NCBI GenBank assembly: GCA_944349855.1
Contig: CALVNS010000007.1
Span: 25,580 to 89,579 of the forward strand
DNA from: an uncultured Eubacteriales bacterium
GTDB taxonomy: Bacteria; Bacillota; Clostridia; Christensenellales; Aristaeellaceae
DNA length: 64,000 nt
Direction: 5' to 3'
The position numbers and the translations under genes were made by a program. Shown here piece by piece: positions 1 to 64,000 of the stretch; within the stretch, counting starts at the first letter, position 1, and every line of letters begins with the position of its first letter. The notes beneath the pieces were generated by a model. That model made no database searches, was not told the origin of the DNA, and worked only from the letters and a program-made list of their open reading frames with translations.

Positions 1-1
1 G

Positions 2-181
2 CGCCAGTACGTCATCGCCGCGCGCATGAACCACGCGCGCTACCTGCTCAAGGCCACGGCCCTGTCCGTCGCCGAGATCGGCGCGCAGGCAGGCTATGCG
101 TCGGAGAGCATGTTCTCCGCGGCCTTCAAGCGAACCCAGGGCATGACGCCCAGCGACTACCGCGCGCAGCAGCACGCGTAA
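2..181 (+). CDS. AraC-family transcriptional regulator, C-terminal fragment (5' end outside window)
   Basis: The reading frame is open from the left edge to a TAA at 179-181 and gives 59 residues. It contains the second helix-turn-helix of the AraC/XylS DNA-binding domain: a helix with the LSVAEIGAQAGYAS pattern, then the family signature MFSAAFKRTQGMTPSDYR. The ligand-binding or sensor part lies outside the window. The gene ends 23 bases before the DUF5107/TPR and GH2 genes on the same strand, so it probably regulates that carbohydrate locus (inference). The inducer cannot be told from the sequence. Confidence 0.9.
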   Translation, partial: RQYVIAARMNHARYLLKATALSVAEIGAQAGYASESMFSAAFKRTQGMTPSDYRAQQHA

Positions 182-204
182 CAACGATCGGGAGGCATTT
201 GAAG

Positions 205-3200
205 ATGGCAGGCACCGCAAGCATCCGCGTCGAGACGGTCATGATCCCCACCTACGGCATCGGCGCGGCGGACAAGAACCCCATGTTCCTCGAAAAGCGC
301 GTGTACCAGGGCTCCAGCGGCAAGGTCTATCCGCTGCCCGTGGTCGACAAGATCCTGGATGAAAAGCGCGACCAGCCCTACACCGCCGTGTTCCTGGAGA
401 ACGACTACCTCCTCGTCATGGTGCTGCCCGAGCTGGGCGGGCGCATCCAGCGCGCCTATGACAAGACCAACGGCTACGACTTCGTCTACTACAACGAGGT
501 CATCAAGCCCGCGCTCGTCGGCCTGACCGGGCCCTGGATCTCCGGCGGCATCGAGTTCAACTGGCCGCAGCACCACCGGCCTACCACCTATGCGCCCGTG
601 GACTGGCGCGTGGTGGACCTTGCGGATGGCAGCAAGTCCGTCGAGCTCAGCGAGGTCGACCAGATGTACGGCACCAAGGGCAAGATGACCTTCACCGTCT
701 ACCCCGACCGGGCGTACATCGAGATCCGCGGCCAGCTCTACAACCGCACGCCCCTGCCGCAGACCTTCCTGTGGTGGGCCAATCCCGCCGTGGCGGTCAA
801 CGACGACACCCAGTCCGTCTTCCCGCCGGACGTGTGCGCCGTATACGATCACGGCAAGCGCGACGTGAGCGCGTTCCCCATCGCCACAGGCGTGTACTAC
901 AAGCACGACTACGGCGCAGGCGTGGACATCAGCCGCTACAGGAACATCCCCGTACCCACCAGCTACATGTGTGCGCACAGCGACTACGACTTCGTCGGCG
1001 GCTACGACTACGGCATGCAGGCCGGCATCCTGCACATCGCGGATCACCACGTATCGCCCGGCAAGAAGCAGTGGACCTGGGGCTGCGGCGACTTCGGCCA
1101 GGCCTGGGACCGCAACCTGACCGACGCCAACGGCCCCTACATCGAGCTGATGACCGGCATGTACTGCGACAACCAGCCGGACTTCACCTGGCTCAAGCCC
1201 TTTGAGGAGAAGACGTTTACCCAGTACTTCATGCCCTACAAGCGCTGCGGGTACGTCAAGAACGCCAACCGCGACTGTGCGCTCAACCTGGAGGTGCGGG
1301 ACGGGCAGGCCAGCCTGTGCGTGTACGCCTCGCGCCCGATCCCCGGCGCCCGCGTGACGCTGCGCGCAAAGGGCGAGACCGTCTACGCGCGCACGGTGGA
1401 TCTGAGCCCGGTGGACGTGCTGCAGGATACGGTCGCCGTTCAGGCCCCGCAGACGGATCTCACCCTCGCCGTCTGCGACGCCGCGGGCCGCACGCTCCTG
1501 TCCTACACCCCCGCGGCCCGCAGGATCGAGCGCATCCCCGACCCGATGCCGCCCGTCCAGCCCCCGCAGGAGATCCGGACCGTCGAGGAGCTCTACCTGA
1601 CGGGCCTGCACCTGGAGCAGTACCGCCACGCCACCTGCCTGCCCGACCCCTACTACCTGGAGGCGCTCCAGCGCGATCCCGGCGACATCCGCAGCAACAA
1701 CGCATACGGCGCGCTGCTGCTGCGACGCGGCCTGTTCGCCCAGAGCGAGGCGTACTTCCGCGCGGCCGTCGAGCGCATGACGCAGCGCAACCCCAACCCC
1801 TATGACAGCGAGCCCTACCTGAACCTGGGCCTCTCGCTGCTGTATCAGGGCCGGGACGGCGAGGCCTACGACGCGTTCTTCAAGTCCGTCTGGACGGCGG
1901 CGCAGCAGGAGGCCGGCTATTACTACCTCGCCTGCATCGACTGCCGCCGCGGCGCATACGAGGCGGCGCTGGAGCACGTCGAGCGCAGCCTGGTCCGCAA
2001 CGGCCACAGCCTGAAGGCCCGCGCGCTGCGGGGGATGATTCTGGGCCGCCTGGGCCGCACGGACGAGGCCGCCGCGTGGTTTGCCGAAAACCTGAAGCTG
2101 GATGCGTTCGACTACATATCCCGCATCGAGTCCGGCGACGTGCAGGGCGCGCTGTCGATGATGGGCGCGCGCGCGAGCAGCTATGTGGAGTGCGCGATCG
2201 ACTACGCGGAGGCCGGCTTTGCGGACAAGGCGCTGCGCGTGCTCGGGCTCTGCCCGGTCGAGCATCCCATGGTGTTCTATCACCGGGCGCTGCTGGGCGA
2301 CGAAGCCGCGCTGCAAAGGGCCGCCGCATGCTCCAGCCTGTACTGCTTCCCCAACCGGCTGGAGGACATCCGCGCGCTGGCGTTCGCCATCGAGCACAAC
2401 CCCTCCGACGCCAAAGCGCCCTACTATCTGGGCTGCCTGTGGTACGACCGGCGCCAGTACGACGCGGCCATCGACTGCTGGGAGCGCAGCGCGCGCCTGG
2501 ACGGCAGCTTTCCCACCGTCTGGCGCAATCTGGCGCTGGCATACTTCAACAAGCGCGGCGAGCGCGAGCGCGCCCTTTCGTGCATGGAGCGCGCCTATGC
2601 GCTGGACGAGACCGACGCGCGCGTGCTGCTGGAGCTGGATCAGCTGCGCCGCAAGCTGAACGTGCCCGTCGCGCAGCGCCTCTCCCTCCTGGACGCGCAC
2701 CGCGACGTGGCCTTCCTGCGCGACGACCTGTACACGGAGTACTGCACGCTGCTCAACGACCTGGGCCGCCACGAGGAGGCGCTCTCGCTGCTCATGGCGC
2801 GCCGCTTCCACCCCTGGGAGGGCGGCGAAGGCAAGGTGACAAAGCAATACGCCGTGGCGCTGACGCAGCTGGGCCGTGAGGCGCTCGCGCAGGGCGACGC
2901 GGCCCGCGCCAGGGACCTTCTGCAGCGCGCGCTCGTCTTCCCGGAAAATCTGGGCGAGGGCAAGCTGGAGGGCGCGAAGGACAACGACATCCACTACTAC
3001 CTGGGCCTGGCCGAACGCGCGCTGGGCGACGAGGACGCGGCCCTGCGCCATCTGCAGCTGGCCGCCGAGGGCGAGGGCGAGCCCGCCGGCATGATGTACT
3101 ACAACGACCAGCCCGCGGACATGATCCTCTATCAGGGGCTGGCCAACCGCGCGCTGGGCCGCGAGGAGCGGGCCCGCAGCCGCTTCCACAAGCTGATCTC

Positions 3201-3459
3201 CTACGGGGAGAAGCACTACTATGACGTGGTGCAGATCGACTACTTCGCCGTCTCCCTGCCCGACCTGCAGCTCTTTGACGAGGACCTGACGGTACGCAAC
3301 CGCGCCCACTGCGAGTACCTGATCGCGCTGGGCAGCCATGGGCTGGGCGATCCGGCGCGCGCCGCCGCCTGTTACGACGCGGCGCTGGCCATCGACTGCG
3401 CGCACCAGGGCGCGATCCTGCACCGGCGTCTGAAGGAGGATGCACATGGAGTTCATTGA
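205..3459 (+). CDS. DUF5107 domain protein with C-terminal tetratricopeptide repeats
   Basis: About 1,084 residues. Residues 1 to about 345 match the DUF5107 family, a mutarotase-like beta-sandwich rich in Trp and Tyr, with motifs such as ELGGRIQRAYDK and ISGGIEFNWPQHH. From about residue 460 to the end the protein is built of TPR units (for example YLNLGLSLLYQGRDGEAYDAF and APYYLGCLWYDRRQYDAAIDCW). No signal peptide is visible, so it is probably cytoplasmic. The ATG at 205 is preferred to the in-frame TTG at 199 because GGAGG at 191-195 lies 9 bases from the ATG but only 3 from the TTG. Its 3' end overlaps the GH2 start, which suggests translational coupling. In this family DUF5107/TPR proteins commonly neighbour glycosidases. 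A sugar-sensing, epimerase-like or scaffold role is inference; no catalytic activity is assigned. Confidence 0.88.
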   Translation: MAGTASIRVETVMIPTYGIGAADKNPMFLEKRVYQGSSGKVYPLPVVDKILDEKRDQPYTAVFLENDYLLVMVLPELGGRIQRAYDKTNGYDFVYYNEVIKPALVGLTGPWISGGIEFNWPQHHRPTTYAPVDWRVVDLADGSKSVELSEVDQMYGTKGKMTFTVYPDRAYIEIRGQLYNRTPLPQTFLWWANPAVAVNDDTQSVFPPDVCAVYDHGKRDVSAFPIATGVYYKHDYGAGVDISRYRNIPVPTSYMCAHSDYDFVGGYDYGMQAGILHIADHHVSPGKKQWTWGCGDFGQAWDRNLTDANGPYIELMTGMYCDNQPDFTWLKPFEEKTFTQYFMPYKRCGYVKNANRDCALNLEVRDGQASLCVYASRPIPGARVTLRAKGETVYARTVDLSPVDVLQDTVAVQAPQTDLTLAVCDAAGRTLLSYTPAARRIERIPDPMPPVQPPQEIRTVEELYLTGLHLEQYRHATCLPDPYYLEALQRDPGDIRSNNAYGALLLRRGLFAQSEAYFRAAVERMTQRNPNPYDSEPYLNLGLSLLYQGRDGEAYDAFFKSVWTAAQQEAGYYYLACIDCRRGAYEAALEHVERSLVRNGHSLKARALRGMILGRLGRTDEAAAWFAENLKLDAFDYISRIESGDVQGALSMMGARASSYVECAIDYAEAGFADKALRVLGLCPVEHPMVFYHRALLGDEAALQRAAACSSLYCFPNRLEDIRALAFAIEHNPSDAKAPYYLGCLWYDRRQYDAAIDCWERSARLDGSFPTVWRNLALAYFNKRGERERALSCMERAYALDETDARVLLELDQLRRKLNVPVAQRLSLLDAHRDVAFLRDDLYTEYCTLLNDLGRHEEALSLLMARRFHPWEGGEGKVTKQYAVALTQLGREALAQGDAARARDLLQRALVFPENLGEGKLEGAKDNDIHYYLGLAERALGDEDAALRHLQLAAEGEGEPAGMMYYNDQPADMILYQGLANRALGREERARSRFHKLISYGEKHYYDVVQIDYFAVSLPDLQLFDEDLTVRNRAHCEYLIALGSHGLGDPARAAACYDAALAIDCAHQGAILHRRLKEDAHGVH

Positions 3460-6118
3460 TCTTTCCGGCCTCTGGCAGTGCGACATTCCGGGCCAGCACG
3501 CGACCGTCCGCCTGCCCGGCACGCTGGATGAAAACGGCGTCGGCCACCCCGACGCCGGGACCAACCAATGGCACCCGGACGAGTCCGGCAACGCCGTGCT
3601 GCAGTCCGCCGGCGTGATCGCCACGCGCCTGACGCGGCGCTTCACCTACGAGGGCCCGGCCGCCTTCTCCCGCGCGCTGTGCTGGACGCCGCCGCAGGGC
3701 AAACGCGTCTTTCTGGAGTGCGAGCGCTCGCGCTGCCTGTCGCTGCAGGTCAACGGCGCGCCGGTTCCGCCCTTTGTGGAGCCGTCGCTCTCTACGCCGC
3801 ACGTGTTCGAGGTGACGGGCCTGCTCACCGGGGACGACCGCCTGACGCTCGTGTGCGACAACAGCTATCCCGGCTGGCCGCGCGAGGACATCGTCTACTC
3901 GTCCGCCGCCACGGACGAGACGCAGACCAACTGGAACGGCTTGCTCGGCTATCTCCGCCTGCGCGTGGAGGAGCCGGTCTTTCTCCACGCGCTGCGGGCC
4001 TATCCGCGCGGCGGCGCGCTGGACGTGTGCGCGGACATCTCCGCCCAAACGGCGTGCGAGGCCGAGCTGCGCATCGACTGCGAAGCGCTGGAAGCGCCGG
4101 TCCGACACCAGGTACGCCTGACCCCCGGCCTGCAGGAGGTGCGGCTGACGGGGCTGCCACTCCAGCCGTCCGCGCGGCGCTGGGATGAGGCGGACGGCCG
4201 GCTGTACGAGCTGACCGCAGCGCTGGGCGCATCCTCACGCACTGTGCGCCTGGGCATTCGGGACTTTGGCGCGCAGGGCGGCCATCTGCAGCTGAACGGG
4301 CGCAACATCTTCCTGCGCGGCGAGGCCAACTGCGCCGTCTTCCCGGAGACGGGGCATCCGCCGATGGACGTGGCCTCCTGGCGGCGGATCCTGTCCGTCT
4401 ACCGCAGCTATGGCGTCAATTGCATGCGCTTTCACAGCCACTGCCCACCGCAGGCCGCCTTCGAGGCCGCGGACGAGATGGGCATGATGATGCAGCCCGA
4501 GCTGTCGCACTGGAACCCGCGCGACGCGTTCGCCGCGCCGCAGAGCCGCGCCTACTACTGCGCCGAGCTGGAGCAGACGCTGCGCATGCTGGCCAACCAT
4601 CCGTCGTTTGTGATGCTCTCCCTGGGCAACGAGCTGCAGGCCGACGAGGCGGGCCACGCCTTCATGGCGCAGCTGATGGACCTGGCGCGCAGCCTTGACC
4701 CGACCCGCCTGTACGCAACCGGGTCCAACAACCACTACGGCCAGCAGGGCTGCGACGACGCCAGCGACTTTTACACCTCCAGCAACGTGGGCGAGCTGGA
4801 TCTGCGCGCGACCAACTGCAACATGCAGGGCTGGCTCAACCGGCGCTATCCGGACCTCTGCACAGATTACACGCCCGCCGTGGACGCGCTGCGCAAGGGG
4901 CACGACCAGCCGGTGTTCTCCTTTGAGGTGGGGCAGTTCGAGGTGCTGCCGGACTTTGACGGTCTGGACGACTACCGCGGCGTGACCGACCCGGCCAACC
5001 TGCGGCTCGTGCGAGACAAGGTTTCGCGCAGCGGCCTTGCGCCCATCTGGAAGCGCTGCGTGGAGGCCTCCGGCGAGCTGGCGCTGCTGTGCTACCGCGC
5101 CGAGGTCGAGGCCGCGCTGCGCACGCCGGGCATGAGCGGCATCTCGCTGCTGGGCCTGCAGGACTTTCCCGGCCAGGGCACGGCGCTGGTGGGCATGCTC
5201 GACCCGCACCTGAAGCCCAAGCCCTACGCGTTCGCCCGGCCGGAGCGCTTTGCCCGCTTCTTCACGGGCGAGCTGCCGCTGGCCCTGCTGCCCAAGTGTA
5301 CCTACCAAAGCGCCGAAACGCTGCGCGTACAGCTGCGCATGGCCAACTACGGCCGCGCGGACCTGCACGGCGCGCCCGTCTGGTCGCTGGAGGGCGCGCA
5401 GATGCAGGGCGAGCTGCCCGCTGTGTCCGCGCCTGCGGGCGGCCTGACGGACCTGGGCGAGCTGGCGCTGCCCTTGGACGGCATAAAGCGTGCAAGTCGC
5501 CTGACGCTGCGCATCAGCCTGTGCGGCCGCTCCAACGCATATCCGGTCTGGGTCTATCCGGACGAGCGGCCCGTCTGCCCGGCAAACGTGCATGAATGCC
5601 GCGCGCTGGACGACGCGGCGCTGGATGTGCTCGCGCATGGCGGCACGGTGTACCTTGCGCCCGACTCCACCCCGGAGGCGCTGCCGCACTCCATCCAGGG
5701 CCAGTTCAGCACGGACTTCTGGTCCGTGGGCACGTTCGCGGGTCAGGAGGGCGGCATGGGCCAGCTGATCGACGCCGGGCATCCTCTCTTTGAGGGCTTC
5801 CCCACCGAATGCCACACGGACTGGCAGTGGTGGCCCATGGCCGGCCAGCGCGCGGCAATCCTCCCCCGCCCCATGCAGGCGATCGTCGCCGAGCTGGACA
5901 GCTACGCCTACCTGCGCCCCATGGCGCAGCTGCTCGAGTGCCGTTGCGGCGGCGGCCGGGTGCTGCTGTCCACGCTGGGGCTGCATGCGCTCGAACAATA
6001 CCCCGAGGCGCGCGCGCTGCAGGGCTGCATCTACCGCTATCTGGGCGGGCATCCCACCCTGCCCCAGCAGGAGATGACCGTGCAGGAGCTGCGCACGATC
6101 GTCCGGCCGGTCCGCTGA
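3446..6118 (+). CDS. Glycoside hydrolase family 2 protein (beta-galactosidase/beta-glucuronidase type)
   Basis: About 890 residues in the GH2 order: an N-terminal jelly-roll sugar-binding domain (LSGLWQCDIPG, then a VFLECERSRCLSLQVNG region), an immunoglobulin-like domain, a TIM barrel, and a long C-terminal extension. The acid/base is Glu396 in SLGNEL and the likely nucleophile is Glu494 in SFEVGQFE. LRGEANCAVFPETGHPP and VNCMRFHSHCPP are conserved barrel segments. There is no signal peptide, so it should act inside the cell on imported oligosaccharides. AAGGAGG at 3433-3439 favours the ATG at 3446 over the one at 3440. The start overlaps the end of the DUF5107/TPR gene by 14 bases. Substrate specificity (galactoside, glucuronide or mannoside) is not decided by the sequence. 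Confidence 0.9.
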   Translation: MEFIDLSGLWQCDIPGQHATVRLPGTLDENGVGHPDAGTNQWHPDESGNAVLQSAGVIATRLTRRFTYEGPAAFSRALCWTPPQGKRVFLECERSRCLSLQVNGAPVPPFVEPSLSTPHVFEVTGLLTGDDRLTLVCDNSYPGWPREDIVYSSAATDETQTNWNGLLGYLRLRVEEPVFLHALRAYPRGGALDVCADISAQTACEAELRIDCEALEAPVRHQVRLTPGLQEVRLTGLPLQPSARRWDEADGRLYELTAALGASSRTVRLGIRDFGAQGGHLQLNGRNIFLRGEANCAVFPETGHPPMDVASWRRILSVYRSYGVNCMRFHSHCPPQAAFEAADEMGMMMQPELSHWNPRDAFAAPQSRAYYCAELEQTLRMLANHPSFVMLSLGNELQADEAGHAFMAQLMDLARSLDPTRLYATGSNNHYGQQGCDDASDFYTSSNVGELDLRATNCNMQGWLNRRYPDLCTDYTPAVDALRKGHDQPVFSFEVGQFEVLPDFDGLDDYRGVTDPANLRLVRDKVSRSGLAPIWKRCVEASGELALLCYRAEVEAALRTPGMSGISLLGLQDFPGQGTALVGMLDPHLKPKPYAFARPERFARFFTGELPLALLPKCTYQSAETLRVQLRMANYGRADLHGAPVWSLEGAQMQGELPAVSAPAGGLTDLGELALPLDGIKRASRLTLRISLCGRSNAYPVWVYPDERPVCPANVHECRALDDAALDVLAHGGTVYLAPDSTPEALPHSIQGQFSTDFWSVGTFAGQEGGMGQLIDAGHPLFEGFPTECHTDWQWWPMAGQRAAILPRPMQAIVAELDSYAYLRPMAQLLECRCGGGRVLLSTLGLHALEQYPEARALQGCIYRYLGGHPTLPQQEMTVQELRTIVRPVR

Positions 6119-6126
6119 GTCAATGC

Positions 6127-6163
6127 AAGGGTCGCAGGTTGAACGCCTGCGCCCCTTCTTTTT
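6127..6163 (+). terminator. Rho-independent terminator after the GH2 gene
   Basis: A 12-base inverted repeat with one mismatch (6127-6138 with 6146-6157) and a 7-base loop is followed by CTTTTTC. It closes the AraC-DUF5107-GH2 unit. Confidence 0.8.
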
Positions 6164-6194
6164 CGTTCGTAGCCTCTCTCTTTTTTCGCAGCTG

Positions 6195-6203
6195 TGGTAT
6201 ACT
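6195..6203 (+). promoter_or_regulatory. Extended -10 promoter (TGGTATACT)
   Basis: TGG followed by TATACT at 6198-6203 lies 37 bases before the hydrolase start. There is no good -35 hexamer at the expected distance, so this looks like an extended -10 promoter. Confidence 0.45.
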
Positions 6204-6240
6204 AGACCTGCGGCCATTCGCCGCCAAAGGAGGCAACGCC

Positions 6241-7224
6241 ATGTGCACCAGTCTTGCGTTTTCCAGCCCCGCGCTGTTCGGGCGCAACCTTGACCTGGAG
6301 TATTCCTTCTCCGAGCAGGTCGCCGTCACGCCGCGCAATCATGCGTTTTCTTTCCGCCACAGGCCGTCGCTTGCGCAGCACTTCGCCATGATCGGCATGG
6401 CCGCCGTTGCCGGCGATGTCCCGCTCTATGCGGAGGCCGCCAATGAAAAGGGCCTGTACATGGCGGGGCTGTACTTTCCGGGCAACGCCCACTACTTTCC
6501 CGATCCCGATCCACAGTGCGATAACCTTGCGCCCTATGAGCTGATTCCGGCGGTACTGGGCGCCTGCGAAACGCTCGCCGAAGCCCGGCGCATGTTGGAG
6601 CGCGTGCGCCTGATTGCCGATCCCTTCGCGCCCGGTTATCCGCTCGCGCCGCTGCACTGGCACATTGCCGACGCCACCGGCTCCCTCGTCGCCGAGCCCA
6701 TGGCCGACGGCCTGCGCCTGTACGACGACCCGGCCGGCGTGCTGACCAACAACCCGCCCTTCCCCTTTCACCTCACGCGCCTAAGCGACTATCAGACGCT
6801 CTCGCCCCGGCCGCCGGAAAACCGGTTCGCTCCGGCGCTCGGCCTGCAGCCCTACGGGCAGGGCATGGGCGCGATGGGCCTGCCCGGCGATGCGTCGCCC
6901 GTCTCCCGCTTCGTGCGCGCGGCGTTTCTCAAGGCGCATGCGGCCTTTGACGGGGACGAGGCCACGCAGGTGGTGCAGTTCTTCCACATCCTGAATGCCG
7001 TCTCCATGGTGCGCGGCAGCGTCGTCACGCCCGAAGGACGCCTGGACGAGACGACCTACTCCTGCTGCATCGACGCCCGCAACGGCGTGTACTACTACCG
7101 CACCTACGACGCCAGCCGCATCAGCGCCGTCAGCCTGCTGGACGAACCGCTCGACGGCGAGGCGCTGCGCGTCTTCCCGCTGGAGCGCAGCCCGCAATTC
7201 CATTATGTCAACCGCCATATCTGA
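6241..7224 (+). CDS. Choloylglycine/penicillin V acylase family amide hydrolase (Ntn hydrolase)
   Basis: 327 residues, the usual length for this linear-amide C-N hydrolase family. After removal of Met1 the N-terminal Cys2 (MCTSLAF) would be the nucleophile. Arg15 and Asp18 in GRNLDLE, Asn68 in AANEKGLYMAGL, Asn170/171 in LTNNPPF and the Arg of SRFVRAAFLK correspond to the conserved active-site set. There is no signal peptide. AAAGGAGG at 6226-6233 fixes the ATG at 6241. The gene is monocistronic, between its own promoter and a terminator. Bile salt hydrolase, penicillin V acylase and acyl-homoserine-lactone acylase activities all occur in the family. In a gut bacterium bile salt hydrolase is the obvious candidate, but specificity is inference. 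Confidence 0.87.
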   Translation: MCTSLAFSSPALFGRNLDLEYSFSEQVAVTPRNHAFSFRHRPSLAQHFAMIGMAAVAGDVPLYAEAANEKGLYMAGLYFPGNAHYFPDPDPQCDNLAPYELIPAVLGACETLAEARRMLERVRLIADPFAPGYPLAPLHWHIADATGSLVAEPMADGLRLYDDPAGVLTNNPPFPFHLTRLSDYQTLSPRPPENRFAPALGLQPYGQGMGAMGLPGDASPVSRFVRAAFLKAHAAFDGDEATQVVQFFHILNAVSMVRGSVVTPEGRLDETTYSCCIDARNGVYYYRTYDASRISAVSLLDEPLDGEALRVFPLERSPQFHYVNRHI

Positions 7225-7230
7225 CTCCCT

Positions 7231-7257
7231 GCGGAGGTTCTTGCCTCCGCTTTTTTT
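7231..7257 (+). terminator. Rho-independent terminator after the amide hydrolase
   Basis: GCGGAGG at 7231-7237 pairs with CCTCCGC at 7244-7250 and is followed by seven Ts. Confidence 0.9.
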
Positions 7258-7310
7258 GCGCCGCGCGCCGGAAAAAGCCGCTCCCCTTTCTTTCATCTCA
7301 GGTCCGCATA

Positions 7311-7319
7311 TGATATAAT
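7311..7319 (+). promoter_or_regulatory. Extended -10 promoter (TGATATAAT) of the hybrid kinase gene
   Basis: TGA followed by a perfect TATAAT at 7314-7319. The implied transcription start near 7326 lies only a few bases before the ATG at 7334, which argues for the later TTG start of the kinase. Confidence 0.55.
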
Positions 7320-7381
7320 AGAAATCGGTTGCAATGGCGCGCCATGCCGCGCACCCTCATCCACGAGGAGGCATCGATCTC

Positions 7382-9916
7382 TTGAAGCATCGAAGCACGC
7401 TTTCCATCAACAGCTCTTTGGGTCTGCTGTTGTTGCTCGCCTTCGTCCTGACGTTCAGCCTGGGCATCTCGCTGGTCCGCGCCAAGCTGCTGCAAAACGC
7501 GCACAGCATGGGCATGTCCCTGGCCCAGAGCTACGCCACCGAAGAGGAGACCCGCATCGCATCCTTTCGCAACTTCATGGACCTGGGCATCCAATATGTA
7601 GAGGAGATCTCCCTGCAGGGCGGAAGTCCCGACGAGATGCAGGAGTGGCTCCACAGCTACTTTTCCAAGCTCACCGTCATTCTGGGCAACAACACCGTCG
7701 ATCCGTATGCGGTCGTCGATGGCATGATCATCGCCGCCAACCCATGGGACGGCGGCGAGGGCTACGACTACCGCAGCACAGAATGGTATCAGCGCGCGCT
7801 TGAGGCCGACGGCGAGTTGATCTTCACCGACGTATACACCGACGCCATTACGGGCGATCCCGTGGTCACGGCGGCCCGCAAGTTCGGCCGGAGCGACGAT
7901 GTGCTGGCCATGGACATCTATCTGCGCAACTTTCTGCTCGGCAGCGACGAGCTCTCCGTCGCAGAAGACTGCTCCTTTTACCTGAGCGACTCGACCGGCA
8001 CCCTCATCTACGCCTCCACCGCCTGGTCCGTCGCCAATGAGACGCTGCAGTGGTATACCGACCAGCTCCTGAAGGGCATCGGTGACGGCTCGCTGTCCTC
8101 TTATGACTCGTCCTTCACCGACCCCGAGGGCATCGTCCGCGGCGTCTACTATCACGAGATGAGCAACGGCTGGACGGTGATCCTCACCGTGCCGGTCCAG
8201 TCCGTGCTGATGGGCGACCGCAACGTCACGATCTACTTCCTCGTCGGGGTGGGCGTGCTCGTGTTCGCCATCCTGGCGGCCATGGTCATCCGCGATCTGC
8301 TGCAGAGCAAGCGCATCCGCATGGCGGGCAATACCATCGACATCCTCAGCGATTCCTTCTACGCCATCTACCGCGTCAACTACAGGGAAGGCACCTATGC
8401 CGCCATCAAGAGCTCCCCGGACATGGCCGACCGTCTGCCGCCCAGCGGCGACTATGCCTCGCTGCTCGAGGCCGTACAGGCGCTGGTCGAGCCGAGCACC
8501 TATCACGAGTTTGAGCTGTGCTTCTCGCTGGAGAGCATTCGCCAGCGCGTCGCCGAACATGTTGCCGATTACGGCGGAGACTATCAGCGCCGGTTTGGCG
8601 ACACCTACAAATGGGTCAATATCCGCACGCTCTACGATGCCAAGCTCGCCCCGGACGAGGTCATCCTGTGCTTCCGCGAGGTGGACGTCGAAAAGCGCCA
8701 GCAGCTTCAGCACACCATCATCCTGCAGGAGGCGCTGGACACCGCGCGCAGGAGCACCAAGGCCAAGTCCGTCTTCTTCAGCAGCATGTCGCATGACATG
8801 CGCACGCCGCTCAACGCCATCATCGGCCTGTCCGAATTGGCACAGAAGAGCAACGGCGATTGGGAGAAGGTTCGCGGCTATCTCCAGAAGATCGAGTTTT
8901 CAGGCAAGCAGCTCCTGACGCTGATCAACGACATTCTGGAGCTTTCCCGCCTGGAATCGGGCGGAAATACGCTTGCCAACGAGCAGTTCGACCTGCGGCG
9001 CTGTGTGGAAGAGATTGCGGATATCTTTCGCGTACAGGCCGCTCAGGAGGGCAAGCGCTTCCGCGTGCAGTTCGACCTGCACGTCAGCGCCGTCATGGGC
9101 GACGCGTTCAAGCTCGGCCAGATCCTCAACAACCTGCTCTCCAACGCCTTCAAGTACAGCGAGACGGGCGCGCAAATTCTCCTGTCCGTGCGCCAGTTCG
9201 ACTTCCAACAGCACAGCAAGTATCAGATCGTCGTGGAGGATACGGGCATCGGCATGTCCGAAAGCTTTTTATCCCACCTGTTTGAACCGTATGCCCGCGA
9301 GACCCACTTCGCCACCCGGGCCACGACCGGTACGGGATTGGGCATGCCCATCGTCAAACACCTCGTCCAGCAGATGAGCGGCGAGATCTCCGTGGAAAGC
9401 CAGCTGGGCAAGGGCAGCAAGTTCACCGTCACGCTGCCTCTGGCCGCCGCCACGGCCGACGAAAAGGCCGAGCCGGGCGAGCCGGCCACTCACGCGATGG
9501 CCGACCTGTCCGGCCGGCGCATCCTGCTGGCCGAGGACAACGAGCTGAACATGGAAATCGCCACCGAAATCCTCACCCTGCATGGCGCCGAGGTCGTCCA
9601 GGCCTACAATGGGCTCGAGGCGGTCCGTCTGTTCCAGGCAGCCGCCCCGTACTCCTTCGACGCCATCCTCATGGACATGCAGATGCCCGAGATGGACGGT
9701 TGTGAGGCTGCGCGCGCCATCCGGCGGTTGGACAGGCCCGACGCTGCATCCGTGCCCATCATCGCGGTCACAGCCAACGCGTTTGCCGAGGACATCGCCA
9801 AGACGACGGAGGCAGGCATGAACGGCCACATCTCCAAGCCCATCGACTTTGGGATTCTTCTGCAGACGCTTGGCGCGCTGCTCTCTCCCCGTTCCGGGGA
9901 CGGCGAGCCGTCCTGA
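7382..9916 (+). CDS. Membrane-bound hybrid sensor histidine kinase with receiver domain
   Basis: About 844 residues. Order: an N-terminal membrane helix (GLLLLLAFVLTFSLG), an extracellular dCACHE-like sensor to about residue 270, a second membrane helix (YFLVGVGVLVFAILAAMVI), a divergent PAS-like linker, HisKA with phospho-acceptor His471 in SHDMRTPLNAI, an HATPase domain (N box NNLLSNAFKYSE, G boxes DTGIGM and GTGLGM), and a receiver with Asp765 in LMDMQMPEMDG. The TTG at 7382 is chosen because GAGGAGG at 7365-7371 lies 10 bases upstream. The in-frame ATG at 7334 sits almost on the transcription start and has no ribosome-binding site. No separate response regulator or HPt protein is adjacent, so its output partner is elsewhere. 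The ligand is unknown. Confidence 0.92.
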   Translation: MKHRSTLSINSSLGLLLLLAFVLTFSLGISLVRAKLLQNAHSMGMSLAQSYATEEETRIASFRNFMDLGIQYVEEISLQGGSPDEMQEWLHSYFSKLTVILGNNTVDPYAVVDGMIIAANPWDGGEGYDYRSTEWYQRALEADGELIFTDVYTDAITGDPVVTAARKFGRSDDVLAMDIYLRNFLLGSDELSVAEDCSFYLSDSTGTLIYASTAWSVANETLQWYTDQLLKGIGDGSLSSYDSSFTDPEGIVRGVYYHEMSNGWTVILTVPVQSVLMGDRNVTIYFLVGVGVLVFAILAAMVIRDLLQSKRIRMAGNTIDILSDSFYAIYRVNYREGTYAAIKSSPDMADRLPPSGDYASLLEAVQALVEPSTYHEFELCFSLESIRQRVAEHVADYGGDYQRRFGDTYKWVNIRTLYDAKLAPDEVILCFREVDVEKRQQLQHTIILQEALDTARRSTKAKSVFFSSMSHDMRTPLNAIIGLSELAQKSNGDWEKVRGYLQKIEFSGKQLLTLINDILELSRLESGGNTLANEQFDLRRCVEEIADIFRVQAAQEGKRFRVQFDLHVSAVMGDAFKLGQILNNLLSNAFKYSETGAQILLSVRQFDFQQHSKYQIVVEDTGIGMSESFLSHLFEPYARETHFATRATTGTGLGMPIVKHLVQQMSGEISVESQLGKGSKFTVTLPLAAATADEKAEPGEPATHAMADLSGRRILLAEDNELNMEIATEILTLHGAEVVQAYNGLEAVRLFQAAAPYSFDAILMDMQMPEMDGCEAARAIRRLDRPDAASVPIIAVTANAFAEDIAKTTEAGMNGHISKPIDFGILLQTLGALLSPRSGDGEPS

Positions 9917-9933
9917 TCCGGTTTTATTGCAAA

Positions 9934-9973
9934 GACGCCACCCGGCCGTGCGGCCGGATGGCGTCCTTTTTTT
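9934..9973 (+). terminator. Rho-independent terminator after the hybrid kinase
   Basis: A long hairpin (GACGCCA at 9934-9940 pairs with TGGCGTC at 9959-9965, with inner pairing GGCC/GGCC) followed by CTTTTTTT. It lies between convergent genes. Confidence 0.88.
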
Positions 9974-10001
9974 CTTCCTATCCTTTCGCCCTGCAGGGCA
10001 T

Positions 10002-11168
10002 TCACGCCCGCGGCGCGTCCCGGCGCAGGAAGCGCTCGACCAGCTCGCTGCACACAAACATGCCCGCCGTCAGTCCCAGCAGCGCGATCGGGATGAGCTG
10101 CAGCGTCGTCGCGCCGGCGATCGCGCCCAGCAGCGGCGGCAGGAACGTCGAGCCGACATAGGCCACGGCCATCTGCAGGCCCATGGCCGCCTGTGAGGCA
10201 TCGCGACCAAAGCGTCGGGGCGTCTCGTGGATCATGCACGGATAGATCGGCCCGCCACCCACGCCCAGCAGTAGCAGTCCGGGCAGCGCAAACGCCACCG
10301 GAAGCAGCAGCAACAGCGCGCCCGCCAGCATGATCAGCCCGCCGATCCGAATCTGTGCGCAGCTGGACAGGCGCGCGGCAAGCAGCCCCGACAGCACGCG
10401 CCCGACGGTGATGCCCGCAAAGAAGCACGACCCCCACGCGGCGGCCGTGGCCTTCTCCAGGCCGCGGTACTCCGCCAGATAGCTGGCCATCCACAGGCCC
10501 GTCGTCGTCTCTGCGCCGCAGTAGAGCAGGAACGTCAGCAGCGCAAACGCAATTCCGCGCAGGCGCAGCGCCTCACGGTTGGAGACGAACGCCGCCTCTT
10601 CCCCGCCAGCCTGCGCGCCGCGCCCCTCCGCGCGCCTCCACAGATGCATCGTGCACGCCAGCGCGGCAAAGAGCGCGAACTGCAGGCCCGAAACGACGCG
10701 GTAACCGCCGCGCCAGCCAACGCCCGCAATGCACGCCGCCATGATGATCGGGCTGACCGTCACCCCGATGCCCCAGAAGCAGTGCAGGAAGCTCATCTGC
10801 CGCGCGCTGTAGTGCAGCGCCACGAAGTTGTTGAGCGCCGCGTCGATCGAGCCCGCGCCCAACCCCAGCGGCACGGCCAGCAGGCATAGCGCCCACAGCG
10901 ACGGCGCAAGCGAAAAGCCCAGCAGCGCCGCCGCCGTCATGAACACGCTCACGACCGTGATGCACCCCGTGCCAAAGCGGCGCACGAGGCGGTTGCTCAT
11001 GAGGCTGGAGACGATCGTGCCGAAGCTGACGATCATCGACAGGATGCCAGCCGCCGCCAGCGGCGCGGACAGATCGGCGCGCATGACGGGCCACGCCGCG
11101 CCCAGCAGTGAATCCGGCAAGCCCAGGCTGATGAAGGCGACATAGATGATGACGAGCAACGCGGTCAT
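10002..11168 (-). CDS. MFS transporter
   Basis: 388 residues with about twelve hydrophobic segments. The first half has LVIIYVAFISLGLPDSLLGAAW and the second half begins around FALLTFLLYCGAET. The pattern SIDAALNNFVALHYSARQMSFLH after TM4 resembles the FucP/YbjJ-like branch of the major facilitator superfamily, which transports sugars or drugs. The ATG at 11168 has GGAGGAA upstream. It is a single gene between an extended -10 promoter (11201-11209) and a convergent kinase. The substrate cannot be assigned. Confidence 0.87.
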   Translation of the reverse strand: MTALLVIIYVAFISLGLPDSLLGAAWPVMRADLSAPLAAAGILSMIVSFGTIVSSLMSNRLVRRFGTGCITVVSVFMTAAALLGFSLAPSLWALCLLAVPLGLGAGSIDAALNNFVALHYSARQMSFLHCFWGIGVTVSPIIMAACIAGVGWRGGYRVVSGLQFALFAALACTMHLWRRAEGRGAQAGGEEAAFVSNREALRLRGIAFALLTFLLYCGAETTTGLWMASYLAEYRGLEKATAAAWGSCFFAGITVGRVLSGLLAARLSSCAQIRIGGLIMLAGALLLLLPVAFALPGLLLLGVGGGPIYPCMIHETPRRFGRDASQAAMGLQMAVAYVGSTFLPPLLGAIAGATTLQLIPIALLGLTAGMFVCSELVERFLRRDAPRA

Positions 11169-11200
11169 AGACCATTCCTCCGCAGGTTCAGACTGGCCCC

Positions 11201-11209
11201 ATTATAGCA
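11201..11209 (-). promoter_or_regulatory. Extended -10 promoter (TGCTATAAT) of the MFS gene
   Basis: On the minus strand TGC followed by TATAAT at 11206-11201, 32 bases before the start codon. The -35 is poor. Confidence 0.5.
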
Positions 11210-11253
11210 CAAACGCGCGGCTGCATCCATGCCGCGCGCGAAGTTTTGCCGGT

Positions 11254-12414
11254 TCACACGGGCTCCGACTGCGGCGCAGCCTCCGCCTCGCCGCGGTGCA
11301 TCATCACGCCCGCCATCAGCGCCGTAAAGGGCGCCACGGTCACCAGCCCGAAGGAGCCCACGAGCGTGGTCAGCACCTCGCAGGCGACGAACTTGTAGTT
11401 CAGGATGTCGACGACCGGCGTTCCCTGGCCCATGAAGTACATGAGCATCGACAGGTAGCTGCCCGAGTAGGCCAGCATGAGCGTCGTGGTCATCGTACCG
11501 ATGACGCTGCGCCCGACCGCAAAGCCCGAGCGGATCAGCGCGCGCCGCGAGATGCCCGGGTGGTGCGCGATCACCTCCTGACAGGAGGCCGACACGTCCA
11601 TCGCCAGATCCATCAGTGAGCCGGAGTTGGCGATGAACACCATCGCCAGAAAGATCTGGCTCACGTCCAACTGCATGGCGCTCTGGGAGAGCAGCGGCAC
11701 CACATAGGGCAGGTTCGTGCCGTCCAGGCGCAGCAGTGCGCCGAACGCCGCCGCCAGCAGGCAGGTGACGAACGTGCCCAGCAGCGAGCCGGCCAGCGCG
11801 CACAGCGCCTTGCGCGTAAAGCCCGCCACCAGGAACATGATCAGCGCGGTGAGCAGCAGCACGACGCCCAACGCGACCGGCACCGGCGAGCGCCCGTCGA
11901 GCAGCGCGGGAATGAGCAGCTTCCACACGATCATGACGCTGGCCACCAGCGAGACCAGCGCGCCCGCGCCCGCCACCCCGCCAAAGAGGATCAGCAGCAG
12001 CCCGAACAGGCCGAACAGCAGCCCCTCGCTGCCCAGCCGGTAGTGATCCACGAGCGTCGCGTTGGTTGGGCCGTCTGCGTTCGCGTGGATGATCGCCAGT
12101 CCCTCGTCGCCCACGGCAAAGAGCTTGTCCTTCTCCAGATCGGCGTTGAGCGCATTGGAGGCGTCGAGCTCATACCCCGCCCATTCGCCCGAGAGGATCC
12201 GCACGCGCAGGGCCTGCACGCCCGAGTAGACAATGCCCAGCGGCGCGAGAAAGTCGTCGTTCACGCTCAGCACGCGCACCCGCTCGCGCGTCGAATTGGC
12301 CGGCATGCGCTCCGGATAGCCCGTGGGCAACAGCCCCAGCGCGATACACAGCAGCCCCACCACGATGCAGAAGATCCAGTTGCGCCGCCGGTCCCGCCTG
12401 ATTTGTGCATCCAT
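11254..12414 (-). CDS. YibE/F family multi-pass membrane protein
   Basis: About 386 residues. A membrane anchor (WIFCIVVGLLCIALGLLP) is followed by a short extracytoplasmic beta-rich domain (residues about 40-120) and then seven or so membrane helices. Conserved YibE/F features include MVFIANSGSLMDLAMDVS, GRSVIGTMTTTLMLAYSGSYLSML and the acidic LNYKFVACEVLTTLVGS. The ATG at 12414 is chosen because AAGGGGAG lies 6 bases upstream; the GTG/ATG codons further out lack this. The family is widespread in Firmicutes and has no established biochemical function. It is co-directional with the phosphatase gene upstream but separated from it by a hairpin. Confidence 0.85.
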   Translation of the reverse strand: MDAQIRRDRRRNWIFCIVVGLLCIALGLLPTGYPERMPANSTRERVRVLSVNDDFLAPLGIVYSGVQALRVRILSGEWAGYELDASNALNADLEKDKLFAVGDEGLAIIHANADGPTNATLVDHYRLGSEGLLFGLFGLLLILFGGVAGAGALVSLVASVMIVWKLLIPALLDGRSPVPVALGVVLLLTALIMFLVAGFTRKALCALAGSLLGTFVTCLLAAAFGALLRLDGTNLPYVVPLLSQSAMQLDVSQIFLAMVFIANSGSLMDLAMDVSASCQEVIAHHPGISRRALIRSGFAVGRSVIGTMTTTLMLAYSGSYLSMLMYFMGQGTPVVDILNYKFVACEVLTTLVGSFGLVTVAPFTALMAGVMMHRGEAEAAPQSEPV

Positions 12415-12443
12415 TTCATTCTCCCCTTCCCGCATGCGTCCGA

Positions 12444-12470
12444 AAGGGCCGGAGCATCGCCCCGGCCCTT
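12444..12470 (-). terminator. Hairpin between the phosphatase and YibE/F genes
   Basis: A 9-base stem (12444-12452 with 12462-12470). Read on the minus strand it follows the phosphatase stop by 17 bases and is followed only by TTTC, so termination may be partial. Confidence 0.55.
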
Positions 12471-12486
12471 CGTGCGCGCCCGCGCG

Positions 12487-13971
12487 TCATTCCTGCGTCA
12501 GGCCCATCGCCTGCATGGTGTGCGTGAAGATGTCGCAGTTATCGTAGGCGCCCGCGAACAGCTCCGCATTCACACCCATGGCGTAGATCGGGATCTGCAG
12601 TCCGGTGTGCGAGTAGGAGGTGAAGGCCACGCCCGCCTTGTTGTTCAGAATGTGGCACACCGCCATGGACAGCGGCTCGTATCCGCCGTAGGCCAGGGCC
12701 TCTGCGTCGCCCAGCTCGCGATCCTCGGGCGCGGTCATGCTCAGCGCGTAGGCGGCCTCGATGCGCTCCAGTTCGTCCGCGGTCAGCGTCAGCTCCTGCC
12801 CCTCGGCAGTGGTCAGCCCGTAGTTCGCCTCGATGGCCGCCAGCGCATCCTCAAGGCTCGCGCCCGCCTCGCGCATCGCCGCAATCTGGGCGTCGAACGC
12901 CTCGTAGGAGACCTTCTGGTTGGCCAGGTACTGGAAGTGCGTGTCGTAGGCGGTGGCGGCAAAGCCGATCGTCAGGCCGCCGGTCTCATGGTCGCCGGTG
13001 ACGATGATGAGCGTCTCTTCCGGATGCTCGGCCGCAAAGTCGATGGCCACCTGCACCGCGTCGGCAAAGGCGATCGTCTCATAGATGGAGGTCATGGCGT
13101 CGTTGGCGTGGCAGGACCAGTCGACCTTGCCGCCCTCGGTCATCATGAAGAAGCCGTTCTCATTGTCCAGCACGCGGATGCCGGCTTCGACCATCTCCGC
13201 CAGGGAGAGCGAATCCCCGCCCGCGGCCTCGGTGTTCAGACGGTCGATCTCCCACTGCATGGCCGCGTCGCCCGCCAGATCCGGCGCGATGGCCAGGGTC
13301 TTTCCGCTGTCCGCGTTCAGCGCGCGGATCGCCTCGTTGGTGTTGGCGATGTTCCAGCCGTTCTCCTCAGCGATCGCCATGACGTCCTGCTGGTCGCCTT
13401 CCGCACCCATCGGCTGCGCGTACCCGCCGCCGGCCAGATAGTCGAGCGTCGTGCCCGTCAGGCCCTGCACGGCGATGCCATACATGTCCTTGCGGCTGGT
13501 CACCTTGGCGTAATAGGCGGCCGGGGTCGCATGGTCCAGCGACACGCTGGTCACCACACCGATCTTCTTGCCCGCCTCCTTGGCGTACTCGGTGATGAGC
13601 TTGAACGGCTCGGTCAGCTCCGTGTCGTAGTTGATGACGCCCGACAGCGTCTTATGGCCGCTGGCCATGGACGTGGCGGTCGAAGCGGAGTCTGGGCAGA
13701 ACGACGTCGCGTCGTACGTCGTCATGATGCCCGTGTAGGGAAACTGCGTGAAGGACAGCGCCTGCGGCGTGGGCATCGCCGCGTCGGGGTTGGCCAGCGT
13801 ACCCAGGTAGTACTGCGTGGCGTTGATCTGCGGCAGCCCCTGGCCGTCGCCGATGAACATGAACACGTACTTGGGCACGTCGGGCGCCTCGACGGCGTCC
13901 TGGGCCTGCGCGATACAGCCCGCCAGCAGCAGGGCCACGCAGAGCATCGCAGAGAGCATTTTGCGAATCAT
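12487..13971 (-). CDS. Alkaline phosphatase, predicted lipoprotein
   Basis: About 494 residues. The N-terminus MIRKMLSAMLCVALLLAGC is a lipoprotein signal ending in the lipobox LAGC, so the enzyme should be anchored outside the membrane. The phosphatase core shows the metal-binding Asp in FMFIGDGQG, the nucleophilic Ser in PDSASTATSMASGHKT, the ligand motif VTGDHETGG, and a late histidine in SYSHTGLQIP. The start is at 13971 with AAGGAGG at 13981-13987. It would release phosphate from extracellular organic esters. A Pho-type operator was not recognised upstream. The family assignment is firm; substrate range is not. Confidence 0.93.
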   Translation of the reverse strand: MIRKMLSAMLCVALLLAGCIAQAQDAVEAPDVPKYVFMFIGDGQGLPQINATQYYLGTLANPDAAMPTPQALSFTQFPYTGIMTTYDATSFCPDSASTATSMASGHKTLSGVINYDTELTEPFKLITEYAKEAGKKIGVVTSVSLDHATPAAYYAKVTSRKDMYGIAVQGLTGTTLDYLAGGGYAQPMGAEGDQQDVMAIAEENGWNIANTNEAIRALNADSGKTLAIAPDLAGDAAMQWEIDRLNTEAAGGDSLSLAEMVEAGIRVLDNENGFFMMTEGGKVDWSCHANDAMTSIYETIAFADAVQVAIDFAAEHPEETLIIVTGDHETGGLTIGFAATAYDTHFQYLANQKVSYEAFDAQIAAMREAGASLEDALAAIEANYGLTTAEGQELTLTADELERIEAAYALSMTAPEDRELGDAEALAYGGYEPLSMAVCHILNNKAGVAFTSYSHTGLQIPIYAMGVNAELFAGAYDNCDIFTHTMQAMGLTQE

Positions 13972-14005
13972 TTGTCTCTTCCTCCTTCTTTTCAGTACGG
14001 AGAAG

Positions 14006-14014
14006 ATGATAACA
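14006..14014 (-). promoter_or_regulatory. Extended -10 promoter (TGTTATCAT) of the phosphatase gene
   Basis: On the minus strand TGT followed by TATCAT at 14011-14006, with no recognisable -35. Confidence 0.35.
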
Positions 14015-14076
14015 GCCGCAGATGAATGCCCGTTGTGCGCGCAGTAAAACCTCGGTAAATCCTCCCGGCGCAATGT

Positions 14077-14110
14077 AAAACCGGCGTCCGCCATCAGGCG
14101 AACGCCGGTT
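14077..14110 (-). terminator. Terminator of the groES-groEL operon
   Basis: A 10-base perfect stem (14077-14086 with 14101-14110) plus inner GCC/GGC pairing, followed on the minus strand by TTTTAC. It sits 25 bases after the groEL stop. Confidence 0.75.
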
Positions 14111-14134
14111 TGAATGTTTTTTGGGGATCCAGGC

Positions 14135-15784
<1,650 letters not shown>

Positions 15785-15805
15785 TTACATTCCGCTGTAT
15801 CGGAC

Positions 15806-16090
15806 TTATTCCACGATGGCCAGGATGTCGCTCTGACGCACGATGATCAGCTCTTCGCCGTCGATCTTGACCTCAGTGCCGGCATACTTGGAGTAGATGA
15901 CCTTCTGACCGACCTTCACCTGCATGGTGACCTCCTTGCCGTCCACCACGCCGCCGGGGCCAACGGCCAGCACCTGCGCGGTCTGCGGCTTTTCCTTGGC
16001 GCTGCCGGCCAGGATGATGCCACCCTTGCTCGTCTCTTCGGACTCCAGATTCTTGATGACCACACGGTCAAACAGCGGCTTCACGTTCAT
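15806..16090 (-). CDS. groES: Co-chaperonin GroES
   Basis: 94 residues, the normal GroES length, starting MNVKPLFDRVVIK. The mobile loop SEETSKGGIILAGSAKEKP and the C-terminal GEELIIVRQSDILAIVE are typical. The ATG at 16090 has AAGGAGG at 16100-16106. It caps the GroEL ring. First gene of the groESL operon. Confidence 0.99.
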   Translation of the reverse strand: MNVKPLFDRVVIKNLESEETSKGGIILAGSAKEKPQTAQVLAVGPGGVVDGKEVTMQVKVGQKVIYSKYAGTEVKIDGEELIIVRQSDILAIVE

Positions 16091-16152
16091 AAAACAATGC
16101 CTCCTTGATGGAATGTTGTCTTCACTGTAATATCTTTTTGCGGGGCTTATTG

Positions 16153-16179
16153 TTAGCACTCTCTTTGGTCGAGTGCTAA
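16153..16179 (-). promoter_or_regulatory. CIRCE operator (HrcA binding site)
   Basis: TTAGCACTC at 16153-16161, a 9-base spacer, and GAGTGCTAA at 16171-16179 match the CIRCE consensus perfectly. It lies just downstream of the groESL -10 box, so bound HrcA would block initiation. Confidence 0.97.
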
Positions 16180-16191
16180 TTCACAGTGATT

Positions 16192-16220
16192 AGTTTAAGC
16201 CATTCTCCGCCCCATGACAA
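16192..16220 (-). promoter_or_regulatory. Sigma-A promoter of groESL
   Basis: On the minus strand TTGTCA (16220-16215), a 17-base spacer and TAAACT (16197-16192). The predicted start near 16185 precedes the CIRCE repeat. Confidence 0.75.
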
Positions 16221-16299
16221 GTGGTAAAATTGCACAAAATTTCGTGTTTTTTCTTTTTTATCTGGATTTGCATTCGTTGAGGCCACGCATGTTTTTCCG

Positions 16300-16329
16300 T
16301 TGGCGCACACGCCTTCTCTGTGCTACAAT
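16300..16329 (+). promoter_or_regulatory. Promoter of mutY
   Basis: TTGGCG at 16300-16305, 18 bases, then TACAAT at 16324-16329 preceded by TGC (extended -10). Confidence 0.6.
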
Positions 16330-16348
16330 GGCACAATGGAGGTTTATC

Positions 16349-17413
16349 ATGGATACGACGCTATTTGCCCGCTCGCTGCTGGAGTGGTACGATGCCGGAC
16401 ACCGCGAACTGCCCTGGAGACGCACGCGCGATCCCTACCGCGTGTGGATTTCGGAGATCATGCTCCAGCAGACGCGCGCTGAGACGGCGATTTCCTATTA
16501 TGAACGGTTTCTACTGTGCTTTCCGCACGTGCGCGCGCTGGCCGATGCGCCCGAGGAGGACGTGCTCAAGGCCTGGGAGGGCCTGGGATATTATTCCCGC
16601 GCGCGCAATCTGCAATCCGCTGCGCGGCGCATCGTCTCGGAGTATGGGGGCGAATTGCCTGCCACATCCGCGCAGCTGCGCGAGCTGCCCGGCATCGGGC
16701 CGTACACGGCGGGCGCAATCGCATCGATCTGCTTCGGCGAGCGCGTGGCCGCGGTGGACGGCAACGTAGAGCGCGTCGTGTCGCGCCTATGGGGCGTACG
16801 CGAGGATGTATCGCTGCCGCCGGTGCGCCGTGCCATCGCCGCACACGCGCAGTCGCTCGTGCCGCCCGAGCGCACGGGCGACTTCACCAACGCGATGATG
16901 GAGCTGGGCGCCACGGTCTGCGTGCCCGGGGCGCCACGCTGCCTGATGTGCCCGGTGCGCGAGCTGTGCGACGCTTGCGCACGCGGCGATGCGCAGGACC
17001 TGCCCGTCAAAAAGAAGGCCAAGCCACAGCGCGTGCAGCACATGGGCGTGGCGATCGTGCGCTGCGGCGGGCGCGTGCTGCTGCGCCAACGCGCCGAGCG
17101 CCTGCTGGGCGGCCTGTGGGTCTTCCCGCTCTTTGAAGATGCGACGCAGCCCGAAGAGCTCTCGCGCGCGTTGGCCGAGGCCGGTCTGCAGGCGGCCTAC
17201 GACGCCCCGCTGGGCGAAGCGCGGCATGTGTTCACCCACATCATCTGGGAGATGGCGTTGCACGCCTTTGTCTGCCCGAACGCCCCCGAACTGCCCGACT
17301 GCCGGTGGGCCGACGCGCAGACGCTGCGTGCGCTGCCGCTGCCCACGGCGATGAAGGCCGCCCGGGCCGCCGCGCTGCGGCTGCTGGATGAATGGGAGGA
17401 GGGAATGCCGTGA
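16349..17413 (+). CDS. mutY: A/G-specific adenine glycosylase MutY
   Basis: 354 residues. MutY removes adenine mispaired with 8-oxoguanine. Glu36 in WISEIMLQQT and Asp137 in AAVDGNVERV are the catalytic residues. The helix-hairpin-helix is LPGIGPYTAGAI, and four cysteines (CVPGAPRCLMCPVRELC) bind the [4Fe-4S] cluster. The C-terminal NUDIX-like domain (LLRQRAERLLGGLWVFPLFE) recognises 8-oxoguanine. The start at 16349 has GGAGG at 16338-16342; upstream in-frame ATGs precede the promoter. The stop overlaps the GTG start of the WYL regulator (GTGA), so the two genes are translationally coupled. Confidence 0.97.
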   Translation: MDTTLFARSLLEWYDAGHRELPWRRTRDPYRVWISEIMLQQTRAETAISYYERFLLCFPHVRALADAPEEDVLKAWEGLGYYSRARNLQSAARRIVSEYGGELPATSAQLRELPGIGPYTAGAIASICFGERVAAVDGNVERVVSRLWGVREDVSLPPVRRAIAAHAQSLVPPERTGDFTNAMMELGATVCVPGAPRCLMCPVRELCDACARGDAQDLPVKKKAKPQRVQHMGVAIVRCGGRVLLRQRAERLLGGLWVFPLFEDATQPEELSRALAEAGLQAAYDAPLGEARHVFTHIIWEMALHAFVCPNAPELPDCRWADAQTLRALPLPTAMKAARAAALRLLDEWEEGMP

Positions 17414-18321
17414 CCGCGCGCCTGTTCGAGGTGCTGTACGCGCTGCTGGAGCGCAGGCAGGTCCGGGCGGGCGAACTGGCCGAGCTGCTTGGCGTGAGCG
17501 TGCGCACGGTCTATCGCGACGTGGAGGCGCTGAGCGCGGCGGGCATTCCCATCTACGCCTGCCGCGGGCGCGGCGGCGGCATCGCGCTGATGGAGGGGTT
17601 CACGCTCTCCCGCGCCGCGCTGTCCGAGGGCGAAAAGGACGCGCTGCTCATGGCCGTCAAGGGCCTGGCCGCGTCGGAGCAGGACGCCCGCTCGGCCCTG
17701 CGCAAGCTTTCGGGCCTGTTTGCCCGCGAGGCGCAGGACTGGCTGGAGGTCGACCTGTCCTCCTGGGGCGCGGCCGGACTGAAGGATGAGCGCTTTGCGC
17801 TGCTGCGCGAAGCGCTGCGCGAGCGGCGCGAGGTGACGTTTTTCTACCGCGGGGCGGACGGTTCGCGCCGGATGCGGCGCGTCAGGCCTGCGCGCCTGTG
17901 CTTCAAGGCGTCGGCGTGGTACCTGCAGGCCTGGTGCTGCGAGCGGAAGGCCTACCGTACGTTCCGCCTTTCGCGCATGGCGGACGTGTGCGCCACGGAG
18001 GAACGTTTTGCCGGCGGCCTGTCGGATGTGCCGCCCATCGACGTCGCCTGGTGGGGTGACGCGCCGCCCGAGGAGATCCGCCTGCGCATCGCTCCGGACG
18101 CGGCCTTTCGCGCCATGGACGACTTTTTGCCCGATCAGCTCTCGGAAAATGCGGATGGTTCGGTCACGGTGCGGCTGTTTTTGCCGGTCGTCGGCAGTCT
18201 ACTCTCCTTTCTGCTCTCCTATGGCGGCGCGCTGGAGATCCTCTCGCCTGAAACGGCGCGCGCACGGCTGCGGGAGATGGCGCTAAGCGCGGCAAAAAGA
18301 TACGAATCCCCTGAAACATGA
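17410..18321 (+). CDS. HTH/WYL-domain transcriptional regulator (YafY family)
   Basis: 303 residues. The N-terminal winged helix-turn-helix (ELAELLGVSVRTVYRDVEAL) is followed by GIPIYACRGRGGGIAL and a WYL domain (PARLCFKASAWYLQAW) thought to sense a ligand. A C-terminal WCX-like extension follows. The GTG at 17410 is preferred because GGAGGAGGG lies 6 bases upstream and it overlaps the mutY stop; an ATG at 17392 would lie inside the ribosome-binding region. A zinc-ribbon gene follows 63 bases downstream with its own promoter, which contains a 10-base palindrome that this regulator might bind (inference). Confidence 0.92.
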   Translation: MTARLFEVLYALLERRQVRAGELAELLGVSVRTVYRDVEALSAAGIPIYACRGRGGGIALMEGFTLSRAALSEGEKDALLMAVKGLAASEQDARSALRKLSGLFAREAQDWLEVDLSSWGAAGLKDERFALLREALRERREVTFFYRGADGSRRMRRVRPARLCFKASAWYLQAWCCERKAYRTFRLSRMADVCATEERFAGGLSDVPPIDVAWWGDAPPEEIRLRIAPDAAFRAMDDFLPDQLSENADGSVTVRLFLPVVGSLLSFLLSYGGALEILSPETARARLREMALSAAKRYESPET

Positions 18322-18325
18322 CACG

Positions 18326-18352
18326 CTGACGTCAGGTTTTTTGCCGTACAAT
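18326..18352 (+). promoter_or_regulatory. Promoter region with palindrome before the zinc-ribbon gene
   Basis: The perfect palindrome CTGACGTCAG (18326-18335) covers the -35 position of a TACAAT -10 box at 18347-18352. It is a candidate operator for the adjacent WYL regulator. Confidence 0.4.
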
Positions 18353-18384
18353 GAGGCCATCTCTCATTCAAGGAGGAATGCCCC

Positions 18385-18654
18385 ATGACCGAAAGACCCT
18401 TTTGTCAAAGCTGCGGCATGCCCATGGATGTGCCCGGCAGCGAGTATGGAACCGAGCGGGACGGCTCGCGCAGCCGGGACTATTGCAGCTATTGCTACCG
18501 GGACGGCGCGTTCACCACGGATTGGACGATGGAGGAGATGATCGAGTTCTGCGTCGGACCGGAGGTGGAGGCATGCCCCGGCCTGACGCCGGAGGCGGCG
18601 CGCGAGCGCATGCAGCGCGTGTTTCCACAGCTCAAGCGCTGGCGCAACGCCTGA
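18385..18654 (+). CDS. Small zinc-ribbon protein
   Basis: 89 residues. Two CxxC pairs, FCQSCGMPM near the start and YCSYCYRDG about 30 residues later, form a treble-clef/zinc-ribbon. The rest (WTMEEMIEFCVG, then a helical tail ending FPQLKRWRNA) matches the putative zinc-ribbon family often found next to YafY-type regulators. AAGGAGG precedes the ATG at a suitable distance. The function is unknown; DNA or protein binding is a guess. Confidence 0.85.
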   Translation: MTERPFCQSCGMPMDVPGSEYGTERDGSRSRDYCSYCYRDGAFTTDWTMEEMIEFCVGPEVEACPGLTPEAARERMQRVFPQLKRWRNA

Positions 18655-18667
18655 CGGCTTCTCCCTT

Positions 18668-18697
18668 GCCGGGCCGCATTTGCGGTCCGGCTTTACG
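18668..18697 (+). terminator. Rho-independent terminator after the zinc-ribbon gene
   Basis: A 10-base stem with one G-T pair and an ATTT loop (18668-18691), followed by a weak T tract (TTTACGTTT). The following stretch to 18860 holds no gene I can support. Confidence 0.7.
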
Positions 18698-18914
18698 TTT
18701 GCGCAAAAAGATGGTATGCTATAGGGGGAGTCACAAGATCGTCACTTTTTTCTCAAATAGTTGTAACCTTTCCGCCTTTTTATGCGTATAACATATAGAG
18801 GAATCTCCGGCTGTATTTCTCATCCGCTTTTTATCGGGCGTTCGCTTCCCGCCGCGCGCGGGATGCGATATAATGGTCCTTACATACTTGAACTCTTGGA
18901 AACGGAGCAATGGC

Positions 18915-20465
18915 ATGATGCGCTGCGTCGGCTTGACAAAAACGCTCCTGCGTCATATGTGCTGCGCGGCGGTGTTGTTCGCGCTGTGTCTTCTTCCCGC
19001 GTCCGCGTCGGGGGAGGGCTCTGTTCGTGCGCTCTTCGTCGCCTGTGAAAATTTTCTCAGCGCCGAGAGCATTGCCCCGTCTGCCCGCAACAACCTGGCG
19101 CTTTTGACCAGCGCCTTTGCCCGAAGCGTCGCGCCGTCCGACCTGCGCGTTGAAAACGGAACGATCGCCTCCTCTGCCGCGCTGGGCGAGACGATCGCCG
19201 CCGCGTTTGACGGCGCGCAGGAGGAGGACGTCTCGCTGCTGTACCTGAGCACGCACGGCATCTACGATCCGGCCATGCCGGACGAGCCCGCGCGCCTGCT
19301 GCTCAGCGACGGCGTCAGCGAGGACTCGATCACCGCCGCGCAGCTGGCCGACTACCTGGATCCGGTGCCCGGCATCAAGGTCGTGATCCTGGACGCGTGC
19401 AATTCCGGCGCGTTTATCGGCAAGGGCATGCCCGTATCCGTCGTGCGCTCGATGAACCTGCCGTTGAATCGGGCAGAGTACAAGGTCATCGCCTCCAGCG
19501 GCGGCAATGAGGACGCGTTTTATTGGAACGCCGGCGGCAATTACGGCGCGCAGGGCTCCTCATACTTTGCGCTGGCGCTCTACCACGCGCTGACGCCCCA
19601 GGGCGGACAGTACGAGGCGGACCAGAACCGCGACGGCGCCATTACGCTCAGCGAGCTGTCCGACTACCTGCTGCGGGCCAATGGCACATCCAGCGCCCAA
19701 TGCTATCCAGAGCAGGACGACTTTGTCCTCGTCTCCTATGACGTCCAGGCCGTCTCCAGCGCTTTCGATCCGTCGATTGCGTACTTCTCGCTCGGAAACT
19801 CCATCCTCACCTATGACGACCCGACGCTCACGTTCTCCTTTACTGCGCTGCGCGATGCGCGCATCAGCTATCAGATCGTCTATCACCAGCAGGGCCGCTG
19901 GATGTGGGAAAACGCCCAGCGCATTCTGGACACCAGCGAAAGCCCCGACGGCATGGTCAGCCCGGGCCGTAAGGAGCGCGCGCTGTCGCTATCCGTCGGC
20001 TCACTCTCCTCGGACGTGGCCGGCTATGCGCTCTTGCAGGTCATTGCCGAGTCTGAAGCGGGCACGGAGGTCGCCGAGAGCCGCCTCATCTCCGTGCAGC
20101 CCATCGTCGGCAATCCGCAGCTCTCGCTCTTTGCGCCGCTCTCGCTCACGCTTGGCGAGGGACGCGAGCTGGTGATCGAGGCGTGCCACGACTTCCCCGT
20201 CTCCCTCACGCTCGACGTCTACACCTCTCGCGGCGTGCATGTGCGCAATCTGGCGCGCTCCGTCCCCTCGCGGCCCAACGCGCTCACGCCCGAGGCATCG
20301 CTCTTCTATTGGGACGGCCGGGATGATGCAGGCGAATACGTCCTGCCCGGCCAGTACGCGCTGCGCCTGTCCACCACTGTCGGCGGACGCCAGTACGGCG
20401 CCGTGTTCGAATACGTCTACGTCCGCGAGGGAACGGTCATGATGCCCGTTCAGCCCATCGGCTGA
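18915..20465 (+). CDS. Secreted caspase-like (C14 family) cysteine peptidase with C-terminal FlgD-like Ig domain
   Basis: About 516 residues. An N-terminal signal peptide (hydrophobic stretch MCCAAVLFALCLLPASASG) is followed by a caspase/metacaspase fold. The dyad is His114 in LYLSTHG and Cys162 in VVILDACNSGAF, and a substrate-loop motif IASSGGNEDAFYW follows. The region from about residue 290 is beta-rich. The last 90 residues (VRNLARSVPS, then FYWDGRDDAGEYVLPGQYALRL) resemble the FlgD-type Ig domain seen at the C-terminus of secreted proteins. The start at 18915 has GGAG 7 bases upstream; TATAAT at 18869-18874 is the likely -10. Bacterial caspase homologues usually cut after Arg or Lys, but the target here is unknown. 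The stop lies one base from the stop of a convergent gene. Confidence 0.85.
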   Translation: MMRCVGLTKTLLRHMCCAAVLFALCLLPASASGEGSVRALFVACENFLSAESIAPSARNNLALLTSAFARSVAPSDLRVENGTIASSAALGETIAAAFDGAQEEDVSLLYLSTHGIYDPAMPDEPARLLLSDGVSEDSITAAQLADYLDPVPGIKVVILDACNSGAFIGKGMPVSVVRSMNLPLNRAEYKVIASSGGNEDAFYWNAGGNYGAQGSSYFALALYHALTPQGGQYEADQNRDGAITLSELSDYLLRANGTSSAQCYPEQDDFVLVSYDVQAVSSAFDPSIAYFSLGNSILTYDDPTLTFSFTALRDARISYQIVYHQQGRWMWENAQRILDTSESPDGMVSPGRKERALSLSVGSLSSDVAGYALLQVIAESEAGTEVAESRLISVQPIVGNPQLSLFAPLSLTLGEGRELVIEACHDFPVSLTLDVYTSRGVHVRNLARSVPSRPNALTPEASLFYWDGRDDAGEYVLPGQYALRLSTTVGGRQYGAVFEYVYVREGTVMMPVQPIG

Positions 20466-20466
20466 T

Positions 20467-21303
20467 TCAGCGGCGCGGACGAAAGGGCAGTATGCGCCCG
20501 CCGCTCACGCCCCAGGCCGTCAGCAGTCCGTCCAGCGCCCGCGCCGCGCAGTCGTAGCCCGCCTGTTCGCATTCCGTCGCCCGCCGCGCCGACAGCGCGC
20601 CCACGCCGCGCGGCATTGCCGGCGCGAGCACGTGCACGCCCTCGATCCGGGCGAAGCGCCGCGCATGGCACAGCGCGCAGCGCGTGAAGGCGTCCGTCCT
20701 TCCCTCGGGCCGGTAGGTCGGCACGACGAAGAGCAACTCCTGCGCGCCCAGCGCGCGCAGCGCCAGCGCGCACGCCTCGGGCTCCTGCGCCGCAATGAGC
20801 GACACATCCATCCATGACGCAGGCGTGACCCAGGCCGGCGCGCTCATCGCCGCGCGCACCCCCAGCCACAGCGGAGCTTCGCGCGTGAAGACGAGCCCGG
20901 ACCCCGCGGGCTCCGACAGCGCGCGCAGGCCCGGCGCCGACGTAAACGCCAGCCCTTTGCCCGAAAGCAGCGCCACGCATGGCAGCGCCAACGGCGTCTT
21001 GCACGCGCGCATCGGCGCGCCCTCCGTGAGCGCCAACAGCACACGCGAAAGCGCTCGTCCCCTCGCCGCCTCCCAGCCGAGCGGATGCCCCAACGCGCGC
21101 CTTCCGACCAGCGCCGCGCCCAGCGCGGCGCTTTGTAGCGGCGTCGTACCAAGCGCTGCCAGTGCCGCCGCCAATGCGCCGCTCCCGGCGCCGCAAAGCG
21201 CTCCGGGCGTGACCGCCCGCTCCGACAGCGCACGCAGCACGCCCGCATGTGCCGCCGCCGCGATGCCTTCGCCGCACAGTGCCAGACCCAGGCGCAAGCC
21301 CAT
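20467..21303 (-). CDS. Degenerate patatin-like protein, probable pseudoenzyme
   Basis: About 278 residues. The start MGLRLGLALCGEGIAAAAHAG corresponds to the patatin oxyanion segment, and LRALSERAVTPGALCGAGSG corresponds to the helix and nucleophile elbow that normally reads GTSAG. Here the pentapeptide is Gly38-Ala-Gly-Ser-Gly42, so the nucleophile position is glycine and the serine is shifted by one. The usual DGG motif is MDVS. It may therefore be catalytically inactive, or the alignment may be off by one. ATG 21303 has a purine-rich GAGGGGAGGG directly upstream; a longer ORF to 21390 is open but lacks a ribosome-binding site. There is no signal peptide. The function is unknown. Confidence 0.6.
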   Translation of the reverse strand: MGLRLGLALCGEGIAAAAHAGVLRALSERAVTPGALCGAGSGALAAALAALGTTPLQSAALGAALVGRRALGHPLGWEAARGRALSRVLLALTEGAPMRACKTPLALPCVALLSGKGLAFTSAPGLRALSEPAGSGLVFTREAPLWLGVRAAMSAPAWVTPASWMDVSLIAAQEPEACALALRALGAQELLFVVPTYRPEGRTDAFTRCALCHARRFARIEGVHVLAPAMPRGVGALSARRATECEQAGYDCAARALDGLLTAWGVSGGRILPFRPRR

Positions 21304-21423
21304 CCCTCCCCTCGCCCAACAGCGTATGCGCGCGGCGCCGTTTTTCGCCCGCAACCAAAAGATTTTTTGCGAGATTCTTTTGCGTTGCAACGCTGCGGGG
21401 GCTTTTCTCGTCTTATTGTTGTG

Positions 21424-21432
21424 TGCTATAAT
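21424..21432 (+). promoter_or_regulatory. Extended -10 promoter (TGCTATAAT) of the CotH/VTC cluster
   Basis: TGC followed by TATAAT at 21427-21432. No convincing -35 hexamer is present. The start codon lies about 75 bases downstream. Confidence 0.6.
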
Positions 21433-21512
21433 GCGATATGGGCCTTGAGGCCCGACCGACCGCGGCGTTTCCTTTCATCCGTTCGCCGCCCCGGAAAGGT
21501 GGAATTTTCTAC

Positions 21513-24500
21513 ATGCGTTCATCCCGTACCCAGACCGCGTCCGGCGCGCGCAAGCGGCGCACGGGCCGCGAGACGAGCCCGAAGGGCACGGTGCTGGGCA
21601 TCGTATTGCTGGCGGTCTTCGTATCGGCGTTCGTGCTGCTCGCGCCCAAGACGCCTACGCAGTCCGCGGCCGCCAACGTGACCGGCACGCAGACCGACGC
21701 GGGCGCCAGCATGGGAAGCCCGGACCTGCACGTCACCGAGGCGATGTCCTCCAACCGCACGGCCTATCCTGACGAGACGGGCAGCTTCCCCGACTGGATC
21801 GAGCTGACCAACGAGGGAGAAACCGCCATCCAGCTCAAGGATTACGGCCTGTCCGACACCGAAACCAAGATCACGTTCGTCTTCCCCGAGATGACGCTCG
21901 GGCCGGGCGAACGCGTCGTCGTGTTCGCGTCCGACGAGAGCCGCTCCGAGTCCGGCAAGCCCCTGCACGCCAAGTTCAAGCTCTCGTCGCTGGGCGACAA
22001 CGTGGTGCTCTTCGGCCCCGACGGCGTGGTCATGGAGACCGTCCAGCTGCCCGCCATGGACGCGGACGTCTCCTACGCCAAGACCGGGGAGGGCTGGATC
22101 ATCACCGACATGTACACGCCGGGCTATGAGAACACGCAGGAAGGCTACGCGCTGTTCCTCGCCTCGTCCTATCTGGAGACGGGCGTACTGGTGATCAACG
22201 AGGTCATGGCCTCCAATGTGACCACGCTCAAGGACGACGATGGCGACTACAGCGACTGGATCGAGATCTACAATACCTCTTCGCAGACGATCGACCTGTC
22301 CAATTACGCGCTCTCCGACGATCCGAGCAGCCCGATCAAATTCCGCTTCCCGCAGGGGGCGACGATCGAGCCCGGCGGCTACTACGTGGTCTTCGCCTCA
22401 GGCAAGGACCGCGAGGGCACGGACGGCAGCTGGCCGCACGCGCGCTTCAAGCTTCGGGCCGAGGGTGAAACGGTGCTCCTGTCCGACATCCAGGGCCGGC
22501 TGCTGGACAAGGTGACGTACGACCTGCTTGAAGCCGACACCTCGTGGGGGCGCAGCCCGGACGGCACGGGCGGCTTCACCACCTACACCCAAACGACGCC
22601 GGGCCTTTCCAACACGCAGGAGAGCGCGCTGATCATGGATCAGCGCCTCACCGCCGCCAACACGCAGGGCCTGTTCATCACGGAGGTCATGTCCTCCAAC
22701 CGAAAGACCTCCCTGCCGGGCGTGCAGGGCACCTACGACTATGTCGAGATCTACAATGCCAGCGGACAGGCCGTCAACCTGAAGGGTTACGGCCTGTCCG
22801 ACAACGTGAAGAAGCCGCGCAAATGGCTCTTCCCGGATGTGACCATTCCCGCAGGCGGGTACCTGCTGGTCTACTGCGAGGCGGCCAACGTCGGCATGGA
22901 GACCGAGACGGTCCACTACGCCAACTTCAACCTCAGCGTCGGCGGTGAGACGGTCCTGCTCTCTACGCCCGACGGCACGCTGCTGGACAAGCTCGTCGTG
23001 CCCTCGCTCTACAGCGACGTATCCTACGGCAGAACCGTCGGCCAGAGCGGCCTTTTTTATTACAGCACGCCGACGCCCGGCGAGCCCAATCTGGGCGGAT
23101 TCTCCGGCTTTTCTGAGCCGCCCGTGTTCATCACGCGCGGCGGCCTGAACGAGCGCCCCATCGAGGTCGAGATCCAGGTGCCCGAGGGCGCGACCGTCTA
23201 CTACACCACGGACAGCACCGACCCCACGCAGCAATCCATGGTCTACGATGAGCCCATCGCCGTCTCGCAGACGACGGTCATCCGTGCGCGTGCCTATCAG
23301 CCCGGCCTGGAGGGCTCGCAGATCGAGACGCAGACGTATTTCGTCTCCACCTACCACACGATGCCCGTCATCTCGCTGGTGACCGATCCAGACAACCTCT
23401 GGAATGAGGAGACCGGCATGCTCGCCGACGGCCCAACCCTCGACCGGGATAACACGGAGCCCCCATGGGAGGACGCCACCTATTGGAAAAAGCTGCACTA
23501 CTCGGGCTTCATTGAGTACTACGACGAGGACGGCGTGCAGCAGATCTCCCAGGGCATGAACTTTCACGTGATGGGCCAGTTCTCATTGGACATGCCGCAA
23601 AAGTCCTTTGCGATTCGCGCGGACGCGCAGTTTGGCGAAGAGCTGTTCAACTACGCGTTCTTCGAAGACCGGCCCTATACCTCCTATTATGCCATCGTGC
23701 TGCGCAACGGCGGCCAGGATGGCAAGTACACCCGCGTGCTGGACGGCCTGCAGGCGCGCCTGGTCGATCAGGCGGGCTCGTCCGTCATCACGCAGGCCTG
23801 GAAGCCCGTGATCGTCTATCTCAACGGGCAGTACTGGGGCCACTACAACCTGCGCGAACGCGTCGGCGCGGAGATGATCGCCCAGCATGAGGGCTGGGCC
23901 AACCCCGACGCCATCGACATTCTGGAATCCGACGGCACGCGCTCCAGCCAGGTCAACCAGGGCTCCAATGCGGACTACGTCGACCTGGTCGACTATGTGG
24001 AGAGCCACGACCTGACCCAGGATCCCGAAGCGCTGCAATACGTGCTGGACCGCGTGGACGTGGAGAACATGATCGACTACTTCTTCTTCGAGATGTTCTT
24101 CGGCAACACCGACCCGGGCAACATCCGCTTCTACAAGAGCGATGAGGAGGACGGCAAGTGGCGTTACATCCTCTACGACGTGGACTGGGGGCTGTTCAAC
24201 TCCTCGTCCGGCGGCGTGGCCTACGTGCTCAATGAGAGCGGCATGGGCAACTACCGGATCAAGTCCAACGTGCTGCTGCGCCATCTGATCCAGGTGCCCG
24301 AGATCCAGGACCAGTTCCTGCGCCGCGGCGGCGTGCTGTTTCAGACCGTGCTGACCACCGACAACATGATCTCGCTGCTGGACGAGATGATCGCCCAGAT
24401 CACGCCCGAGATGGACATGCACTTTGACCGCTGGGCGGCCGAGATGCACCCCAAGATGAGCTTCGACCAGCCCAAGAACGGCCCGGGCGCCAAGTCCTAC

Positions 24501-24650
24501 TGGCAGGAGCGCGTTGCCCGCGCCAAGAACGTCATGAAAAAGCGCCCGTCGATCTTCTGGGCGGAGGTGCAGGAGTACTTCGGCCTCTCGCAGGCGAAGA
24601 TGGAGGAGTACTTCGGCCCGCAGCCCGAGATTCCGGCCGACGCAGTGTAA
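21513..24650 (+). CDS. Membrane-anchored lamin-tail-domain and CotH-kinase protein
   Basis: About 1,045 residues. A basic N-terminus and one membrane helix (VLGIVLLAVFVSAFVLLAP) place the rest outside. Three lamin-tail domains begin near residues 73, 226 and 387, each opening with the TEVMSSN/NEVMASN pattern and containing DWIEL/DWIEI/DYVEI. A chitobiase/FN3-like domain follows (about 546-612, TVYYTTDSTDPT), then a CotH protein-kinase-like domain from about 616 (MPVISLVTDPDNLW), with VYLNGQYWGHYNLRERVG, NTDPGN near 865 and the metal-binding DVDWG near 888. The ATG at 21513 has GGAAAGGTGG upstream. CotH of Bacillus is an atypical spore-coat kinase; targets here are unknown. It is the first gene of a unit with DUF4956 and VTC genes (gaps of 30 and 16 bases). 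Confidence 0.92.
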   Translation: MRSSRTQTASGARKRRTGRETSPKGTVLGIVLLAVFVSAFVLLAPKTPTQSAAANVTGTQTDAGASMGSPDLHVTEAMSSNRTAYPDETGSFPDWIELTNEGETAIQLKDYGLSDTETKITFVFPEMTLGPGERVVVFASDESRSESGKPLHAKFKLSSLGDNVVLFGPDGVVMETVQLPAMDADVSYAKTGEGWIITDMYTPGYENTQEGYALFLASSYLETGVLVINEVMASNVTTLKDDDGDYSDWIEIYNTSSQTIDLSNYALSDDPSSPIKFRFPQGATIEPGGYYVVFASGKDREGTDGSWPHARFKLRAEGETVLLSDIQGRLLDKVTYDLLEADTSWGRSPDGTGGFTTYTQTTPGLSNTQESALIMDQRLTAANTQGLFITEVMSSNRKTSLPGVQGTYDYVEIYNASGQAVNLKGYGLSDNVKKPRKWLFPDVTIPAGGYLLVYCEAANVGMETETVHYANFNLSVGGETVLLSTPDGTLLDKLVVPSLYSDVSYGRTVGQSGLFYYSTPTPGEPNLGGFSGFSEPPVFITRGGLNERPIEVEIQVPEGATVYYTTDSTDPTQQSMVYDEPIAVSQTTVIRARAYQPGLEGSQIETQTYFVSTYHTMPVISLVTDPDNLWNEETGMLADGPTLDRDNTEPPWEDATYWKKLHYSGFIEYYDEDGVQQISQGMNFHVMGQFSLDMPQKSFAIRADAQFGEELFNYAFFEDRPYTSYYAIVLRNGGQDGKYTRVLDGLQARLVDQAGSSVITQAWKPVIVYLNGQYWGHYNLRERVGAEMIAQHEGWANPDAIDILESDGTRSSQVNQGSNADYVDLVDYVESHDLTQDPEALQYVLDRVDVENMIDYFFFEMFFGNTDPGNIRFYKSDEEDGKWRYILYDVDWGLFNSSSGGVAYVLNESGMGNYRIKSNVLLRHLIQVPEIQDQFLRRGGVLFQTVLTTDNMISLLDEMIAQITPEMDMHFDRWAAEMHPKMSFDQPKNGPGAKSYWQERVARAKNVMKKRPSIFWAEVQEYFGLSQAKMEEYFGPQPEIPADAV

Positions 24651-24680
24651 TCCCAAAGCAAACGACGAGGAGGAACCCCC

Positions 24681-25355
24681 ATGCAGAGCATCCAGAACGA
24701 TCCCGGCGTACTGAGTTGGTTTTCCGCGCAATTTGCCCAGCTGACCCCGATGGAGATGGTCATTGCCCTGGCCTCCGGCCTGTTCGTCGGCCTGATCATC
24801 GCCTTCGTCTACCGCAAGACGTACCGCGGCGTGCTGTTCAGCCCGAGCTTTGCCACCACGCTGATCATGCTCACGATGATCACCACGCCCGTGGTCATGT
24901 GTATCGGCTCCAACATCGCCCTGTCGATGGGCATGGTCGGCGCGCTGTCCATCGTGCGCTTCCGCACCGCCGTCAAGGACCCCATGGACACCGCCTACAT
25001 GTTCTGGGCGCTGACGATGGGCATCCTGCTGGGCGCCGGACTGTACCTGGTCGCGCTGGTCGTCGTGGCCGGCATCGGCCTGACGATGCTGGTGCTCTCC
25101 TTCGTGCGCATGAAGAGCCCCAACACCTACCTGCTGGTCGTCCACTATGACGAGGATGTCGAGCCCGACGTCAACAGCACCGTCGCGCGCATTCGCAACC
25201 GCCGCCTGCGCTCCAAGGTCGTCAGCCGCGGCGGCGTGGAGCTGACCGTCGAGGTGCAGCTGGGCGAGCGCAGCGACATCGTCAACCGCATGCTCGACAT
25301 CGAGGGCGTGCACAACGCCACGCTGATCGCCTGCCAGTCCGAGGCAGGCAACTGA
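24681..25355 (+). CDS. DUF4956 membrane protein
   Basis: 224 residues. Three or four membrane helices lie between residues 25 and 140. The conserved core is SPSFATTLIMLTMITTPVV, then MGMVGALSIVRFRTAVKDP, which is diagnostic of DUF4956. A C-terminal cytoplasmic ferredoxin-like domain of about 80 residues follows. It lies between the CotH-type gene and the VTC-type polymerase gene, a neighbourhood that recurs in Firmicutes and actinobacteria. As the only multi-pass protein of the unit it is a plausible membrane partner for the polymerase, for example for polyphosphate export or anchoring. That role is inference. Confidence 0.9.
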   Translation: MQSIQNDPGVLSWFSAQFAQLTPMEMVIALASGLFVGLIIAFVYRKTYRGVLFSPSFATTLIMLTMITTPVVMCIGSNIALSMGMVGALSIVRFRTAVKDPMDTAYMFWALTMGILLGAGLYLVALVVVAGIGLTMLVLSFVRMKSPNTYLLVVHYDEDVEPDVNSTVARIRNRRLRSKVVSRGGVELTVEVQLGERSDIVNRMLDIEGVHNATLIACQSEAGN

Positions 25356-25371
25356 CGGACGGAGGCGGAAG

Positions 25372-26076
25372 ATGGCCATCACCAGCTATCCCGTGCGCCA
25401 TGAGCTCAAATACCTCGTCCATCCCTCGGAGCTGCACTACCTGCGCTCCGTGCTCGACGGCCTGCTCATGCACGACCCCAACGGCGACGAAAACAACGAA
25501 TACCACATCCGCTCGCTGTACTTCGACACGCTGCACGACGACGCGCTGCATGAGAAGATCGCCGGCGTGGGCAACCGCAAGAAGTACCGCATCCGCATCT
25601 ACAACTTCTCCGACCGGCTGATCCGCCTGGAGTGCAAGCGCAAGATCGGCGACCTGATTTCCAAGCAGTCCGTGCGCATCCCGCGCGACCTGGCCGAGCA
25701 GATCATCGCAGGCGATCCCTCCGGCCTGGAGTACATGCGCCACCCGCTTCTTCGCGAGGTCTTTGTGCAGATGCGCACCAACCTGCTGCACCCCGTCGTC
25801 ATCGTCGATTATGTGCGCGAGGCCTACATCACCGACGCGCAGGACGTGCGCATCACGTTTGACAGGCGCCTGCGCACGGGGCTGTACAGCAGCGACCTGT
25901 TCAATCCGCGCATTCCCACCTTTCCGGTCTTCGACGATTGCAAGGAAATCCTCGAGGTGAAGTTTGACCAGTTCCTGCCCGCGTACCTGCAGACCGTGCT
26001 CTCCGGCGTCACCGCCGAGCGCAGCGCGGTCTCCAAGTACGTGCACTGCCGCCGGTACGAAGAAAAGGAATACTGA
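25372..26076 (+). CDS. VTC-domain polyphosphate polymerase-like protein
   Basis: 234 residues, a stand-alone VTC domain of the triphosphate-tunnel metalloenzyme fold. Visible tunnel residues are Arg and Lys of RHELKYLV, RSLYFDT, the two Arg of KYRIRIY, LECKRK, the Arg of VDYVREAY, ITFDRRLRT, and the acidic-basic pair in ILEVKFDQFLP. In yeast Vtc4 this domain makes polyphosphate from ATP. The charged tunnel residues are kept, so activity is plausible. There is no membrane segment, so it would depend on the DUF4956 protein encoded 16 bases upstream for membrane association (inference). Confidence 0.9.
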   Translation: MAITSYPVRHELKYLVHPSELHYLRSVLDGLLMHDPNGDENNEYHIRSLYFDTLHDDALHEKIAGVGNRKKYRIRIYNFSDRLIRLECKRKIGDLISKQSVRIPRDLAEQIIAGDPSGLEYMRHPLLREVFVQMRTNLLHPVVIVDYVREAYITDAQDVRITFDRRLRTGLYSSDLFNPRIPTFPVFDDCKEILEVKFDQFLPAYLQTVLSGVTAERSAVSKYVHCRRYEEKEY

Positions 26077-26079
26077 ACA

Positions 26080-26116
26080 AATCAGGGCCGGGGAGATGCT
26101 CTTCCCGGCCCTGATT
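26080..26116. terminator. Bidirectional terminator between the VTC and MFS genes
   Basis: A 13-base perfect stem (26080-26092 with 26104-26116) lies between two convergent stop codons. The T-rich flank is weak on both sides. Confidence 0.7.
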
Positions 26117-26135
26117 GTCTGTCTGTATGGGCTCC

Positions 26136-27401
26136 TCAGCCCGCCTGAGCGAGCCGCTCGCCGCTCTCTCGCGCGATGCACACGCCCATGAACATCGTGA
26201 ATGCCGTCATGCCAAGCGTCAGCACCAGCGGCAGCGCGCGGTTCAGCTCCGACAGCACGCCGGCGATCAGGCCGAACGGCGCCGTCACCAGCAGCATCAT
26301 CGCGTAGAACAGCCCCAGCATCCGCGCGCGCTCCTCCGGATCGATCGTCAGCATTTGGATGGACGTCGTCAGCGGATTGAGCGTGGACAGCGCCACCGCC
26401 TCCAGCAGCACCGAGAGCACGACCATCCAATAGGCGCCCGCGGGCATGAGCAGCACGCACAGCTGCGACGCGGCCAGGATGCCCACGCCCGCAAACAGCG
26501 GCAGGCGGAACCGGCGCACCGACACACGCGGCACGATCGTGAAGTAGCACATGAGCATCAGCAGCGACTTGATGGTCGAGAAGATCGACAGGTTCTCCGC
26601 CGCGATGCCCAACCGGTCCGTCAGCAGCAGCGGCCAGAACGTCTCCAGCACGTTCTTGATCGCCGCGTAGGAGGCCACCATGCCGACCGTCAGCATGACG
26701 GCGCGGTTTTGGAGCATGGCGCGCAGCACGTGCCGGCTGTCCAGCAGGTGCGTCAGCAGCGGCACGTTCGCGCACTCGCGCATGCGCCGCTCGCCGATCT
26801 TCGTCTCGTGCGAGAGGAAGTAGAGCACGATGAACTTCGTCGTCATCAGCACGAACGTGAAGCCGTAGATCGCGCGCATCGTCGGCACCAGGCCGAACGC
26901 ACGCACCAGCAGGTAGGCCAGCGGAGCCACAAAGCCCGCCAGCAGCCCCGCCACGTGCGAGACCGCATACAGCCGCACCAGGCGCGAGGGCTCCGAGTCC
27001 TCCATCAGCAGCAGATCCCACGAGTTCTCCGTCACGCGCCACATGCCGTTGAACAGCGCCGCCGCCACGAACCAGCGGTAGTCCTGCGCGAGCATCCACA
27101 GAAACGTCGGCACGCTCCAGGACAGCAGATCGAAGATGACCGTGCAGCGCCGCCGGCCCAGCTTGTCCGTCAGCACGCCCGACAGCAGCGCCCAGAACAT
27201 CTGGGAGATGAAGAAGATCGTCGACATCGCGCCGATCTGCACCGGCGTCATGCCCAGCGCGGCCATGTACACCGACACGAAGGGCACGTACAGGTTATAC
27301 GGGATGCCCCAGAGGGGCTCCGTCCACAGGCATGCCCGCTCGTTGCCCTTCAAGTGCACGAGCAGGTCGATCAGCGGGTTGCGCGCGATTCGCTTGAGCA
27401 T
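26136..27401 (-). CDS. MFS transporter
   Basis: About 421 residues with twelve predicted membrane segments. The loop between TM2 and TM3 has the MFS signature GVLTDKLGRRRC. A short N-terminal cytoplasmic part (MLKRIARNPLIDLL) precedes TM1. ATG 27401 is chosen because AGGAGGA lies a few bases upstream; the GTG at 27416 lies inside that ribosome-binding site. It follows the DUF554 gene by 24 bases on the same strand and may be co-transcribed with it. The substrate is unknown. Confidence 0.88.
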   Translation of the reverse strand: MLKRIARNPLIDLLVHLKGNERACLWTEPLWGIPYNLYVPFVSVYMAALGMTPVQIGAMSTIFFISQMFWALLSGVLTDKLGRRRCTVIFDLLSWSVPTFLWMLAQDYRWFVAAALFNGMWRVTENSWDLLLMEDSEPSRLVRLYAVSHVAGLLAGFVAPLAYLLVRAFGLVPTMRAIYGFTFVLMTTKFIVLYFLSHETKIGERRMRECANVPLLTHLLDSRHVLRAMLQNRAVMLTVGMVASYAAIKNVLETFWPLLLTDRLGIAAENLSIFSTIKSLLMLMCYFTIVPRVSVRRFRLPLFAGVGILAASQLCVLLMPAGAYWMVVLSVLLEAVALSTLNPLTTSIQMLTIDPEERARMLGLFYAMMLLVTAPFGLIAGVLSELNRALPLVLTLGMTAFTMFMGVCIARESGERLAQAG

Positions 27402-27425
27402 GGGTGTCCTCCTCACATCCGGTCT

Positions 27426-28124
27426 TTACAGCAGACCCTCGATCAGCTGCATCAGGGGAACCACGGCGATGGGCATGAAGACCGCGGGCAACAGATTGCC
27501 CACGCGCACCTTGAACAGGCCGAACATGTTGATCGCGATGCCGACGATCAGCAGCCCGCCGACGGCGGACATCTCCGTGACGACGGCGTCGGTCAGGAAC
27601 GGCGCGACATACTGCGCCAGCAGCGCGATCGCGCCCTGGTAGATGAGCACTGCGGCCGCGGAGAGCAGCACGCCCGGCCCCATCGCCGAGGCAAAGATCA
27701 CCGCGCTCACGCCGTCCAGCGCGGACTTGGCGATCAGCGTGCTGTGGTCGCCGCGCAGACCCGAGTCCAGCGCGCCCACGATCGCCATCGCGCCCACGCA
27801 GAACATGAGGCTCGCGGTCACAAAGCCCTCGGCAAAGCCCGAGTCGCCACCCTTGGCCAGCAGACGCTGCGCGCGCGCCCCCAATCCCTCCAGGCGCTTT
27901 TCCACGTCGACGGCCTCGCCCAGCAGCGCGCCCAGCACCATGCTGACGATGACGACCATCGTGTTTTGCGTGCCCAGCGCGCCGTCCAAGCCAATCAGCG
28001 CCACGCACAGCGCCAGGCCCTGCATGATCGTATCCCGAAACCGCCTGCCGATGCCGCCGCGCAGCAGCAGCCCCAGCAGGCCGCCTGCGACGACCGCCGC
28101 GGCATTGATGAGCGTTCCCACCAT
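27426..28124 (-). CDS. DUF554 family membrane protein
   Basis: About 232 residues and six to seven membrane helices, beginning MVGTLINAAAVVAGGLLGLLLR. Typical DUF554 motifs are GLALCVALIGLDGALGT, GFVTASLMFCVGAMAIVGALDSG, LIAKSALDGVSAVIFASAMG and the end segment INMFGLFKVRVGNLLPA. The start has AGGAGGA at 28132-28138. The family (YdfK-type) has no proven function; transport has been suggested on topology alone. Confidence 0.9.
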   Translation of the reverse strand: MVGTLINAAAVVAGGLLGLLLRGGIGRRFRDTIMQGLALCVALIGLDGALGTQNTMVVIVSMVLGALLGEAVDVEKRLEGLGARAQRLLAKGGDSGFAEGFVTASLMFCVGAMAIVGALDSGLRGDHSTLIAKSALDGVSAVIFASAMGPGVLLSAAAVLIYQGAIALLAQYVAPFLTDAVVTEMSAVGGLLIVGIAINMFGLFKVRVGNLLPAVFMPIAVVPLMQLIEGLL

Positions 28125-28165
28125 GTTGCATTCCTCCTGGACGTTTCCCGCCCAACGGGCAGATG

Positions 28166-28222
28166 AAAAGCGGGGTCGCTCGTGCTGGCGCATTGGCTTC
28201 CCGCACGATCAACCCCGCTTTT
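28166..28222 (-). terminator. Terminator of the rplU-prp-rpmA operon
   Basis: An 11-base perfect outer stem (28166-28176 with 28212-28222) with inner GTGC/GCAC pairing, ending in TTTT on the minus strand, 14 bases after the rpmA stop. Confidence 0.8.
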
Positions 28223-28235
28223 GTTGAAAGATGTG

Positions 28236-28520
28236 TTACTGGGCCTTGGGATAGACGCTGCACTGCGTCTTGTCGCGGCCAAGGCGCTCAAAGCGCACCA
28301 CGCCGTCGATCTTGGCGAAGAGCGTGTCGTCGCCGCCGATGCCGACGTTCTGGCCGGGATGGATCTTCGTGCCGCGCTGACGGTACAGGATGTTGCCCGC
28401 CAGGACGAACTGGCCGTCCGCACGCTTGGCGCCCAGGCGCTTGGACTCGCTGTCGCGGCCGTTATGGGAAGAACCGGTGCCCTTTTTATGGGCGAACAGC
28501 TGCAGATTCATCGTAAGCAT
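28236..28520 (-). CDS. rpmA: 50S ribosomal protein L27 (with cleavable N-terminal extension)
   Basis: 94 residues. The mature L27 sequence [21 protein letters not shown] is preceded by MLTMNLQLF, the Firmicute-type extension that the Prp protease removes between Phe and Ala to expose the functional N-terminus near the peptidyl-transferase centre. GGAGG 7 bases upstream fixes the ATG at 28520. It follows the prp gene by 4 bases. Confidence 0.98.
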
Positions 28521-28524
28521 TGTC

Positions 28525-28866
28525 TTACCTCCATTCTTTGAGCAATACCCGCACATGTCGCGGGTAAGATGTCTGGATGTCCATCAGTCCCTGCCGCACC
28601 GTGCGCAACACGATGTCGGCGGTGCGTGCCCGCTGCGCGTCCAGTCCCTGCGGGAGGACGCACTCAAGCAGGCCCGCGTCTTCATCGACGGTCGGGTGGG
28701 TCTGCACGCCGGCGACCGTCTCCAGGGCGTTGACCGCGGTCTGCGTCAGTGCGGACACGGCGGCGCAGACGATGTCGCGCCCCACCGTTCCCGCGCCGGC
28801 ATGGCCCTGCGCGCGGAAGCCGCGCAGCAGGCCGTCGGGCCCGCGGTAGACCTCAATGGTGGTCAT
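28525..28866 (-). CDS. prp: Ribosomal-processing cysteine protease Prp
   Basis: 113 residues. Prp trims the N-terminal extension of L27. The catalytic pair is visible as the His of [11 protein letters not shown] and the Cys of [12 protein letters not shown], with the family helix [13 protein letters not shown]. It sits between rplU and rpmA, the standard order. Its start codon shares one base with the rplU stop (TGATG), so translation is probably coupled. Confidence 0.97.
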
Positions 28867-29174
28867 CAGGCGTTGATGGCGGTGATTTCCACCTTGGTGA
28901 ACGGCTGACGGTGACCCTGCTTGCGACGGTAGTTCTTCTTGGACTTGTACTTGAAGACGACGATCTTCTCGCCGCGGCCCTGCTGGAGCACCTTGCCCTC
29001 GACCTTGGCGCCCTCGACCAGCGGCGCGCCGACCTTCAGGTCGCCGTCCTTTTCCACGAGCAGCACGTCGAAGCTGACAGCGTCGTTCTCAGCGGCGTCG
29101 AGCTTCTCCACATAGATGACGTCGCCCTGCGCGACGCGATACTGTTTGCCACCGGTAGCGATGATAGCGTACAC
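28866..29174 (-). CDS. rplU: 50S ribosomal protein L21
   Basis: 102 residues, the normal L21 length, starting (GTG)[17 protein letters not shown]. The C-terminal [18 protein letters not shown] is the signature of L21. GTG at 29174 is chosen because GGGAGG (29183-29188) lies 8 bases upstream; the GTG at 29183 overlaps that site. First gene of the rplU-prp-rpmA operon, with a structured leader. Confidence 0.97.
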
Positions 29175-29258
29175 GGATAGCACCTCCCAATTCTGGACTC
29201 GCCGGGATGCAGGCAGCCGGAAACCGGCATTTGGACAGACCTATCCCGAGCGGCTTAC
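29175..29258 (-). promoter_or_regulatory. Structured 5' leader of rplU (candidate L21 leader)
   Basis: About 85 bases between the predicted transcription start and the rplU start can fold. CTCGGGAT pairs with ATCCCGGCGAG further along, and GCCGG pairs with CCGGC in between. Many Firmicute rplU operons carry an autoregulatory L21 leader at this place. Assignment to that RNA family is by position and pairing only. Confidence 0.5.
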
Positions 29259-29264
29259 CGATAC

Positions 29265-29293
29265 ATGATAGCAAAACGCCGCGCGCTTGTCAA
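29265..29293 (-). promoter_or_regulatory. Sigma-A promoter of rplU-prp-rpmA
   Basis: On the minus strand a perfect TTGACA (29293-29288), 17 bases, and TATCAT (29270-29265). Confidence 0.88.
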
Positions 29294-29363
29294 GCGAAAA
29301 CCGTGCACGCGCGCGTTTTTTTCGGCTTTTTGCGGATTTGCGCGCGCGAATGTTCCATAGCGA

Positions 29364-29416
29364 TTGACACTGCCTTCCGGGTTTGCTACACTGTCCTGGA
29401 CAGCGCGTTGACAGTG
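29364..29416 (+). promoter_or_regulatory. Promoter of the NSS transporter with nested dyad symmetry
   Basis: TTGACA at 29364-29369, 17 bases, TACACT at 29387-29392 with an extended TGC. The -10 end overlaps CTGTCC-T-GGACAG (29391-29403), and CACTGTC (29389-29395) repeats inverted as GACAGTG (29410-29416). The dyads cover the start site and look like an operator. Confidence 0.75.
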
Positions 29417-29457
29417 GGGCCAACGCATGACCAATACAAAGGAGCGCAGGGATTTTT

Positions 29458-30831
29458 ATGAAGGAACGGGAACGTTTCAGTTCGCGGCTCGGGTTTATTC
29501 TGATCTCCGCGGGGTGTGCAATCGGCTTGGGAAACGTCTGGCGCTTTCCCTACATCACCGGCAAGTACGGCGGGGCCGCGTTCGTGCTGGTATATCTGTT
29601 CTTTCTGGTGGCGCTGGGCCTGCCCATCATGGTCATGGAGTTTGCCGTAGGTCGCGCCAGCCAGCGCAGCGCGGCGCGCTCGTTCGACGTGCTGGAGCCC
29701 AAGGGGTCCAAGTGGCACATCTTTCGCTATTTTGCCATGGCGGGCAACTACCTGCTGATGATGTTCTACACGACCATCGGCGGCTGGATGCTCAGCTATT
29801 TCTTCCGCATGGCGTCGGGCCAGTTCGTCGGTCTGGACCCCGCCGGCGTGTCCGGCGTATTCAACTCGATGCTCGCCCAGCCGCTGCCGATGACGTTCTG
29901 GATGGTCGTGGTCGTCGTGGCGTGCTTTGCCGTCTGCTCGCGCGGCCTGCGTGGCGGGGTGGAGAAGGTCAACAAGTTCATGATGCTCTGCCTGCTGGTC
30001 ATCATGGCGGCGCTGGTCGTACGCTCGCTGACGCTGGACGGCGCCTCCGAGGGCCTGCGCTTTTACCTGATGCCCGACTTTGGCAACATGCTCCAGGCCG
30101 GCGCGTTTGAGGTCATCTTTGCGGCGATGGGCCAGTCGTTCTTCACGCTCAGCCTGGGCATCGGCGCCATTGCGATCTTCGGCAGCTATATCGGCCGCGA
30201 CCGCAGCCTGATGGGCGAGGCGATCAACGTCGTGTGCCTGGATACGTTCGTGGCCATCACCGCGGGCCTGATCATCTTCCCCGCGTGCTCCGCGTTCGGC
30301 GTGAGCGCCGGCGAGGGACCGGGCCTGGTGTTCGTCACGCTGCCCAACCTGTTCAACCAGATGGCGGGCGGCCGCTTCTTCGGCTCGCTGTTCTTTGTGT
30401 TCATGACGTTTGCGGCGCTGACGACGATCATCGCGGTCTTTGAAAACATCATTGCCTTTGCGATCGACCTGTTCGGCTGGAGCCGCAAGAAGGCCGTGCT
30501 GGTCAACCTGGTGGCCATCCTGGTGCTGTCGATGCCCTGCATCCTGGGCTTCAGCGTCTGGAGCGGGATCACGTTCCCCGGCGTGGGCAACATTCAGGAC
30601 ATGGAGGACTTCATCGTCTCCAACAACCTATTGCCACTGGGCTCGCTGGTCTATCTGCTGTTCTGCACGTCGCGCTACGGCTGGGGCTTTGACAGGTTCC
30701 TCGCCGAGGCGAACACCGGCGAGGGCGTCAAGTTCCCCCGCGGACTGCGCGTGTATGTCGCCTATGTCCTGCCCGCGATCGTGCTGTTCATTCTCATTGC
30801 CGGGTACATTCAAAAGTTTGCGGCCGTCTGA
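29458..30831 (+). CDS. Sodium-dependent transporter of the NSS (SNF) family
   Basis: 457 residues and eleven to twelve membrane helices with the LeuT fold. The first helix carries the unwound sodium/substrate motif SAGCAIGLGNVWRFPY. GAAFVLVYLFFLVALGLP (TM2) and FYTTIGGWMLSYF (TM3) are typical. TM6 and TM8 follow around FEVIFAAMGQSFFTLSLG and FFVFMTFAALTTIIAVFEN. Such proteins take up amino acids or related compounds with sodium. AAAGGAG lies 13 bases upstream of the ATG, slightly far. The gene is monocistronic, with a strong promoter and a terminator. The substrate is not known. Confidence 0.95.
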   Translation: MKERERFSSRLGFILISAGCAIGLGNVWRFPYITGKYGGAAFVLVYLFFLVALGLPIMVMEFAVGRASQRSAARSFDVLEPKGSKWHIFRYFAMAGNYLLMMFYTTIGGWMLSYFFRMASGQFVGLDPAGVSGVFNSMLAQPLPMTFWMVVVVVACFAVCSRGLRGGVEKVNKFMMLCLLVIMAALVVRSLTLDGASEGLRFYLMPDFGNMLQAGAFEVIFAAMGQSFFTLSLGIGAIAIFGSYIGRDRSLMGEAINVVCLDTFVAITAGLIIFPACSAFGVSAGEGPGLVFVTLPNLFNQMAGGRFFGSLFFVFMTFAALTTIIAVFENIIAFAIDLFGWSRKKAVLVNLVAILVLSMPCILGFSVWSGITFPGVGNIQDMEDFIVSNNLLPLGSLVYLLFCTSRYGWGFDRFLAEANTGEGVKFPRGLRVYVAYVLPAIVLFILIAGYIQKFAAV

Positions 30832-30845
30832 TTGGCCCATTCGAC

Positions 30846-30873
30846 AAGCGCGGACGTATTCCGCGCTTTTTTG
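30846..30873 (+). terminator. Rho-independent terminator after the NSS transporter
   Basis: AAGCGCGGA (30846-30854) pairs with TCCGCGCTT (30860-30868), followed by a T run. Confidence 0.9.
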
Positions 30874-30952
30874 GTTTGATTCGCCAATCTGCGTGCAATC
30901 TGGCAAGCCGTTCATTCGTCCTCTATGTAGAGATACAAAAGGGGGGATCCGC

Positions 30953-32623
30953 TTGCATTTGCGGTTCAAAGGATGGTGCGCCCTGTGCGCGCTCCTGATG
31001 TGTATGTTCCCGGTGCTGTGCGCTATGGCACAGGCCGAATCCGTCGCGCTCACCCACGGCGATGTGGCAATGCGCAGCGCGCCCTCGCCAGACGCGCAGA
31101 TCATCGCGCGCATTGCCAGCGGATCGCAGATGAAGGTCCTCGATGCCAGCGGCGACTGGTGGCTCGTATCGTTTGGGCCGCTCACCGGCTACATGGAGGC
31201 CGCCTCGCTCGACGTACCCGGCGGCGCCTCGCCTGTGCCGACGGCCGGACCGGCGGCCGCATCTACCGCCGACGCGGCGTCCACGCCGAGCAGCCCCTAC
31301 CGCTTTGCGCCCGACGAGGCCGTGCTCGTGCATCAGGTGGGCTATTCGGAGTCGCTGGTCGACTATCAGGCACACCTGGCCACCTCCATCTTCTATCCGG
31401 TGACGGGCGTTCCCGCGATGGATGAGGCGATCGTCCGCTGGGCGAAGGATACGCATGCCGTGCATCTGGCCTCGCTGGAAGACCTCGCCAATGCCCACCC
31501 GGAGGCGGATGCAGAGAGCGAACTGACGGTGCATTACAATGCCTACTTGACCGACCGCTATGTCGGCGTGCTGGAGGCCGGCTGGTACCGCAGCCCCTTC
31601 CTGGCGCGGGAGGAGGACGTGCTGCGCACGTTCAACGCGGACCTGTCGACCGGGCAGCTGCTCACCTATGGGGACATCTTCCGGCGCGACCGCCTGGACG
31701 ACGTGTGCGCGCTGCTGGCCTCGCGCCTGGCGCAGATTTCTGCCCTGGAGGGCGACATGCCCGAGGTCGACGTGGGTTGGCTGCAAAATCTGGTGCTGAC
31801 GGATACGGGCGTGGCCATCGCGTTGGCGCGCGGCGAGTATCTGCCGGCATATCTAGGCGCGCAGCTGGTCGTCCTGCCCTATGCGGAGATCGCGGATCTC
31901 ATGCAGATCCCCGTGCCGCAGGCGCGGCCGCAGACGCCGCAGCCGGCAAAGACCGACGCGCCGCAGACCGGTCCGCGCGCCATCGACCCGACCCGCCCCA
32001 TGGTTGCCCTGACGTTCGACGACGGTCCGAGCGAGTATACGAGCGAAATTCTCGATCTGCTCACGCAGTACGGCGGTGCGGCGACCTTCTGCGTGGTGGG
32101 CAACCGCATCTCCAGCTATCCGGACCAGATCCGCGCCATTGCCGCGCAGGGCAGCGAGATCGCCACGCACACGTGGAGCCATCAGAAGCTGACGAGCCTG
32201 GGCGCTGAGTCCATGGAGCGCCAGATCGTGCGTCCGATCGAGGCCGTGCACGAGATCGTCGACGTGCCCGTGCGGTTCATCCGTCCTCCGTATGGCTCCG
32301 TCGATTCCAACGTGCGCGCAGTCGCGCGCAAGCTGGGCATGCCGATCGTCCTGTGGTCGATCGACACGGAGGACTGGCGCACCATGAACGCGGACAAGAC
32401 GGCGCGCGCCATCCTCAAGAATGTGAAAAACGGCAGCATCGTGCTGATGCACGACGTACACCAGCCGACGCTGCAGGCGATGCGCACCGTGATCCCCGAG
32501 CTCGCCGCGCGCGGGTATCAGATGGTGACGCTCTCGGAGCTCTACTCCGTGCGCGAGGGCGGCGCGCAGCCGGGCGTCGTCTACAGCCACCTGGACCCGA
32601 ACAAGATCGTCACCAAGCGATGA
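30953..32623 (+). CDS. Secreted polysaccharide deacetylase, PdaC-like (SH3b, DUF3298, NodB)
   Basis: About 556 residues. A signal peptide (FKGWCALCALLMCMFPVLCAMAQA) is followed by a bacterial SH3 domain (VALTHGDVAMRSAPSPDAQII to about residue 85), a Ser/Thr/Pro/Ala linker, a DUF4163/DUF3298 region of about 200 residues, and a NodB deacetylase domain. The NodB motifs are LTFDDGPSEY (metal Asp near 356/357), ATHTWSHQKL (His-x3-His), RPPYGS, LWSIDTEDW and VLMHDV. This order matches Bacillus PdaC, a peptidoglycan deacetylase, so cell-wall modification is the likely role. TTG 30953 is chosen because AAAAGGGGGGA lies 5-6 bases upstream and the reading frame before it has no other start with a site. 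Confidence 0.9.
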   Translation: MHLRFKGWCALCALLMCMFPVLCAMAQAESVALTHGDVAMRSAPSPDAQIIARIASGSQMKVLDASGDWWLVSFGPLTGYMEAASLDVPGGASPVPTAGPAAASTADAASTPSSPYRFAPDEAVLVHQVGYSESLVDYQAHLATSIFYPVTGVPAMDEAIVRWAKDTHAVHLASLEDLANAHPEADAESELTVHYNAYLTDRYVGVLEAGWYRSPFLAREEDVLRTFNADLSTGQLLTYGDIFRRDRLDDVCALLASRLAQISALEGDMPEVDVGWLQNLVLTDTGVAIALARGEYLPAYLGAQLVVLPYAEIADLMQIPVPQARPQTPQPAKTDAPQTGPRAIDPTRPMVALTFDDGPSEYTSEILDLLTQYGGAATFCVVGNRISSYPDQIRAIAAQGSEIATHTWSHQKLTSLGAESMERQIVRPIEAVHEIVDVPVRFIRPPYGSVDSNVRAVARKLGMPIVLWSIDTEDWRTMNADKTARAILKNVKNGSIVLMHDVHQPTLQAMRTVIPELAARGYQMVTLSELYSVREGGAQPGVVYSHLDPNKIVTKR

Positions 32624-32735
32624 GCCCCGATCGGGGGAGGCGCACAAAAAACACGGATTTTTTGCCCGAAGCTGACGCGCGCTTCACCTGCGCGTGGCAT
32701 ACTGAAGAGGAAGGCTACAGAAATGGGGCGATCGC

Positions 32736-33389
32736 TTGATCCGCTATGAAGACATCCGCCGCAACGACGAAATCAACGCCTACATCGACGCGGGCAACGC
32801 CATGCTGGGCGTGCTGGGCTACACCGAGCACTCGCGCGCGCATGCCGCCAAGGTAGCCGAGGAGGCGGGCGCGATTCTCAGGGCGCTGGGTTATCCCGAG
32901 CGCGACATCGAGCTTTGCCGCATTGCGGGCTATATGCACGACATCGGCAACGCGGTCAACCGGACCGACCACGCGCACAGCGGCGCGCTGATGGCCCGGG
33001 AGATCCTCAAGGAGCTGGGCATGCCCTACGCCGACATCGCAGACGTGATGGCGGCCATCGGCAACCACGACGAGAAGACCGGCACGGCCGTCACGCCCAT
33101 CTCCGCGGCGCTGATCCTGGCCGACAAGACGGACGTGCGCCGTAGCCGCGTGCGCAACAAGGACATGTCCTCCTTCGACATCCACGACCGGGTGAACTAT
33201 GCGGCCATCGCCTCGGAACTGTCGATTACGAAGGAGACGATCCACCTCAACGTCACGCTGGACGAGCGCATCTGCTCGATGCTCGACTACTTCGAGATCT
33301 TTCTGGAGCGCATGCTCATGTGCAGGCGTGCCGCGGAGCTGCTGGGCGTGCGGTTCAAGTTCACGGTCAACGGCAGCAAGGTCATCTGA
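32736..33389 (+). CDS. HD-domain phosphohydrolase
   Basis: 217 residues. A metal-binding HD fold: the His of EHSRAHAAKVAEEAG, the HD pair in AGYMHDIGNAVNRTDHAHSG, and the Asp in ALILADKTDVRRSRVR. It resembles HDIG-type predicted hydrolases of nucleotides. The likely start is TTG 32736 (gatcgcTTGatccgc), with a purine-rich GGGG about 7 bases upstream. CATACT at 32698-32703, preceded by TGG, is a candidate extended -10. The substrate is unknown. The 110 bases between the deacetylase and this gene hold nothing else that I can support. Confidence 0.85.
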   Translation: MIRYEDIRRNDEINAYIDAGNAMLGVLGYTEHSRAHAAKVAEEAGAILRALGYPERDIELCRIAGYMHDIGNAVNRTDHAHSGALMAREILKELGMPYADIADVMAAIGNHDEKTGTAVTPISAALILADKTDVRRSRVRNKDMSSFDIHDRVNYAAIASELSITKETIHLNVTLDERICSMLDYFEIFLERMLMCRRAAELLGVRFKFTVNGSKVI

Positions 33390-33401
33390 CGCGGCGCAAA
33401 G

Positions 33402-33440
33402 CGGCGGCGGGAATCTCCTTCCCGCCGCCGGTCTTTTTTT
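33402..33440 (+). terminator. Rho-independent terminator after the HD hydrolase
   Basis: An 11-base perfect stem (33402-33412 with 33420-33430) followed by TCTTTTTTT. Confidence 0.92.
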
Positions 33441-33459
33441 ACTTTTTTTACTTTTTTTA
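33433..33459. repeat. Three tandem copies of a 9-base unit, CTTTTTTTA
   Basis: Three perfect copies at 33433-33441, 33442-33450 and 33451-33459, followed by a partial fourth. Read on the minus strand each copy carries an in-frame TAA, so the dehydrogenase stop is repeated every nine bases. Confidence 0.95.
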
Positions 33460-34482
33460 CTTTTGCACTTCGATGATGACCTTCATCGTCGTCTCGCGGT
33501 GTTCGTCGATGTAGCGATAGGCGTCCAGGTACTCGCGGAAGGGGAAGCGCCGGCTGACCAGGGGCGCGAGCTGCACCCGGCCCGTGCTCGCCAGCTCGAT
33601 GGCCTTTTCGTAGTCCTCGCTGCGGTACATCATGGAGGTGTTCAGGTCCAGCTCATGATCGTTGAGCACGGCCAGGTCGACCTTGGCCATGCCCGCGAAC
33701 ACCGCCACCAGGATGATCGTCGAGCCCTTGCGCGCGTAGCGGATCGCCTGGCCCATGGTCACGTCGTTGCCCGCGCAGTCGTAGATCACGTCCGCCTTGT
33801 CCGGGCCAAAGGCAGCCAGAATCGCCTCGCCCAGGTCCTCGCGCTTCGTGTTGACGCAATGCGCGACGCCGCACTGCGCGGCCTTCTCCAGCCGCCAGTC
33901 GCTCACGTCGGTGATCATCACATCCGCCGCGCCCAGGCCCGCCGCGGTCTGCGCGACGAGGTTTCCGATGGGGCCCGCGCCGAGCACGACGATCTTCTGT
34001 CCGCGCACGTCGCCCGCCCGGCGCACGGCGTGCACCGCCACGGCCAGCGGCTCGATCATCGCGCCGTCGTCCAGGGACATCGTCTCCGGCAGCGGCGTCA
34101 CCTTGCGCGCATCCACCGCAAAGAAGTGCGACGCCACGCCCGTCGTCTGAAAGCCCATCACCTTGAGCTGCTCGCACAGGTTGTACTTGCCGTGCCTGCA
34201 CGGGTAGCATTCGCCGCACACGACCTGCGGCTGGATCGTCACCTTCTGGCCGACGCGCAGTCCCTCCACGCCCTCGCCCAGCGCCTCGACGACGCCGGAG
34301 ACCTCGTGCCCCTGCGTAACCGGATAGCTCGTAAACGGGTGCTCGCCGTGGTAGACGTGGATGTCCGAGCCGCAGATGCCGATCTTCTCGATGCGCACAA
34401 GCGCCTCGCCCGCCGCGGGCCGCGGCGTCTCGACCTCGCGGAACTCGATGACGCCCGGGGACGTCATGACCTGTTGCAGCAT
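33457..34482 (-). CDS. Zinc-dependent medium-chain alcohol/polyol dehydrogenase
   Basis: About 341 residues. Catalytic zinc ligands are the Cys of GICGSDIH and the His-Glu of TQGHEVSG. The structural zinc lobe has four cysteines in CGECYPCRHGKYNLC, and the NAD-binding fold has VVLGAGPIGNLVAQ. It is closest in pattern to sorbitol/threonine-type dehydrogenases that oxidise secondary alcohols of sugars or polyols. ATG 34482 has AAAGGAG 8 bases upstream. It follows a GH4 gene on the same strand by about 97 bases, so a role in the sugar pathway fed by that glycosidase is plausible. The true substrate is unknown. Confidence 0.9.
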   Translation of the reverse strand: MLQQVMTSPGVIEFREVETPRPAAGEALVRIEKIGICGSDIHVYHGEHPFTSYPVTQGHEVSGVVEALGEGVEGLRVGQKVTIQPQVVCGECYPCRHGKYNLCEQLKVMGFQTTGVASHFFAVDARKVTPLPETMSLDDGAMIEPLAVAVHAVRRAGDVRGQKIVVLGAGPIGNLVAQTAAGLGAADVMITDVSDWRLEKAAQCGVAHCVNTKREDLGEAILAAFGPDKADVIYDCAGNDVTMGQAIRYARKGSTIILVAVFAGMAKVDLAVLNDHELDLNTSMMYRSEDYEKAIELASTGRVQLAPLVSRRFPFREYLDAYRYIDEHRETTMKVIIEVQK

Positions 34483-34526
34483 GCGTATCACTCCTTTATC
34501 GGGATTCTCTGCCCTTACATTACGAC

Positions 34527-34564
34527 GCGCGGGGCGGTTTTTCCTACATGTTTCCGCCCCGCGC
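34527..34564. terminator. Strong hairpin between the GH4 and dehydrogenase genes
   Basis: An 11-base perfect stem (34527-34537 with 34554-34564). On the minus strand it is not followed by a T tract, so it may be a processing or pausing element. A T run follows only on the plus strand. Confidence 0.5.
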
Positions 34565-34578
34565 CTGCTTTTTTGTTC

Positions 34579-35973
34579 TCAGCCCCGCCATGCCTCGGGC
34601 AGGTAATTCAGGGTATTGCGGACCATGTCGTCAAACAGCTGCCGGCCCTCCGCCAGGCCGACCGCACCCATCAGCGGGTCGTTCATGAACACGTCGAACG
34701 CGAGCGTGCGGTCGCACGTCAGCGCTGCCTGCACCGTCGCCTCCTGGTTGAGCGCCTGGCGCGCGACCAGCGCGTCGACGCCCGGCGGCAGCGCGCCGGC
34801 CTGCACGGGCGCGATCTCGCCGCGGCGGAACAGCGCGTTCGTCTCCACCACCGCGCCCAGCGGCAGGTTTGAAACCTGCCCGCGGTTGGGCACGTTGACG
34901 TTGGAGACCAGGTCGCCCAGGCCGAGCAGCGCCTTGATGAGCAGATGCCCCTCCTCGCCCGAGCCCTGCATGTCCAGCTGTTCCTCGCCCGCGAGCAGCC
35001 GCTGCTGGCGCGCCAGACGGCGGGCCAGATCCTCCTTGCGCCAGGAGACGGGCGTGAGCCCGAACCCCCATGCGCGCGCCGTCTGCGGGTCCTTCAGATA
35101 CCACGGCGGCACAAACTCGGCCAGGTGGCGGTCGCCCGCCGCCGCGATCAGCCCATAGCGCAGGAACAGGTCGAACTTGACGCGGTGGTTGCACGCAAAC
35201 GTGTTGTTCATCCAGTTGTCGTCCAGTCCTCTGTCAAAGCCGGTCGCGCGGTACTTCTCCGCGAACGTGCGGTAGAGCGGAAACAGGTCCATCCCCTCAT
35301 AGGATGCGCTCGTGAGCCACGTGAAGTGGTTGATACCCGTGACGGTCGTGCGGATCTGCTGGCGCGTGACGCCCTCGATGCCGCACAGGTCCTCCAGCAT
35401 GGCGCACAGGAGCTTCTGCGTGCCAAACACCTCATGGCAGCAGCCGAACGCGCGGATGCCCGGATAGGCGGCGTACAGCGCGCGCATGCAGGTGCTCATG
35501 GGATTGGTGTAGTTGACGACCCAGGCCTGCGGCGCGAAGTCGCGCACCGCACGGCCGATCTCGGCCATCATGGGCAGCGCGCGCAGGGCGCGGATCAGGC
35601 CGCCGGGGCCGACCGTGTCGCCCACGGATTGATACACGCCTACGCGCTCGGGCAGGTGCACGTCGGATTCCATCTCGTCAAACGTGCCGGGCAGGATGGA
35701 GATGACCACAAAGTCCGCGCCGGTAAGCGCCTCGTGCAGCGAGCAGGCCACCTCATACGTCCAGGCGCTCTTCGCCTCCGGGCGCGCCGGGAGCGTGCGG
35801 CCGATGCGCGCGTTGCGCTCGGCGGCCTCCCGGTCGATGTCGTACAGGCTGACCGTGCCGCTCAGCTGCGCGTCGCACGCCAGATCGGTCATGAATCCCC
35901 AGGCCCAGCCGCGCGAGCCGCCGCCGATATAGGCGATCCGCAGATCGCGCGCGCGTCCGTTTTCCACTCGCAT
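34579..35973 (-). CDS. Glycoside hydrolase family 4 (NAD/Mn-dependent alpha-glycosidase)
   Basis: 464 residues. GH4 enzymes oxidise C3 of the sugar with bound NAD before eliminating the glycosidic bond. Visible features are the NAD loop IAYIGGGSRGW, VISILPGTFDEM, VNYTNPMS, the metal Cys and His in GCCHEVFG and GINHFTW, and AAAGDRHLAEF. The CHE motif differs from the CN-P and CDMP forms of phospho-glycosidases, so a free alpha-glycoside (glucoside, galactoside or uronide) is more likely. Its start lies only 26 bases after the lpdA stop, with no terminator between. It could therefore be read from the glycine operon, although its function does not suggest that. Confidence 0.92.
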   Translation of the reverse strand: MRVENGRARDLRIAYIGGGSRGWAWGFMTDLACDAQLSGTVSLYDIDREAAERNARIGRTLPARPEAKSAWTYEVACSLHEALTGADFVVISILPGTFDEMESDVHLPERVGVYQSVGDTVGPGGLIRALRALPMMAEIGRAVRDFAPQAWVVNYTNPMSTCMRALYAAYPGIRAFGCCHEVFGTQKLLCAMLEDLCGIEGVTRQQIRTTVTGINHFTWLTSASYEGMDLFPLYRTFAEKYRATGFDRGLDDNWMNNTFACNHRVKFDLFLRYGLIAAAGDRHLAEFVPPWYLKDPQTARAWGFGLTPVSWRKEDLARRLARQQRLLAGEEQLDMQGSGEEGHLLIKALLGLGDLVSNVNVPNRGQVSNLPLGAVVETNALFRRGEIAPVQAGALPPGVDALVARQALNQEATVQAALTCDRTLAFDVFMNDPLMGAVGLAEGRQLFDDMVRNTLNYLPEAWRG

Positions 35974-35999
35974 GTCAACACCCCCTGTGCATTTCGCCG

Positions 36000-37376
36000 C
36001 TATCTTCGGGCCGGCGCCGCGTGAATCGCGCGCCCCTCGACCGCCTCGAGCGCCTCGGTCACCGCCTCTTCAAACGTCGGATGCGCGCGCACCGCGCGCA
36101 GCAGCTGCGCGCGCGTCAATCCGGCGGCGATGGCGGCATTCAGCTCGCCCACGATGTCCGTCGCCCGTCCGCACATCAGCTGCGCGCCCAGCAGCGCGTC
36201 GCTCTTTGCGTCGACGACGACCTTGACAAATCCGCGCGCGCCGCCCGCGATCTGCGTGCGGCCGTTCGCGCCCATGAGCGCCTTGCCGGTCCTGACCGCC
36301 AAGCCCTGCGCCTTCGCCTCGTCCGCCGTCAGGCCGACGCTGGCGATCTCGGGATCGGTGTATACGCACGAGGGAATCAGATCGAGCCGCAACCCGCTGG
36401 ACACGCCCGCGATGCCCTCGACGCAGGCGATGCCCTGCGCGCTGGCCGCATGCGCCAGCTGCACGCCGCCCGTGACGTCGCCCACGGCGTAGATGCCCGG
36501 CACGCTCGTCTCAAAGCGTCCGTCGACGCGGATGCGCCCGCGCTCCATCTCCACCTGCACATGCGTGCCAAAGAGGCCGTCGGTATTCGCACGGCGTCCC
36601 ACGGCGCACAGCACGGCATCCGCCGTACAGGAGGCGTGGCCGCCGCGCGTCTCAAACTCCACGCACAGCCCGTCCTGCGCGCGCGACACGCGCGACACGC
36701 GCGCGCCGGTGAAGACCTGCGCGCCGTCCCGCTTGAGGTTCATCGCCACGCTCTGGCCGAACTCGCGGTCCAACGCGGGCAGCAGGCGGTCCATCGCCTC
36801 GATCACTGCGACGCCGCGCCCCAGGCCCGTCAACAGCGTGGCGAACTCCACGCCGATGACGCCGCCGCCGATGATCGCCAGGCGCTGCGGCAGGTTGCCG
36901 CCGTCCAGCAGATCATCGCTGGTGATGCACAGGTCGATCCCCTCGATTGGCGGCATTGCGGGCACGGAGCCCGTCGCCACGAGGATGCGCTCGGCCTCGA
37001 CGGTCGAGCCGCCTACGGCGACGCGGCCCGCCGCCTCGATGCGCCCCTCGCCCTCGTACAGGTCGATCCGGTTGGCGCGCACGAGCTGCGCAATGCCCGA
37101 CCGCAGCCCGCGCACGACCTCGTCCTTGCGCGCAAACATCGCGCGCTCGTCGAGCGAGATCTCCTTCGCGCACACGCCCAGCGCCGCGCCTTCCTTCACC
37201 GCGCGGTAGACCTCGGCCGTGTGCAGCAGCGCCTTGGTCGGGATGCAGCCCCGATTGAGGCAGGTGCCGCCCAGCGCGTCCTTCTCGATCAGCGCGACGC
37301 GCAGTCCCAGCTGTGCGGCGCGGATCGCGGCCTCATATCCGCCCGGGCCCGCGCCGATCACGGCCAGCTGATACAT
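36000..37376 (-). CDS. lpdA: Dihydrolipoyl dehydrogenase (L protein of glycine cleavage)
   Basis: About 458 residues. The FAD-binding start is LAVIGAGPGGYEAAI, the redox-active disulfide is GGTCLNRGCIPTK, the NAD-binding motif is AIIGGGVIGVEFA, and the FAD motif is GIYAVGDVTGG. The C-terminal His-Glu pair is in AHPTFEEAVTEAL. It reoxidises the lipoyl arm of GcvH. ATG 37376 is favoured by the GGGGGG ribosome-binding site; an in-frame ATG at 37394 overlaps the lplA stop. Last glycine-cleavage gene of the operon. Confidence 0.96.
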   Translation of the reverse strand: MYQLAVIGAGPGGYEAAIRAAQLGLRVALIEKDALGGTCLNRGCIPTKALLHTAEVYRAVKEGAALGVCAKEISLDERAMFARKDEVVRGLRSGIAQLVRANRIDLYEGEGRIEAAGRVAVGGSTVEAERILVATGSVPAMPPIEGIDLCITSDDLLDGGNLPQRLAIIGGGVIGVEFATLLTGLGRGVAVIEAMDRLLPALDREFGQSVAMNLKRDGAQVFTGARVSRVSRAQDGLCVEFETRGGHASCTADAVLCAVGRRANTDGLFGTHVQVEMERGRIRVDGRFETSVPGIYAVGDVTGGVQLAHAASAQGIACVEGIAGVSSGLRLDLIPSCVYTDPEIASVGLTADEAKAQGLAVRTGKALMGANGRTQIAGGARGFVKVVVDAKSDALLGAQLMCGRATDIVGELNAAIAAGLTRAQLLRAVRAHPTFEEAVTEALEAVEGRAIHAAPARR

Positions 37377-37387
37377 GTCATTCCCCC

Positions 37388-38377
37388 CTAACATTCCAGC
37401 GCGCCCATCAGCGCGCGCAGGTCCCGCGCCCGCCCGGCGTCCTCCGCCTCGAGGGCGCAGAGCGCTTCACAGAGCGCGGCGCGTTCAAACCGGCAGCCAC
37501 GCAGCGCGCGCTCCACGCGCCCCGGCAGTCCGGCGTCCATCGCATCCGAATAGCAGGCGCAGTCAGCCACGCGGCCCGCGTCGACGCGCAGGCACAGCTC
37601 CACCCCGCCCCACGCGAACCGGCGCGATACGCGCTGCGAAAACGCGATGGGCCGGCCGTATATCCAGTCCCAGGAGGCAAAGCGCGCCTCCAGCTCGCGC
37701 AGGCGCGGCCCGTCCAGCGCAGGCGCGTCGAGCGGCTGAGGCTCCGGCCCATACTCCGCGCCGAGCGCCTCCGTCAGCGCGCGGGCCATCGCCTGCGGCG
37801 TGATTGAGGGCTCGAGCGCGCGCAGGTTGACCACCCGCGCGCGCACGGAGGCCACGCCCTTGCCCGCCAGCTTTTCGGGATCGACGTTCAGATAGCGGCC
37901 CATCCGCTCCATGTCCGCATCGATGAGCAGCGTGCCGTGGTGGCACGCGCGCCCGCCGTGCCTGTAAAAGGCGTTGCCGGAGAACTTGCGTCCGTCCGCC
38001 TCCAGGTCGTTTCGGCCGCTGACGCGCGCGTCGACGCCCAGCGAGCGCACGGCGCGCAGGATCGTGCGCTGCTGGCGCGCGACGTCGTAGTCGCCGTCGT
38101 GGAGCAGAAACGTAAAGTTCAGGTTGCCCAGGTCGTGGTAGACTGCGCCGCCGCCGGACGGACGCCGCACCAGGCGGCCGCCGTCCGCGCGCAGCAGATC
38201 CACGCGGCACTCCCGCCAGGCGTTCTGGTTGCGCCCGACGACGACAGTGTGCGCGTTCTGCCACAGGTAGAGCACGCAGGTCTCCCGGGGCAGGCGCTCC
38301 ATCAGCAGCGCCTCGAACGCCAGGTTTTTCGCGGGATCCGTCCCCGCTGCACGCGCCACGCGCAGTGCGCGGATCAT
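37388..38377 (-). CDS. lplA: Lipoate-protein ligase A
   Basis: 329 residues. It attaches lipoate (through lipoyl-AMP) to the lysine of GcvH. Family motifs are [15 protein letters not shown], the [20 protein letters not shown] loop, [18 protein letters not shown] with the catalytic lysine, and [15 protein letters not shown]. The C-terminal domain continues with [12 protein letters not shown]. Its ATG overlaps the gcvPB stop (ATGA). Its presence inside the gcv operon supplies lipoylation of the H protein. Confidence 0.97.
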
Positions 38378-39786
38378 GCGAAGTCAAAGCGCAGCTTCGG
38401 ATTGCGCGCCGCGCCCACCTCGTCCGGCCTGCGTACGGGCGCCGTCAGCGGCCGCGCGTGCAGCGCCTCGGGATGCTCGTGCGCCTCGCGCGCCAGGTCC
38501 TTGAGCGCCTGCACGGCCTCGTCGAGCGTCTCGCGGCTCTCCGTCTCCGTCGGTTCGACCATGAGCGCCTCGTGCACGATCAGTGGGAAGTACATCGTCG
38601 GCGGGTGGATCCCCGCATCCAGCAGGCCCTTGGCCACGTCCAGCGCGCTCACGCCCGTCTCATGCTTGAGCTTCTCCAGCGTCATGACAAACTCGTGCAT
38701 GCAGGTGTGGTCATAGGCCATGTCGTAGGTGTCCTTCAGCGCGTGCATCATGTAGTTGGCGTTGAGCACCGCGTTTTCGGACGCCTCGCGCAGGCCCGGC
38801 CCGCCCAGGGTCAGGATGTAGCACAGCGCGCGCAGCGTGACGGCGAAGTTGCCATAGAACGCGCGCACCTGGCCGACGCTCTGCGCGCCGGGATGACCGC
38901 CCAGGCGGCTGTCCGGCAGGAAGTCGCGCAGGAACGCCTTGCAGCCCACGGGGCCGCTGCCCGGGCCGCCGCCGCCGTGCGGGGTGGAGAAGGTCTTGTG
39001 CAGGTTCAGGTGCACCACGTCAAAGCCCATGTCGCCGGGGCGCGCAATGCCCATGACGGCGTTGAGGTTTGCGCCATCGTAGTAGCACAGGCCGCCCGCC
39101 TCGTGCACGATGCGCGTGATCTCCAGGATGTTGCCGTCAAACAGGCCGACGGTGTTGGGGTTGGTCAGCATCAGGCCGGCCGTATCCGGCCCGACCGCCG
39201 CACGCAGCGCCTGCAGGTCCACGCAGCCGTCCGGGCCGGAGGGCACGTTCACGACCGCATAGCCGGCCATCGCCGCGCTGGCGGGATTCGTGCCGTGCGC
39301 AGAGTCGGGCACGAGGATCTTCGTGCGCGCCGCGTCGCCGCGGGCGCGGTGGTATGCCTGAATCAGCAGCAGGCCCGTGAACTCGCCGTGCGCGCCCGCC
39401 GCGGGCTGGAACGTCATCGCATCCATGCCCGTGACCTCGCACAGCGCCGCCTCGGCCTCCTTCAGCACCTCCACGCACCCCTCTGCCGTGCGCGCGGGCT
39501 GCAGCGGATGCACGCCCGCAAAGCCCGGCAGCTGTGCCAGCTCCTCGTCGATACGCGGGTTATACTTCATCGTGCACGAGCCCAGCGGATAAAACCCGCT
39601 GCACACGCCGTGCGAACGCCGGGCAAGCGCGGCATAGTGCCGGTCCAGGTCGCACTCGGCGACCTCCGGCAGGCGCAGCGGCGCCTGGCGGCGCAGCGCC
39701 TGCGGCAGGGGCGCGGCGGGCACGTCGCTGGGCGGCAGAATCGCGCTCCCGCGCCCCGTGCGGCTCTTTTCAAAGATCAGCTGCAT
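38374..39786 (-). CDS. gcvPB: Glycine dehydrogenase (decarboxylating) subunit 2
   Basis: About 470 residues, the C-terminal half of the P protein. The PLP lysine is in [43 protein letters not shown] and the late [12 protein letters not shown] segment are typical. Together with GcvPA it decarboxylates glycine and passes the aminomethyl group to GcvH. ATG 39786 has GGGAGG 7 bases upstream; it overlaps the gcvPA end by about 10 bases. Confidence 0.98.
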
Positions 39787-41096
39787 GCGAGCACCTCCCT
39801 GACGACCTCGGCGGCGCGATCCATCTGCGCGCGGCCAACGGTCTCCGTTGCGCACCAGAGGATGCCGCCGGGAATGGGCAGTCCGCCGAGGATGCCTTCA
39901 TCCTCCAGCGCGCGCATCAGCCGTTCGGCGTCCGCCGGGCATTCGGTCACAAACTCGTGGAAGAAAGGCGCGTCGCCTACGCGGGCAAGGCCCGCCTGCG
40001 CCAGCGCAGACTGCAGGTAATGCGCGTTGTCCACGCAGCGCTGGGCGATCTCTCGCAGGCCCTGCGGCCCGACGGCGCACAGATATGCCCCGGCCGTCAG
40101 CGCGCACAGCGCCTCATTGGAGCAGATGTTGCTGCCGGCCTTCTCGCGGCGGATGTGCTGCTCGCGCGCCTGCAGCGTCAGCACGTATGCGCGCTTGCCG
40201 TCCACGTCGGTCGTCTCGCCGACGATGCGCCCCGGCAGGCGGCGCATCAGCGATTGCCGGGCCGCCATGATGCCCAGATACGGTCCGCCATAGGAGAGCG
40301 GCAGGCCCAGCGGCTGTCCCTCCGCGACGGCGACGTCCGCGCCCAGCTCGCCAGGCGTGCGCAGCAGCGCCATCGCCATGGGATTGCACGAGAGCACGGC
40401 CTTGGCGCCCGCCTCGTGCGCGGCCGCGATCGCCGCGCCTGCGTCCTCGATGGCGCCGTAGAAGTTGGGCGACTGCAGCACGACGCAGGCGACGTCCGGC
40501 GTGAGCATCGCGCGCAGCGCCTCCAGGTCGGTGACGCCGTCGCGCTCGGGCACAACGCGCGCCTCCACGCCCGCGGCGCGGCAATATGTCTGCACCGTCG
40601 CGATCGTGTCCGGATGCGCGGTCGCGCTGATCAGCGCGGCGGTCCGCCGGCGATCGCGGCACATGGCGACAGCCTCCGCGGCGGCGCTCGCGCCGTCATA
40701 CACGGAGGCGTTGCTCACATCCATGCCCGTCAGCTCGCAGACCATCGTCTGGTATTCAAAGATCGACTGCAGCACGCCCTGGCTGATCTCGGCCTGATAG
40801 GGCGTATAGGCGGTCACAAACTCCTCGCGCGAGGCGACGGACTTGACGATCGCCGGGATGTAGTGGCTGTAGGCGCCCGCGCCGCGCAGCACGACGGGGA
40901 ACACGCGGTTCTTCGCCGCGAGCGCCTCCATGCGCGCGCGCAGGGCCATCTCGCTCAGGCCCTCGGGCAGGCGCAGCGCCGCAGCGCGCCTGACCTGCTC
41001 CGGTACATCCCGGAACAGGTCGTCCATGCGCTCCAGGCCGATCGCGCGCAGCATCTCCTCGCGCTCGCGCTCGGTGGAGGGAACGTAGCTGCCCAT
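39777..41096 (-). CDS. gcvPA: Glycine dehydrogenase (decarboxylating) subunit 1
   Basis: About 439 residues, the N-terminal half of the two-subunit P protein. It starts [20 protein letters not shown]. Typical segments are [13 protein letters not shown]-like ([17 protein letters not shown]), [36 protein letters not shown]-like, and [20 protein letters not shown] 41096 has AGAGGAGG upstream inside the end of gcvH. Confidence 0.98.
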
Positions 41097-41097
41097 G

Positions 41098-41478
41098 TTA
41101 TGCCTCCTCTTCCAGCGCCTTGGCGTATTCCGCAGCGTCCAGCAGGCCCTCCGGCTCGGCGGACAGCTCGATGCGCGCCATCCACGCCTCATAGGGCGCC
41201 TCGTTGATGCGCTGCGGCGCGTCGAGCAGCTCCTCGTTGACCTCTACGACGCGGCCGCTGACCGGGCTGTAGACGTCGCTGACCGCCTTGACGGACTCGA
41301 CATCGGCGAGTGTGTCGCCCGCGGCGACCGCATCTTCGACCTGCGGCAGGTTCACAAAGACCAGATCGCCCAGCGCGTCCTGCGCATGGTCGGTCAGGCC
41401 GATCTCGACGATGTTGCCCTCCAGCTGGCGCACCCACTCGTGGGACCTGGTGTAGCGAAGTTCGGCGGGAATGTTCAT
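41098..41478 (-). CDS. gcvH: Glycine cleavage system H protein
   Basis: 126 residues. The lipoyl-lysine lies in [16 protein letters not shown], and the N-terminus [10 protein letters not shown] is the family signature. The lipoyl arm shuttles the aminomethyl group among GcvP, GcvT and Lpd. GAGGAGGA lies upstream of ATG 41478. It sits between gcvT and gcvPA. Confidence 0.99.
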
Positions 41479-41525
41479 GACAGCATCCTCCTCATTCAAA
41501 AATCAATGATTGGGGTTGGCAGGCG

Positions 41526-42620
41526 TCACTTTCTGGAACGCCTGTAAAACGGCAGCGGGACCACCTCGGCGGCGATGCGCCGGCCACGCACGTCGACCTC
41601 CAGCGGCGTGCCCTCCTCACGGCAGCGGCTGTCCACCAGGGCCATGGCGACAGCGTGGCCCAGATACGGGCAGTGCGTGCCCGACGTCGTGCGGCCGACC
41701 TGGATTCCATCGCAGTATACGGCGCAGCCCTCGCGCGCGATGCCGCGTCCGGTCATGCGCAGGCCCACGCGACCCACGCGCGGCTCGCCGCGCGCCACGA
41801 GCGCGTCCCGGCCGATGAAGGGAACCTGCTTGTCCATCTTGACAAACACGCCCAGTCCCGCCTCCAGCGGCGTGACCTGCTCGTCCATCTCGTGGCCGTA
41901 CAGCGGCATAGCCGCCTCCAGGCGTAGCGTGTCGCGCGCGCCCAGCCCGCACGGGATCAATCCGTCGGGCGCGCCGGCCTGCAGCAGCGCATTCCACAGC
42001 GCGGGCGCGTCCGCGGGCGCGCAGTAGAGCTCGAACCCGTCCTCGCCCGTGTAGCCCGTGCGAGAGATCAGGCAGTCGATGCCCGCGACCGGGCGGTGCG
42101 CGGTGAAGCTGTAGTACTTGCCCGGGATGTCCTGCGCGGAGGCCAGACGCAGCAGGATGTCCTGCGCGCGCGGACCCTGCAGCGCCAGCTGCGCCACCTC
42201 GTCCGACAGGTCGCGCAGCGTCGCGTCGCCCGTCACGTGCGCCTGCATCCAGGCCACGTCCTTATCGTGATTGGCCGCGTTGACGACGACCAGATAGCGG
42301 TCCTGCGCAAGGCGATACACGAGCACATCGTCGACCACGCCGCCCGTCTCACACAGCATCGGGCTGTAGCGCACGCGCCCGTCCTGCATGCCGTCCATGT
42401 CGTTGCACAGCAGGCGCTGCAGGTTGTATAGCGCGTCGGGGCCCTCGATCAGCACCTCGCCCATGTGCGACACGTCAAACAGCCCGCAGGCCGTGCGCAC
42501 GGCCATGTGCTCGGCGATCACGCCCGTGCCGTACTGTACGGGCAGCAGATAGCCGGCAAACGGCACGATCTTGCCCCCCGCCTGCTCGTGGCACGCGTAC
42601 AGAGGCGTCTTCTTTTCCAT
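41526..42620 (-). CDS. gcvT: Aminomethyltransferase (T protein of glycine cleavage)
   Basis: 364 residues, the usual length. It transfers the one-carbon unit to tetrahydrofolate and releases ammonia. The folate-binding segment [20 protein letters not shown], the [10 protein letters not shown] loop, [13 protein letters not shown] and the C-terminal SPALGKTIALA-like part ([12 protein letters not shown]) are present. ATG 42620 with GGAGGG upstream is chosen; earlier codons of the open frame lie inside the riboswitch. First gene of the operon. Confidence 0.98.
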
Positions 42621-42672
42621 GTGATTCCCTCCGTTTCGTTTGTTTTTTAACGATTTGTCCGTCCAAACGCGC

Positions 42673-42706
42673 AAAAGAGGCGCACGACAAATACGTCGTG
42701 CGCCTC
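42673..42706 (-). terminator. Attenuator (intrinsic terminator) of the glycine riboswitch
   Basis: A 12-base perfect stem (42677-42688 with 42695-42706) followed by TTTT on the minus strand. Its 5' arm overlaps the closing helix of the second aptamer, so the two structures exclude each other. Confidence 0.9.
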
Positions 42707-42866
42707 TGTCTGGTAACCTGAAAGATTCCCCGGCGAGCGCCGGGTTGCTTCTTCGGTGCATCGTTGCTTTCCAGAGTTCCGTCCAGGGCGGGTCTTTTTG
42801 CCTGAGAGTTTTTAGCGCTTCCCCTTCGGCGCCGCGTCCGCGGTCTCTCCCCGTCCCTTCGTCCGA
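42707..42866 (-). promoter_or_regulatory. Tandem glycine riboswitch
   Basis: Two glycine aptamers in series on the minus strand. The first has GGGGAGAGACC, GCCGAAGGGG and AACTCTCAGGCAAAA. The second has GGAACTCTGGAAAG, GCACCGAAGAAGC and AATCTTTCAGGTTACCAG. Both show the conserved GCCGAAG/CACCGAAG and CTCAGG/TTCAGG cores. The linker and the terminator that follows match gcvT riboswitches. Glycine binding should stabilise the second aptamer and disrupt the terminator, turning the gcv operon on. Confidence 0.96.
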
Positions 42867-42886
42867 TATGCGGTTTTCTCATCTTG

Positions 42887-42915
42887 GTTATACCATCCCG
42901 GCCCGCATCTGTCAA
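42887..42915 (-). promoter_or_regulatory. Sigma-A promoter of the gcv operon
   Basis: On the minus strand a perfect TTGACA (42915-42910), 17 bases, and TATAAC (42892-42887) with an extended TGG. The start is about 15 bases before the riboswitch. Confidence 0.9.
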
Positions 42916-42931
42916 TCCCCTTTTGTCGCGC

Positions 42932-44698
42932 TCACTGAAACTGCGCGCGGTACAGCTCGGCATAGAAGCCGCCCCGGCGCATGAGCTCCTCGTGCGAGCC
43001 CTGCTCGACGATGTTGCCATCCCGCACGACGAGGATGACGTCCGCACTGGTGATGGTGGAGAGCCGGTGCGCGATGACGAAGCACGTCTTGTCCTGCATG
43101 AGGCTGCGCATGGCCGCCTGGATGCGCTTTTCCGTGCGCGTATCGACATTGGAAGTGGCCTCGTCCAGGATGAGCATGTGCGCGCTCTGCAGCATGGCGC
43201 GCGCGATGGTGAGCAGCTGCTTCTGCCCCTTGGAGATGTTGCCGCCATCCTCGCGCAGGACGGTATCGTAACCCTGGGGCAGCTGCATGATCGCGCCGTG
43301 GATGTGCGCGGCCTTGGCGGCGGCGACGACCTGCTCGCGCGTGGCGCTGCCCGCGCCGTAGGCGATGTTCTCGTAGATCGTGCCGCCGAAGAGCCACGTC
43401 TCCTGCAGCACCATGGCAAACGCGCCGCGCAGGCTCTTGCGCGTGACGTCGCGGGTGTTCTGCCCGTCGATCTCGATGGCGCCCTGTTGGGGGTCGTAAA
43501 AGCGCATGAGCAGGTTGATCAGCGTCGTCTTGCCGGCTCCCGTGGGGCCGACGATGGCCACCAGACTGCCGGGCTTGGCGACCAAATTGACGTTTTTGAG
43601 GATCAGCCGGTCGCGGTCATAGCCGAAGGACAGATCCTTCACGCGCACCTCGCCCTGCTCGCAGCGCAGCGGCCAGGCGTTCTGCGCATCGGCGGGCTCC
43701 TGCGGCTCGTCGATCAGGCGGAACACGCGCTCAGCCGCGGCGCAGGCGCTCTGCAGCTCGCTGAGGATGTTCGCCGCCTCGTTGATCGGGCCGGAGAACT
43801 TGCGCGAGTAGAGCACGAACGAGGAGACGTTGCCCAGCGTGATGCCGCCCGCCAGGTACAGCAGCGCGCCCATGACGCTGATGAGCGAGAGGGAGATGTT
43901 GTTGATCAGGTTGACGCACGGGCCGACCATGCTGCCGTAGTACTCCGCACGGTAATAGGACTGCACGGCGTCCTCGTTCTTCTCGGCGAAGCGCGCCTGC
44001 ACGTTCTGTTCCCTTCGGTAGGCGCGCAGCGTGCGCTGGCCGGAGACCATCTCCTCGACGAAGGCGTTGAGCTCGCCCAGGCTCGCGCTGCGCCGGCGGA
44101 ACAGCGGGCGCACCTTGCCCGTCATGTAGCGTGTGAGCAGGATGGAGGCCGGCACCGTGACGCAAAAGACGAGCACCAGCTTGGGCGAGAGGCGGATCAT
44201 CATCAGCAGCGCGCCCACGACGGTGATGAGGCTGGTGAGGATCTGCACCAGGTCGCTGGACAGCGACGCATTCACCGTGTCGATGTCGTAGGAGATGCGG
44301 CTGAGGATGTCGCCGGTCTGCGTCCGGTCGAAGTAGGAGACCGGCAGCTCCATGAGCCGGTCGAACACGTCCTTGCGCATCTGGCGCGTGATGCGCTGGC
44401 TGATGCGGATCATCAGCAGCGACAGCGCGAAGGAGAGCACGGACGACGCGGCATAGAACGCGACCATCCATCCCGCATATAGAAACACGCGGGCGAAGTC
44501 GACGTGGCCGGGTCCGCCCTCCACCGCATCGATCGCCAGGCCGCACAGCGTCGGCCCGACCAGCTGCAGCAGGTTGCTGGAGACCGTCAGCGCCACCGCC
44601 AGCAACAGCATGCCCTTGTAGCGCATCATGTAGCGCAGCAGGCGCAGGATGACGCCGCGGCGGTCCTGCGGACGCTCGATCTTACCCCTGGGCGGCAT
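42932..44698 (-). CDS. Heterodimeric ABC exporter, catalytic subunit (membrane plus ATPase)
   Basis: 588 residues: six membrane helices (residues about 25-320) fused to an ATPase domain. Walker A is GPTGAGKTT, the signature is ISKGQKQLL, Walker B is MLILDEATSNVD with the catalytic Glu, and the switch His is in VIAHRLSTI. The signature third position is Lys instead of Gly. ATG 44698 has GGGAGG 8 bases upstream, and the gene overlaps its partner by 17 bases. It pairs with the upstream subunit, whose own Walker B is degenerate, as in BmrCD- or TM287/288-type multidrug exporters. Confidence 0.94.
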   Translation of the reverse strand: MPPRGKIERPQDRRGVILRLLRYMMRYKGMLLLAVALTVSSNLLQLVGPTLCGLAIDAVEGGPGHVDFARVFLYAGWMVAFYAASSVLSFALSLLMIRISQRITRQMRKDVFDRLMELPVSYFDRTQTGDILSRISYDIDTVNASLSSDLVQILTSLITVVGALLMMIRLSPKLVLVFCVTVPASILLTRYMTGKVRPLFRRRSASLGELNAFVEEMVSGQRTLRAYRREQNVQARFAEKNEDAVQSYYRAEYYGSMVGPCVNLINNISLSLISVMGALLYLAGGITLGNVSSFVLYSRKFSGPINEAANILSELQSACAAAERVFRLIDEPQEPADAQNAWPLRCEQGEVRVKDLSFGYDRDRLILKNVNLVAKPGSLVAIVGPTGAGKTTLINLLMRFYDPQQGAIEIDGQNTRDVTRKSLRGAFAMVLQETWLFGGTIYENIAYGAGSATREQVVAAAKAAHIHGAIMQLPQGYDTVLREDGGNISKGQKQLLTIARAMLQSAHMLILDEATSNVDTRTEKRIQAAMRSLMQDKTCFVIAHRLSTITSADVILVVRDGNIVEQGSHEELMRRGGFYAELYRAQFQ

Positions 44699-46415
44699 CG
44701 TCCTCACCTCCCATCTGCAAAAGCGCGGTCTCGCGGTAGGGCTCGCACGTGCGCATGAGCTCCTCGTGCGTGCCCAGGCCGACGGCCTCGCCCTCCTCGA
44801 GCACAAGGATGAGATCCGCCCGGCGCACGGTGGACACGCGCTGGGCGATGAGCACCGTCGTCGTGTCGGGATACATCGTGCGCAGCGCGCTGCGCAGCGC
44901 GGCGTCGGTGCGATAGTCCAGCGCGCTGCTGGAGTCATCCAGGATGAGGATCTGCGGGTTGCCCGCCAGGGCGCGCGCGATGAGCAGGCGCTGGCGCTGA
45001 CCGCCGGAGAGATTGGTCGCCTTGGCGGTGAGCATGTGCGCATAGCCGTCCGGCAGCGCCTCGATGAACGGGGCCGCCTGCGCGCAGCGCGCGGCGCGCT
45101 CGATCTGCTCGCGCGGCAGGCCGCGGCCCAGGTCGATGTTCTCCAGAATGGTATCGGCGAAGAACGCGTCGCTCTGGAACGCCACGCCAAACATGCGGTG
45201 CAGTTCGTCCGCCGGGATGGCGCGCACATCGCGCCCGTCGATGCGGATGACGCCCGAATCGACCGGATAGAAGCGCTGCAGCAGCTGCATGAGCGTCGTC
45301 TTGCCGCTGCCGGTCGCGCCCATGACGCCCAGCGTCTTGCCATGTCCGATGGAGAAGCTGATGTGCGAGAGCGCCGCGCCCTGGCCGCTGTAGGAGAAGC
45401 TCACGTCCTCGAAGCGAATGTGGTCTCCCGTGTCCTGTGCGGGCAGGGCGTCCTGCGGCGGCGTCTCCTCCTCTTCCGGGGCCTCCAGCACCTCCTCGAT
45501 GCGCGCCGCCGACGCACTGGCCTGGGAGTAGAGCACGAACATGCGGTTGACCGACAGCAGCGCGTTGAGGATGATCGTAAAGTAGGTCAAAAACGCGATG
45601 ATCTTGCCCGGCTCTGTCCGGTTGGCCTGCACCAGGAATGCGCCCGCCACGATGACGCCCGTCAGGCCCAGGTTGAGCAGCAGGTTCATCAGCGGGTTGG
45701 TCGCGGCCATGAACGAGGATGCGCGCGTCTCCTTGGCCGACAGCTCCTCGTTGATGCCCGCAAAGCGCTGCTTCTCGTAGCCCGTGCGCGAGAGCGCCTT
45801 GATCACGCGGATGCCCGTCACGTTGTCGCGCACGATGCGCACCATGCGGTCGCCCGCCTCGCGCACCAGGCCGTACAGCGGCACGCCCCTGCGCGAGATG
45901 AACACGATGCCCGCCGCCAGCAACGGCAGCGTCGACAGAAGCACGAGGCTGAGGTTGACATCCAGCAGCAGCGTGACCGTCACGCCGCCCAGCAGCAGGA
46001 TCGGCGCGCGCACGCCCAGACGCTGGATGCGCCCGAGGAAGGCGTTCATGTTGTACGTGTCGCTCGTCAGGCGCGAGATCAGGCTGGGCGTGGTGAACGC
46101 ATCCATCTGGCGGCTGGACAGGCGCGTGATCTTGGCGAACAGGTCGCGGCGGATCAGGCGCGTGGCGTCGCGCGACACGCGGGACGCCATGCGGTTGGCC
46201 ACGACGTTGCCCACGACCGCCACCCCCGAGCAGGCGAGCATGGCCACGCCCCACAGATAGATCGCCGCAACGCTGCCCGTGGGCACGACGTCGTCGATCA
46301 CGTGCGCCAGAATCCAGGGCAGCAGCAGGTCCATGATCGTGCCGACGAACTTGATCACCAGGCCCAGCGTCATCGCGGCGACGTAAGGCTGCAGATACGA
46401 AAGGATCCTCCGCAT
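44682..46415 (-). CDS. Heterodimeric ABC exporter, subunit with degenerate ATP site
   Basis: About 577 residues with the same fold: six membrane helices, then an ATPase domain with Walker A GATGSGKTT, canonical signature NLSGGQRQRL, and Walker B ILILDDSSSALD. Asp replaces the catalytic Glu after Walker B, and Gln replaces the switch His (LIAQRVST). This is the pattern of the degenerate half of BmrC/TM287-type exporters. Together with the next gene it should form one active and one inactive ATP site. Start ATG 46415 with GGGGGAG upstream. The substrate (drug, lipid or peptide) is unknown. Confidence 0.94.
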   Translation of the reverse strand: MRRILSYLQPYVAAMTLGLVIKFVGTIMDLLLPWILAHVIDDVVPTGSVAAIYLWGVAMLACSGVAVVGNVVANRMASRVSRDATRLIRRDLFAKITRLSSRQMDAFTTPSLISRLTSDTYNMNAFLGRIQRLGVRAPILLLGGVTVTLLLDVNLSLVLLSTLPLLAAGIVFISRRGVPLYGLVREAGDRMVRIVRDNVTGIRVIKALSRTGYEKQRFAGINEELSAKETRASSFMAATNPLMNLLLNLGLTGVIVAGAFLVQANRTEPGKIIAFLTYFTIILNALLSVNRMFVLYSQASASAARIEEVLEAPEEEETPPQDALPAQDTGDHIRFEDVSFSYSGQGAALSHISFSIGHGKTLGVMGATGSGKTTLMQLLQRFYPVDSGVIRIDGRDVRAIPADELHRMFGVAFQSDAFFADTILENIDLGRGLPREQIERAARCAQAAPFIEALPDGYAHMLTAKATNLSGGQRQRLLIARALAGNPQILILDDSSSALDYRTDAALRSALRTMYPDTTTVLIAQRVSTVRRADLILVLEEGEAVGLGTHEELMRTCEPYRETALLQMGGEDDAAQG

Positions 46416-46450
46416 CGCTCTCTCCCCCGCAAAACTCCAAAGATGTTTCC

Positions 46451-46480
46451 AGTATACCGCCCGCATTTTTCAAAAGTCAA
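46451..46480 (-). promoter_or_regulatory. Sigma-A promoter of the ABC exporter genes
   Basis: On the minus strand TTGACT (46480-46475), 18 bases, TATACT (46456-46451). A perfect 10-base inverted repeat (46485-46509) lies just upstream. Confidence 0.7.
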
Positions 46481-46484
46481 CAGT

Positions 46485-46509
46485 AAATGCAGACAAAAAG
46501 TCTGCATTT
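46485..46509. repeat. Perfect inverted repeat, candidate operator
   Basis: AAATGCAGAC (46485-46494), five A residues, GTCTGCATTT (46500-46509). It lies between the divergent exporter and NEW3 operons, 5 bases upstream of the exporter -35 box. Confidence 0.7.
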
Positions 46510-46665
46510 CGCCCATACGGTGCCGGCATCATCGCGCGCCTGCCGCAGGAATTTCAAAATTGTTCGCACTGCGTTCACCGGTTTTTTTAGGTTCATCTTA
46601 GCTTGAGGACGTACAATGCGCTCATCGCAAGTGCGAAAAAAGCCGATTCATGGGAGTGATTTCAC

Positions 46666-47856
46666 ATGGCACACACGCATCTCCGCCTTCTGATCCCGCT
46701 GCTCGCGCTCGCGCTGGCAGCGCTCCCCTGCGCCGCGCTGGCCGAGGAGGCGGCCACCCCGGCAGCGGAGCGCTATGTCGAGCTGAGCACGGAGTACCCC
46801 GCGCTGACCGCCAAGGCCGGCGACAGCCTGACCTTCGCGCTGGAGCTGGACAACTACAGCGGCAGCTCGCAGGACTTCACGCTGGCCGTCGACGAGATCC
46901 CCGAGGGCTGGACGGGCTCCTTCAGCGCCGACAACCGGCAGGTCAGCGTCGTGCACGTTCGCGACGATGCGACGCATACGGGCGTCAGTTTCGCGGTCGA
47001 CGTGCCGCTGGAGGCGGCCGACGGTGAATACGAGATCCTGCTCAGCGCCGCAGGCGAGGCGGGCGCGTCCGACGAGATGGCAATCTCCATCCGCGTCAAT
47101 GCCGAAGAAGTTGGCCAGAGCAGCTTCTCCGTCGAGTACGATTCACAGGAGGGCGATGCCGACACGGCCTTTTCCTTCAGCGCCACCCTGATCAACAACA
47201 CACTGTCCGAGCAGTCCTACGCGCTGGCAGCCAGCGCGCCCTCGGGCTGGGATGTGAGCTTTACGCCGTCGGGCTCGACCACGAAGGTCGCCGCGCTGAC
47301 CGTGCCCGCGCGCACCTCGCAGGGCGTGACGGTCTCCGTGACGCCGCCCGAAAACATCGAGATGGGCACCTATGAGATCCCCTGCACGGCGACGTCGGCC
47401 GATGAATCGCTGAGCCTGCCGCTGTCCGTGACGATCAACGGCTCCTACGGCCTGACGCTCTCCACGCCCAGCGGCCGGCTGAGCACCGACGCCTACGCCA
47501 ACCAGGAGGGCGCCGTGCAGCTGAGCCTGACCAACACCGGCAACACGGAGCTGACGAACGTCAACCTGACCTCCAGCGCGCCCACCGGCTGGAACGTGCG
47601 CTTTGCCAGCGAGACGATCGACCTGATCGAGGCGGGCGCGACCGTGGAGACCACCGCGTACATCACCCCGGGAGAGGACGCGATGTCCGGCGACTACGTG
47701 ACCACCGTCACCGCGCGCTCCAGCGACGCATCCGACTCGGTGGAGTTTCGCATCACCGTCAAGACGGAGACGAAGTGGGGCGTCATGGGCATCGGCGTGA
47801 TCGTCCTGCTCGTGCTCGGCCTGGCGGGCGTGATGCGCAAGTTCGGGAGGCGCTGA
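46666..47856 (+). CDS. Membrane-anchored NEW3-domain protein
   Basis: 396 residues. A signal peptide (LLIPLLALALAALPCAALA) is followed by three Ig-like NEW3 repeats of about 100 residues (PEGWTGSF, SGWDVSF and TGWNVRF each mark a repeat). A C-terminal membrane helix (VMGIGVIVLLVLGLAGVM) ends in a basic tail, so the bulk is extracellular. The ABC ATPase gene begins 2 bases after its stop. NEW3 proteins are often encoded beside ABC-2 exporters. Its job, perhaps as a surface partner of the transporter, is unknown. GGGAGTGA precedes the ATG. Confidence 0.88.
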   Translation: MAHTHLRLLIPLLALALAALPCAALAEEAATPAAERYVELSTEYPALTAKAGDSLTFALELDNYSGSSQDFTLAVDEIPEGWTGSFSADNRQVSVVHVRDDATHTGVSFAVDVPLEAADGEYEILLSAAGEAGASDEMAISIRVNAEEVGQSSFSVEYDSQEGDADTAFSFSATLINNTLSEQSYALAASAPSGWDVSFTPSGSTTKVAALTVPARTSQGVTVSVTPPENIEMGTYEIPCTATSADESLSLPLSVTINGSYGLTLSTPSGRLSTDAYANQEGAVQLSLTNTGNTELTNVNLTSSAPTGWNVRFASETIDLIEAGATVETTAYITPGEDAMSGDYVTTVTARSSDASDSVEFRITVKTETKWGVMGIGVIVLLVLGLAGVMRKFGRR

Positions 47857-47858
47857 GC

Positions 47859-48851
47859 ATGGCCGACAACGTCATCGAAATGGAGGGCCTGACCAAGCGT
47901 TACGGCGCGATCACCGCGGTGGACAACCTGACGCTCTCGGTCCGGCGCGGCGAGGTCTTCGGCCTGCTGGGGCCCAACGGCGCGGGCAAGACGACCACGA
48001 CGCTGATGCTCCTGGGCCTGACCGACCCCACGGCGGGCAGCGCGCGCATCGCGGGCGTCGACTGCACGCGAAGTCCCCTGCGGGTCAAGCGCTTTGTCGG
48101 ATACCTGGCCGACAACATGGGCTTCTATCCCGAGATGACCGGGCGCGAGAACCTGCGCATGACGGGCCGGATGAACGGCCTGCATGGCGAGGCGCTGGAG
48201 CGGCGCATCGACGGGCTGATCGAGCGCGTGGGCATCGCCGAGGCGGTCGACCGGCGCACGGGCACGTATTCGAAGGGCATGAAGCAGCGCCTGGGCATCG
48301 CGGACATCCTGATGAAGGACCCGGACGTGCTGATCATGGACGAGCCGACCAACGGCATCGACCCCGAAGGCATGCGCGAGCTGACGGCGCTCATCCGCCA
48401 GCTCGCGGAGGAAGACGGCAAGACGATCCTGATCTCCTCGCACCAGCTGCACCAGATCCAGCAGATCTGCGACCGCGTGGGCATCTTCGTGTCGGGCCGG
48501 CTCATCGCCTGCGGCGGGATCAGCGACCTGGCGCGCCAGCTCGAGCAGGAGAACGGCCTGCGCTATGAGATCGGCGCAACCCCGGGCGGCGAGGCGCTGT
48601 TGCAGGCGCTGGGCGGCGTCGAGGGCGTCGAGGAGGCCGCGCTGCAGGAGGACGGTCTGGTCAGCCTGCGCACGCGCGGCGATCCGAGCGATGCGATCGT
48701 GCGCACGCTGCTGGACCGGGGGTTCACCCTGACCCATCTGCACCAGAGCAGCACGGACCTGGACGAAATCTACGCCAAGTACTTTGAAAGGGCAGGTGAG
48801 AGCGATGCGCAGGACAAACGCGGCGCAAGCCGCCCCCGTCGCGCCCGCTGA
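47859..48851 (+). CDS. ABC transporter ATP-binding protein (ABC-2 exporter type)
   Basis: 330 residues. Walker A is GPNGAGKTT, the signature YSKGMKQRLGIADIL, Walker B VLIMDEPTNGID and the switch region LISSHQL. The C-terminal 100 residues form the accessory domain of the DrrA/CcmA group. ATG 47859 follows the NEW3 stop by two bases. The 3' end overlaps the permease start by 47 bases, so the three genes form one unit. Confidence 0.96.
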   Translation: MADNVIEMEGLTKRYGAITAVDNLTLSVRRGEVFGLLGPNGAGKTTTTLMLLGLTDPTAGSARIAGVDCTRSPLRVKRFVGYLADNMGFYPEMTGRENLRMTGRMNGLHGEALERRIDGLIERVGIAEAVDRRTGTYSKGMKQRLGIADILMKDPDVLIMDEPTNGIDPEGMRELTALIRQLAEEDGKTILISSHQLHQIQQICDRVGIFVSGRLIACGGISDLARQLEQENGLRYEIGATPGGEALLQALGGVEGVEEAALQEDGLVSLRTRGDPSDAIVRTLLDRGFTLTHLHQSSTDLDEIYAKYFERAGESDAQDKRGASRPRRAR

Positions 48852-49794
48852 GCGCCGCAGCTGCGGCTTTGCGACGCTGTACCGCAAGGAACTGGCCGAT
48901 CACTTCCACAGCGCGCGCTTCAAGCTGGTGCTTTTGCTCCTCACGCTCGCCGGGCTGGCCAGCCTGTTCGGCGCGCTGGAGGCCGTCTCCGACGCAAACG
49001 CCTCCAGCAGCGAATACGTCATCCTTGCGCTGTACACGCTCAGCAGCAATTCCATCCCGTCGTTTGCGTCGTTCCTGGCCTACCTCGCCCCCCTGGCCGG
49101 CCTGGCGCTGGGCTTTGACGCCATCAACCGCGAGCGCGCGCAGGGCACGCTCAACCGGCTGGTCTCCCAGCCGATCTACCGCGACGCGATCATCAACGCC
49201 AAGTTTCTGGCCGGCGTGACCGTGATCTTCCTGATGATCTTCTTCGTGGGCATCCTGGCGGGCGCGCTGGGCCTGCTCGTCGTGGGTATCCCGCCCGAGG
49301 CCGAAGAACTGCTGCGCATCGGCGCGTACCTGCTGCTCACCGTCGTGTATACGTCGATGTGGCTGGGCCTGTCGATGCTCTGCTCGGTGCTGTGCCGGCA
49401 CGCGGCCACGTCCGCGCTAATCGTCATTGCGTTGTGGATCTACCTGACGCTCTTTGCCAGCATGGTCGTGAGCGTCATCGCCAACCTGGCCTATCCGCTG
49501 GATGGCATCATGGGCTTTTACAACGCCATGGACAACTACCAGCTGCAACTCACGCTTGAGCGCGCTTCGCCCTATTACCTGTACTGCGAGGCCGCCAGCA
49601 CGCTGCTCAACCCGAACATCCGCACCGTCGGCATCACGACGCAGGCGTCCATGTCCGGCGCGCTGGCCAGCTATCTGACATTCGATCAGAGCCTGCTGCT
49701 CATCTGGCCGCACCTGACGTGTATGGTCGCCCTGGCCCTGTTCTCGTTCATATGCTCCTACGTGCTGTTCATGCGCCAGGAGATCCGCGCCTGA
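48805..49794 (+). CDS. ABC-2 type permease
   Basis: About 329 residues with six membrane helices. The conserved LALGFDAINRERAQGTLNRLVSQPIYRDAIINAKFLAG matches the ABC-2 membrane family, where this amphipathic elbow and re-entrant region contacts the ATPase. It ends the NEW3-ATPase-permease unit. The start 48805 has a purine-rich site inside the ATPase gene. The substrate is unknown. Confidence 0.93.
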   Translation: MRRTNAAQAAPVAPAERRSCGFATLYRKELADHFHSARFKLVLLLLTLAGLASLFGALEAVSDANASSSEYVILALYTLSSNSIPSFASFLAYLAPLAGLALGFDAINRERAQGTLNRLVSQPIYRDAIINAKFLAGVTVIFLMIFFVGILAGALGLLVVGIPPEAEELLRIGAYLLLTVVYTSMWLGLSMLCSVLCRHAATSALIVIALWIYLTLFASMVVSVIANLAYPLDGIMGFYNAMDNYQLQLTLERASPYYLYCEAASTLLNPNIRTVGITTQASMSGALASYLTFDQSLLLIWPHLTCMVALALFSFICSYVLFMRQEIRA

Positions 49795-49804
49795 GCGCGT
49801 GCAG

Positions 49805-49844
49805 ACGGGCGGCGTCCAGTTGGACGCCGCCCGTTCTTTCTTTT
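49805..49844. terminator. Terminator between convergent permease and kinase genes
   Basis: A 13-base perfect stem (49805-49817 with 49822-49834) and a pyrimidine-rich T tract on the plus strand. Confidence 0.9.
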
Positions 49845-49848
49845 CCGT

Positions 49849-51069
49849 TCAACCCGGCAGCACGGCGCTGACGACCAGCGCATGCGCCCCGCGCAGCGAG
49901 GCCGTGATCCGTCCCCGGTGCGCCTGCACGATCGAGCGCGCGATGGACAGCCCCAGGCCGTATCCCTCCGCGCCGCTGCGGGACGCGTCCGCCCGATAAA
50001 AGCGCTCGAACATGTTGTGCAGTGTCTCCTGCGAGACCGTCCCGACCGCGTTCTCCACGCTCAGGCGCACGCCGCGGCCCTGACGCTCCAGCGTGAGTAC
50101 GACGTCGCCGCCGGTCGCATACTTGACCGCATTGTCCAGCAGGATGCCCGTCAGCTGGCGCAGGGCGCGCTCGCTTGCCCGCAGGCGGAGCGCCGGCTCC
50201 ACGCGCAGCACCAGCTCCAGCCCGCGCGCACGCGCCGGCGCCCGAAACGACTCCGCCGCCTCACACACGACGTCGGACGCCGACAGCTCGACCATCTGCA
50301 GCTGCGTCTGTTCGTCCATGCGCGAGAGGTCCGTCAGCGCGCCGGTGAGCGCGCTCAGCCGCCGGGTCTGGCTGCGGATGTCGTCGAGCCATTCGCTGCG
50401 CCCCGTCTCCATCTCGATCACCTCCGCATCCGCGTCGATGATCGCCAGCGGCGTCCTGAGCTCGTGCCCCGCATCGGTGATGAACCGGCGCTGCTTCTCA
50501 TATCCCTCCGACAGCGGCTTGACGATGCGCCCGGACAGCAGCGTCAGCAGCCCCAGGACCGCAAGCAGGCCCAGCGCCGCGATCGCCGCGCCCGTGAGCA
50601 GCAGGGTGCGGTGCCAGGAGAGGATGCGCCCGCAGTCCAGGAAGATGACGCGCTCCCCGTCCTGCGCCGTGTAGCGCAGGAAGCGGTATGTGTCCACAAA
50701 GCCCGACGGGCGCGCCAGGCGCAGCGCCTCGCGCACGCAGGCGTCCGCCTCTTCCTCACCGACAGCGTAGATGCGCTCCAGATCGAAGGAGGCGACGCCG
50801 CCCGCCTCGTCCAGCAGTACGGAAAAGAACCGAATTTCGTAGGGCAGTTCCGGCGACTGATAGTGCATGCCTGCCTCATCCCAGGCGAAGGCTTCCGGCG
50901 GTTCCGGCAGCCGCCCGTCCGTGCGGCGCAACAGCTGCAAGATGCCGTCCACATCCGAGAGGATGCCGCGGTAGTTCAGCGTCGCGATGATGCCCAGGAT
51001 GACTGCGAGCACCAGCACGAGCGAGAGCATCGCAGCGGCGACGAAGCGCGAGCGCAATTTTCGGATCAT
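49849..51069 (-). CDS. Sensor histidine kinase
   Basis: About 406 residues. Two membrane helices (ALSLVLVLAVILG-like near the start and LLLTGAAIAALGLLAVLGLL) enclose a short extracellular sensor. HisKA has FITDAGHELRTPLAII, and the ATPase domain has LDNAVKYATGG and GYGLGLSIARSIVQAH. The ATG overlaps the response-regulator stop (ATGA). It faces the NEW3/ABC-2 operon, so control of that exporter is possible but unproven. The signal is unknown. Confidence 0.94.
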   Translation of the reverse strand: MIRKLRSRFVAAAMLSLVLVLAVILGIIATLNYRGILSDVDGILQLLRRTDGRLPEPPEAFAWDEAGMHYQSPELPYEIRFFSVLLDEAGGVASFDLERIYAVGEEEADACVREALRLARPSGFVDTYRFLRYTAQDGERVIFLDCGRILSWHRTLLLTGAAIAALGLLAVLGLLTLLSGRIVKPLSEGYEKQRRFITDAGHELRTPLAIIDADAEVIEMETGRSEWLDDIRSQTRRLSALTGALTDLSRMDEQTQLQMVELSASDVVCEAAESFRAPARARGLELVLRVEPALRLRASERALRQLTGILLDNAVKYATGGDVVLTLERQGRGVRLSVENAVGTVSQETLHNMFERFYRADASRSGAEGYGLGLSIARSIVQAHRGRITASLRGAHALVVSAVLPG

Positions 51070-51746
51070 GCGATCGCCTCCAGCGTATAGCCCACGCCGC
51101 GCACCACGCGGATGTGCACATCCGCCTGCAATCTCTCCAGCTTGCGGCGAAGATACGAGACGTATACCCATACGACATGCACCTGCGCGTTTGCATCGTA
51201 TCCCCAGATCTTTTCCATAAAGCGCTCGGCGGGGATCATCCGGCCCGGGTTTTGCAATAACATCTCCATCATCTGAAATTCCTTGCTCGCCAAGCGGTAG
51301 CTGCCCACCGGCGAGGACAGCTCGTGCGTCGCGCGGTCGAGCGAGATGTTGCCCAGTCGCAGTTGTGGGGCGGGACCTGCGGCGCGTCCGCGCGTCATTG
51401 CGCGCAGGCGGGCGAGCAGTTCCGGCACCGCGAAAGGCTTGGTCAGGTAGTCGTTGGCGCCGCTGTCCAGGCCGAGCACCTTGTCTTCCACCTCGGACTT
51501 GGCTGTCAAAAGCAGCACCGGCGTCGCATCGCCTCCGGCGCGCAGCCTGCGCAATACGCTCAGACCGTCCAACCCGGGCATCATGATGTCCAGGATGGCA
51601 GCGTCATAGCCTCCGTTTTCCAGATAGGCGAGCGCGTCCATTCCGTCGTAGACGGCATCCACCTCGTAGCGGTTGCGCTTCAAAATCGCCGCGATCGCCC
51701 TTGACAGCGACCGCTCGTCCTCTGCCAGCAGCAGGCGCACGCGCAT
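51066..51746 (-). CDS. OmpR-family response regulator
   Basis: About 226 residues. The receiver has the acidic pocket LLAEDERSL, the phospho-Asp in AAILDIMMPGLDG, and the lysine in DYLTKPF. The C-terminal winged helix (EFQMMEMLLQNPGRMI, then VVWVYVSYLRRKLE) is of the OmpR/PhoB type. ATG 51746 has GGAGGGGGG upstream. It forms a unit with the following kinase and has a strong promoter of its own. Confidence 0.96.
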   Translation of the reverse strand: MRVRLLLAEDERSLSRAIAAILKRNRYEVDAVYDGMDALAYLENGGYDAAILDIMMPGLDGLSVLRRLRAGGDATPVLLLTAKSEVEDKVLGLDSGANDYLTKPFAVPELLARLRAMTRGRAAGPAPQLRLGNISLDRATHELSSPVGSYRLASKEFQMMEMLLQNPGRMIPAERFMEKIWGYDANAQVHVVWVYVSYLRRKLERLQADVHIRVVRGVGYTLEAIA

Positions 51747-51771
51747 CCCCCCTCCGGTTCTTTCCGCTTTC

Positions 51772-51800
51772 ATTATAATGGGCGGCCGTGCATTCGTCAA
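51772..51800 (-). promoter_or_regulatory. Sigma-A promoter of the two-component genes
   Basis: On the minus strand TTGACG (51800-51795), 17 bases, TATAAT (51777-51772). Confidence 0.85.
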
Positions 51801-51818
51801 ACTCCGTCCGACGCAAAC

Positions 51819-51844
51819 GGGCAGAATCCATCCGGATTCTGCCC
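51819..51844 (-). terminator. Terminator after the coiled-coil gene
   Basis: An 11-base perfect stem (51819-51829 with 51834-51844); TTT follows on the minus strand. Confidence 0.7.
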
Positions 51845-51865
51845 ATCCAATATGTATGAAGGATT

Positions 51866-52252
51866 TCAGAGCGTCTTTTCCTGCTTGCGTGCCAACGCTT
51901 CGTCCATGGCCGTCGTCGCGTTGAAGAGCACTTGCGCCATGTCAAAGCCAAGGTGATCGATCTTCAGCTCCATGGAATTCACGCGCTTTTGCAGCATGGT
52001 CTGCCCATCGCGCAGCAGGTTCTGCCCATGCTTGAGCTCGCGAATATCCGCTGCCATCGTCTCCTGATTGGCGCGCATCGCCTGCTGCTCCGCGCGCAGC
52101 TCCTTCTGCTCCGCGCGCATCGCCTGCTGCTCCGCGCGCAGCTCCTCCTGCCCTTTTTCCAGCGCATCCAGCCGGCCTTCTACCGACACGAGGCGATCCT
52201 CGATACCGCCCAGCTTATCCAGAATGAGATGCAATACGGCCTGTGTTTCCAT
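51866..52252 (-). CDS. Small coiled-coil protein with internal repeats
   Basis: 128 residues, almost entirely helical. An N-terminal ILDKLGGIEDRLVSVEGRLDALEKG segment is followed by a repeated core (EELRAEQQAMRAEQ, KELRAEQQAMRANQ) that comes from a near-perfect 42-base DNA repeat, then a heptad segment and a final amphipathic part. No enzyme motif, signal or membrane helix is present. It is probably a homo-oligomeric rod; similar unassigned proteins occur singly in Clostridia. ATG 52252 with a GAGGAAA site. Function unknown. Confidence 0.75.
   Translation of the reverse strand: METQAVLHLILDKLGGIEDRLVSVEGRLDALEKGQEELRAEQQAMRAEQKELRAEQQAMRANQETMAADIRELKHGQNLLRDGQTMLQKRVNSMELKIDHLGFDMAQVLFNATTAMDEALARKQEKTL
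52062..52150. repeat. Internal tandem repeat in the coiled-coil gene
   Basis: About two copies of a 42-base unit built from two 21-base halves carrying CTGCTCCGCGCGCA. It encodes the repeated Glu-Gln-Arg coiled-coil core. Confidence 0.75.
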
Positions 52253-52367
52253 GGTGCTTTCCTCGCTTTTCTTCTGCTCTTTGAACGGGGATCGCCTTAC
52301 GTGCAGCGATGAATGGAGCGACGAAACGTGCCGCCCCGGCGGCCAGAGCGCAAACCGGAGCGGCATC

Positions 52368-52376
52368 ATTATACCA
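52368..52376 (-). promoter_or_regulatory. Extended -10 promoter (TGGTATAAT) of the coiled-coil gene
   Basis: On the minus strand TGG followed by TATAAT at 52373-52368, leaving a leader of about 105 bases in which no other feature is clear. Confidence 0.5.
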
Positions 52377-52424
52377 TATCTTTGGGCAAAATGCTACCGA
52401 CGAAAAGATGGGATCGGTGATGTC

Positions 52425-53801
52425 TCAACAATCCTCCAGCATCTCGCGCACAGAGGCTTCGGCATTCTCCAGCAGGCCCAGATCCCACAAGAGGCTACTG
52501 GTGAGGTACTTGTCGCGCAGGTCGCGGCTGCCCACCAGCGCGTCCAGCGTATCCTGCAGGGAAATGCCCAGGTCCGCGGGCGTCATCGGCATGCCGCACG
52601 CGCGCATCAGGCGGTCGATCTCCTCCCGCGCGGGCAGCTCCTCGCGCATGGCCGTGCGGATCTCATCCCAATGCCGGATGATGCGCGAAAGGCGCTCGCG
52701 ATGCCGCTGCGGGTCGTTCTTGTGCACGCGCGCCTCCAGCGCAATCAGCTCCGGCGCCGCCGGTCCGAACACGCGCTCCACGCGCTCGCGCCATGCCTGC
52801 TCCGAGAAGTCCGCCACCGACGCCAGCGCGTGCGCCTCGTCGACGCGCTGAATGGGCATGAGTACCTTGTCGTAGAGCCAAAGGGTCAGGCGCACGCCCA
52901 CGCCCACCTGAATGCCGTGCAGGTCGCACGTGCCGCCGCGCTGCAGCGCGAGCATCTCCCAGACGTGGCTGAAGTAGTGCTCCAGACCACTGGCGGGGCG
53001 GCTGTTGCCCGCAAAGGCCATCGCCACGCCGCTGAGGATCAGTCCCTCCGCCACGGCGGCAATCGCCGCCTCGTCACGCCGGAGCAGGCCGGGCGCGTTG
53101 GTCGCCACCTTGCGCACCGACGCGCGCACCAGCTGCGCGATCTGCGGGCAATAGGCGTCGCCATACACCAGGTGGCTGATGCGCCACTCGCACAGGGAGA
53201 TGTACTTGGCCAGCATGTCGCCCAGGCCCGCGCGCAGCATGACGTCCGGCGCGGTGGCCATCAGGTCCGTATCGGCCAGGATGGCCTGCGCGCAGGCATT
53301 GTTCGGGCTCACCTTCACGCGGTTTTGCAGCATTGCGGAACTGTTGGAGGCATAGCCATCCATGGACGGGGCGGTGCACACGACGGCGCTGGGCACGTGG
53401 GAGGCGTGGGCCACGACCTTACAGCAGTCGTTGATCACGCCGCTGCCCACCGCCAGGATCACGTCGCATGCAGGGTCATACGCCATCGTGATTGCGCCCA
53501 CGGCCGCCTCGTCCGGCTCGATGCGCTCGCTCTGGCGGAACACAAACGTCTGAAAATCGATCCCGGCCTCGCGCAGCACGCGCTCCACCGTCTCGCCCGC
53601 CGCGCGGCGGGTGTTGGGGTCCATCACCAGGAACGGACGGCGCACGCCGATGGCTTGGAGCGCCTGCGGCAGCAGCGAGACGACGCCCTTGCCCACGCTC
53701 AGGTACTTCAACCCGCAGTCGTGGTGCATGCCGCAGGCGCAGTCGTGCCCCTGCGGACGGAGCAGCTCGTCAAAGGTCATCTGATCAAACGGCTTAGTCA
53801 T
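52425..53801 (-). CDS. araM: sn-Glycerol-1-phosphate dehydrogenase (AraM)
   Basis: About 458 residues. It reduces dihydroxyacetone phosphate to sn-glycerol-1-phosphate, as known for Bacillus AraM. NAD-binding [15 protein letters not shown] is followed by metal ligands: the Asp in [10 protein letters not shown], the His in [12 protein letters not shown] and the His in DLHGIQVG. Its ATG 53801 overlaps the araD stop by 8 bases. It sits last in araB-araA-araD-araM, as araM lies in the Bacillus arabinose operon. Why an ether-lipid-type precursor enzyme is co-regulated with arabinose use is not established. Confidence 0.93.
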
Positions 53802-54519
53802 CGTCTTCGTCCAGCTCCTTGTGGCGCGCCTGTCCGTAGTAGGCATTGGGACCGTGCTTGCGCAGGAAGTGCTTGTCCTGCACGTACTGGGGGGCGCTGG
53901 GCGCGCCGGGGTTCACCAGGCGGGTGTACATCGCCATGCGCGCGACCTCCTCCAGCACGACCGCATGGTAGACGGCCTGCGCGGCGTCCTTGCCCCACGT
54001 GAACGGGCCGTGGTTGCGGCACACGATGCCGGGCACGTGCAGCGGGTTGATGCCCCGCTCCTTGAGCGTCTGCACGATGACCAGGCCGGTGTTCAGCTCG
54101 TAGTCCTCGTCGACCTCCGCATGCGTGAGGCTGCGCGCGCACGGCACCGGGCCGTAGAAGTAGTCCGCGTGCGTGGTGCCGTAGCAGGGGATATCCTCGC
54201 CGGCCTGCGCCCACGCGACCGCATGCGGGCTGTGCGTGTGCACGATGCCGCCCAGCTGCGGAAACGCGCGGTAGAGCGCCAGGTGCGTCTTGGTGTCGGA
54301 GGAGGGGTTCAGGTCGCCCTCCACGACGTGGCCTTCCAGGTCGAGCACGACCAGCTGGTCCGGCGAGAGGTCTTCGTATTCCACGCCGGAGGGCTTGATC
54401 ACGACCAGGCCCTTGTCCCGGTCGATGCCGGAGACGTTGCCCCACGTGTAGGTCACCAGCCCGCGCCGGGGCAGCTCCATGTTCGCCTCATAGACCGCGT
54501 GCTTGAGTTTTTTCAGCAT
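53794..54519 (-). CDS. araD: L-ribulose-5-phosphate 4-epimerase
   Basis: 241 residues. It converts L-ribulose-5-phosphate to D-xylulose-5-phosphate. The substrate loop [10 protein letters not shown], the zinc His pair in [12 protein letters not shown] and the later His in [11 protein letters not shown] are present, and the acidic catalytic region [10 protein letters not shown] follows. Third enzyme of the operon, 12 bases after araA. Confidence 0.97.
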
Positions 54520-54531
54520 GCTTCTCGCCCC

Positions 54532-56007
54532 TTACTTCAGCTTCCAGGCAATGTCGGAGAGGAAGAGGTCGTGCTCCAGGCCCTCGACGGTGGTGTCCTT
54601 GCCGATGTGCACGAACTCAATGTCCATCATGCGCGCCCAGTCGCGCATCTGCTCGGCCGTCACGTCGTAGCTGAGCACGGTGTGGTGCGCGCCGCCGGCG
54701 GTGATCCAGCACTCCAGGCCGGTGGTGAGGTCGGGCATCGCGCGCCACATGACGCGCGCCACGGGCAGGTTGGGCATGTCCATGATCGGCTTGACGCACT
54801 CGATGTCCTGGCAGATCAGGCGCAGGCGGCCGCCCATGTCGATCAGGCTGACGACGATGGCCTTGCCCGCGTGGCCCTCAAACACCAGGCGCGCCGGATC
54901 CTCGCGGTCGCCGATGCCCAGCGGGTGCACCTCGATGCGCGGACGCTGCGCCGCCACGGACGGGCAGACCTCCAGCATGTGCGCGCCCAGGCTGTACTCC
55001 TGTCCGGGCACCAGATGATACGTGTAGTCCTCCATGAAGGCGGTGCCGCCGGTCTGGCCCTCGCTCATCGCCTTGAGGATGGCGGTCATGGCCGCCACCT
55101 TCCAGTCGCCCTCGCCGCCGTAGCCATAGCCCTGCGCCATCAGGTGCTGGCTGGCCAGGCCAGGCAGCTGCTTCATGCCGTACAGGTCCTGGAACGTGTT
55201 GGAAAACGCCATGCAGCCCTCGGCGTCGAGCATCTTCTTCATGGCGATCTCCTCGCGCGCCTGGTAGCGCACGGTCTCAAGATCGTCCGTCGCAAAGTCG
55301 TAGGCCTTGCGGTACTCATCCATCAGCGCGTCGATCTCCGCCTCGGTGACGGCGTCCATCGTCTCCACCAGCTTGCCCACGGGCCAGGTGTTCACCTGCC
55401 AGCCGAGCTTGGCCTGCACCTCGACCTTGTCGCCCTCCGTGACGGCCACCTCGCGCATGTTGTCGCCAAAGCGCATGACCTTCAGGCCCTTGGAGAAGGC
55501 CACGCCCACCGCGGCGCGCATCCAGTCGCCCAGGCGACGCAGCACGCCCTCGTCCTGCCAGTAGCCCGCGATGACCTTGCGCGGCATGCGCAGGCGCGCG
55601 GCAATGAACCCGTGCTCACGGTCGCCGTGCGCGGCCTGGTTCAGGTTCATGAAGTCCATGTCGATCTCCTCGTTGGGGATCTCGCGGTTGTACTGCGTGG
55701 CCAGGTGGCAGTAGGGCTTTTGCAGGTCCACAAAGCCGTTGATCCACATCTTGCTGGGGCTGAACGTGTGGCACCAGGTGATGACGCCCGCGCAGGCCGG
55801 CTCGTAGTTGGCTGCGCGCACGACGTCGGCGATCTCGCGCTGGGTCTTGGCCGTCACCTTGTAGACGACCTTGCAGGGCAGCTTGCCCGACGCATTCATC
55901 CAGTCGGCCATCTCCTGAGCGCGCTGGGCCACGGTCTGCAGCACCTCGGGGCCGTACAGGAACTGACTGCCGACGACAAACCAGAATTCATACTGCTTCA
56001 TGCTCAT
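54532..56007 (-). CDS. araA: L-arabinose isomerase
   Basis: About 491 residues, the usual length. It isomerises L-arabinose to L-ribulose. It starts MSMKQYEFWFVVGSQFLYGPE. The metal-binding glutamates lie in GGTAFMEDYTYH and AHMLEVCPS, and a histidine in GAHHTVLSYDV. ATG 56007 has AGAGGAAG upstream; ATG 56001 is also in frame. It lies between araB and araD. Confidence 0.97.
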   Translation of the reverse strand: MSMKQYEFWFVVGSQFLYGPEVLQTVAQRAQEMADWMNASGKLPCKVVYKVTAKTQREIADVVRAANYEPACAGVITWCHTFSPSKMWINGFVDLQKPYCHLATQYNREIPNEEIDMDFMNLNQAAHGDREHGFIAARLRMPRKVIAGYWQDEGVLRRLGDWMRAAVGVAFSKGLKVMRFGDNMREVAVTEGDKVEVQAKLGWQVNTWPVGKLVETMDAVTEAEIDALMDEYRKAYDFATDDLETVRYQAREEIAMKKMLDAEGCMAFSNTFQDLYGMKQLPGLASQHLMAQGYGYGGEGDWKVAAMTAILKAMSEGQTGGTAFMEDYTYHLVPGQEYSLGAHMLEVCPSVAAQRPRIEVHPLGIGDREDPARLVFEGHAGKAIVVSLIDMGGRLRLICQDIECVKPIMDMPNLPVARVMWRAMPDLTTGLECWITAGGAHHTVLSYDVTAEQMRDWARMMDIEFVHIGKDTTVEGLEHDLFLSDIAWKLK

Positions 56008-56044
56008 ATCCGTCTTCCTCTCTTGATGTTTGGAAATGCAAAGA

Positions 56045-57643
56045 TCACGCCTCGAGCGACGCCACGGCGGCGCGCTCAGCGGGAAGGATGGCGTCAAAGC
56101 GCCGCAGATAGGCCGCGAAGCCCTGCGCGTCCTGCGCGTCGGGCTGCTCCGTCACGCACTTGACGCCGCCGAACACGCGCTCGGACAGGTACGCCTCCAG
56201 CGTCTCGCCCTGCGTGCGGCGCACGCGGTAGGCCGCCAGCAGCGCCATGCCCCATGCGCCGCCCTCGCCCGCGTTTTCCATGACGGAAACGGGCGCGTTC
56301 AGCGCCGCGGCGAGCAGCTTCTGCGCCGTGCCGGGCGTCTTGAAAAATCCGCCATGACCCAGCAGCACGTCGATGCGCACCTGCTCCTGCGCGAGGATGC
56401 GCATGCCGGCAGCCAGCGTCGTCACCGCGCCCAGCACGAGCGAGCGGGCGAAGTTTTCAAAGCTCAGCTCCGCATCCGGCGTGCGCACGAGCATCGGCCG
56501 GCCCTCGGCGACGTCCGTGATCGTCTCGCCCGACACGTAGCAGCAGTTGACCACGCCGCCGCAGTCCTTCGCGCCGCGCATCGCCGCCTGGAACAGCGCC
56601 GGATAGATCTCCCCCGCGCCAGCCGGACGGCCCATCGCCGCCAGGAACCCGCCCAGCATGCCCGCCCAGGCGTTGATGTCGCTGGTACAGTTGTTGCAGT
56701 GCACCATCGCCACGGGCTTGCCGGTGGGCGTGGTCACCATGTCGATCTCAGGATACACGCGGCTGAGCGGGCGCTCCAGCACGACCATCGCAAACACCGA
56801 TGTGCCGGCCGACACATTGCCCGTGCGCGCCGCTACGCTGTTTGTGGCCGTCATGCCCGTGCCCGCGTCGCCCTCCGGCGGGCACAGCGGCGCGCCCGGC
56901 GCCGTCTCGCCCGTGGGATCGAGCAGCAGCGCGCCCTCCGGCGTCAGGCAGCCCGCGTCCTCGCCGGCCCCCAGCACCGCGGGCAGCACGCCGCGCAGGC
57001 GCCAGCTCAGGCCGCGCGGGGCGATCAGCGCCTCGAACTTTTCGACCATCGCCTGGTCGTAGTCGTTTCGCTCCGGGTCGATGGGCAGGATGCCCGCGCC
57101 CTCGCCCACGCCCACGACGCGCCGGCCCGTCAGCTTCCAGTGGACGTAGCCCGCCAGCGTCGTCACCTGGTCGATGCGCGCGACGTGCTCCTCCCCATTC
57201 AGGATCGCCTGATACAGGTGCGCAATCGTCCAGCGCTGCGGGATGTTGAACGAATACAGCCGCGTCAGCTCTTCCGCCGCCTGCCCCGTCATGCTGTTGC
57301 GCCACGTGCGGAACGGCGCCAGCTGCCGGCCCGCCGCGTCAAACGCCAGATAGCCGTGCATCATCGCCGAAACGCCCATCGCCGCCAGCTTCTTCAGCTT
57401 CACGCCGTAGCGCGCCTCCACATCCCCGCGCAGCGCCGCATATGCGCTCTGCAGGCCCGTCCACACGTCCGCCAGGTCGTACGTCCATACCCCGTCGCGC
57501 AGCTGGTTCTCCCAGTCAAACCCGCCGGCGGCGAGCACCGTGTGATCCTCGCCGATCAGCACCGCCTTGATGCGTGTGGAGCCGAACTCGACGCCCAGCA
57601 CGCCCTTGCCGCTTTCAATGAACGCTCCGATCGATTGATTCAA
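56045..57643 (-). CDS. araB: Ribulokinase-type FGGY sugar kinase
   Basis: About 532 residues. N-terminal phosphate loop VLGVEFGSTRIKAVLIG, hinge INAWAGMLGG, and an ATP-binding C-terminal half with LLGHGGFFKTPG and ENAGEGGAWGMALLA. Position in the ara operon makes L-ribulose the substrate. The TTG at 57643 is chosen because GAGGAGG lies 8 bases upstream, and codons further out run into the operator and promoter. First gene of araBADM. Confidence 0.93.
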   Translation of the reverse strand: MNQSIGAFIESGKGVLGVEFGSTRIKAVLIGEDHTVLAAGGFDWENQLRDGVWTYDLADVWTGLQSAYAALRGDVEARYGVKLKKLAAMGVSAMMHGYLAFDAAGRQLAPFRTWRNSMTGQAAEELTRLYSFNIPQRWTIAHLYQAILNGEEHVARIDQVTTLAGYVHWKLTGRRVVGVGEGAGILPIDPERNDYDQAMVEKFEALIAPRGLSWRLRGVLPAVLGAGEDAGCLTPEGALLLDPTGETAPGAPLCPPEGDAGTGMTATNSVAARTGNVSAGTSVFAMVVLERPLSRVYPEIDMVTTPTGKPVAMVHCNNCTSDINAWAGMLGGFLAAMGRPAGAGEIYPALFQAAMRGAKDCGGVVNCCYVSGETITDVAEGRPMLVRTPDAELSFENFARSLVLGAVTTLAAGMRILAQEQVRIDVLLGHGGFFKTPGTAQKLLAAALNAPVSVMENAGEGGAWGMALLAAYRVRRTQGETLEAYLSERVFGGVKCVTEQPDAQDAQGFAAYLRRFDAILPAERAAVASLEA

Positions 57644-57688
57644 GCCGACAACCTCCTCGCTATGGTCTCCGCCCTGCCGGACGGGTCC

Positions 57689-57706
57689 AAGTTGTACGAA
57701 CAACTT
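57689..57706 (-). promoter_or_regulatory. AraR-like operator
   Basis: A perfect dyad, AAGTTGT (57689-57695) and ACAACTT (57700-57706). The core TTGTTCGTACAA on the minus strand matches the Bacillus AraR box TTGTACGTACAA at all but one base. It overlaps the transcription start of araB. Confidence 0.85.
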
Positions 57707-57715
57707 CTGGCTTCC

Positions 57716-57744
57716 ATTATATCACACGGGCGGGAACAACACAA
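57716..57744 (-). promoter_or_regulatory. Promoter of the araBADM operon
   Basis: On the minus strand TTGTGT (57744-57739), 17 bases, and TATAAT (57721-57716) with an extended TGA. It lies between the araR stop and the araB start. Confidence 0.8.
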
Positions 57745-57746
57745 GC

Positions 57747-58790
57747 TCACTTGCCCACGTCTTTTGCGCACTCCGGGGGCATTTCCCAGGGCAGGACGGC
57801 CGGATGCTCGACGCGGCCCTGCAGGATGTTCAGCAGCTTCTGCGCGGCCAGCGCGCCCAGGCGCTCCTTGGGCCCGGCCAGGGACAGAAAGGGCGACATC
57901 TGCGCCAGCAGGCTGTGGTCAAAGCTGACGATCTCCGGCGCCTGACCGTCCTGCAGACGCGCAAGCAGGCTCATGGCGGCCTCGTCGTTGTAGCAGACCG
58001 CCGCCGTGCAGCCGCGCAGGGCATCCGGCAGACGCGCATCGAAGAGCGCCTCGCGGTTTTCCGTCGCATACCAGAGGATGGCGTCGTCGTCGACGGGCAG
58101 CTTGGCGTCGACAAGCGCCTCGGCGTATCCGGCATAGCGGCGGTGGCCCTGCATGTCGTCGCTCTTGAAGATGCCCGCAATGCGCCGGTGGCCACGGCGC
58201 AGCAGCAGCTCGCAGGCGAGCCGGCCGCCGCGCCGGTCGTCGGCGACGACATAGACGGGATCGTCCACGTCCGGATAATAGCCGTTGATGAACACGACCG
58301 GGATGCCGCGCAAGGCGAAGCGGCGGTACAGGTCGACATTGGGATTGGGCAGCGCGGTCTTGGTGCCCTCGACGATCAGGCCGTCGATGGGCTTGTCCAG
58401 CAGCTCGCTGAGGATGCGCCGCTCGTCGCTCAGGCGGTTGCCCGTGGCCGAGAGCAACGGGGTATAGCCGTTTTGCGCGAGCACGCCCTGGATGCCCTGC
58501 AGGATGTTGGGAAAGATGTACTCGCCGATGTACGTCGTCACCACGGCGATATTGTGCGTCAGCTCCCGCTGGGCGGGGCCGCTGCGCACATAGGTGCCGC
58601 TTCCGCGCACGCGCACGGTCAGGCCCTCGCTCTCCAGCAGGGCCATCGCCTGGCGGACAGTCTGGCGGCTGTAGCCCGTGCGCGCGACCAGCTCGTTCTC
58701 ACTGGGCAGGCGCTCGCCCGCGGGATAGACGCCCCCGCACACCGCGGCGCGCAGCGCGTCCGCCAGCTTCTGATACTTGGGTTCCTGCAT
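57747..58790 (-). CDS. araR: Arabinose regulator AraR (GntR-type head, LacI-type ligand domain)
   Basis: 347 residues. An N-terminal GntR winged helix (PSENELVARTGYSRQTVRQAMALLESEG, with RVRGSGTYV) is joined to a LacI/GalR periplasmic-binding-like domain that opens IAVVTTYIGEYIFPNILQGIQ. This hybrid is the AraR architecture. The matching operator lies directly downstream at the araB promoter, so it should repress araBADM until L-arabinose binds. The gene starts 21 bases after the GH78 stop and is likely co-transcribed with it. Confidence 0.93.
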   Translation of the reverse strand: MQEPKYQKLADALRAAVCGGVYPAGERLPSENELVARTGYSRQTVRQAMALLESEGLTVRVRGSGTYVRSGPAQRELTHNIAVVTTYIGEYIFPNILQGIQGVLAQNGYTPLLSATGNRLSDERRILSELLDKPIDGLIVEGTKTALPNPNVDLYRRFALRGIPVVFINGYYPDVDDPVYVVADDRRGGRLACELLLRRGHRRIAGIFKSDDMQGHRRYAGYAEALVDAKLPVDDDAILWYATENREALFDARLPDALRGCTAAVCYNDEAAMSLLARLQDGQAPEIVSFDHSLLAQMSPFLSLAGPKERLGALAAQKLLNILQGRVEHPAVLPWEMPPECAKDVGK

Positions 58791-58811
58791 CGCATCCTCC
58801 TCAGGGGGACG

Positions 58812-61418
58812 TCAGCGCGTCCAAAGAATCTCCCACGTGCCGGGCCCCAGGCGCACGCCGCCATCCTGCGGCTGCACGGGCGCGCCGTTGAGCGTCAGGC
58901 TCCCCTGCGCGGACTCGGGCACGAACTCCGCCTCGCAGTCAAACGGCACGGTCACCGCATAGCGCACGCCGTCCTGCGTGCGCTCCCAGCCGCACGCATA
59001 GCGGCCCGCAGCCGAGTCGTACGTGCAGCGCGCATGGTCGAGGCGTGCGTCGCTATGGGGCGCGATGCGCGCGCGCTTGAAGCCGGGCGCTGCGGGATTC
59101 AGACCGCACATATCGCGGTACATCCACTCCACGACCGATCCGTAGGCATAGTGGTTCATGCTGTTCATGCCCGTGTCGCTGACCAGGCCGTTGGGCAGCA
59201 CGGAGTTCCACCGCTCCCAGACGGTCGTCGCGCCCATGTTGACCTCATACAGCCAGCTGGGATAGTCCTCCTGCAGCAGCAGCGCGTAGGCGCAGTCCGA
59301 CAGCCCGCACTGCGTCAGCGCGCGCAGCAGGAAGTACGTGCCCACAAAGCCCGTGTCCAGGTGCATGCCGCGCGCCTCGAGCCTGGCGCGCAGGTCGCGC
59401 GCGATGCGCCCGCGCGCCGTCTCGGGCGCCAGGTCCAACGCCAGCGCGAGCACCATGCCCGTCTGGGTCGGCACGGCGATGCGGCCGGTCGGCGTGAAGT
59501 ACTCGCGGCGAATGGCGTCGCGCACCTCCAGCGCCAGGCGCTCATAGCGCAGCCGCTCCGCCTCGCGGCCGAGCGCCGCCGCGGCTTTGGCGGTCAAGCT
59601 CGCGGAATAATAGTAGTACGCCGAGGCGACGAAGTACGGATCCGTGCCGCCGAAGCACGAGCCCTTATCCGGATTGTCCAGCGCCAGCCAGTCCGCAAAG
59701 TGGAAGCCACACGTCCACAGCCGCGAACCGCCGCAGCGCGTCTCGTCCTGCGCATGGATGTAGTCAGTCCATGCGGTCATGTTCTCAAACTGGCGTGCGA
59801 GCAGCTCCTTGTCGCCGAAGAACGTGTACAGCGTCCACGGGATGACCGTCGCCGCGTCGCCCCAGGCGCAGGAGCCGTGTTCTGTGCCCCAGCCATCCTC
59901 CTGGGCCTTGGGGCTAAGGCGCTGCAGCCGCCCCAGAATGTCCGGCACCACGAAGGGCACCGAGCCGCCCAGCGCGCGCTGCTCGAGCAGCATGTCGTGC
60001 AGATACTTGGCGTAGAACGCCGGCGTGTACTGGTTGAAGCTCGCCGTGGCCGAAAATACCTGCGCGTCGCCCGTCCAGCCCATGCGCTCATCCCGCTGCG
60101 GGCAGTCGGTCGGCACGTCCACAAAGTTGCCAATTTGGCCCCAGAACGCGTTTTCGATCAGGCGGTTGACCTTCTCGTTGGACGTCTCCACCCATCCGGT
60201 GCGCTGCAGGTCGCTGTGCAGCACACACGCCGTGAAGTCCTCCGGCCGCACGTGCTCCAGCCCCGTCACGCGCACGTAGCGGAAGCCGTAGAACGTGAAG
60301 TGCGGCCGCGCATGCGCAGGCCTGCCCGCCGAGGTGAACGCGTACGCCTGCCGCGCGGTGCGCAGGTTTCCCTGGTAGAAGCAGTCGTTTTGCAGCAGCT
60401 CACCGTATTCGAGCGTCACCTGCGCGCCTGCCGGCAGGTCCACGTCCAGCTCCACCCAGCCGGTCATCACCTGGCCGAAGTCGAGCACCTGTTCGCCCGC
60501 AGGCGTGTGCAGCAGCCGCACCGGCGCGCGCCTGTCGCAGATGCGCAGCGGCGGGCTCATGCGGTCGCACAGCGGGCCCTCCGGCGCCTGCGCCACAGCC
60601 GCGGGCACGCCCTCCCCCGCGCCCTCCAGCCGCGCGTCGTAGGCCTCGCCGTCGTAGATGCCGCTGGCCGTCACGGGCGAGGGGCGGCACGTCCACGCCT
60701 CATCCGTGCACAGCACGGACTCCCCATCCGCCGTATACGCGTGCAGCTCCAGCAGCGCCTGCATCGCGTCGCCGTAGATGGCCCTGCTGTGTCCATCAAA
60801 GCCGAAGCGGCCCTTGTACCATCCGTTGCCCAGCAGGATCTGCACGCGGTTTTCGCCCGCATGCAGCAAGGCGGTCACGTCGTAAGTCTGTACCTGAATC
60901 CAGCGCTCGTAGTCATTGTAGAAGGGCGCAAGGGACTCATCGCCGGCCTTCTGTCCGTTGACATACAGCTCATACAGGCCCAGGCCCACCATGTAGACCC
61001 GCGCGCGCTCCGGCGCCTGCGTCAGCTCAAACCGCCGTTCAAGCACGGGATGCACGTCCGCGTCAAACGGCGCGCGGATCCACTTGGCCTGCCAGGCCTC
61101 GTCGCGCTTGCCGGTCTCAAACCACGCCGGCTCGCTGACGGCGAAGTCCCCATCGTCTGCGCGCACGCTCACGCGCCAGAAGTAGCGCGTACGGGGGGCG
61201 AGCGTCAGGGGCGGCGTGAAGCCCAGGGAGCTGATGTCCGCGCGATCACCGCTGTCGTAGAACAGCTCGCCAAAGTCGGGCGCAAGGGCGACCTCAATGC
61301 GCGCCGACGCCTGACGCGCGCCGGTGGACGCCTCCACGACATAGGAAAAGGTCGGTGCCTGCAACAGCGCACCGAGCGGAAGCTCAAGATGGTCCGTCCG
61401 AAGCTGTGTAATCCGCAT
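58812..61418 (-). CDS. Glycoside hydrolase family 78, alpha-L-rhamnosidase
   Basis: About 868 residues. Beta-sandwich domains precede an (alpha/alpha)6 catalytic barrel. The GH78 signature DCPQRDERMGWTGDAQ carries the catalytic general acid, and GATTVWERWNSV the second glutamate. There is no signal peptide. ATG 61418 gives better spacing from AAAGG than ATG 61427. It is read into araR, so it is likely part of the arabinose/rhamnoside scavenging of plant pectin. Alpha-L-rhamnosidase is the family activity; an arabinoside is a possible alternative given its neighbours. Confidence 0.9.
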   Translation of the reverse strand: MRITQLRTDHLELPLGALLQAPTFSYVVEASTGARQASARIEVALAPDFGELFYDSGDRADISSLGFTPPLTLAPRTRYFWRVSVRADDGDFAVSEPAWFETGKRDEAWQAKWIRAPFDADVHPVLERRFELTQAPERARVYMVGLGLYELYVNGQKAGDESLAPFYNDYERWIQVQTYDVTALLHAGENRVQILLGNGWYKGRFGFDGHSRAIYGDAMQALLELHAYTADGESVLCTDEAWTCRPSPVTASGIYDGEAYDARLEGAGEGVPAAVAQAPEGPLCDRMSPPLRICDRRAPVRLLHTPAGEQVLDFGQVMTGWVELDVDLPAGAQVTLEYGELLQNDCFYQGNLRTARQAYAFTSAGRPAHARPHFTFYGFRYVRVTGLEHVRPEDFTACVLHSDLQRTGWVETSNEKVNRLIENAFWGQIGNFVDVPTDCPQRDERMGWTGDAQVFSATASFNQYTPAFYAKYLHDMLLEQRALGGSVPFVVPDILGRLQRLSPKAQEDGWGTEHGSCAWGDAATVIPWTLYTFFGDKELLARQFENMTAWTDYIHAQDETRCGGSRLWTCGFHFADWLALDNPDKGSCFGGTDPYFVASAYYYYSASLTAKAAAALGREAERLRYERLALEVRDAIRREYFTPTGRIAVPTQTGMVLALALDLAPETARGRIARDLRARLEARGMHLDTGFVGTYFLLRALTQCGLSDCAYALLLQEDYPSWLYEVNMGATTVWERWNSVLPNGLVSDTGMNSMNHYAYGSVVEWMYRDMCGLNPAAPGFKRARIAPHSDARLDHARCTYDSAAGRYACGWERTQDGVRYAVTVPFDCEAEFVPESAQGSLTLNGAPVQPQDGGVRLGPGTWEILWTR

Positions 61419-61463
61419 CCATTTCATCGCCTTTCTGCGGGTCTACGCCCGCTGCTTGCCCCT

Positions 61464-61472
61464 ATTATAGCA
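61464..61472 (-). promoter_or_regulatory. Extended -10 promoter (TGCTATAAT) of the GH78-araR unit
   Basis: On the minus strand TGC followed by TATAAT at 61469-61464. No clear -35. Confidence 0.5.
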
Positions 61473-61506
61473 ACCGCCGACGCCGCGCGCAACCGCCTTT
61501 TGCGCC

Positions 61507-61536
61507 TTGACGGCGGCGCCGCAAAGCCGTTACAAT
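61507..61536 (+). promoter_or_regulatory. Promoter of the TIM-barrel gene
   Basis: TTGACG at 61507-61512, 18 bases, TACAAT at 61531-61536. Confidence 0.7.
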
Positions 61537-61566
61537 AAAAGAAACAAACTGAAAGGAGCGACCGCC

Positions 61567-62403
61567 ATGCTATTGGGCCTGCGCATCCACGACGCCGCGC
61601 CCGGGACGCTGCTGGAGCGGCTGGCAGCCCTGCACGAGCAGGGTTTTGCCTGCAGACATCTGGCGCTGTCCAAGGCCTGCCCCGACATCCCCTTCACCCC
61701 CGAGGCGCTGACGCCGGGCCTGGCGATGCACCTGCGCCATCTGTTTGAAGCGACCCACATGGATGCGGCCGTGCTGGGCTGCTACCTGAACATCGCCACG
61801 CCCGACCCGGCCGAGTGGGCGCGCACGCTGCGCCTGTACGAGGCGCACCTGCACCTTGCGCCGCTGATGGGTTGCGGCGTGGTGGGCACGGAGACGGGCG
61901 CGCCCAACGTCGGCTACCGGCCCGAGCCGGCCTGCCGCACGGAGGAGGCGCTGGAGCTACTGGTCGGGCGGCTGCGGCAGATCGTGCGCATCGCCGAATC
62001 CTGCGGCGCGCTGCTGGCCATCGAGCCGGTGTGCCGCCACATCGTGTACGACGCCCGACGTGCGCGGCGCATGCTGGATGAGATCGCCTCACCGAACCTG
62101 CGCATCATCCTCGACCCAGTCAACCTGATCCCGGACGAGGACTGGCAGCGCGCAGATGAGATCGTCGAAGAGGCGCTGGAGCTGCTGGGCGATACGACCG
62201 ATGTACTGCACCTCAAGGACTTCATCGTGCAGGATGGACGCCTGTCGTTCGTCGCGCCGGGGCTTGGCCTGATGGACTACCGGCCTCTGCTGCGCTACAT
62301 CAAGGCGCACAAGCCCATGATCCACGCGACGCTGGAGGATACGCGCCCAGACAATGCGGTGGCCGCGCGCGCCTATCTGGAGCGCCTGTATCGCGAGCTG
62401 TAA
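61567..62403 (+). CDS. Xylose-isomerase-like TIM-barrel sugar isomerase/epimerase
   Basis: 278 residues, a single AP-endonuclease-2/sugar-phosphate-isomerase type barrel. Characteristic segments are VLGCYLNIATPD, GCGVVGTETG, ALLAIEPVCRHIVYD with a metal Glu, NLRIILDPVNLIP with a metal Asp, VLHLKDF with a metal His, and a final glutamate in IHATLEDTRPDN. ATG 61567 has AAAGGAG at 61552-61558. A terminator follows. It is divergent from the GH78/ara locus, so a sugar substrate is likely, but the exact one is unknown. Confidence 0.88.
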   Translation: MLLGLRIHDAAPGTLLERLAALHEQGFACRHLALSKACPDIPFTPEALTPGLAMHLRHLFEATHMDAAVLGCYLNIATPDPAEWARTLRLYEAHLHLAPLMGCGVVGTETGAPNVGYRPEPACRTEEALELLVGRLRQIVRIAESCGALLAIEPVCRHIVYDARRARRMLDEIASPNLRIILDPVNLIPDEDWQRADEIVEEALELLGDTTDVLHLKDFIVQDGRLSFVAPGLGLMDYRPLLRYIKAHKPMIHATLEDTRPDNAVAARAYLERLYREL

Positions 62404-62439
62404 GCGCATGGGGGCCGCATCGGTCCCCGCGCTTTTTTT
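62404..62439 (+). terminator. Terminator after the TIM-barrel gene
   Basis: A GCGC outer pair and a GGGGCC/GGTCCC inner stem (62404-62432), then seven Ts. Confidence 0.85.
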
Positions 62440-62448
62440 CAAAGGGGC

Positions 62449-62477
62449 TTTACAAGCGCGACGGAAGGTGGTATAAT
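62449..62477 (+). promoter_or_regulatory. Promoter of tRNA-Leu
   Basis: TTTACA at 62449-62454, 17 bases, TATAAT at 62472-62477 with an extended TGG. Confidence 0.88.
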
Positions 62478-62502
62478 ATTTTTCGTTCTGAAAAGACGCC
62501 GT

Positions 62503-62590
62503 GCGGGAATGGCGGAATTGGCAGACGCGCTAGATTCAGGTTCTAGTGAAGATTTCCTTCATGCAGGTTCAAGTCCTGTTTCCCGCACCA
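62503..62590 (+). tRNA. tRNA-Leu (anticodon CAG)
   Basis: 88 bases with an encoded CCA. The acceptor stem pairs GCGGGAA (62503-62509) with TTCCCGC (62580-62586), discriminator A, CCA at 62588-62590. D loop GGCGGAATTGGCAGACGC, anticodon stem CTAGA/TCTAG with anticodon CAG at 62537-62539, a long variable arm (GAAGATTTCCTTC) as in class II leucine tRNAs, and T loop GGTTCAAGTCC. It reads CUG, a major leucine codon in GC-rich genes. Foreign sequence begins right after it. Confidence 0.97.
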
Positions 62591-62598
62591 AACCAATA

Positions 62599-62648
62599 TA
62601 ATCCGAACCAGTTCTTCCCTGTGGGGGACGGGTTCGGATTATTTGTTT
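62599..62648 (+). terminator. Terminator after tRNA-Leu
   Basis: An 11-base perfect stem (62599-62609 with 62631-62641) followed by TTTGTTT. Confidence 0.85.
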
Positions 62649-62747
62649 ATTTCGAGAGATATGAAAATACATATTTCCCAAACGGCGTTATAAAGCGCCC
62701 TGAATCCAAACCGCGAGGATCGCGAAAGAAAAAGGCAGACAAGTAAA

Positions 62748-62793
62748 AAACAGGCAAGGCAATCCCCAAATCGGCGGATTGACTTGCCTGTTT
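62748..62793 (-). terminator. Terminator of the element genes
   Basis: An 11-base perfect outer stem (62748-62758 with 62783-62793) and an inner CAATCC/GGATTG pair, followed by TTTTTT on the minus strand. Confidence 0.85.
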
Positions 62794-62799
62794 CTATAT

Positions 62800-62991
62800 T
62801 TAGTCAGCGGCTTGTGCTGCAATTTCTTTATCTGGCTTTTCTGCCTGTTGCGCTTTCCATTCTGCAAATTCCCGCTGCCCTTCCTCACTCTCATAGAAGG
62901 CAAGAATATCGGGGAAAATGCACCGCGCTATGATCTCAATTTCCCGTTGTGGAATTGAGGTGTTGTTTATCAATTTCTTCTTTCTGGCCAA
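62800..62991 (-). CDS. Small element-associated protein, function unknown
   Basis: About 63 residues starting at a TTG; AGAGGAG lies 7 bases upstream of 62991 (TTG 62994 is also possible). It is charged and helical, with INNTSIPQREIEIIARCIF and FYESEEGQREFAEWKAQQ. I recognise this type from conjugative elements of Clostridia, where small proteins follow the DnaC-like gene, but no function is known. It lies 23 bases after the DnaC-like stop and before a terminator. Confidence 0.7.
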   Translation of the reverse strand: MARKKKLINNTSIPQREIEIIARCIFPDILAFYESEEGQREFAEWKAQQAEKPDKEIAAQAAD

Positions 62992-63014
62992 CAAACGACT
63001 CCTCTCTCATATGT

Positions 63015-63872
63015 TCAGGTGCCCTGATTCAGAATTTTCGCCGCCCGTTTCACATTTTCCGCCGCGTTGCCCTTTCGGAAATTCTCGCCGTTAAACTGGA
63101 TAGGGACGCAGACTTCCAAAACCCTGTCGTAGATGCGGCGCTCGTCCAGATCGGCAGCCTTCTGCATCACGGAAAGCGGGATGTTGGTGGTGACGATCAT
63201 CGGTTTGCCGGTCAGCAGCCGTTTGTTGACCACATCAAACACGCGCTCCCTGCCGAAACTGGTGTTCCGTTCCGCGCCCGGGTCATCCAAAATCAGCAGC
63301 TCCGGGCGCATCAGCATTTTCATGTAGGCATCCCGGTCAGCGCCGAAATTGCCCTGCATCCGGTTCACTATATCGGACAGCCCGACAAACAGGACGGAAA
63401 CCATTTTCTCAATCAGGGCGTTGGCAATGCAGCCTGCCGCATAGGATTTCCCGGTGCCAACATTCCCAAACAAGAGCAGCCCGGTTCCATCTTGGTGGAA
63501 ACTATCCCAGTTTTCGGAATATCTTCTCGCTTTAACAAGCTGTGGAGTCATCACCTCGGCATTTTCAAACCGCCATCTGGCGGCGGGAATATCCCGGAAC
63601 GCTTCGGAGCGGAGCATGGCAATCCGGTTTAGCCGCTCCAGCTCCTGCTGTTCTGCTTCGCGCCGCGCCCGTTCCTCAGCCGCACATTTGCAGGCAATCG
63701 GATGCTTGTCCAACCCGTTTTTGCGGTACTGTTCGGGAAAATAGGCTTCTTTGGGCGTGTGGCACTTGCCGCAGTATTTCAGCCCGTCATCCGGGTTGAT
63801 GTAATCATCCGGTGCAGTGTTCAGGGTATCTGCTGCCTCAACGATTGCAGCCATGATTGGATTTACATTCAC
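63015..63872 (-). CDS. DnaC/IstB-like replicative helicase loader (ATP-binding)
   Basis: About 285 residues. An N-terminal zinc-type pair (KYCGKCHTPKEAYFP and IACKCAAEE) is followed by an AAA+ domain: Walker A LFGNVGTGKSYAAG, Walker B LLILDDPGAE, and sensor segment MIVTTNIPLSVM. It loads the replicative helicase on the element's own origin (family knowledge). GTG 63872 has GAAGGAG 7 bases upstream. The ATG at 63878 has only one base of spacing, so it is the less likely start. It overlaps the end of the upstream replisome-organizer gene. Confidence 0.9.
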   Translation of the reverse strand: MNVNPIMAAIVEAADTLNTAPDDYINPDDGLKYCGKCHTPKEAYFPEQYRKNGLDKHPIACKCAAEERARREAEQQELERLNRIAMLRSEAFRDIPAARWRFENAEVMTPQLVKARRYSENWDSFHQDGTGLLLFGNVGTGKSYAAGCIANALIEKMVSVLFVGLSDIVNRMQGNFGADRDAYMKMLMRPELLILDDPGAERNTSFGRERVFDVVNKRLLTGKPMIVTTNIPLSVMQKAADLDERRIYDRVLEVCVPIQFNGENFRKGNAAENVKRAAKILNQGT

Positions 63873-64000
63873 AAACATTCTCCTTCCTCATAGGTCTCTG
63901 TGTAGTCGTAATTCTTACTGGGCTTCGGTTTGCTATCCTCGTCCAGCCACTTGCGGATTGTAGCGTAATGGTTGGCATAGTGCTTTCCGCTGGATGCCAT
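63869..64000 (-). CDS. Replisome organizer/DnaD-like protein, C-terminal fragment
   Basis: The frame enters from the right edge of the window and ends at the TGA at 63871-63869, giving 43 residues (GKHYANHYATIRKWLDED, then a Lys/Pro and acidic tail). This tail is typical of the phage/element replisome organizer that precedes a DnaC-like loader. Its stop overlaps the start region of that gene. The N-terminal helix-turn-helix part is outside the window, and an ATG at the edge is probably internal. Confidence 0.65.
   Translation of the reverse strand: MASSGKHYANHYATIRKWLDEDSKPKPSKNYDYTETYEEGECL

Follow-up and report, generated by a model that had tools for sequence, protein, structure and literature searches.

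What joint task could occupy a polyphosphate polymerase-like enzyme, a membrane protein and an anchored kinase-like surface protein whose genes stand in one row? The question is raised by a 64,000 nt stretch of DNA from a gut clostridial bacterium (GCA_944349855.1, CALVNS010000007.1, 25,580 to 89,579, forward strand), the whole of which is called the window here. The unit and its flanks have these features:

21424..21432, + strand: extended -10 promoter-like site TGCTATAAT (consensus match alone, without a -35 box)
21513..24650, + strand: membrane-anchored surface protein (CotH/lamin-tail), 1045 aa (Pfam, hydropathy, profile match to 5jd9)
24681..25355, + strand: DUF4956 protein, MgtC-like membrane domain plus ACT-like C-terminal domain, 224 aa (Pfam, alignment, AlphaFold, MgtC profile match)
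25372..26076, + strand: predicted VTC-type polyphosphate polymerase, soluble, 234 aa (Pfam, Vtc4 alignment, Foldseek)
about 26080..26116, + strand: terminator-like hairpin of 17 pairs between convergent genes (folding energy -32.9 kcal/mol)
20467-21390, opposite strand to the unit: flanking patatin-like gene
26136-27416, opposite strand to the unit: flanking MFS gene

The coordinates agree with the predicted order CotH-DUF4956-VTC on a single strand and with the predicted spacing of 30 and 16 bases; the genes on either side are on the opposite strand. The extended -10 promoter proposed for the unit stands as a consensus match only, because a sigma-70 scan of the unit, which also requires a -35 box, listed none. 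Of the predicted terminator the 17-pair hairpin was recovered, but its T tract is weak and a terminator scan did not list it. Translation of the CotH/lamin-tail protein is likelier to start at 21513 than at 21438, since the ATG at 21438 sits only about 5 bases past the -10 box and AAAGGTGG lies upstream of the ATG at 21513.

The three proteins

The VTC protein matched Pfam PF09359 at 126 bits (cut-off 23, E 2.3e-36), with no SPX domain detected by Pfam. It has no membrane part, as had been predicted, hydropathy showing no hydrophobic segment, and it does keep the charged tunnel residues: in an alignment of 55 sequences with 17 invariant columns, R73, R75 and E195 are invariant (55/55) and align with R264, R266 and E426 of yeast Vtc4. 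The available text of PMC9911596 describes a catalytically impaired complex carrying Vtc4 R264A/R266A/E426N. A structure model (pLDDT 94.5) searched with Foldseek had the triphosphate tunnel fold, with 3g3r as top match (E 1.8e-13). The best 13 fold matches, Vtc4 first, and the best 10 sequence matches were all yeast VTC subunits.

The DUF4956 protein scored above the curated Pfam cut-off (E 2.8e-13), and hydropathy revealed several hydrophobic segments, bearing out the membrane helices ascribed to it. The motif R93-F94-R95 is invariant, with R93 and R95 in 56/56 aligned sequences; the AlphaFold model (pLDDT 84.5, pTM 0.69) puts both arginines within the membrane domain, on an interhelical loop. 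When the DUF4956 profile was compared with one of 30 MgtC proteins, the probability was 97.1 (E 4.8e-11, 202 columns), against 0.1-0.3 for control comparisons with four unrelated membrane families and VTC. Since its scores fall below the MgtC cut-offs (Pfam, 16.7 vs 31.4 bits; NCBIfam, 22.7 vs 214), DUF4956 is a relative of MgtC rather than a member of the MgtC family proper. Foldseek with the DUF4956 model returned nothing below E 0.001; its weak matches include ACT folds, among them MgtC 7qa5 (E 0.015). Searching solved structures by sequence with a DUF4956 profile yielded no match, and none of the three proteins reached the cut-off of any NCBIfam model.

According to the available text of PMC9911596, the eukaryotic VTC complex (Vtc1/Vtc3/Vtc4) has a membrane channel lined by basic residues. 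The window's unit resembles that complex in the VTC tunnel fold, in the residues matching R264, R266 and E426, and in having a soluble polymerase domain together with basic residues in the membrane part. It differs in lacking SPX and in having an MgtC-like membrane partner that is a separate protein.

The architecture predicted for the first protein was recovered in full, with three LTD domains, Fn3_assoc/CHB_HEX_C_1 and CotH all above Pfam cut-offs, the CotH kinase domain being C-terminal, and a single N-terminal membrane segment at residues 26-44 by hydropathy. CotH (PF08757) scored 136 bits (cut-off 23.8, E 2.6e-39). The full-length protein gave no match to solved structures; the match came instead with a CotH profile (34 rows, window first), which found spore coat protein H, 5jd9 (E 2.9e-78). 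E153, D238 and D260 (window-fragment numbering) are invariant in the 34 rows, and kinase activity is predicted. The window protein thus shares the domain family of the spore coat kinase, with the E and two D invariant but, unlike it, is predicted from hydropathy to be anchored outside and is fused to lamin-tail domains.

The VTC/DUF4956 pair and its surface partners

Of the 249 genomes surveyed in the phylum, 35 encode VTC, and exactly these 35 also encode DUF4956, with 42 copies of each; in this sample DUF4956 was never found without VTC. All 40 readable pairs lie on one strand and 39 within 500 bases; in the fortieth, CotH stands between VTC and DUF4956. The co-occurrence called for by the original prediction was thus borne out for VTC and DUF4956, which are paired in 35/35 module genomes, well above chance in Fisher tests that treat genomes as independent and ignore relatedness (the 35 represent 19 family codes). 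This recurrence led us to reject chance or misassembly as the source of the pairing.

Distances among the VTC proteins track those among the DUF4956 proteins (r = 0.92, 54 loci), a value reached by 0 of 2000 permutations. Paralogous modules within one genome are about 20-40% identical, and the closest relatives of the one protein tend to be those of the other as well; in this comparison, which covered one member of each pair, shared relatives were clear in G022, G101, G189 and G240, weak in G106 and absent in G105. DUF4956 also adjoins VTC in all five plasmid records carrying VTC. Evidence beyond the phylum consists of one of these records, from an actinobacterium, and of named control genomes, including the laboratory organism Corynebacterium glutamicum, where VTC, DUF4956 and CotH matches were scored as presence alone. 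The constant core of the unit is VTC plus DUF4956.

The proposal of a functional unit of VTC, a membrane partner and an anchored kinase-like protein is well supported by the census, the residues and the profiles, but CotH is not essential to it: six of the 35 module genomes gave no CotH match, and CotH was rejected as an obligate part. In some loci Cthe_2159 or lamin-tail proteins stand in for CotH. Cthe_2159 is a carbohydrate-binding beta-helix family; some of its proteins have lipoprotein-like N-termini. Cthe_2159 directly follows the pair in 10 loci (six Pfam-scanned, four assigned by gene positions), and in L066, which falls within a CotH clade, it occupies the CotH position and has the CotH-type membrane anchor (E 2.7e-9). 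Four tree rows were labelled LTD, two after Pfam scanning (L068, L092) and two by clustering (L087, L101). Seven of the 54 rows were labelled as lacking an adjoining surface partner; one of these, L018, ends at a contig edge upstream.

Exported CotH was found in 28 of the 35 VTC genomes and in 1 of the 214 without VTC. Here 'exported' means hydropathy (17-residue window, over about 1.6) judged by eye, with no signal-peptide program; G072 was judged from its sequence, G176, which scored below cut-off and contains a stop, was omitted, and L005, L006, L014, L021, the first copy of L049 and L058 were left out as contig-end cuts or over-long upstream starts. When any Cthe_2159 protein was accepted as well, at the curated cut-off, which omits G080 and G109, the counts were 35/35 and 4/214. 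The exceptions lacking VTC are G072, with exported CotH, and G030, G036 and G232, with Cthe_2159; G066 has VTC, and its only CotH has no membrane segment. The CotH proteins of two other VTC-less genomes, G124 and G139, are 361-364 aa long and have no membrane segment. By these predictions, the third gene encodes an interchangeable surface protein.

Relation to published gene sets

The unit had been proposed as one without a described function; its gene set has in fact been published before. The available text of PMC7112168 places cotH, a polyphosphate polymerase and DUF4956 next to the pel genes of streptococci, clostridia and bifidobacteria, and that of PMC12345266 names Streptococcus intermedius SIR_1592 as DUF4956-type, SIR_1593 as VTC and SIR_1594 as CotH. 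The same three families therefore adjoin in the Pel accessory set. As described there, the S. intermedius DUF4956-type protein combines four membrane segments with an ACT domain and has an MgtC domain; the CotH of that species is secreted. Deletion of SIR_1592 lowered aggregation and raised Pel, deletion of SIR_1594 lowered both, and deletion of SIR_1593 left aggregation intact, with no defect reported in that part of the account.

Unlike the Pel set, the window's unit stands alone, its order is CotH-DUF4956-VTC, and its CotH protein carries three lamin-tail domains. In the available text of PMC12345266 (2025) the authors state that they did not find such an arrangement away from the Pel locus. 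No PelG match was found in the window's genome (93% complete) or, counting it, in 33 of the 35 module genomes, and the three families are contiguous in 22 PelG-less genomes, the window's included. A Pel accessory role was consequently rejected as the whole account.

A further precedent is Clostridium perfringens NELoc-2, a row of VTC, a 222-226 aa 'tubulin/FtsZ' protein, CotH, a 685 aa protein, a HEAT protein and a glycosyltransferase (PMC2879425). It resembles the present unit in having VTC and CotH in a row with a small protein between them. A Planococcus plasmid shows the NELoc-2 order, except that DUF4956 stands where the tubulin gene would be, and we infer from position and size that the 'tubulin/FtsZ' gene is DUF4956. 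The row would thus have been published in 2010, away from any described Pel locus and under other names.

Possible functions of the unit

The best reading, to which we assign a probability of about 0.4, is that the unit is a VTC-like machine making polyphosphate for anchored surface proteins. Judging by fold and residues, VTC would use ATP to make the polymer at the cytosolic face of the membrane. DUF4956 would dock or control the polymerase and, by analogy with the helices of yeast VTC, may pass the chain across the membrane. The product would serve a third, membrane-anchored outside protein, in the window the CotH kinase-like domain on its lamin-tail stalk. Its most economical use would be as a phosphate source or ligand for that protein, as ATP is not expected outside the cell; CotH copies without a membrane segment, like sporulation-type ones, could keep to cytosolic ATP. 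On this reading phosphate would reach the outside of the cell, and the proposed use of membrane-made polyphosphate by an exported protein fits the genome pattern. Since the surface head is exchangeable (CotH, Cthe_2159, lamin-tail), the general role would probably be the building or modification of cell surface or matrix.

We know of no polyphosphate export by a bacterial VTC. Counted against the best reading were the S. intermedius mutants, whose pattern is not predicted by a simple chain from VTC through polyphosphate to CotH, the regulatory role of Salmonella MgtC, the PPK1 also present in the window's genome, the seven partnerless tree rows and the exceptions G072, G030, G036, G232 and G066. 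A bolder version, in which bacteria have a transmembrane polyphosphate machine of their own, VTC and an MgtC-like DUF4956 channel feeding exchangeable anchored proteins, so that CotH-type kinases work outside without ATP, we consider unlikely.

Somewhat less unlikely is that DUF4956 is an MgtC-like regulator of phosphate/ATP balance, perhaps acting via a histidine kinase, with VTC polyphosphate as a cytosolic sink or signal and the exported proteins as matrix components of the same regulon. This would suit the 202-column match to MgtC and the lack of a reported aggregation defect in the VTC mutant (PMC12345266, available text). It would also suit Salmonella MgtC, which in the available text of PMC6658541 targets PhoR and activates phosphate transport, a regulator with no channel described there. 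In 15 of 42 phylum loci, histidine kinase genes sit no more than 1200 bases from the module, as against five kinases further out in those loci (the query being one kinase). However, the near-confinement of exported CotH and Cthe_2159 to VTC genomes and the swap of exported domains on a similar anchor within the operon are left unexplained, and the scanned genes adjoining the window's unit include no two-component genes.

An exopolysaccharide accessory, in which CotH phosphorylates the glycan or its synthesis machinery while VTC and DUF4956 supply or tune phosphate, is quite doubtful. The published position beside pel genes and the altered Pel amounts in S. intermedius mutants agree with it, as do three loci: L080, where the module directly follows PelG, L110, where it lies among glycosyltransferase and acyltransferase genes, and L111, with a glycosyltransferase three genes downstream of CotH. 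Binding of cellulose and polygalacturonic acid by Cthe_2159 proteins (PMC6712302, available text) points the same way. Against it stand the 33 of 35 module genomes without a PelG match, PelG being the only polysaccharide system surveyed genome-wide, and the finding of no glycosyltransferase among six neighbouring window genes scanned. It is improbable that the VTC protein is a hydrolase or other triphosphate tunnel enzyme making no polyphosphate. Triphosphatases do have this fold too (Foldseek E from about 1e-9 to 1e-5), and a literature search turned up no biochemical assay of a VTC protein from bacteria, but the leading fold and sequence matches are yeast VTC subunits throughout, and the positions corresponding to R264, R266 and E426 do not vary.

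Bacterial VTC proteins gain a membrane partner, DUF4956, and a gene set published as a Pel accessory emerges, from the PelG-less genomes, as an independent system. Two surface protein families of unclear role, CotH and Cthe_2159, are tied to polyphosphate, and the question of how an outside kinase-like protein could obtain phosphate becomes testable. This suggests that bacteria may use polyphosphate for work outside the cell.

The gene unit and its flanks

The unit and the two genes upstream of it are arranged in the window as follows.

18873-20465: protein with a weak CHAT (caspase-like) match, E 3.3e-6, and a signal-like N-terminus
20467-21390, minus strand: patatin-like protein, 24.1 bits, slightly under its Pfam threshold (27.7); transcribed divergently from the unit
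likely 21513-24650, plus strand: CotH/lamin-tail gene, first of three genes
24681-25355, plus strand: DUF4956 gene, second of three genes
25372-26076, plus strand: VTC gene, third of three genes

These coordinates bear out the predicted same-strand trio, its genes separated by 30 and then 16 bases; both neighbours are in the opposite orientation. The predicted domains were confirmed by Pfam, each above its own cut-off: three lamin-tail (LTD) stretches, a chitobiase/Fn3-associated domain, CotH, DUF4956 and VTC. The CotH, DUF4956 and VTC families have one match apiece in the window's genome. The promoter and terminator of the original prediction stand as sequence matches only, a promoter-like TGCTATAAT and a hairpin after VTC. 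TGNTATAAT occurs seven times on the two strands of the window, as compared with 0.17 expected from base composition (66% G+C), so that promoters of the extended -10 type may be usual in this stretch. Relatives of the CHAT-like protein lie ∼4.2-4.3 kb upstream of the DUF4956-VTC core pair in seven loci, window counted.

Co-occurrence of VTC, DUF4956 and CotH

In a phylum census of 249 genomes, including that of the window, VTC and DUF4956 (42 copies each) were found in the same 35 genomes. CotH was found in 33, 29 of which carry VTC; the co-occurrence on which the original prediction depended is present. Both core genes were visible in 40 of the 42 loci around these copies, always on one strand (40/40); the other two, L075 and L076, are a single pair split by contig ends. 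The two genes lay within 500 bases in 39/40 pairs, the exception being L088, where CotH is in between. Among 59 named VTC relatives, the pair was seen in 57, in every case with both genes on one strand and at most 368 bases apart, while VTC was at a contig end in the remaining two; CotH was contiguous with the pair in 44 of the 57. DUF4956 adjoined VTC in 5/5 VTC-bearing plasmid records. Of 14 named control genomes, 3 matched VTC, and these were also the 3 that matched DUF4956. The distances of the two proteins covary (r = 0.92, 54 loci): the VTC and DUF4956 proteins evolve together.

The exchangeable third gene

The CotH profile (34 rows) matches the solved spore coat protein H (5jd9), and its alignment has one E and two D invariant. 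In 10 loci without adjoining CotH, a protein of the carbohydrate-binding beta-helix family Cthe_2159 directly follows the core pair; some other CotH-less loci have a lamin-tail protein beside it, with or without leucine-rich repeats. CotH judged by hydropathy to be exported was present in 28/35 VTC genomes versus 1/214 VTC-less genomes, Cthe_2159 in 20/35 versus 3/214, and one or the other in 35/35 versus 4/214. A tree with five partner labels required eight changes of partner type, three of them for Cthe_2159. In L066, a Cthe_2159 protein is placed among CotH loci in one clade of the tree and resembles them at its N-terminus, which scores 35.1 bits (E 2.7e-9) against the profile of the CotH anchor (next non-CotH ORF, 10.6 bits); this anchor-sharing replacement is a single case. 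For 7 of 54 tree rows no such surface partner was in view, one being cut by a contig end. The third gene of the module is exchangeable.

In L061 the module is directly followed, on the opposite strand, by a second CotH gene (8531-10867), whose product has a hydrophobic segment at the N-terminus. CotH and Cthe_2159 are both among the domains of anaerobic rumen fungi absent from their chytrid relatives (PMC6712302).

Relation to Pel and proposed function

The gene set has already been published, next to pelDEADAFG (PMC7112168) and with deletion phenotypes (PMC12345266). In Streptococcus intermedius, deletion of SIR_1592 (DUF4956-type) or SIR_1594 (CotH) cut aggregation to less than half in artificial sputum, with Pel up in the former and down in the latter; the passage on these mutants gives no comparable effect for the VTC gene, SIR_1593 (PMC12345266). 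There, the authors' search for the trio outside the Pel locus was unsuccessful, whereas here the three genes were contiguous in 25/42 phylum loci, and PelG was present in 2/35 module genomes. Without the three loci of PelG genomes, 22 contiguous loci remained in 21 genomes, or 22 PelG-less genomes with the window added. One fetched locus, L080, has a PelG gene, immediately before CotH. In Clostridium perfringens NELoc-2, a row of VTC, 'tubulin' and CotH has been in print since 2010; CP4_0461 and CP4_0464, annotated as tubulin/FtsZ beside VTC, are probably DUF4956, judging from position and size (PMC2879425). Searches of open-licence literature turned up no paper that describes VTC and DUF4956 as a paired unit away from Pel or connects the pair with Cthe_2159.

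In the main rival reading, DUF4956 regulates phosphate balance in the manner of MgtC. Profile comparison, in which the controls stayed clean, relates DUF4956 to MgtC, a link previously stated for SIR_1592 (PMC12345266); against the MgtC models themselves (Pfam, NCBIfam), scores were far under the cut-offs. The silent SIR_1593 mutant favours this rival, as do the 15/42 loci where a gene for a histidine kinase lies no more than 1200 bases from the module (L065, L069, L070, L072, L074, L077, L079, L083, L086, L089, L090, L095, L096, L099 and L104), often with a response regulator alongside.

The best structural match of the predicted VTC model is the yeast polyphosphate polymerase subunit Vtc4. 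An alignment of 55 VTC sequences has 17 invariant columns. The predicted retention of tunnel residues was upheld, R73, R75 and E195 aligning with Vtc4 R264, R266 and E426, which are the positions altered in a Vtc4 with impaired catalysis (PMC9911596). The predicted DUF4956 model has membrane helices followed by a ferredoxin-like domain, and R-F-R at 93-95 is invariant in the alignment. PPK1 is present in the window's genome, and the module is therefore not the sole polyphosphate route there. The best supported reading is that the module is a membrane-coupled polyphosphate polymerase serving an anchored surface protein; polyphosphate would pass from the cytosol to the outside, where CotH may use it.
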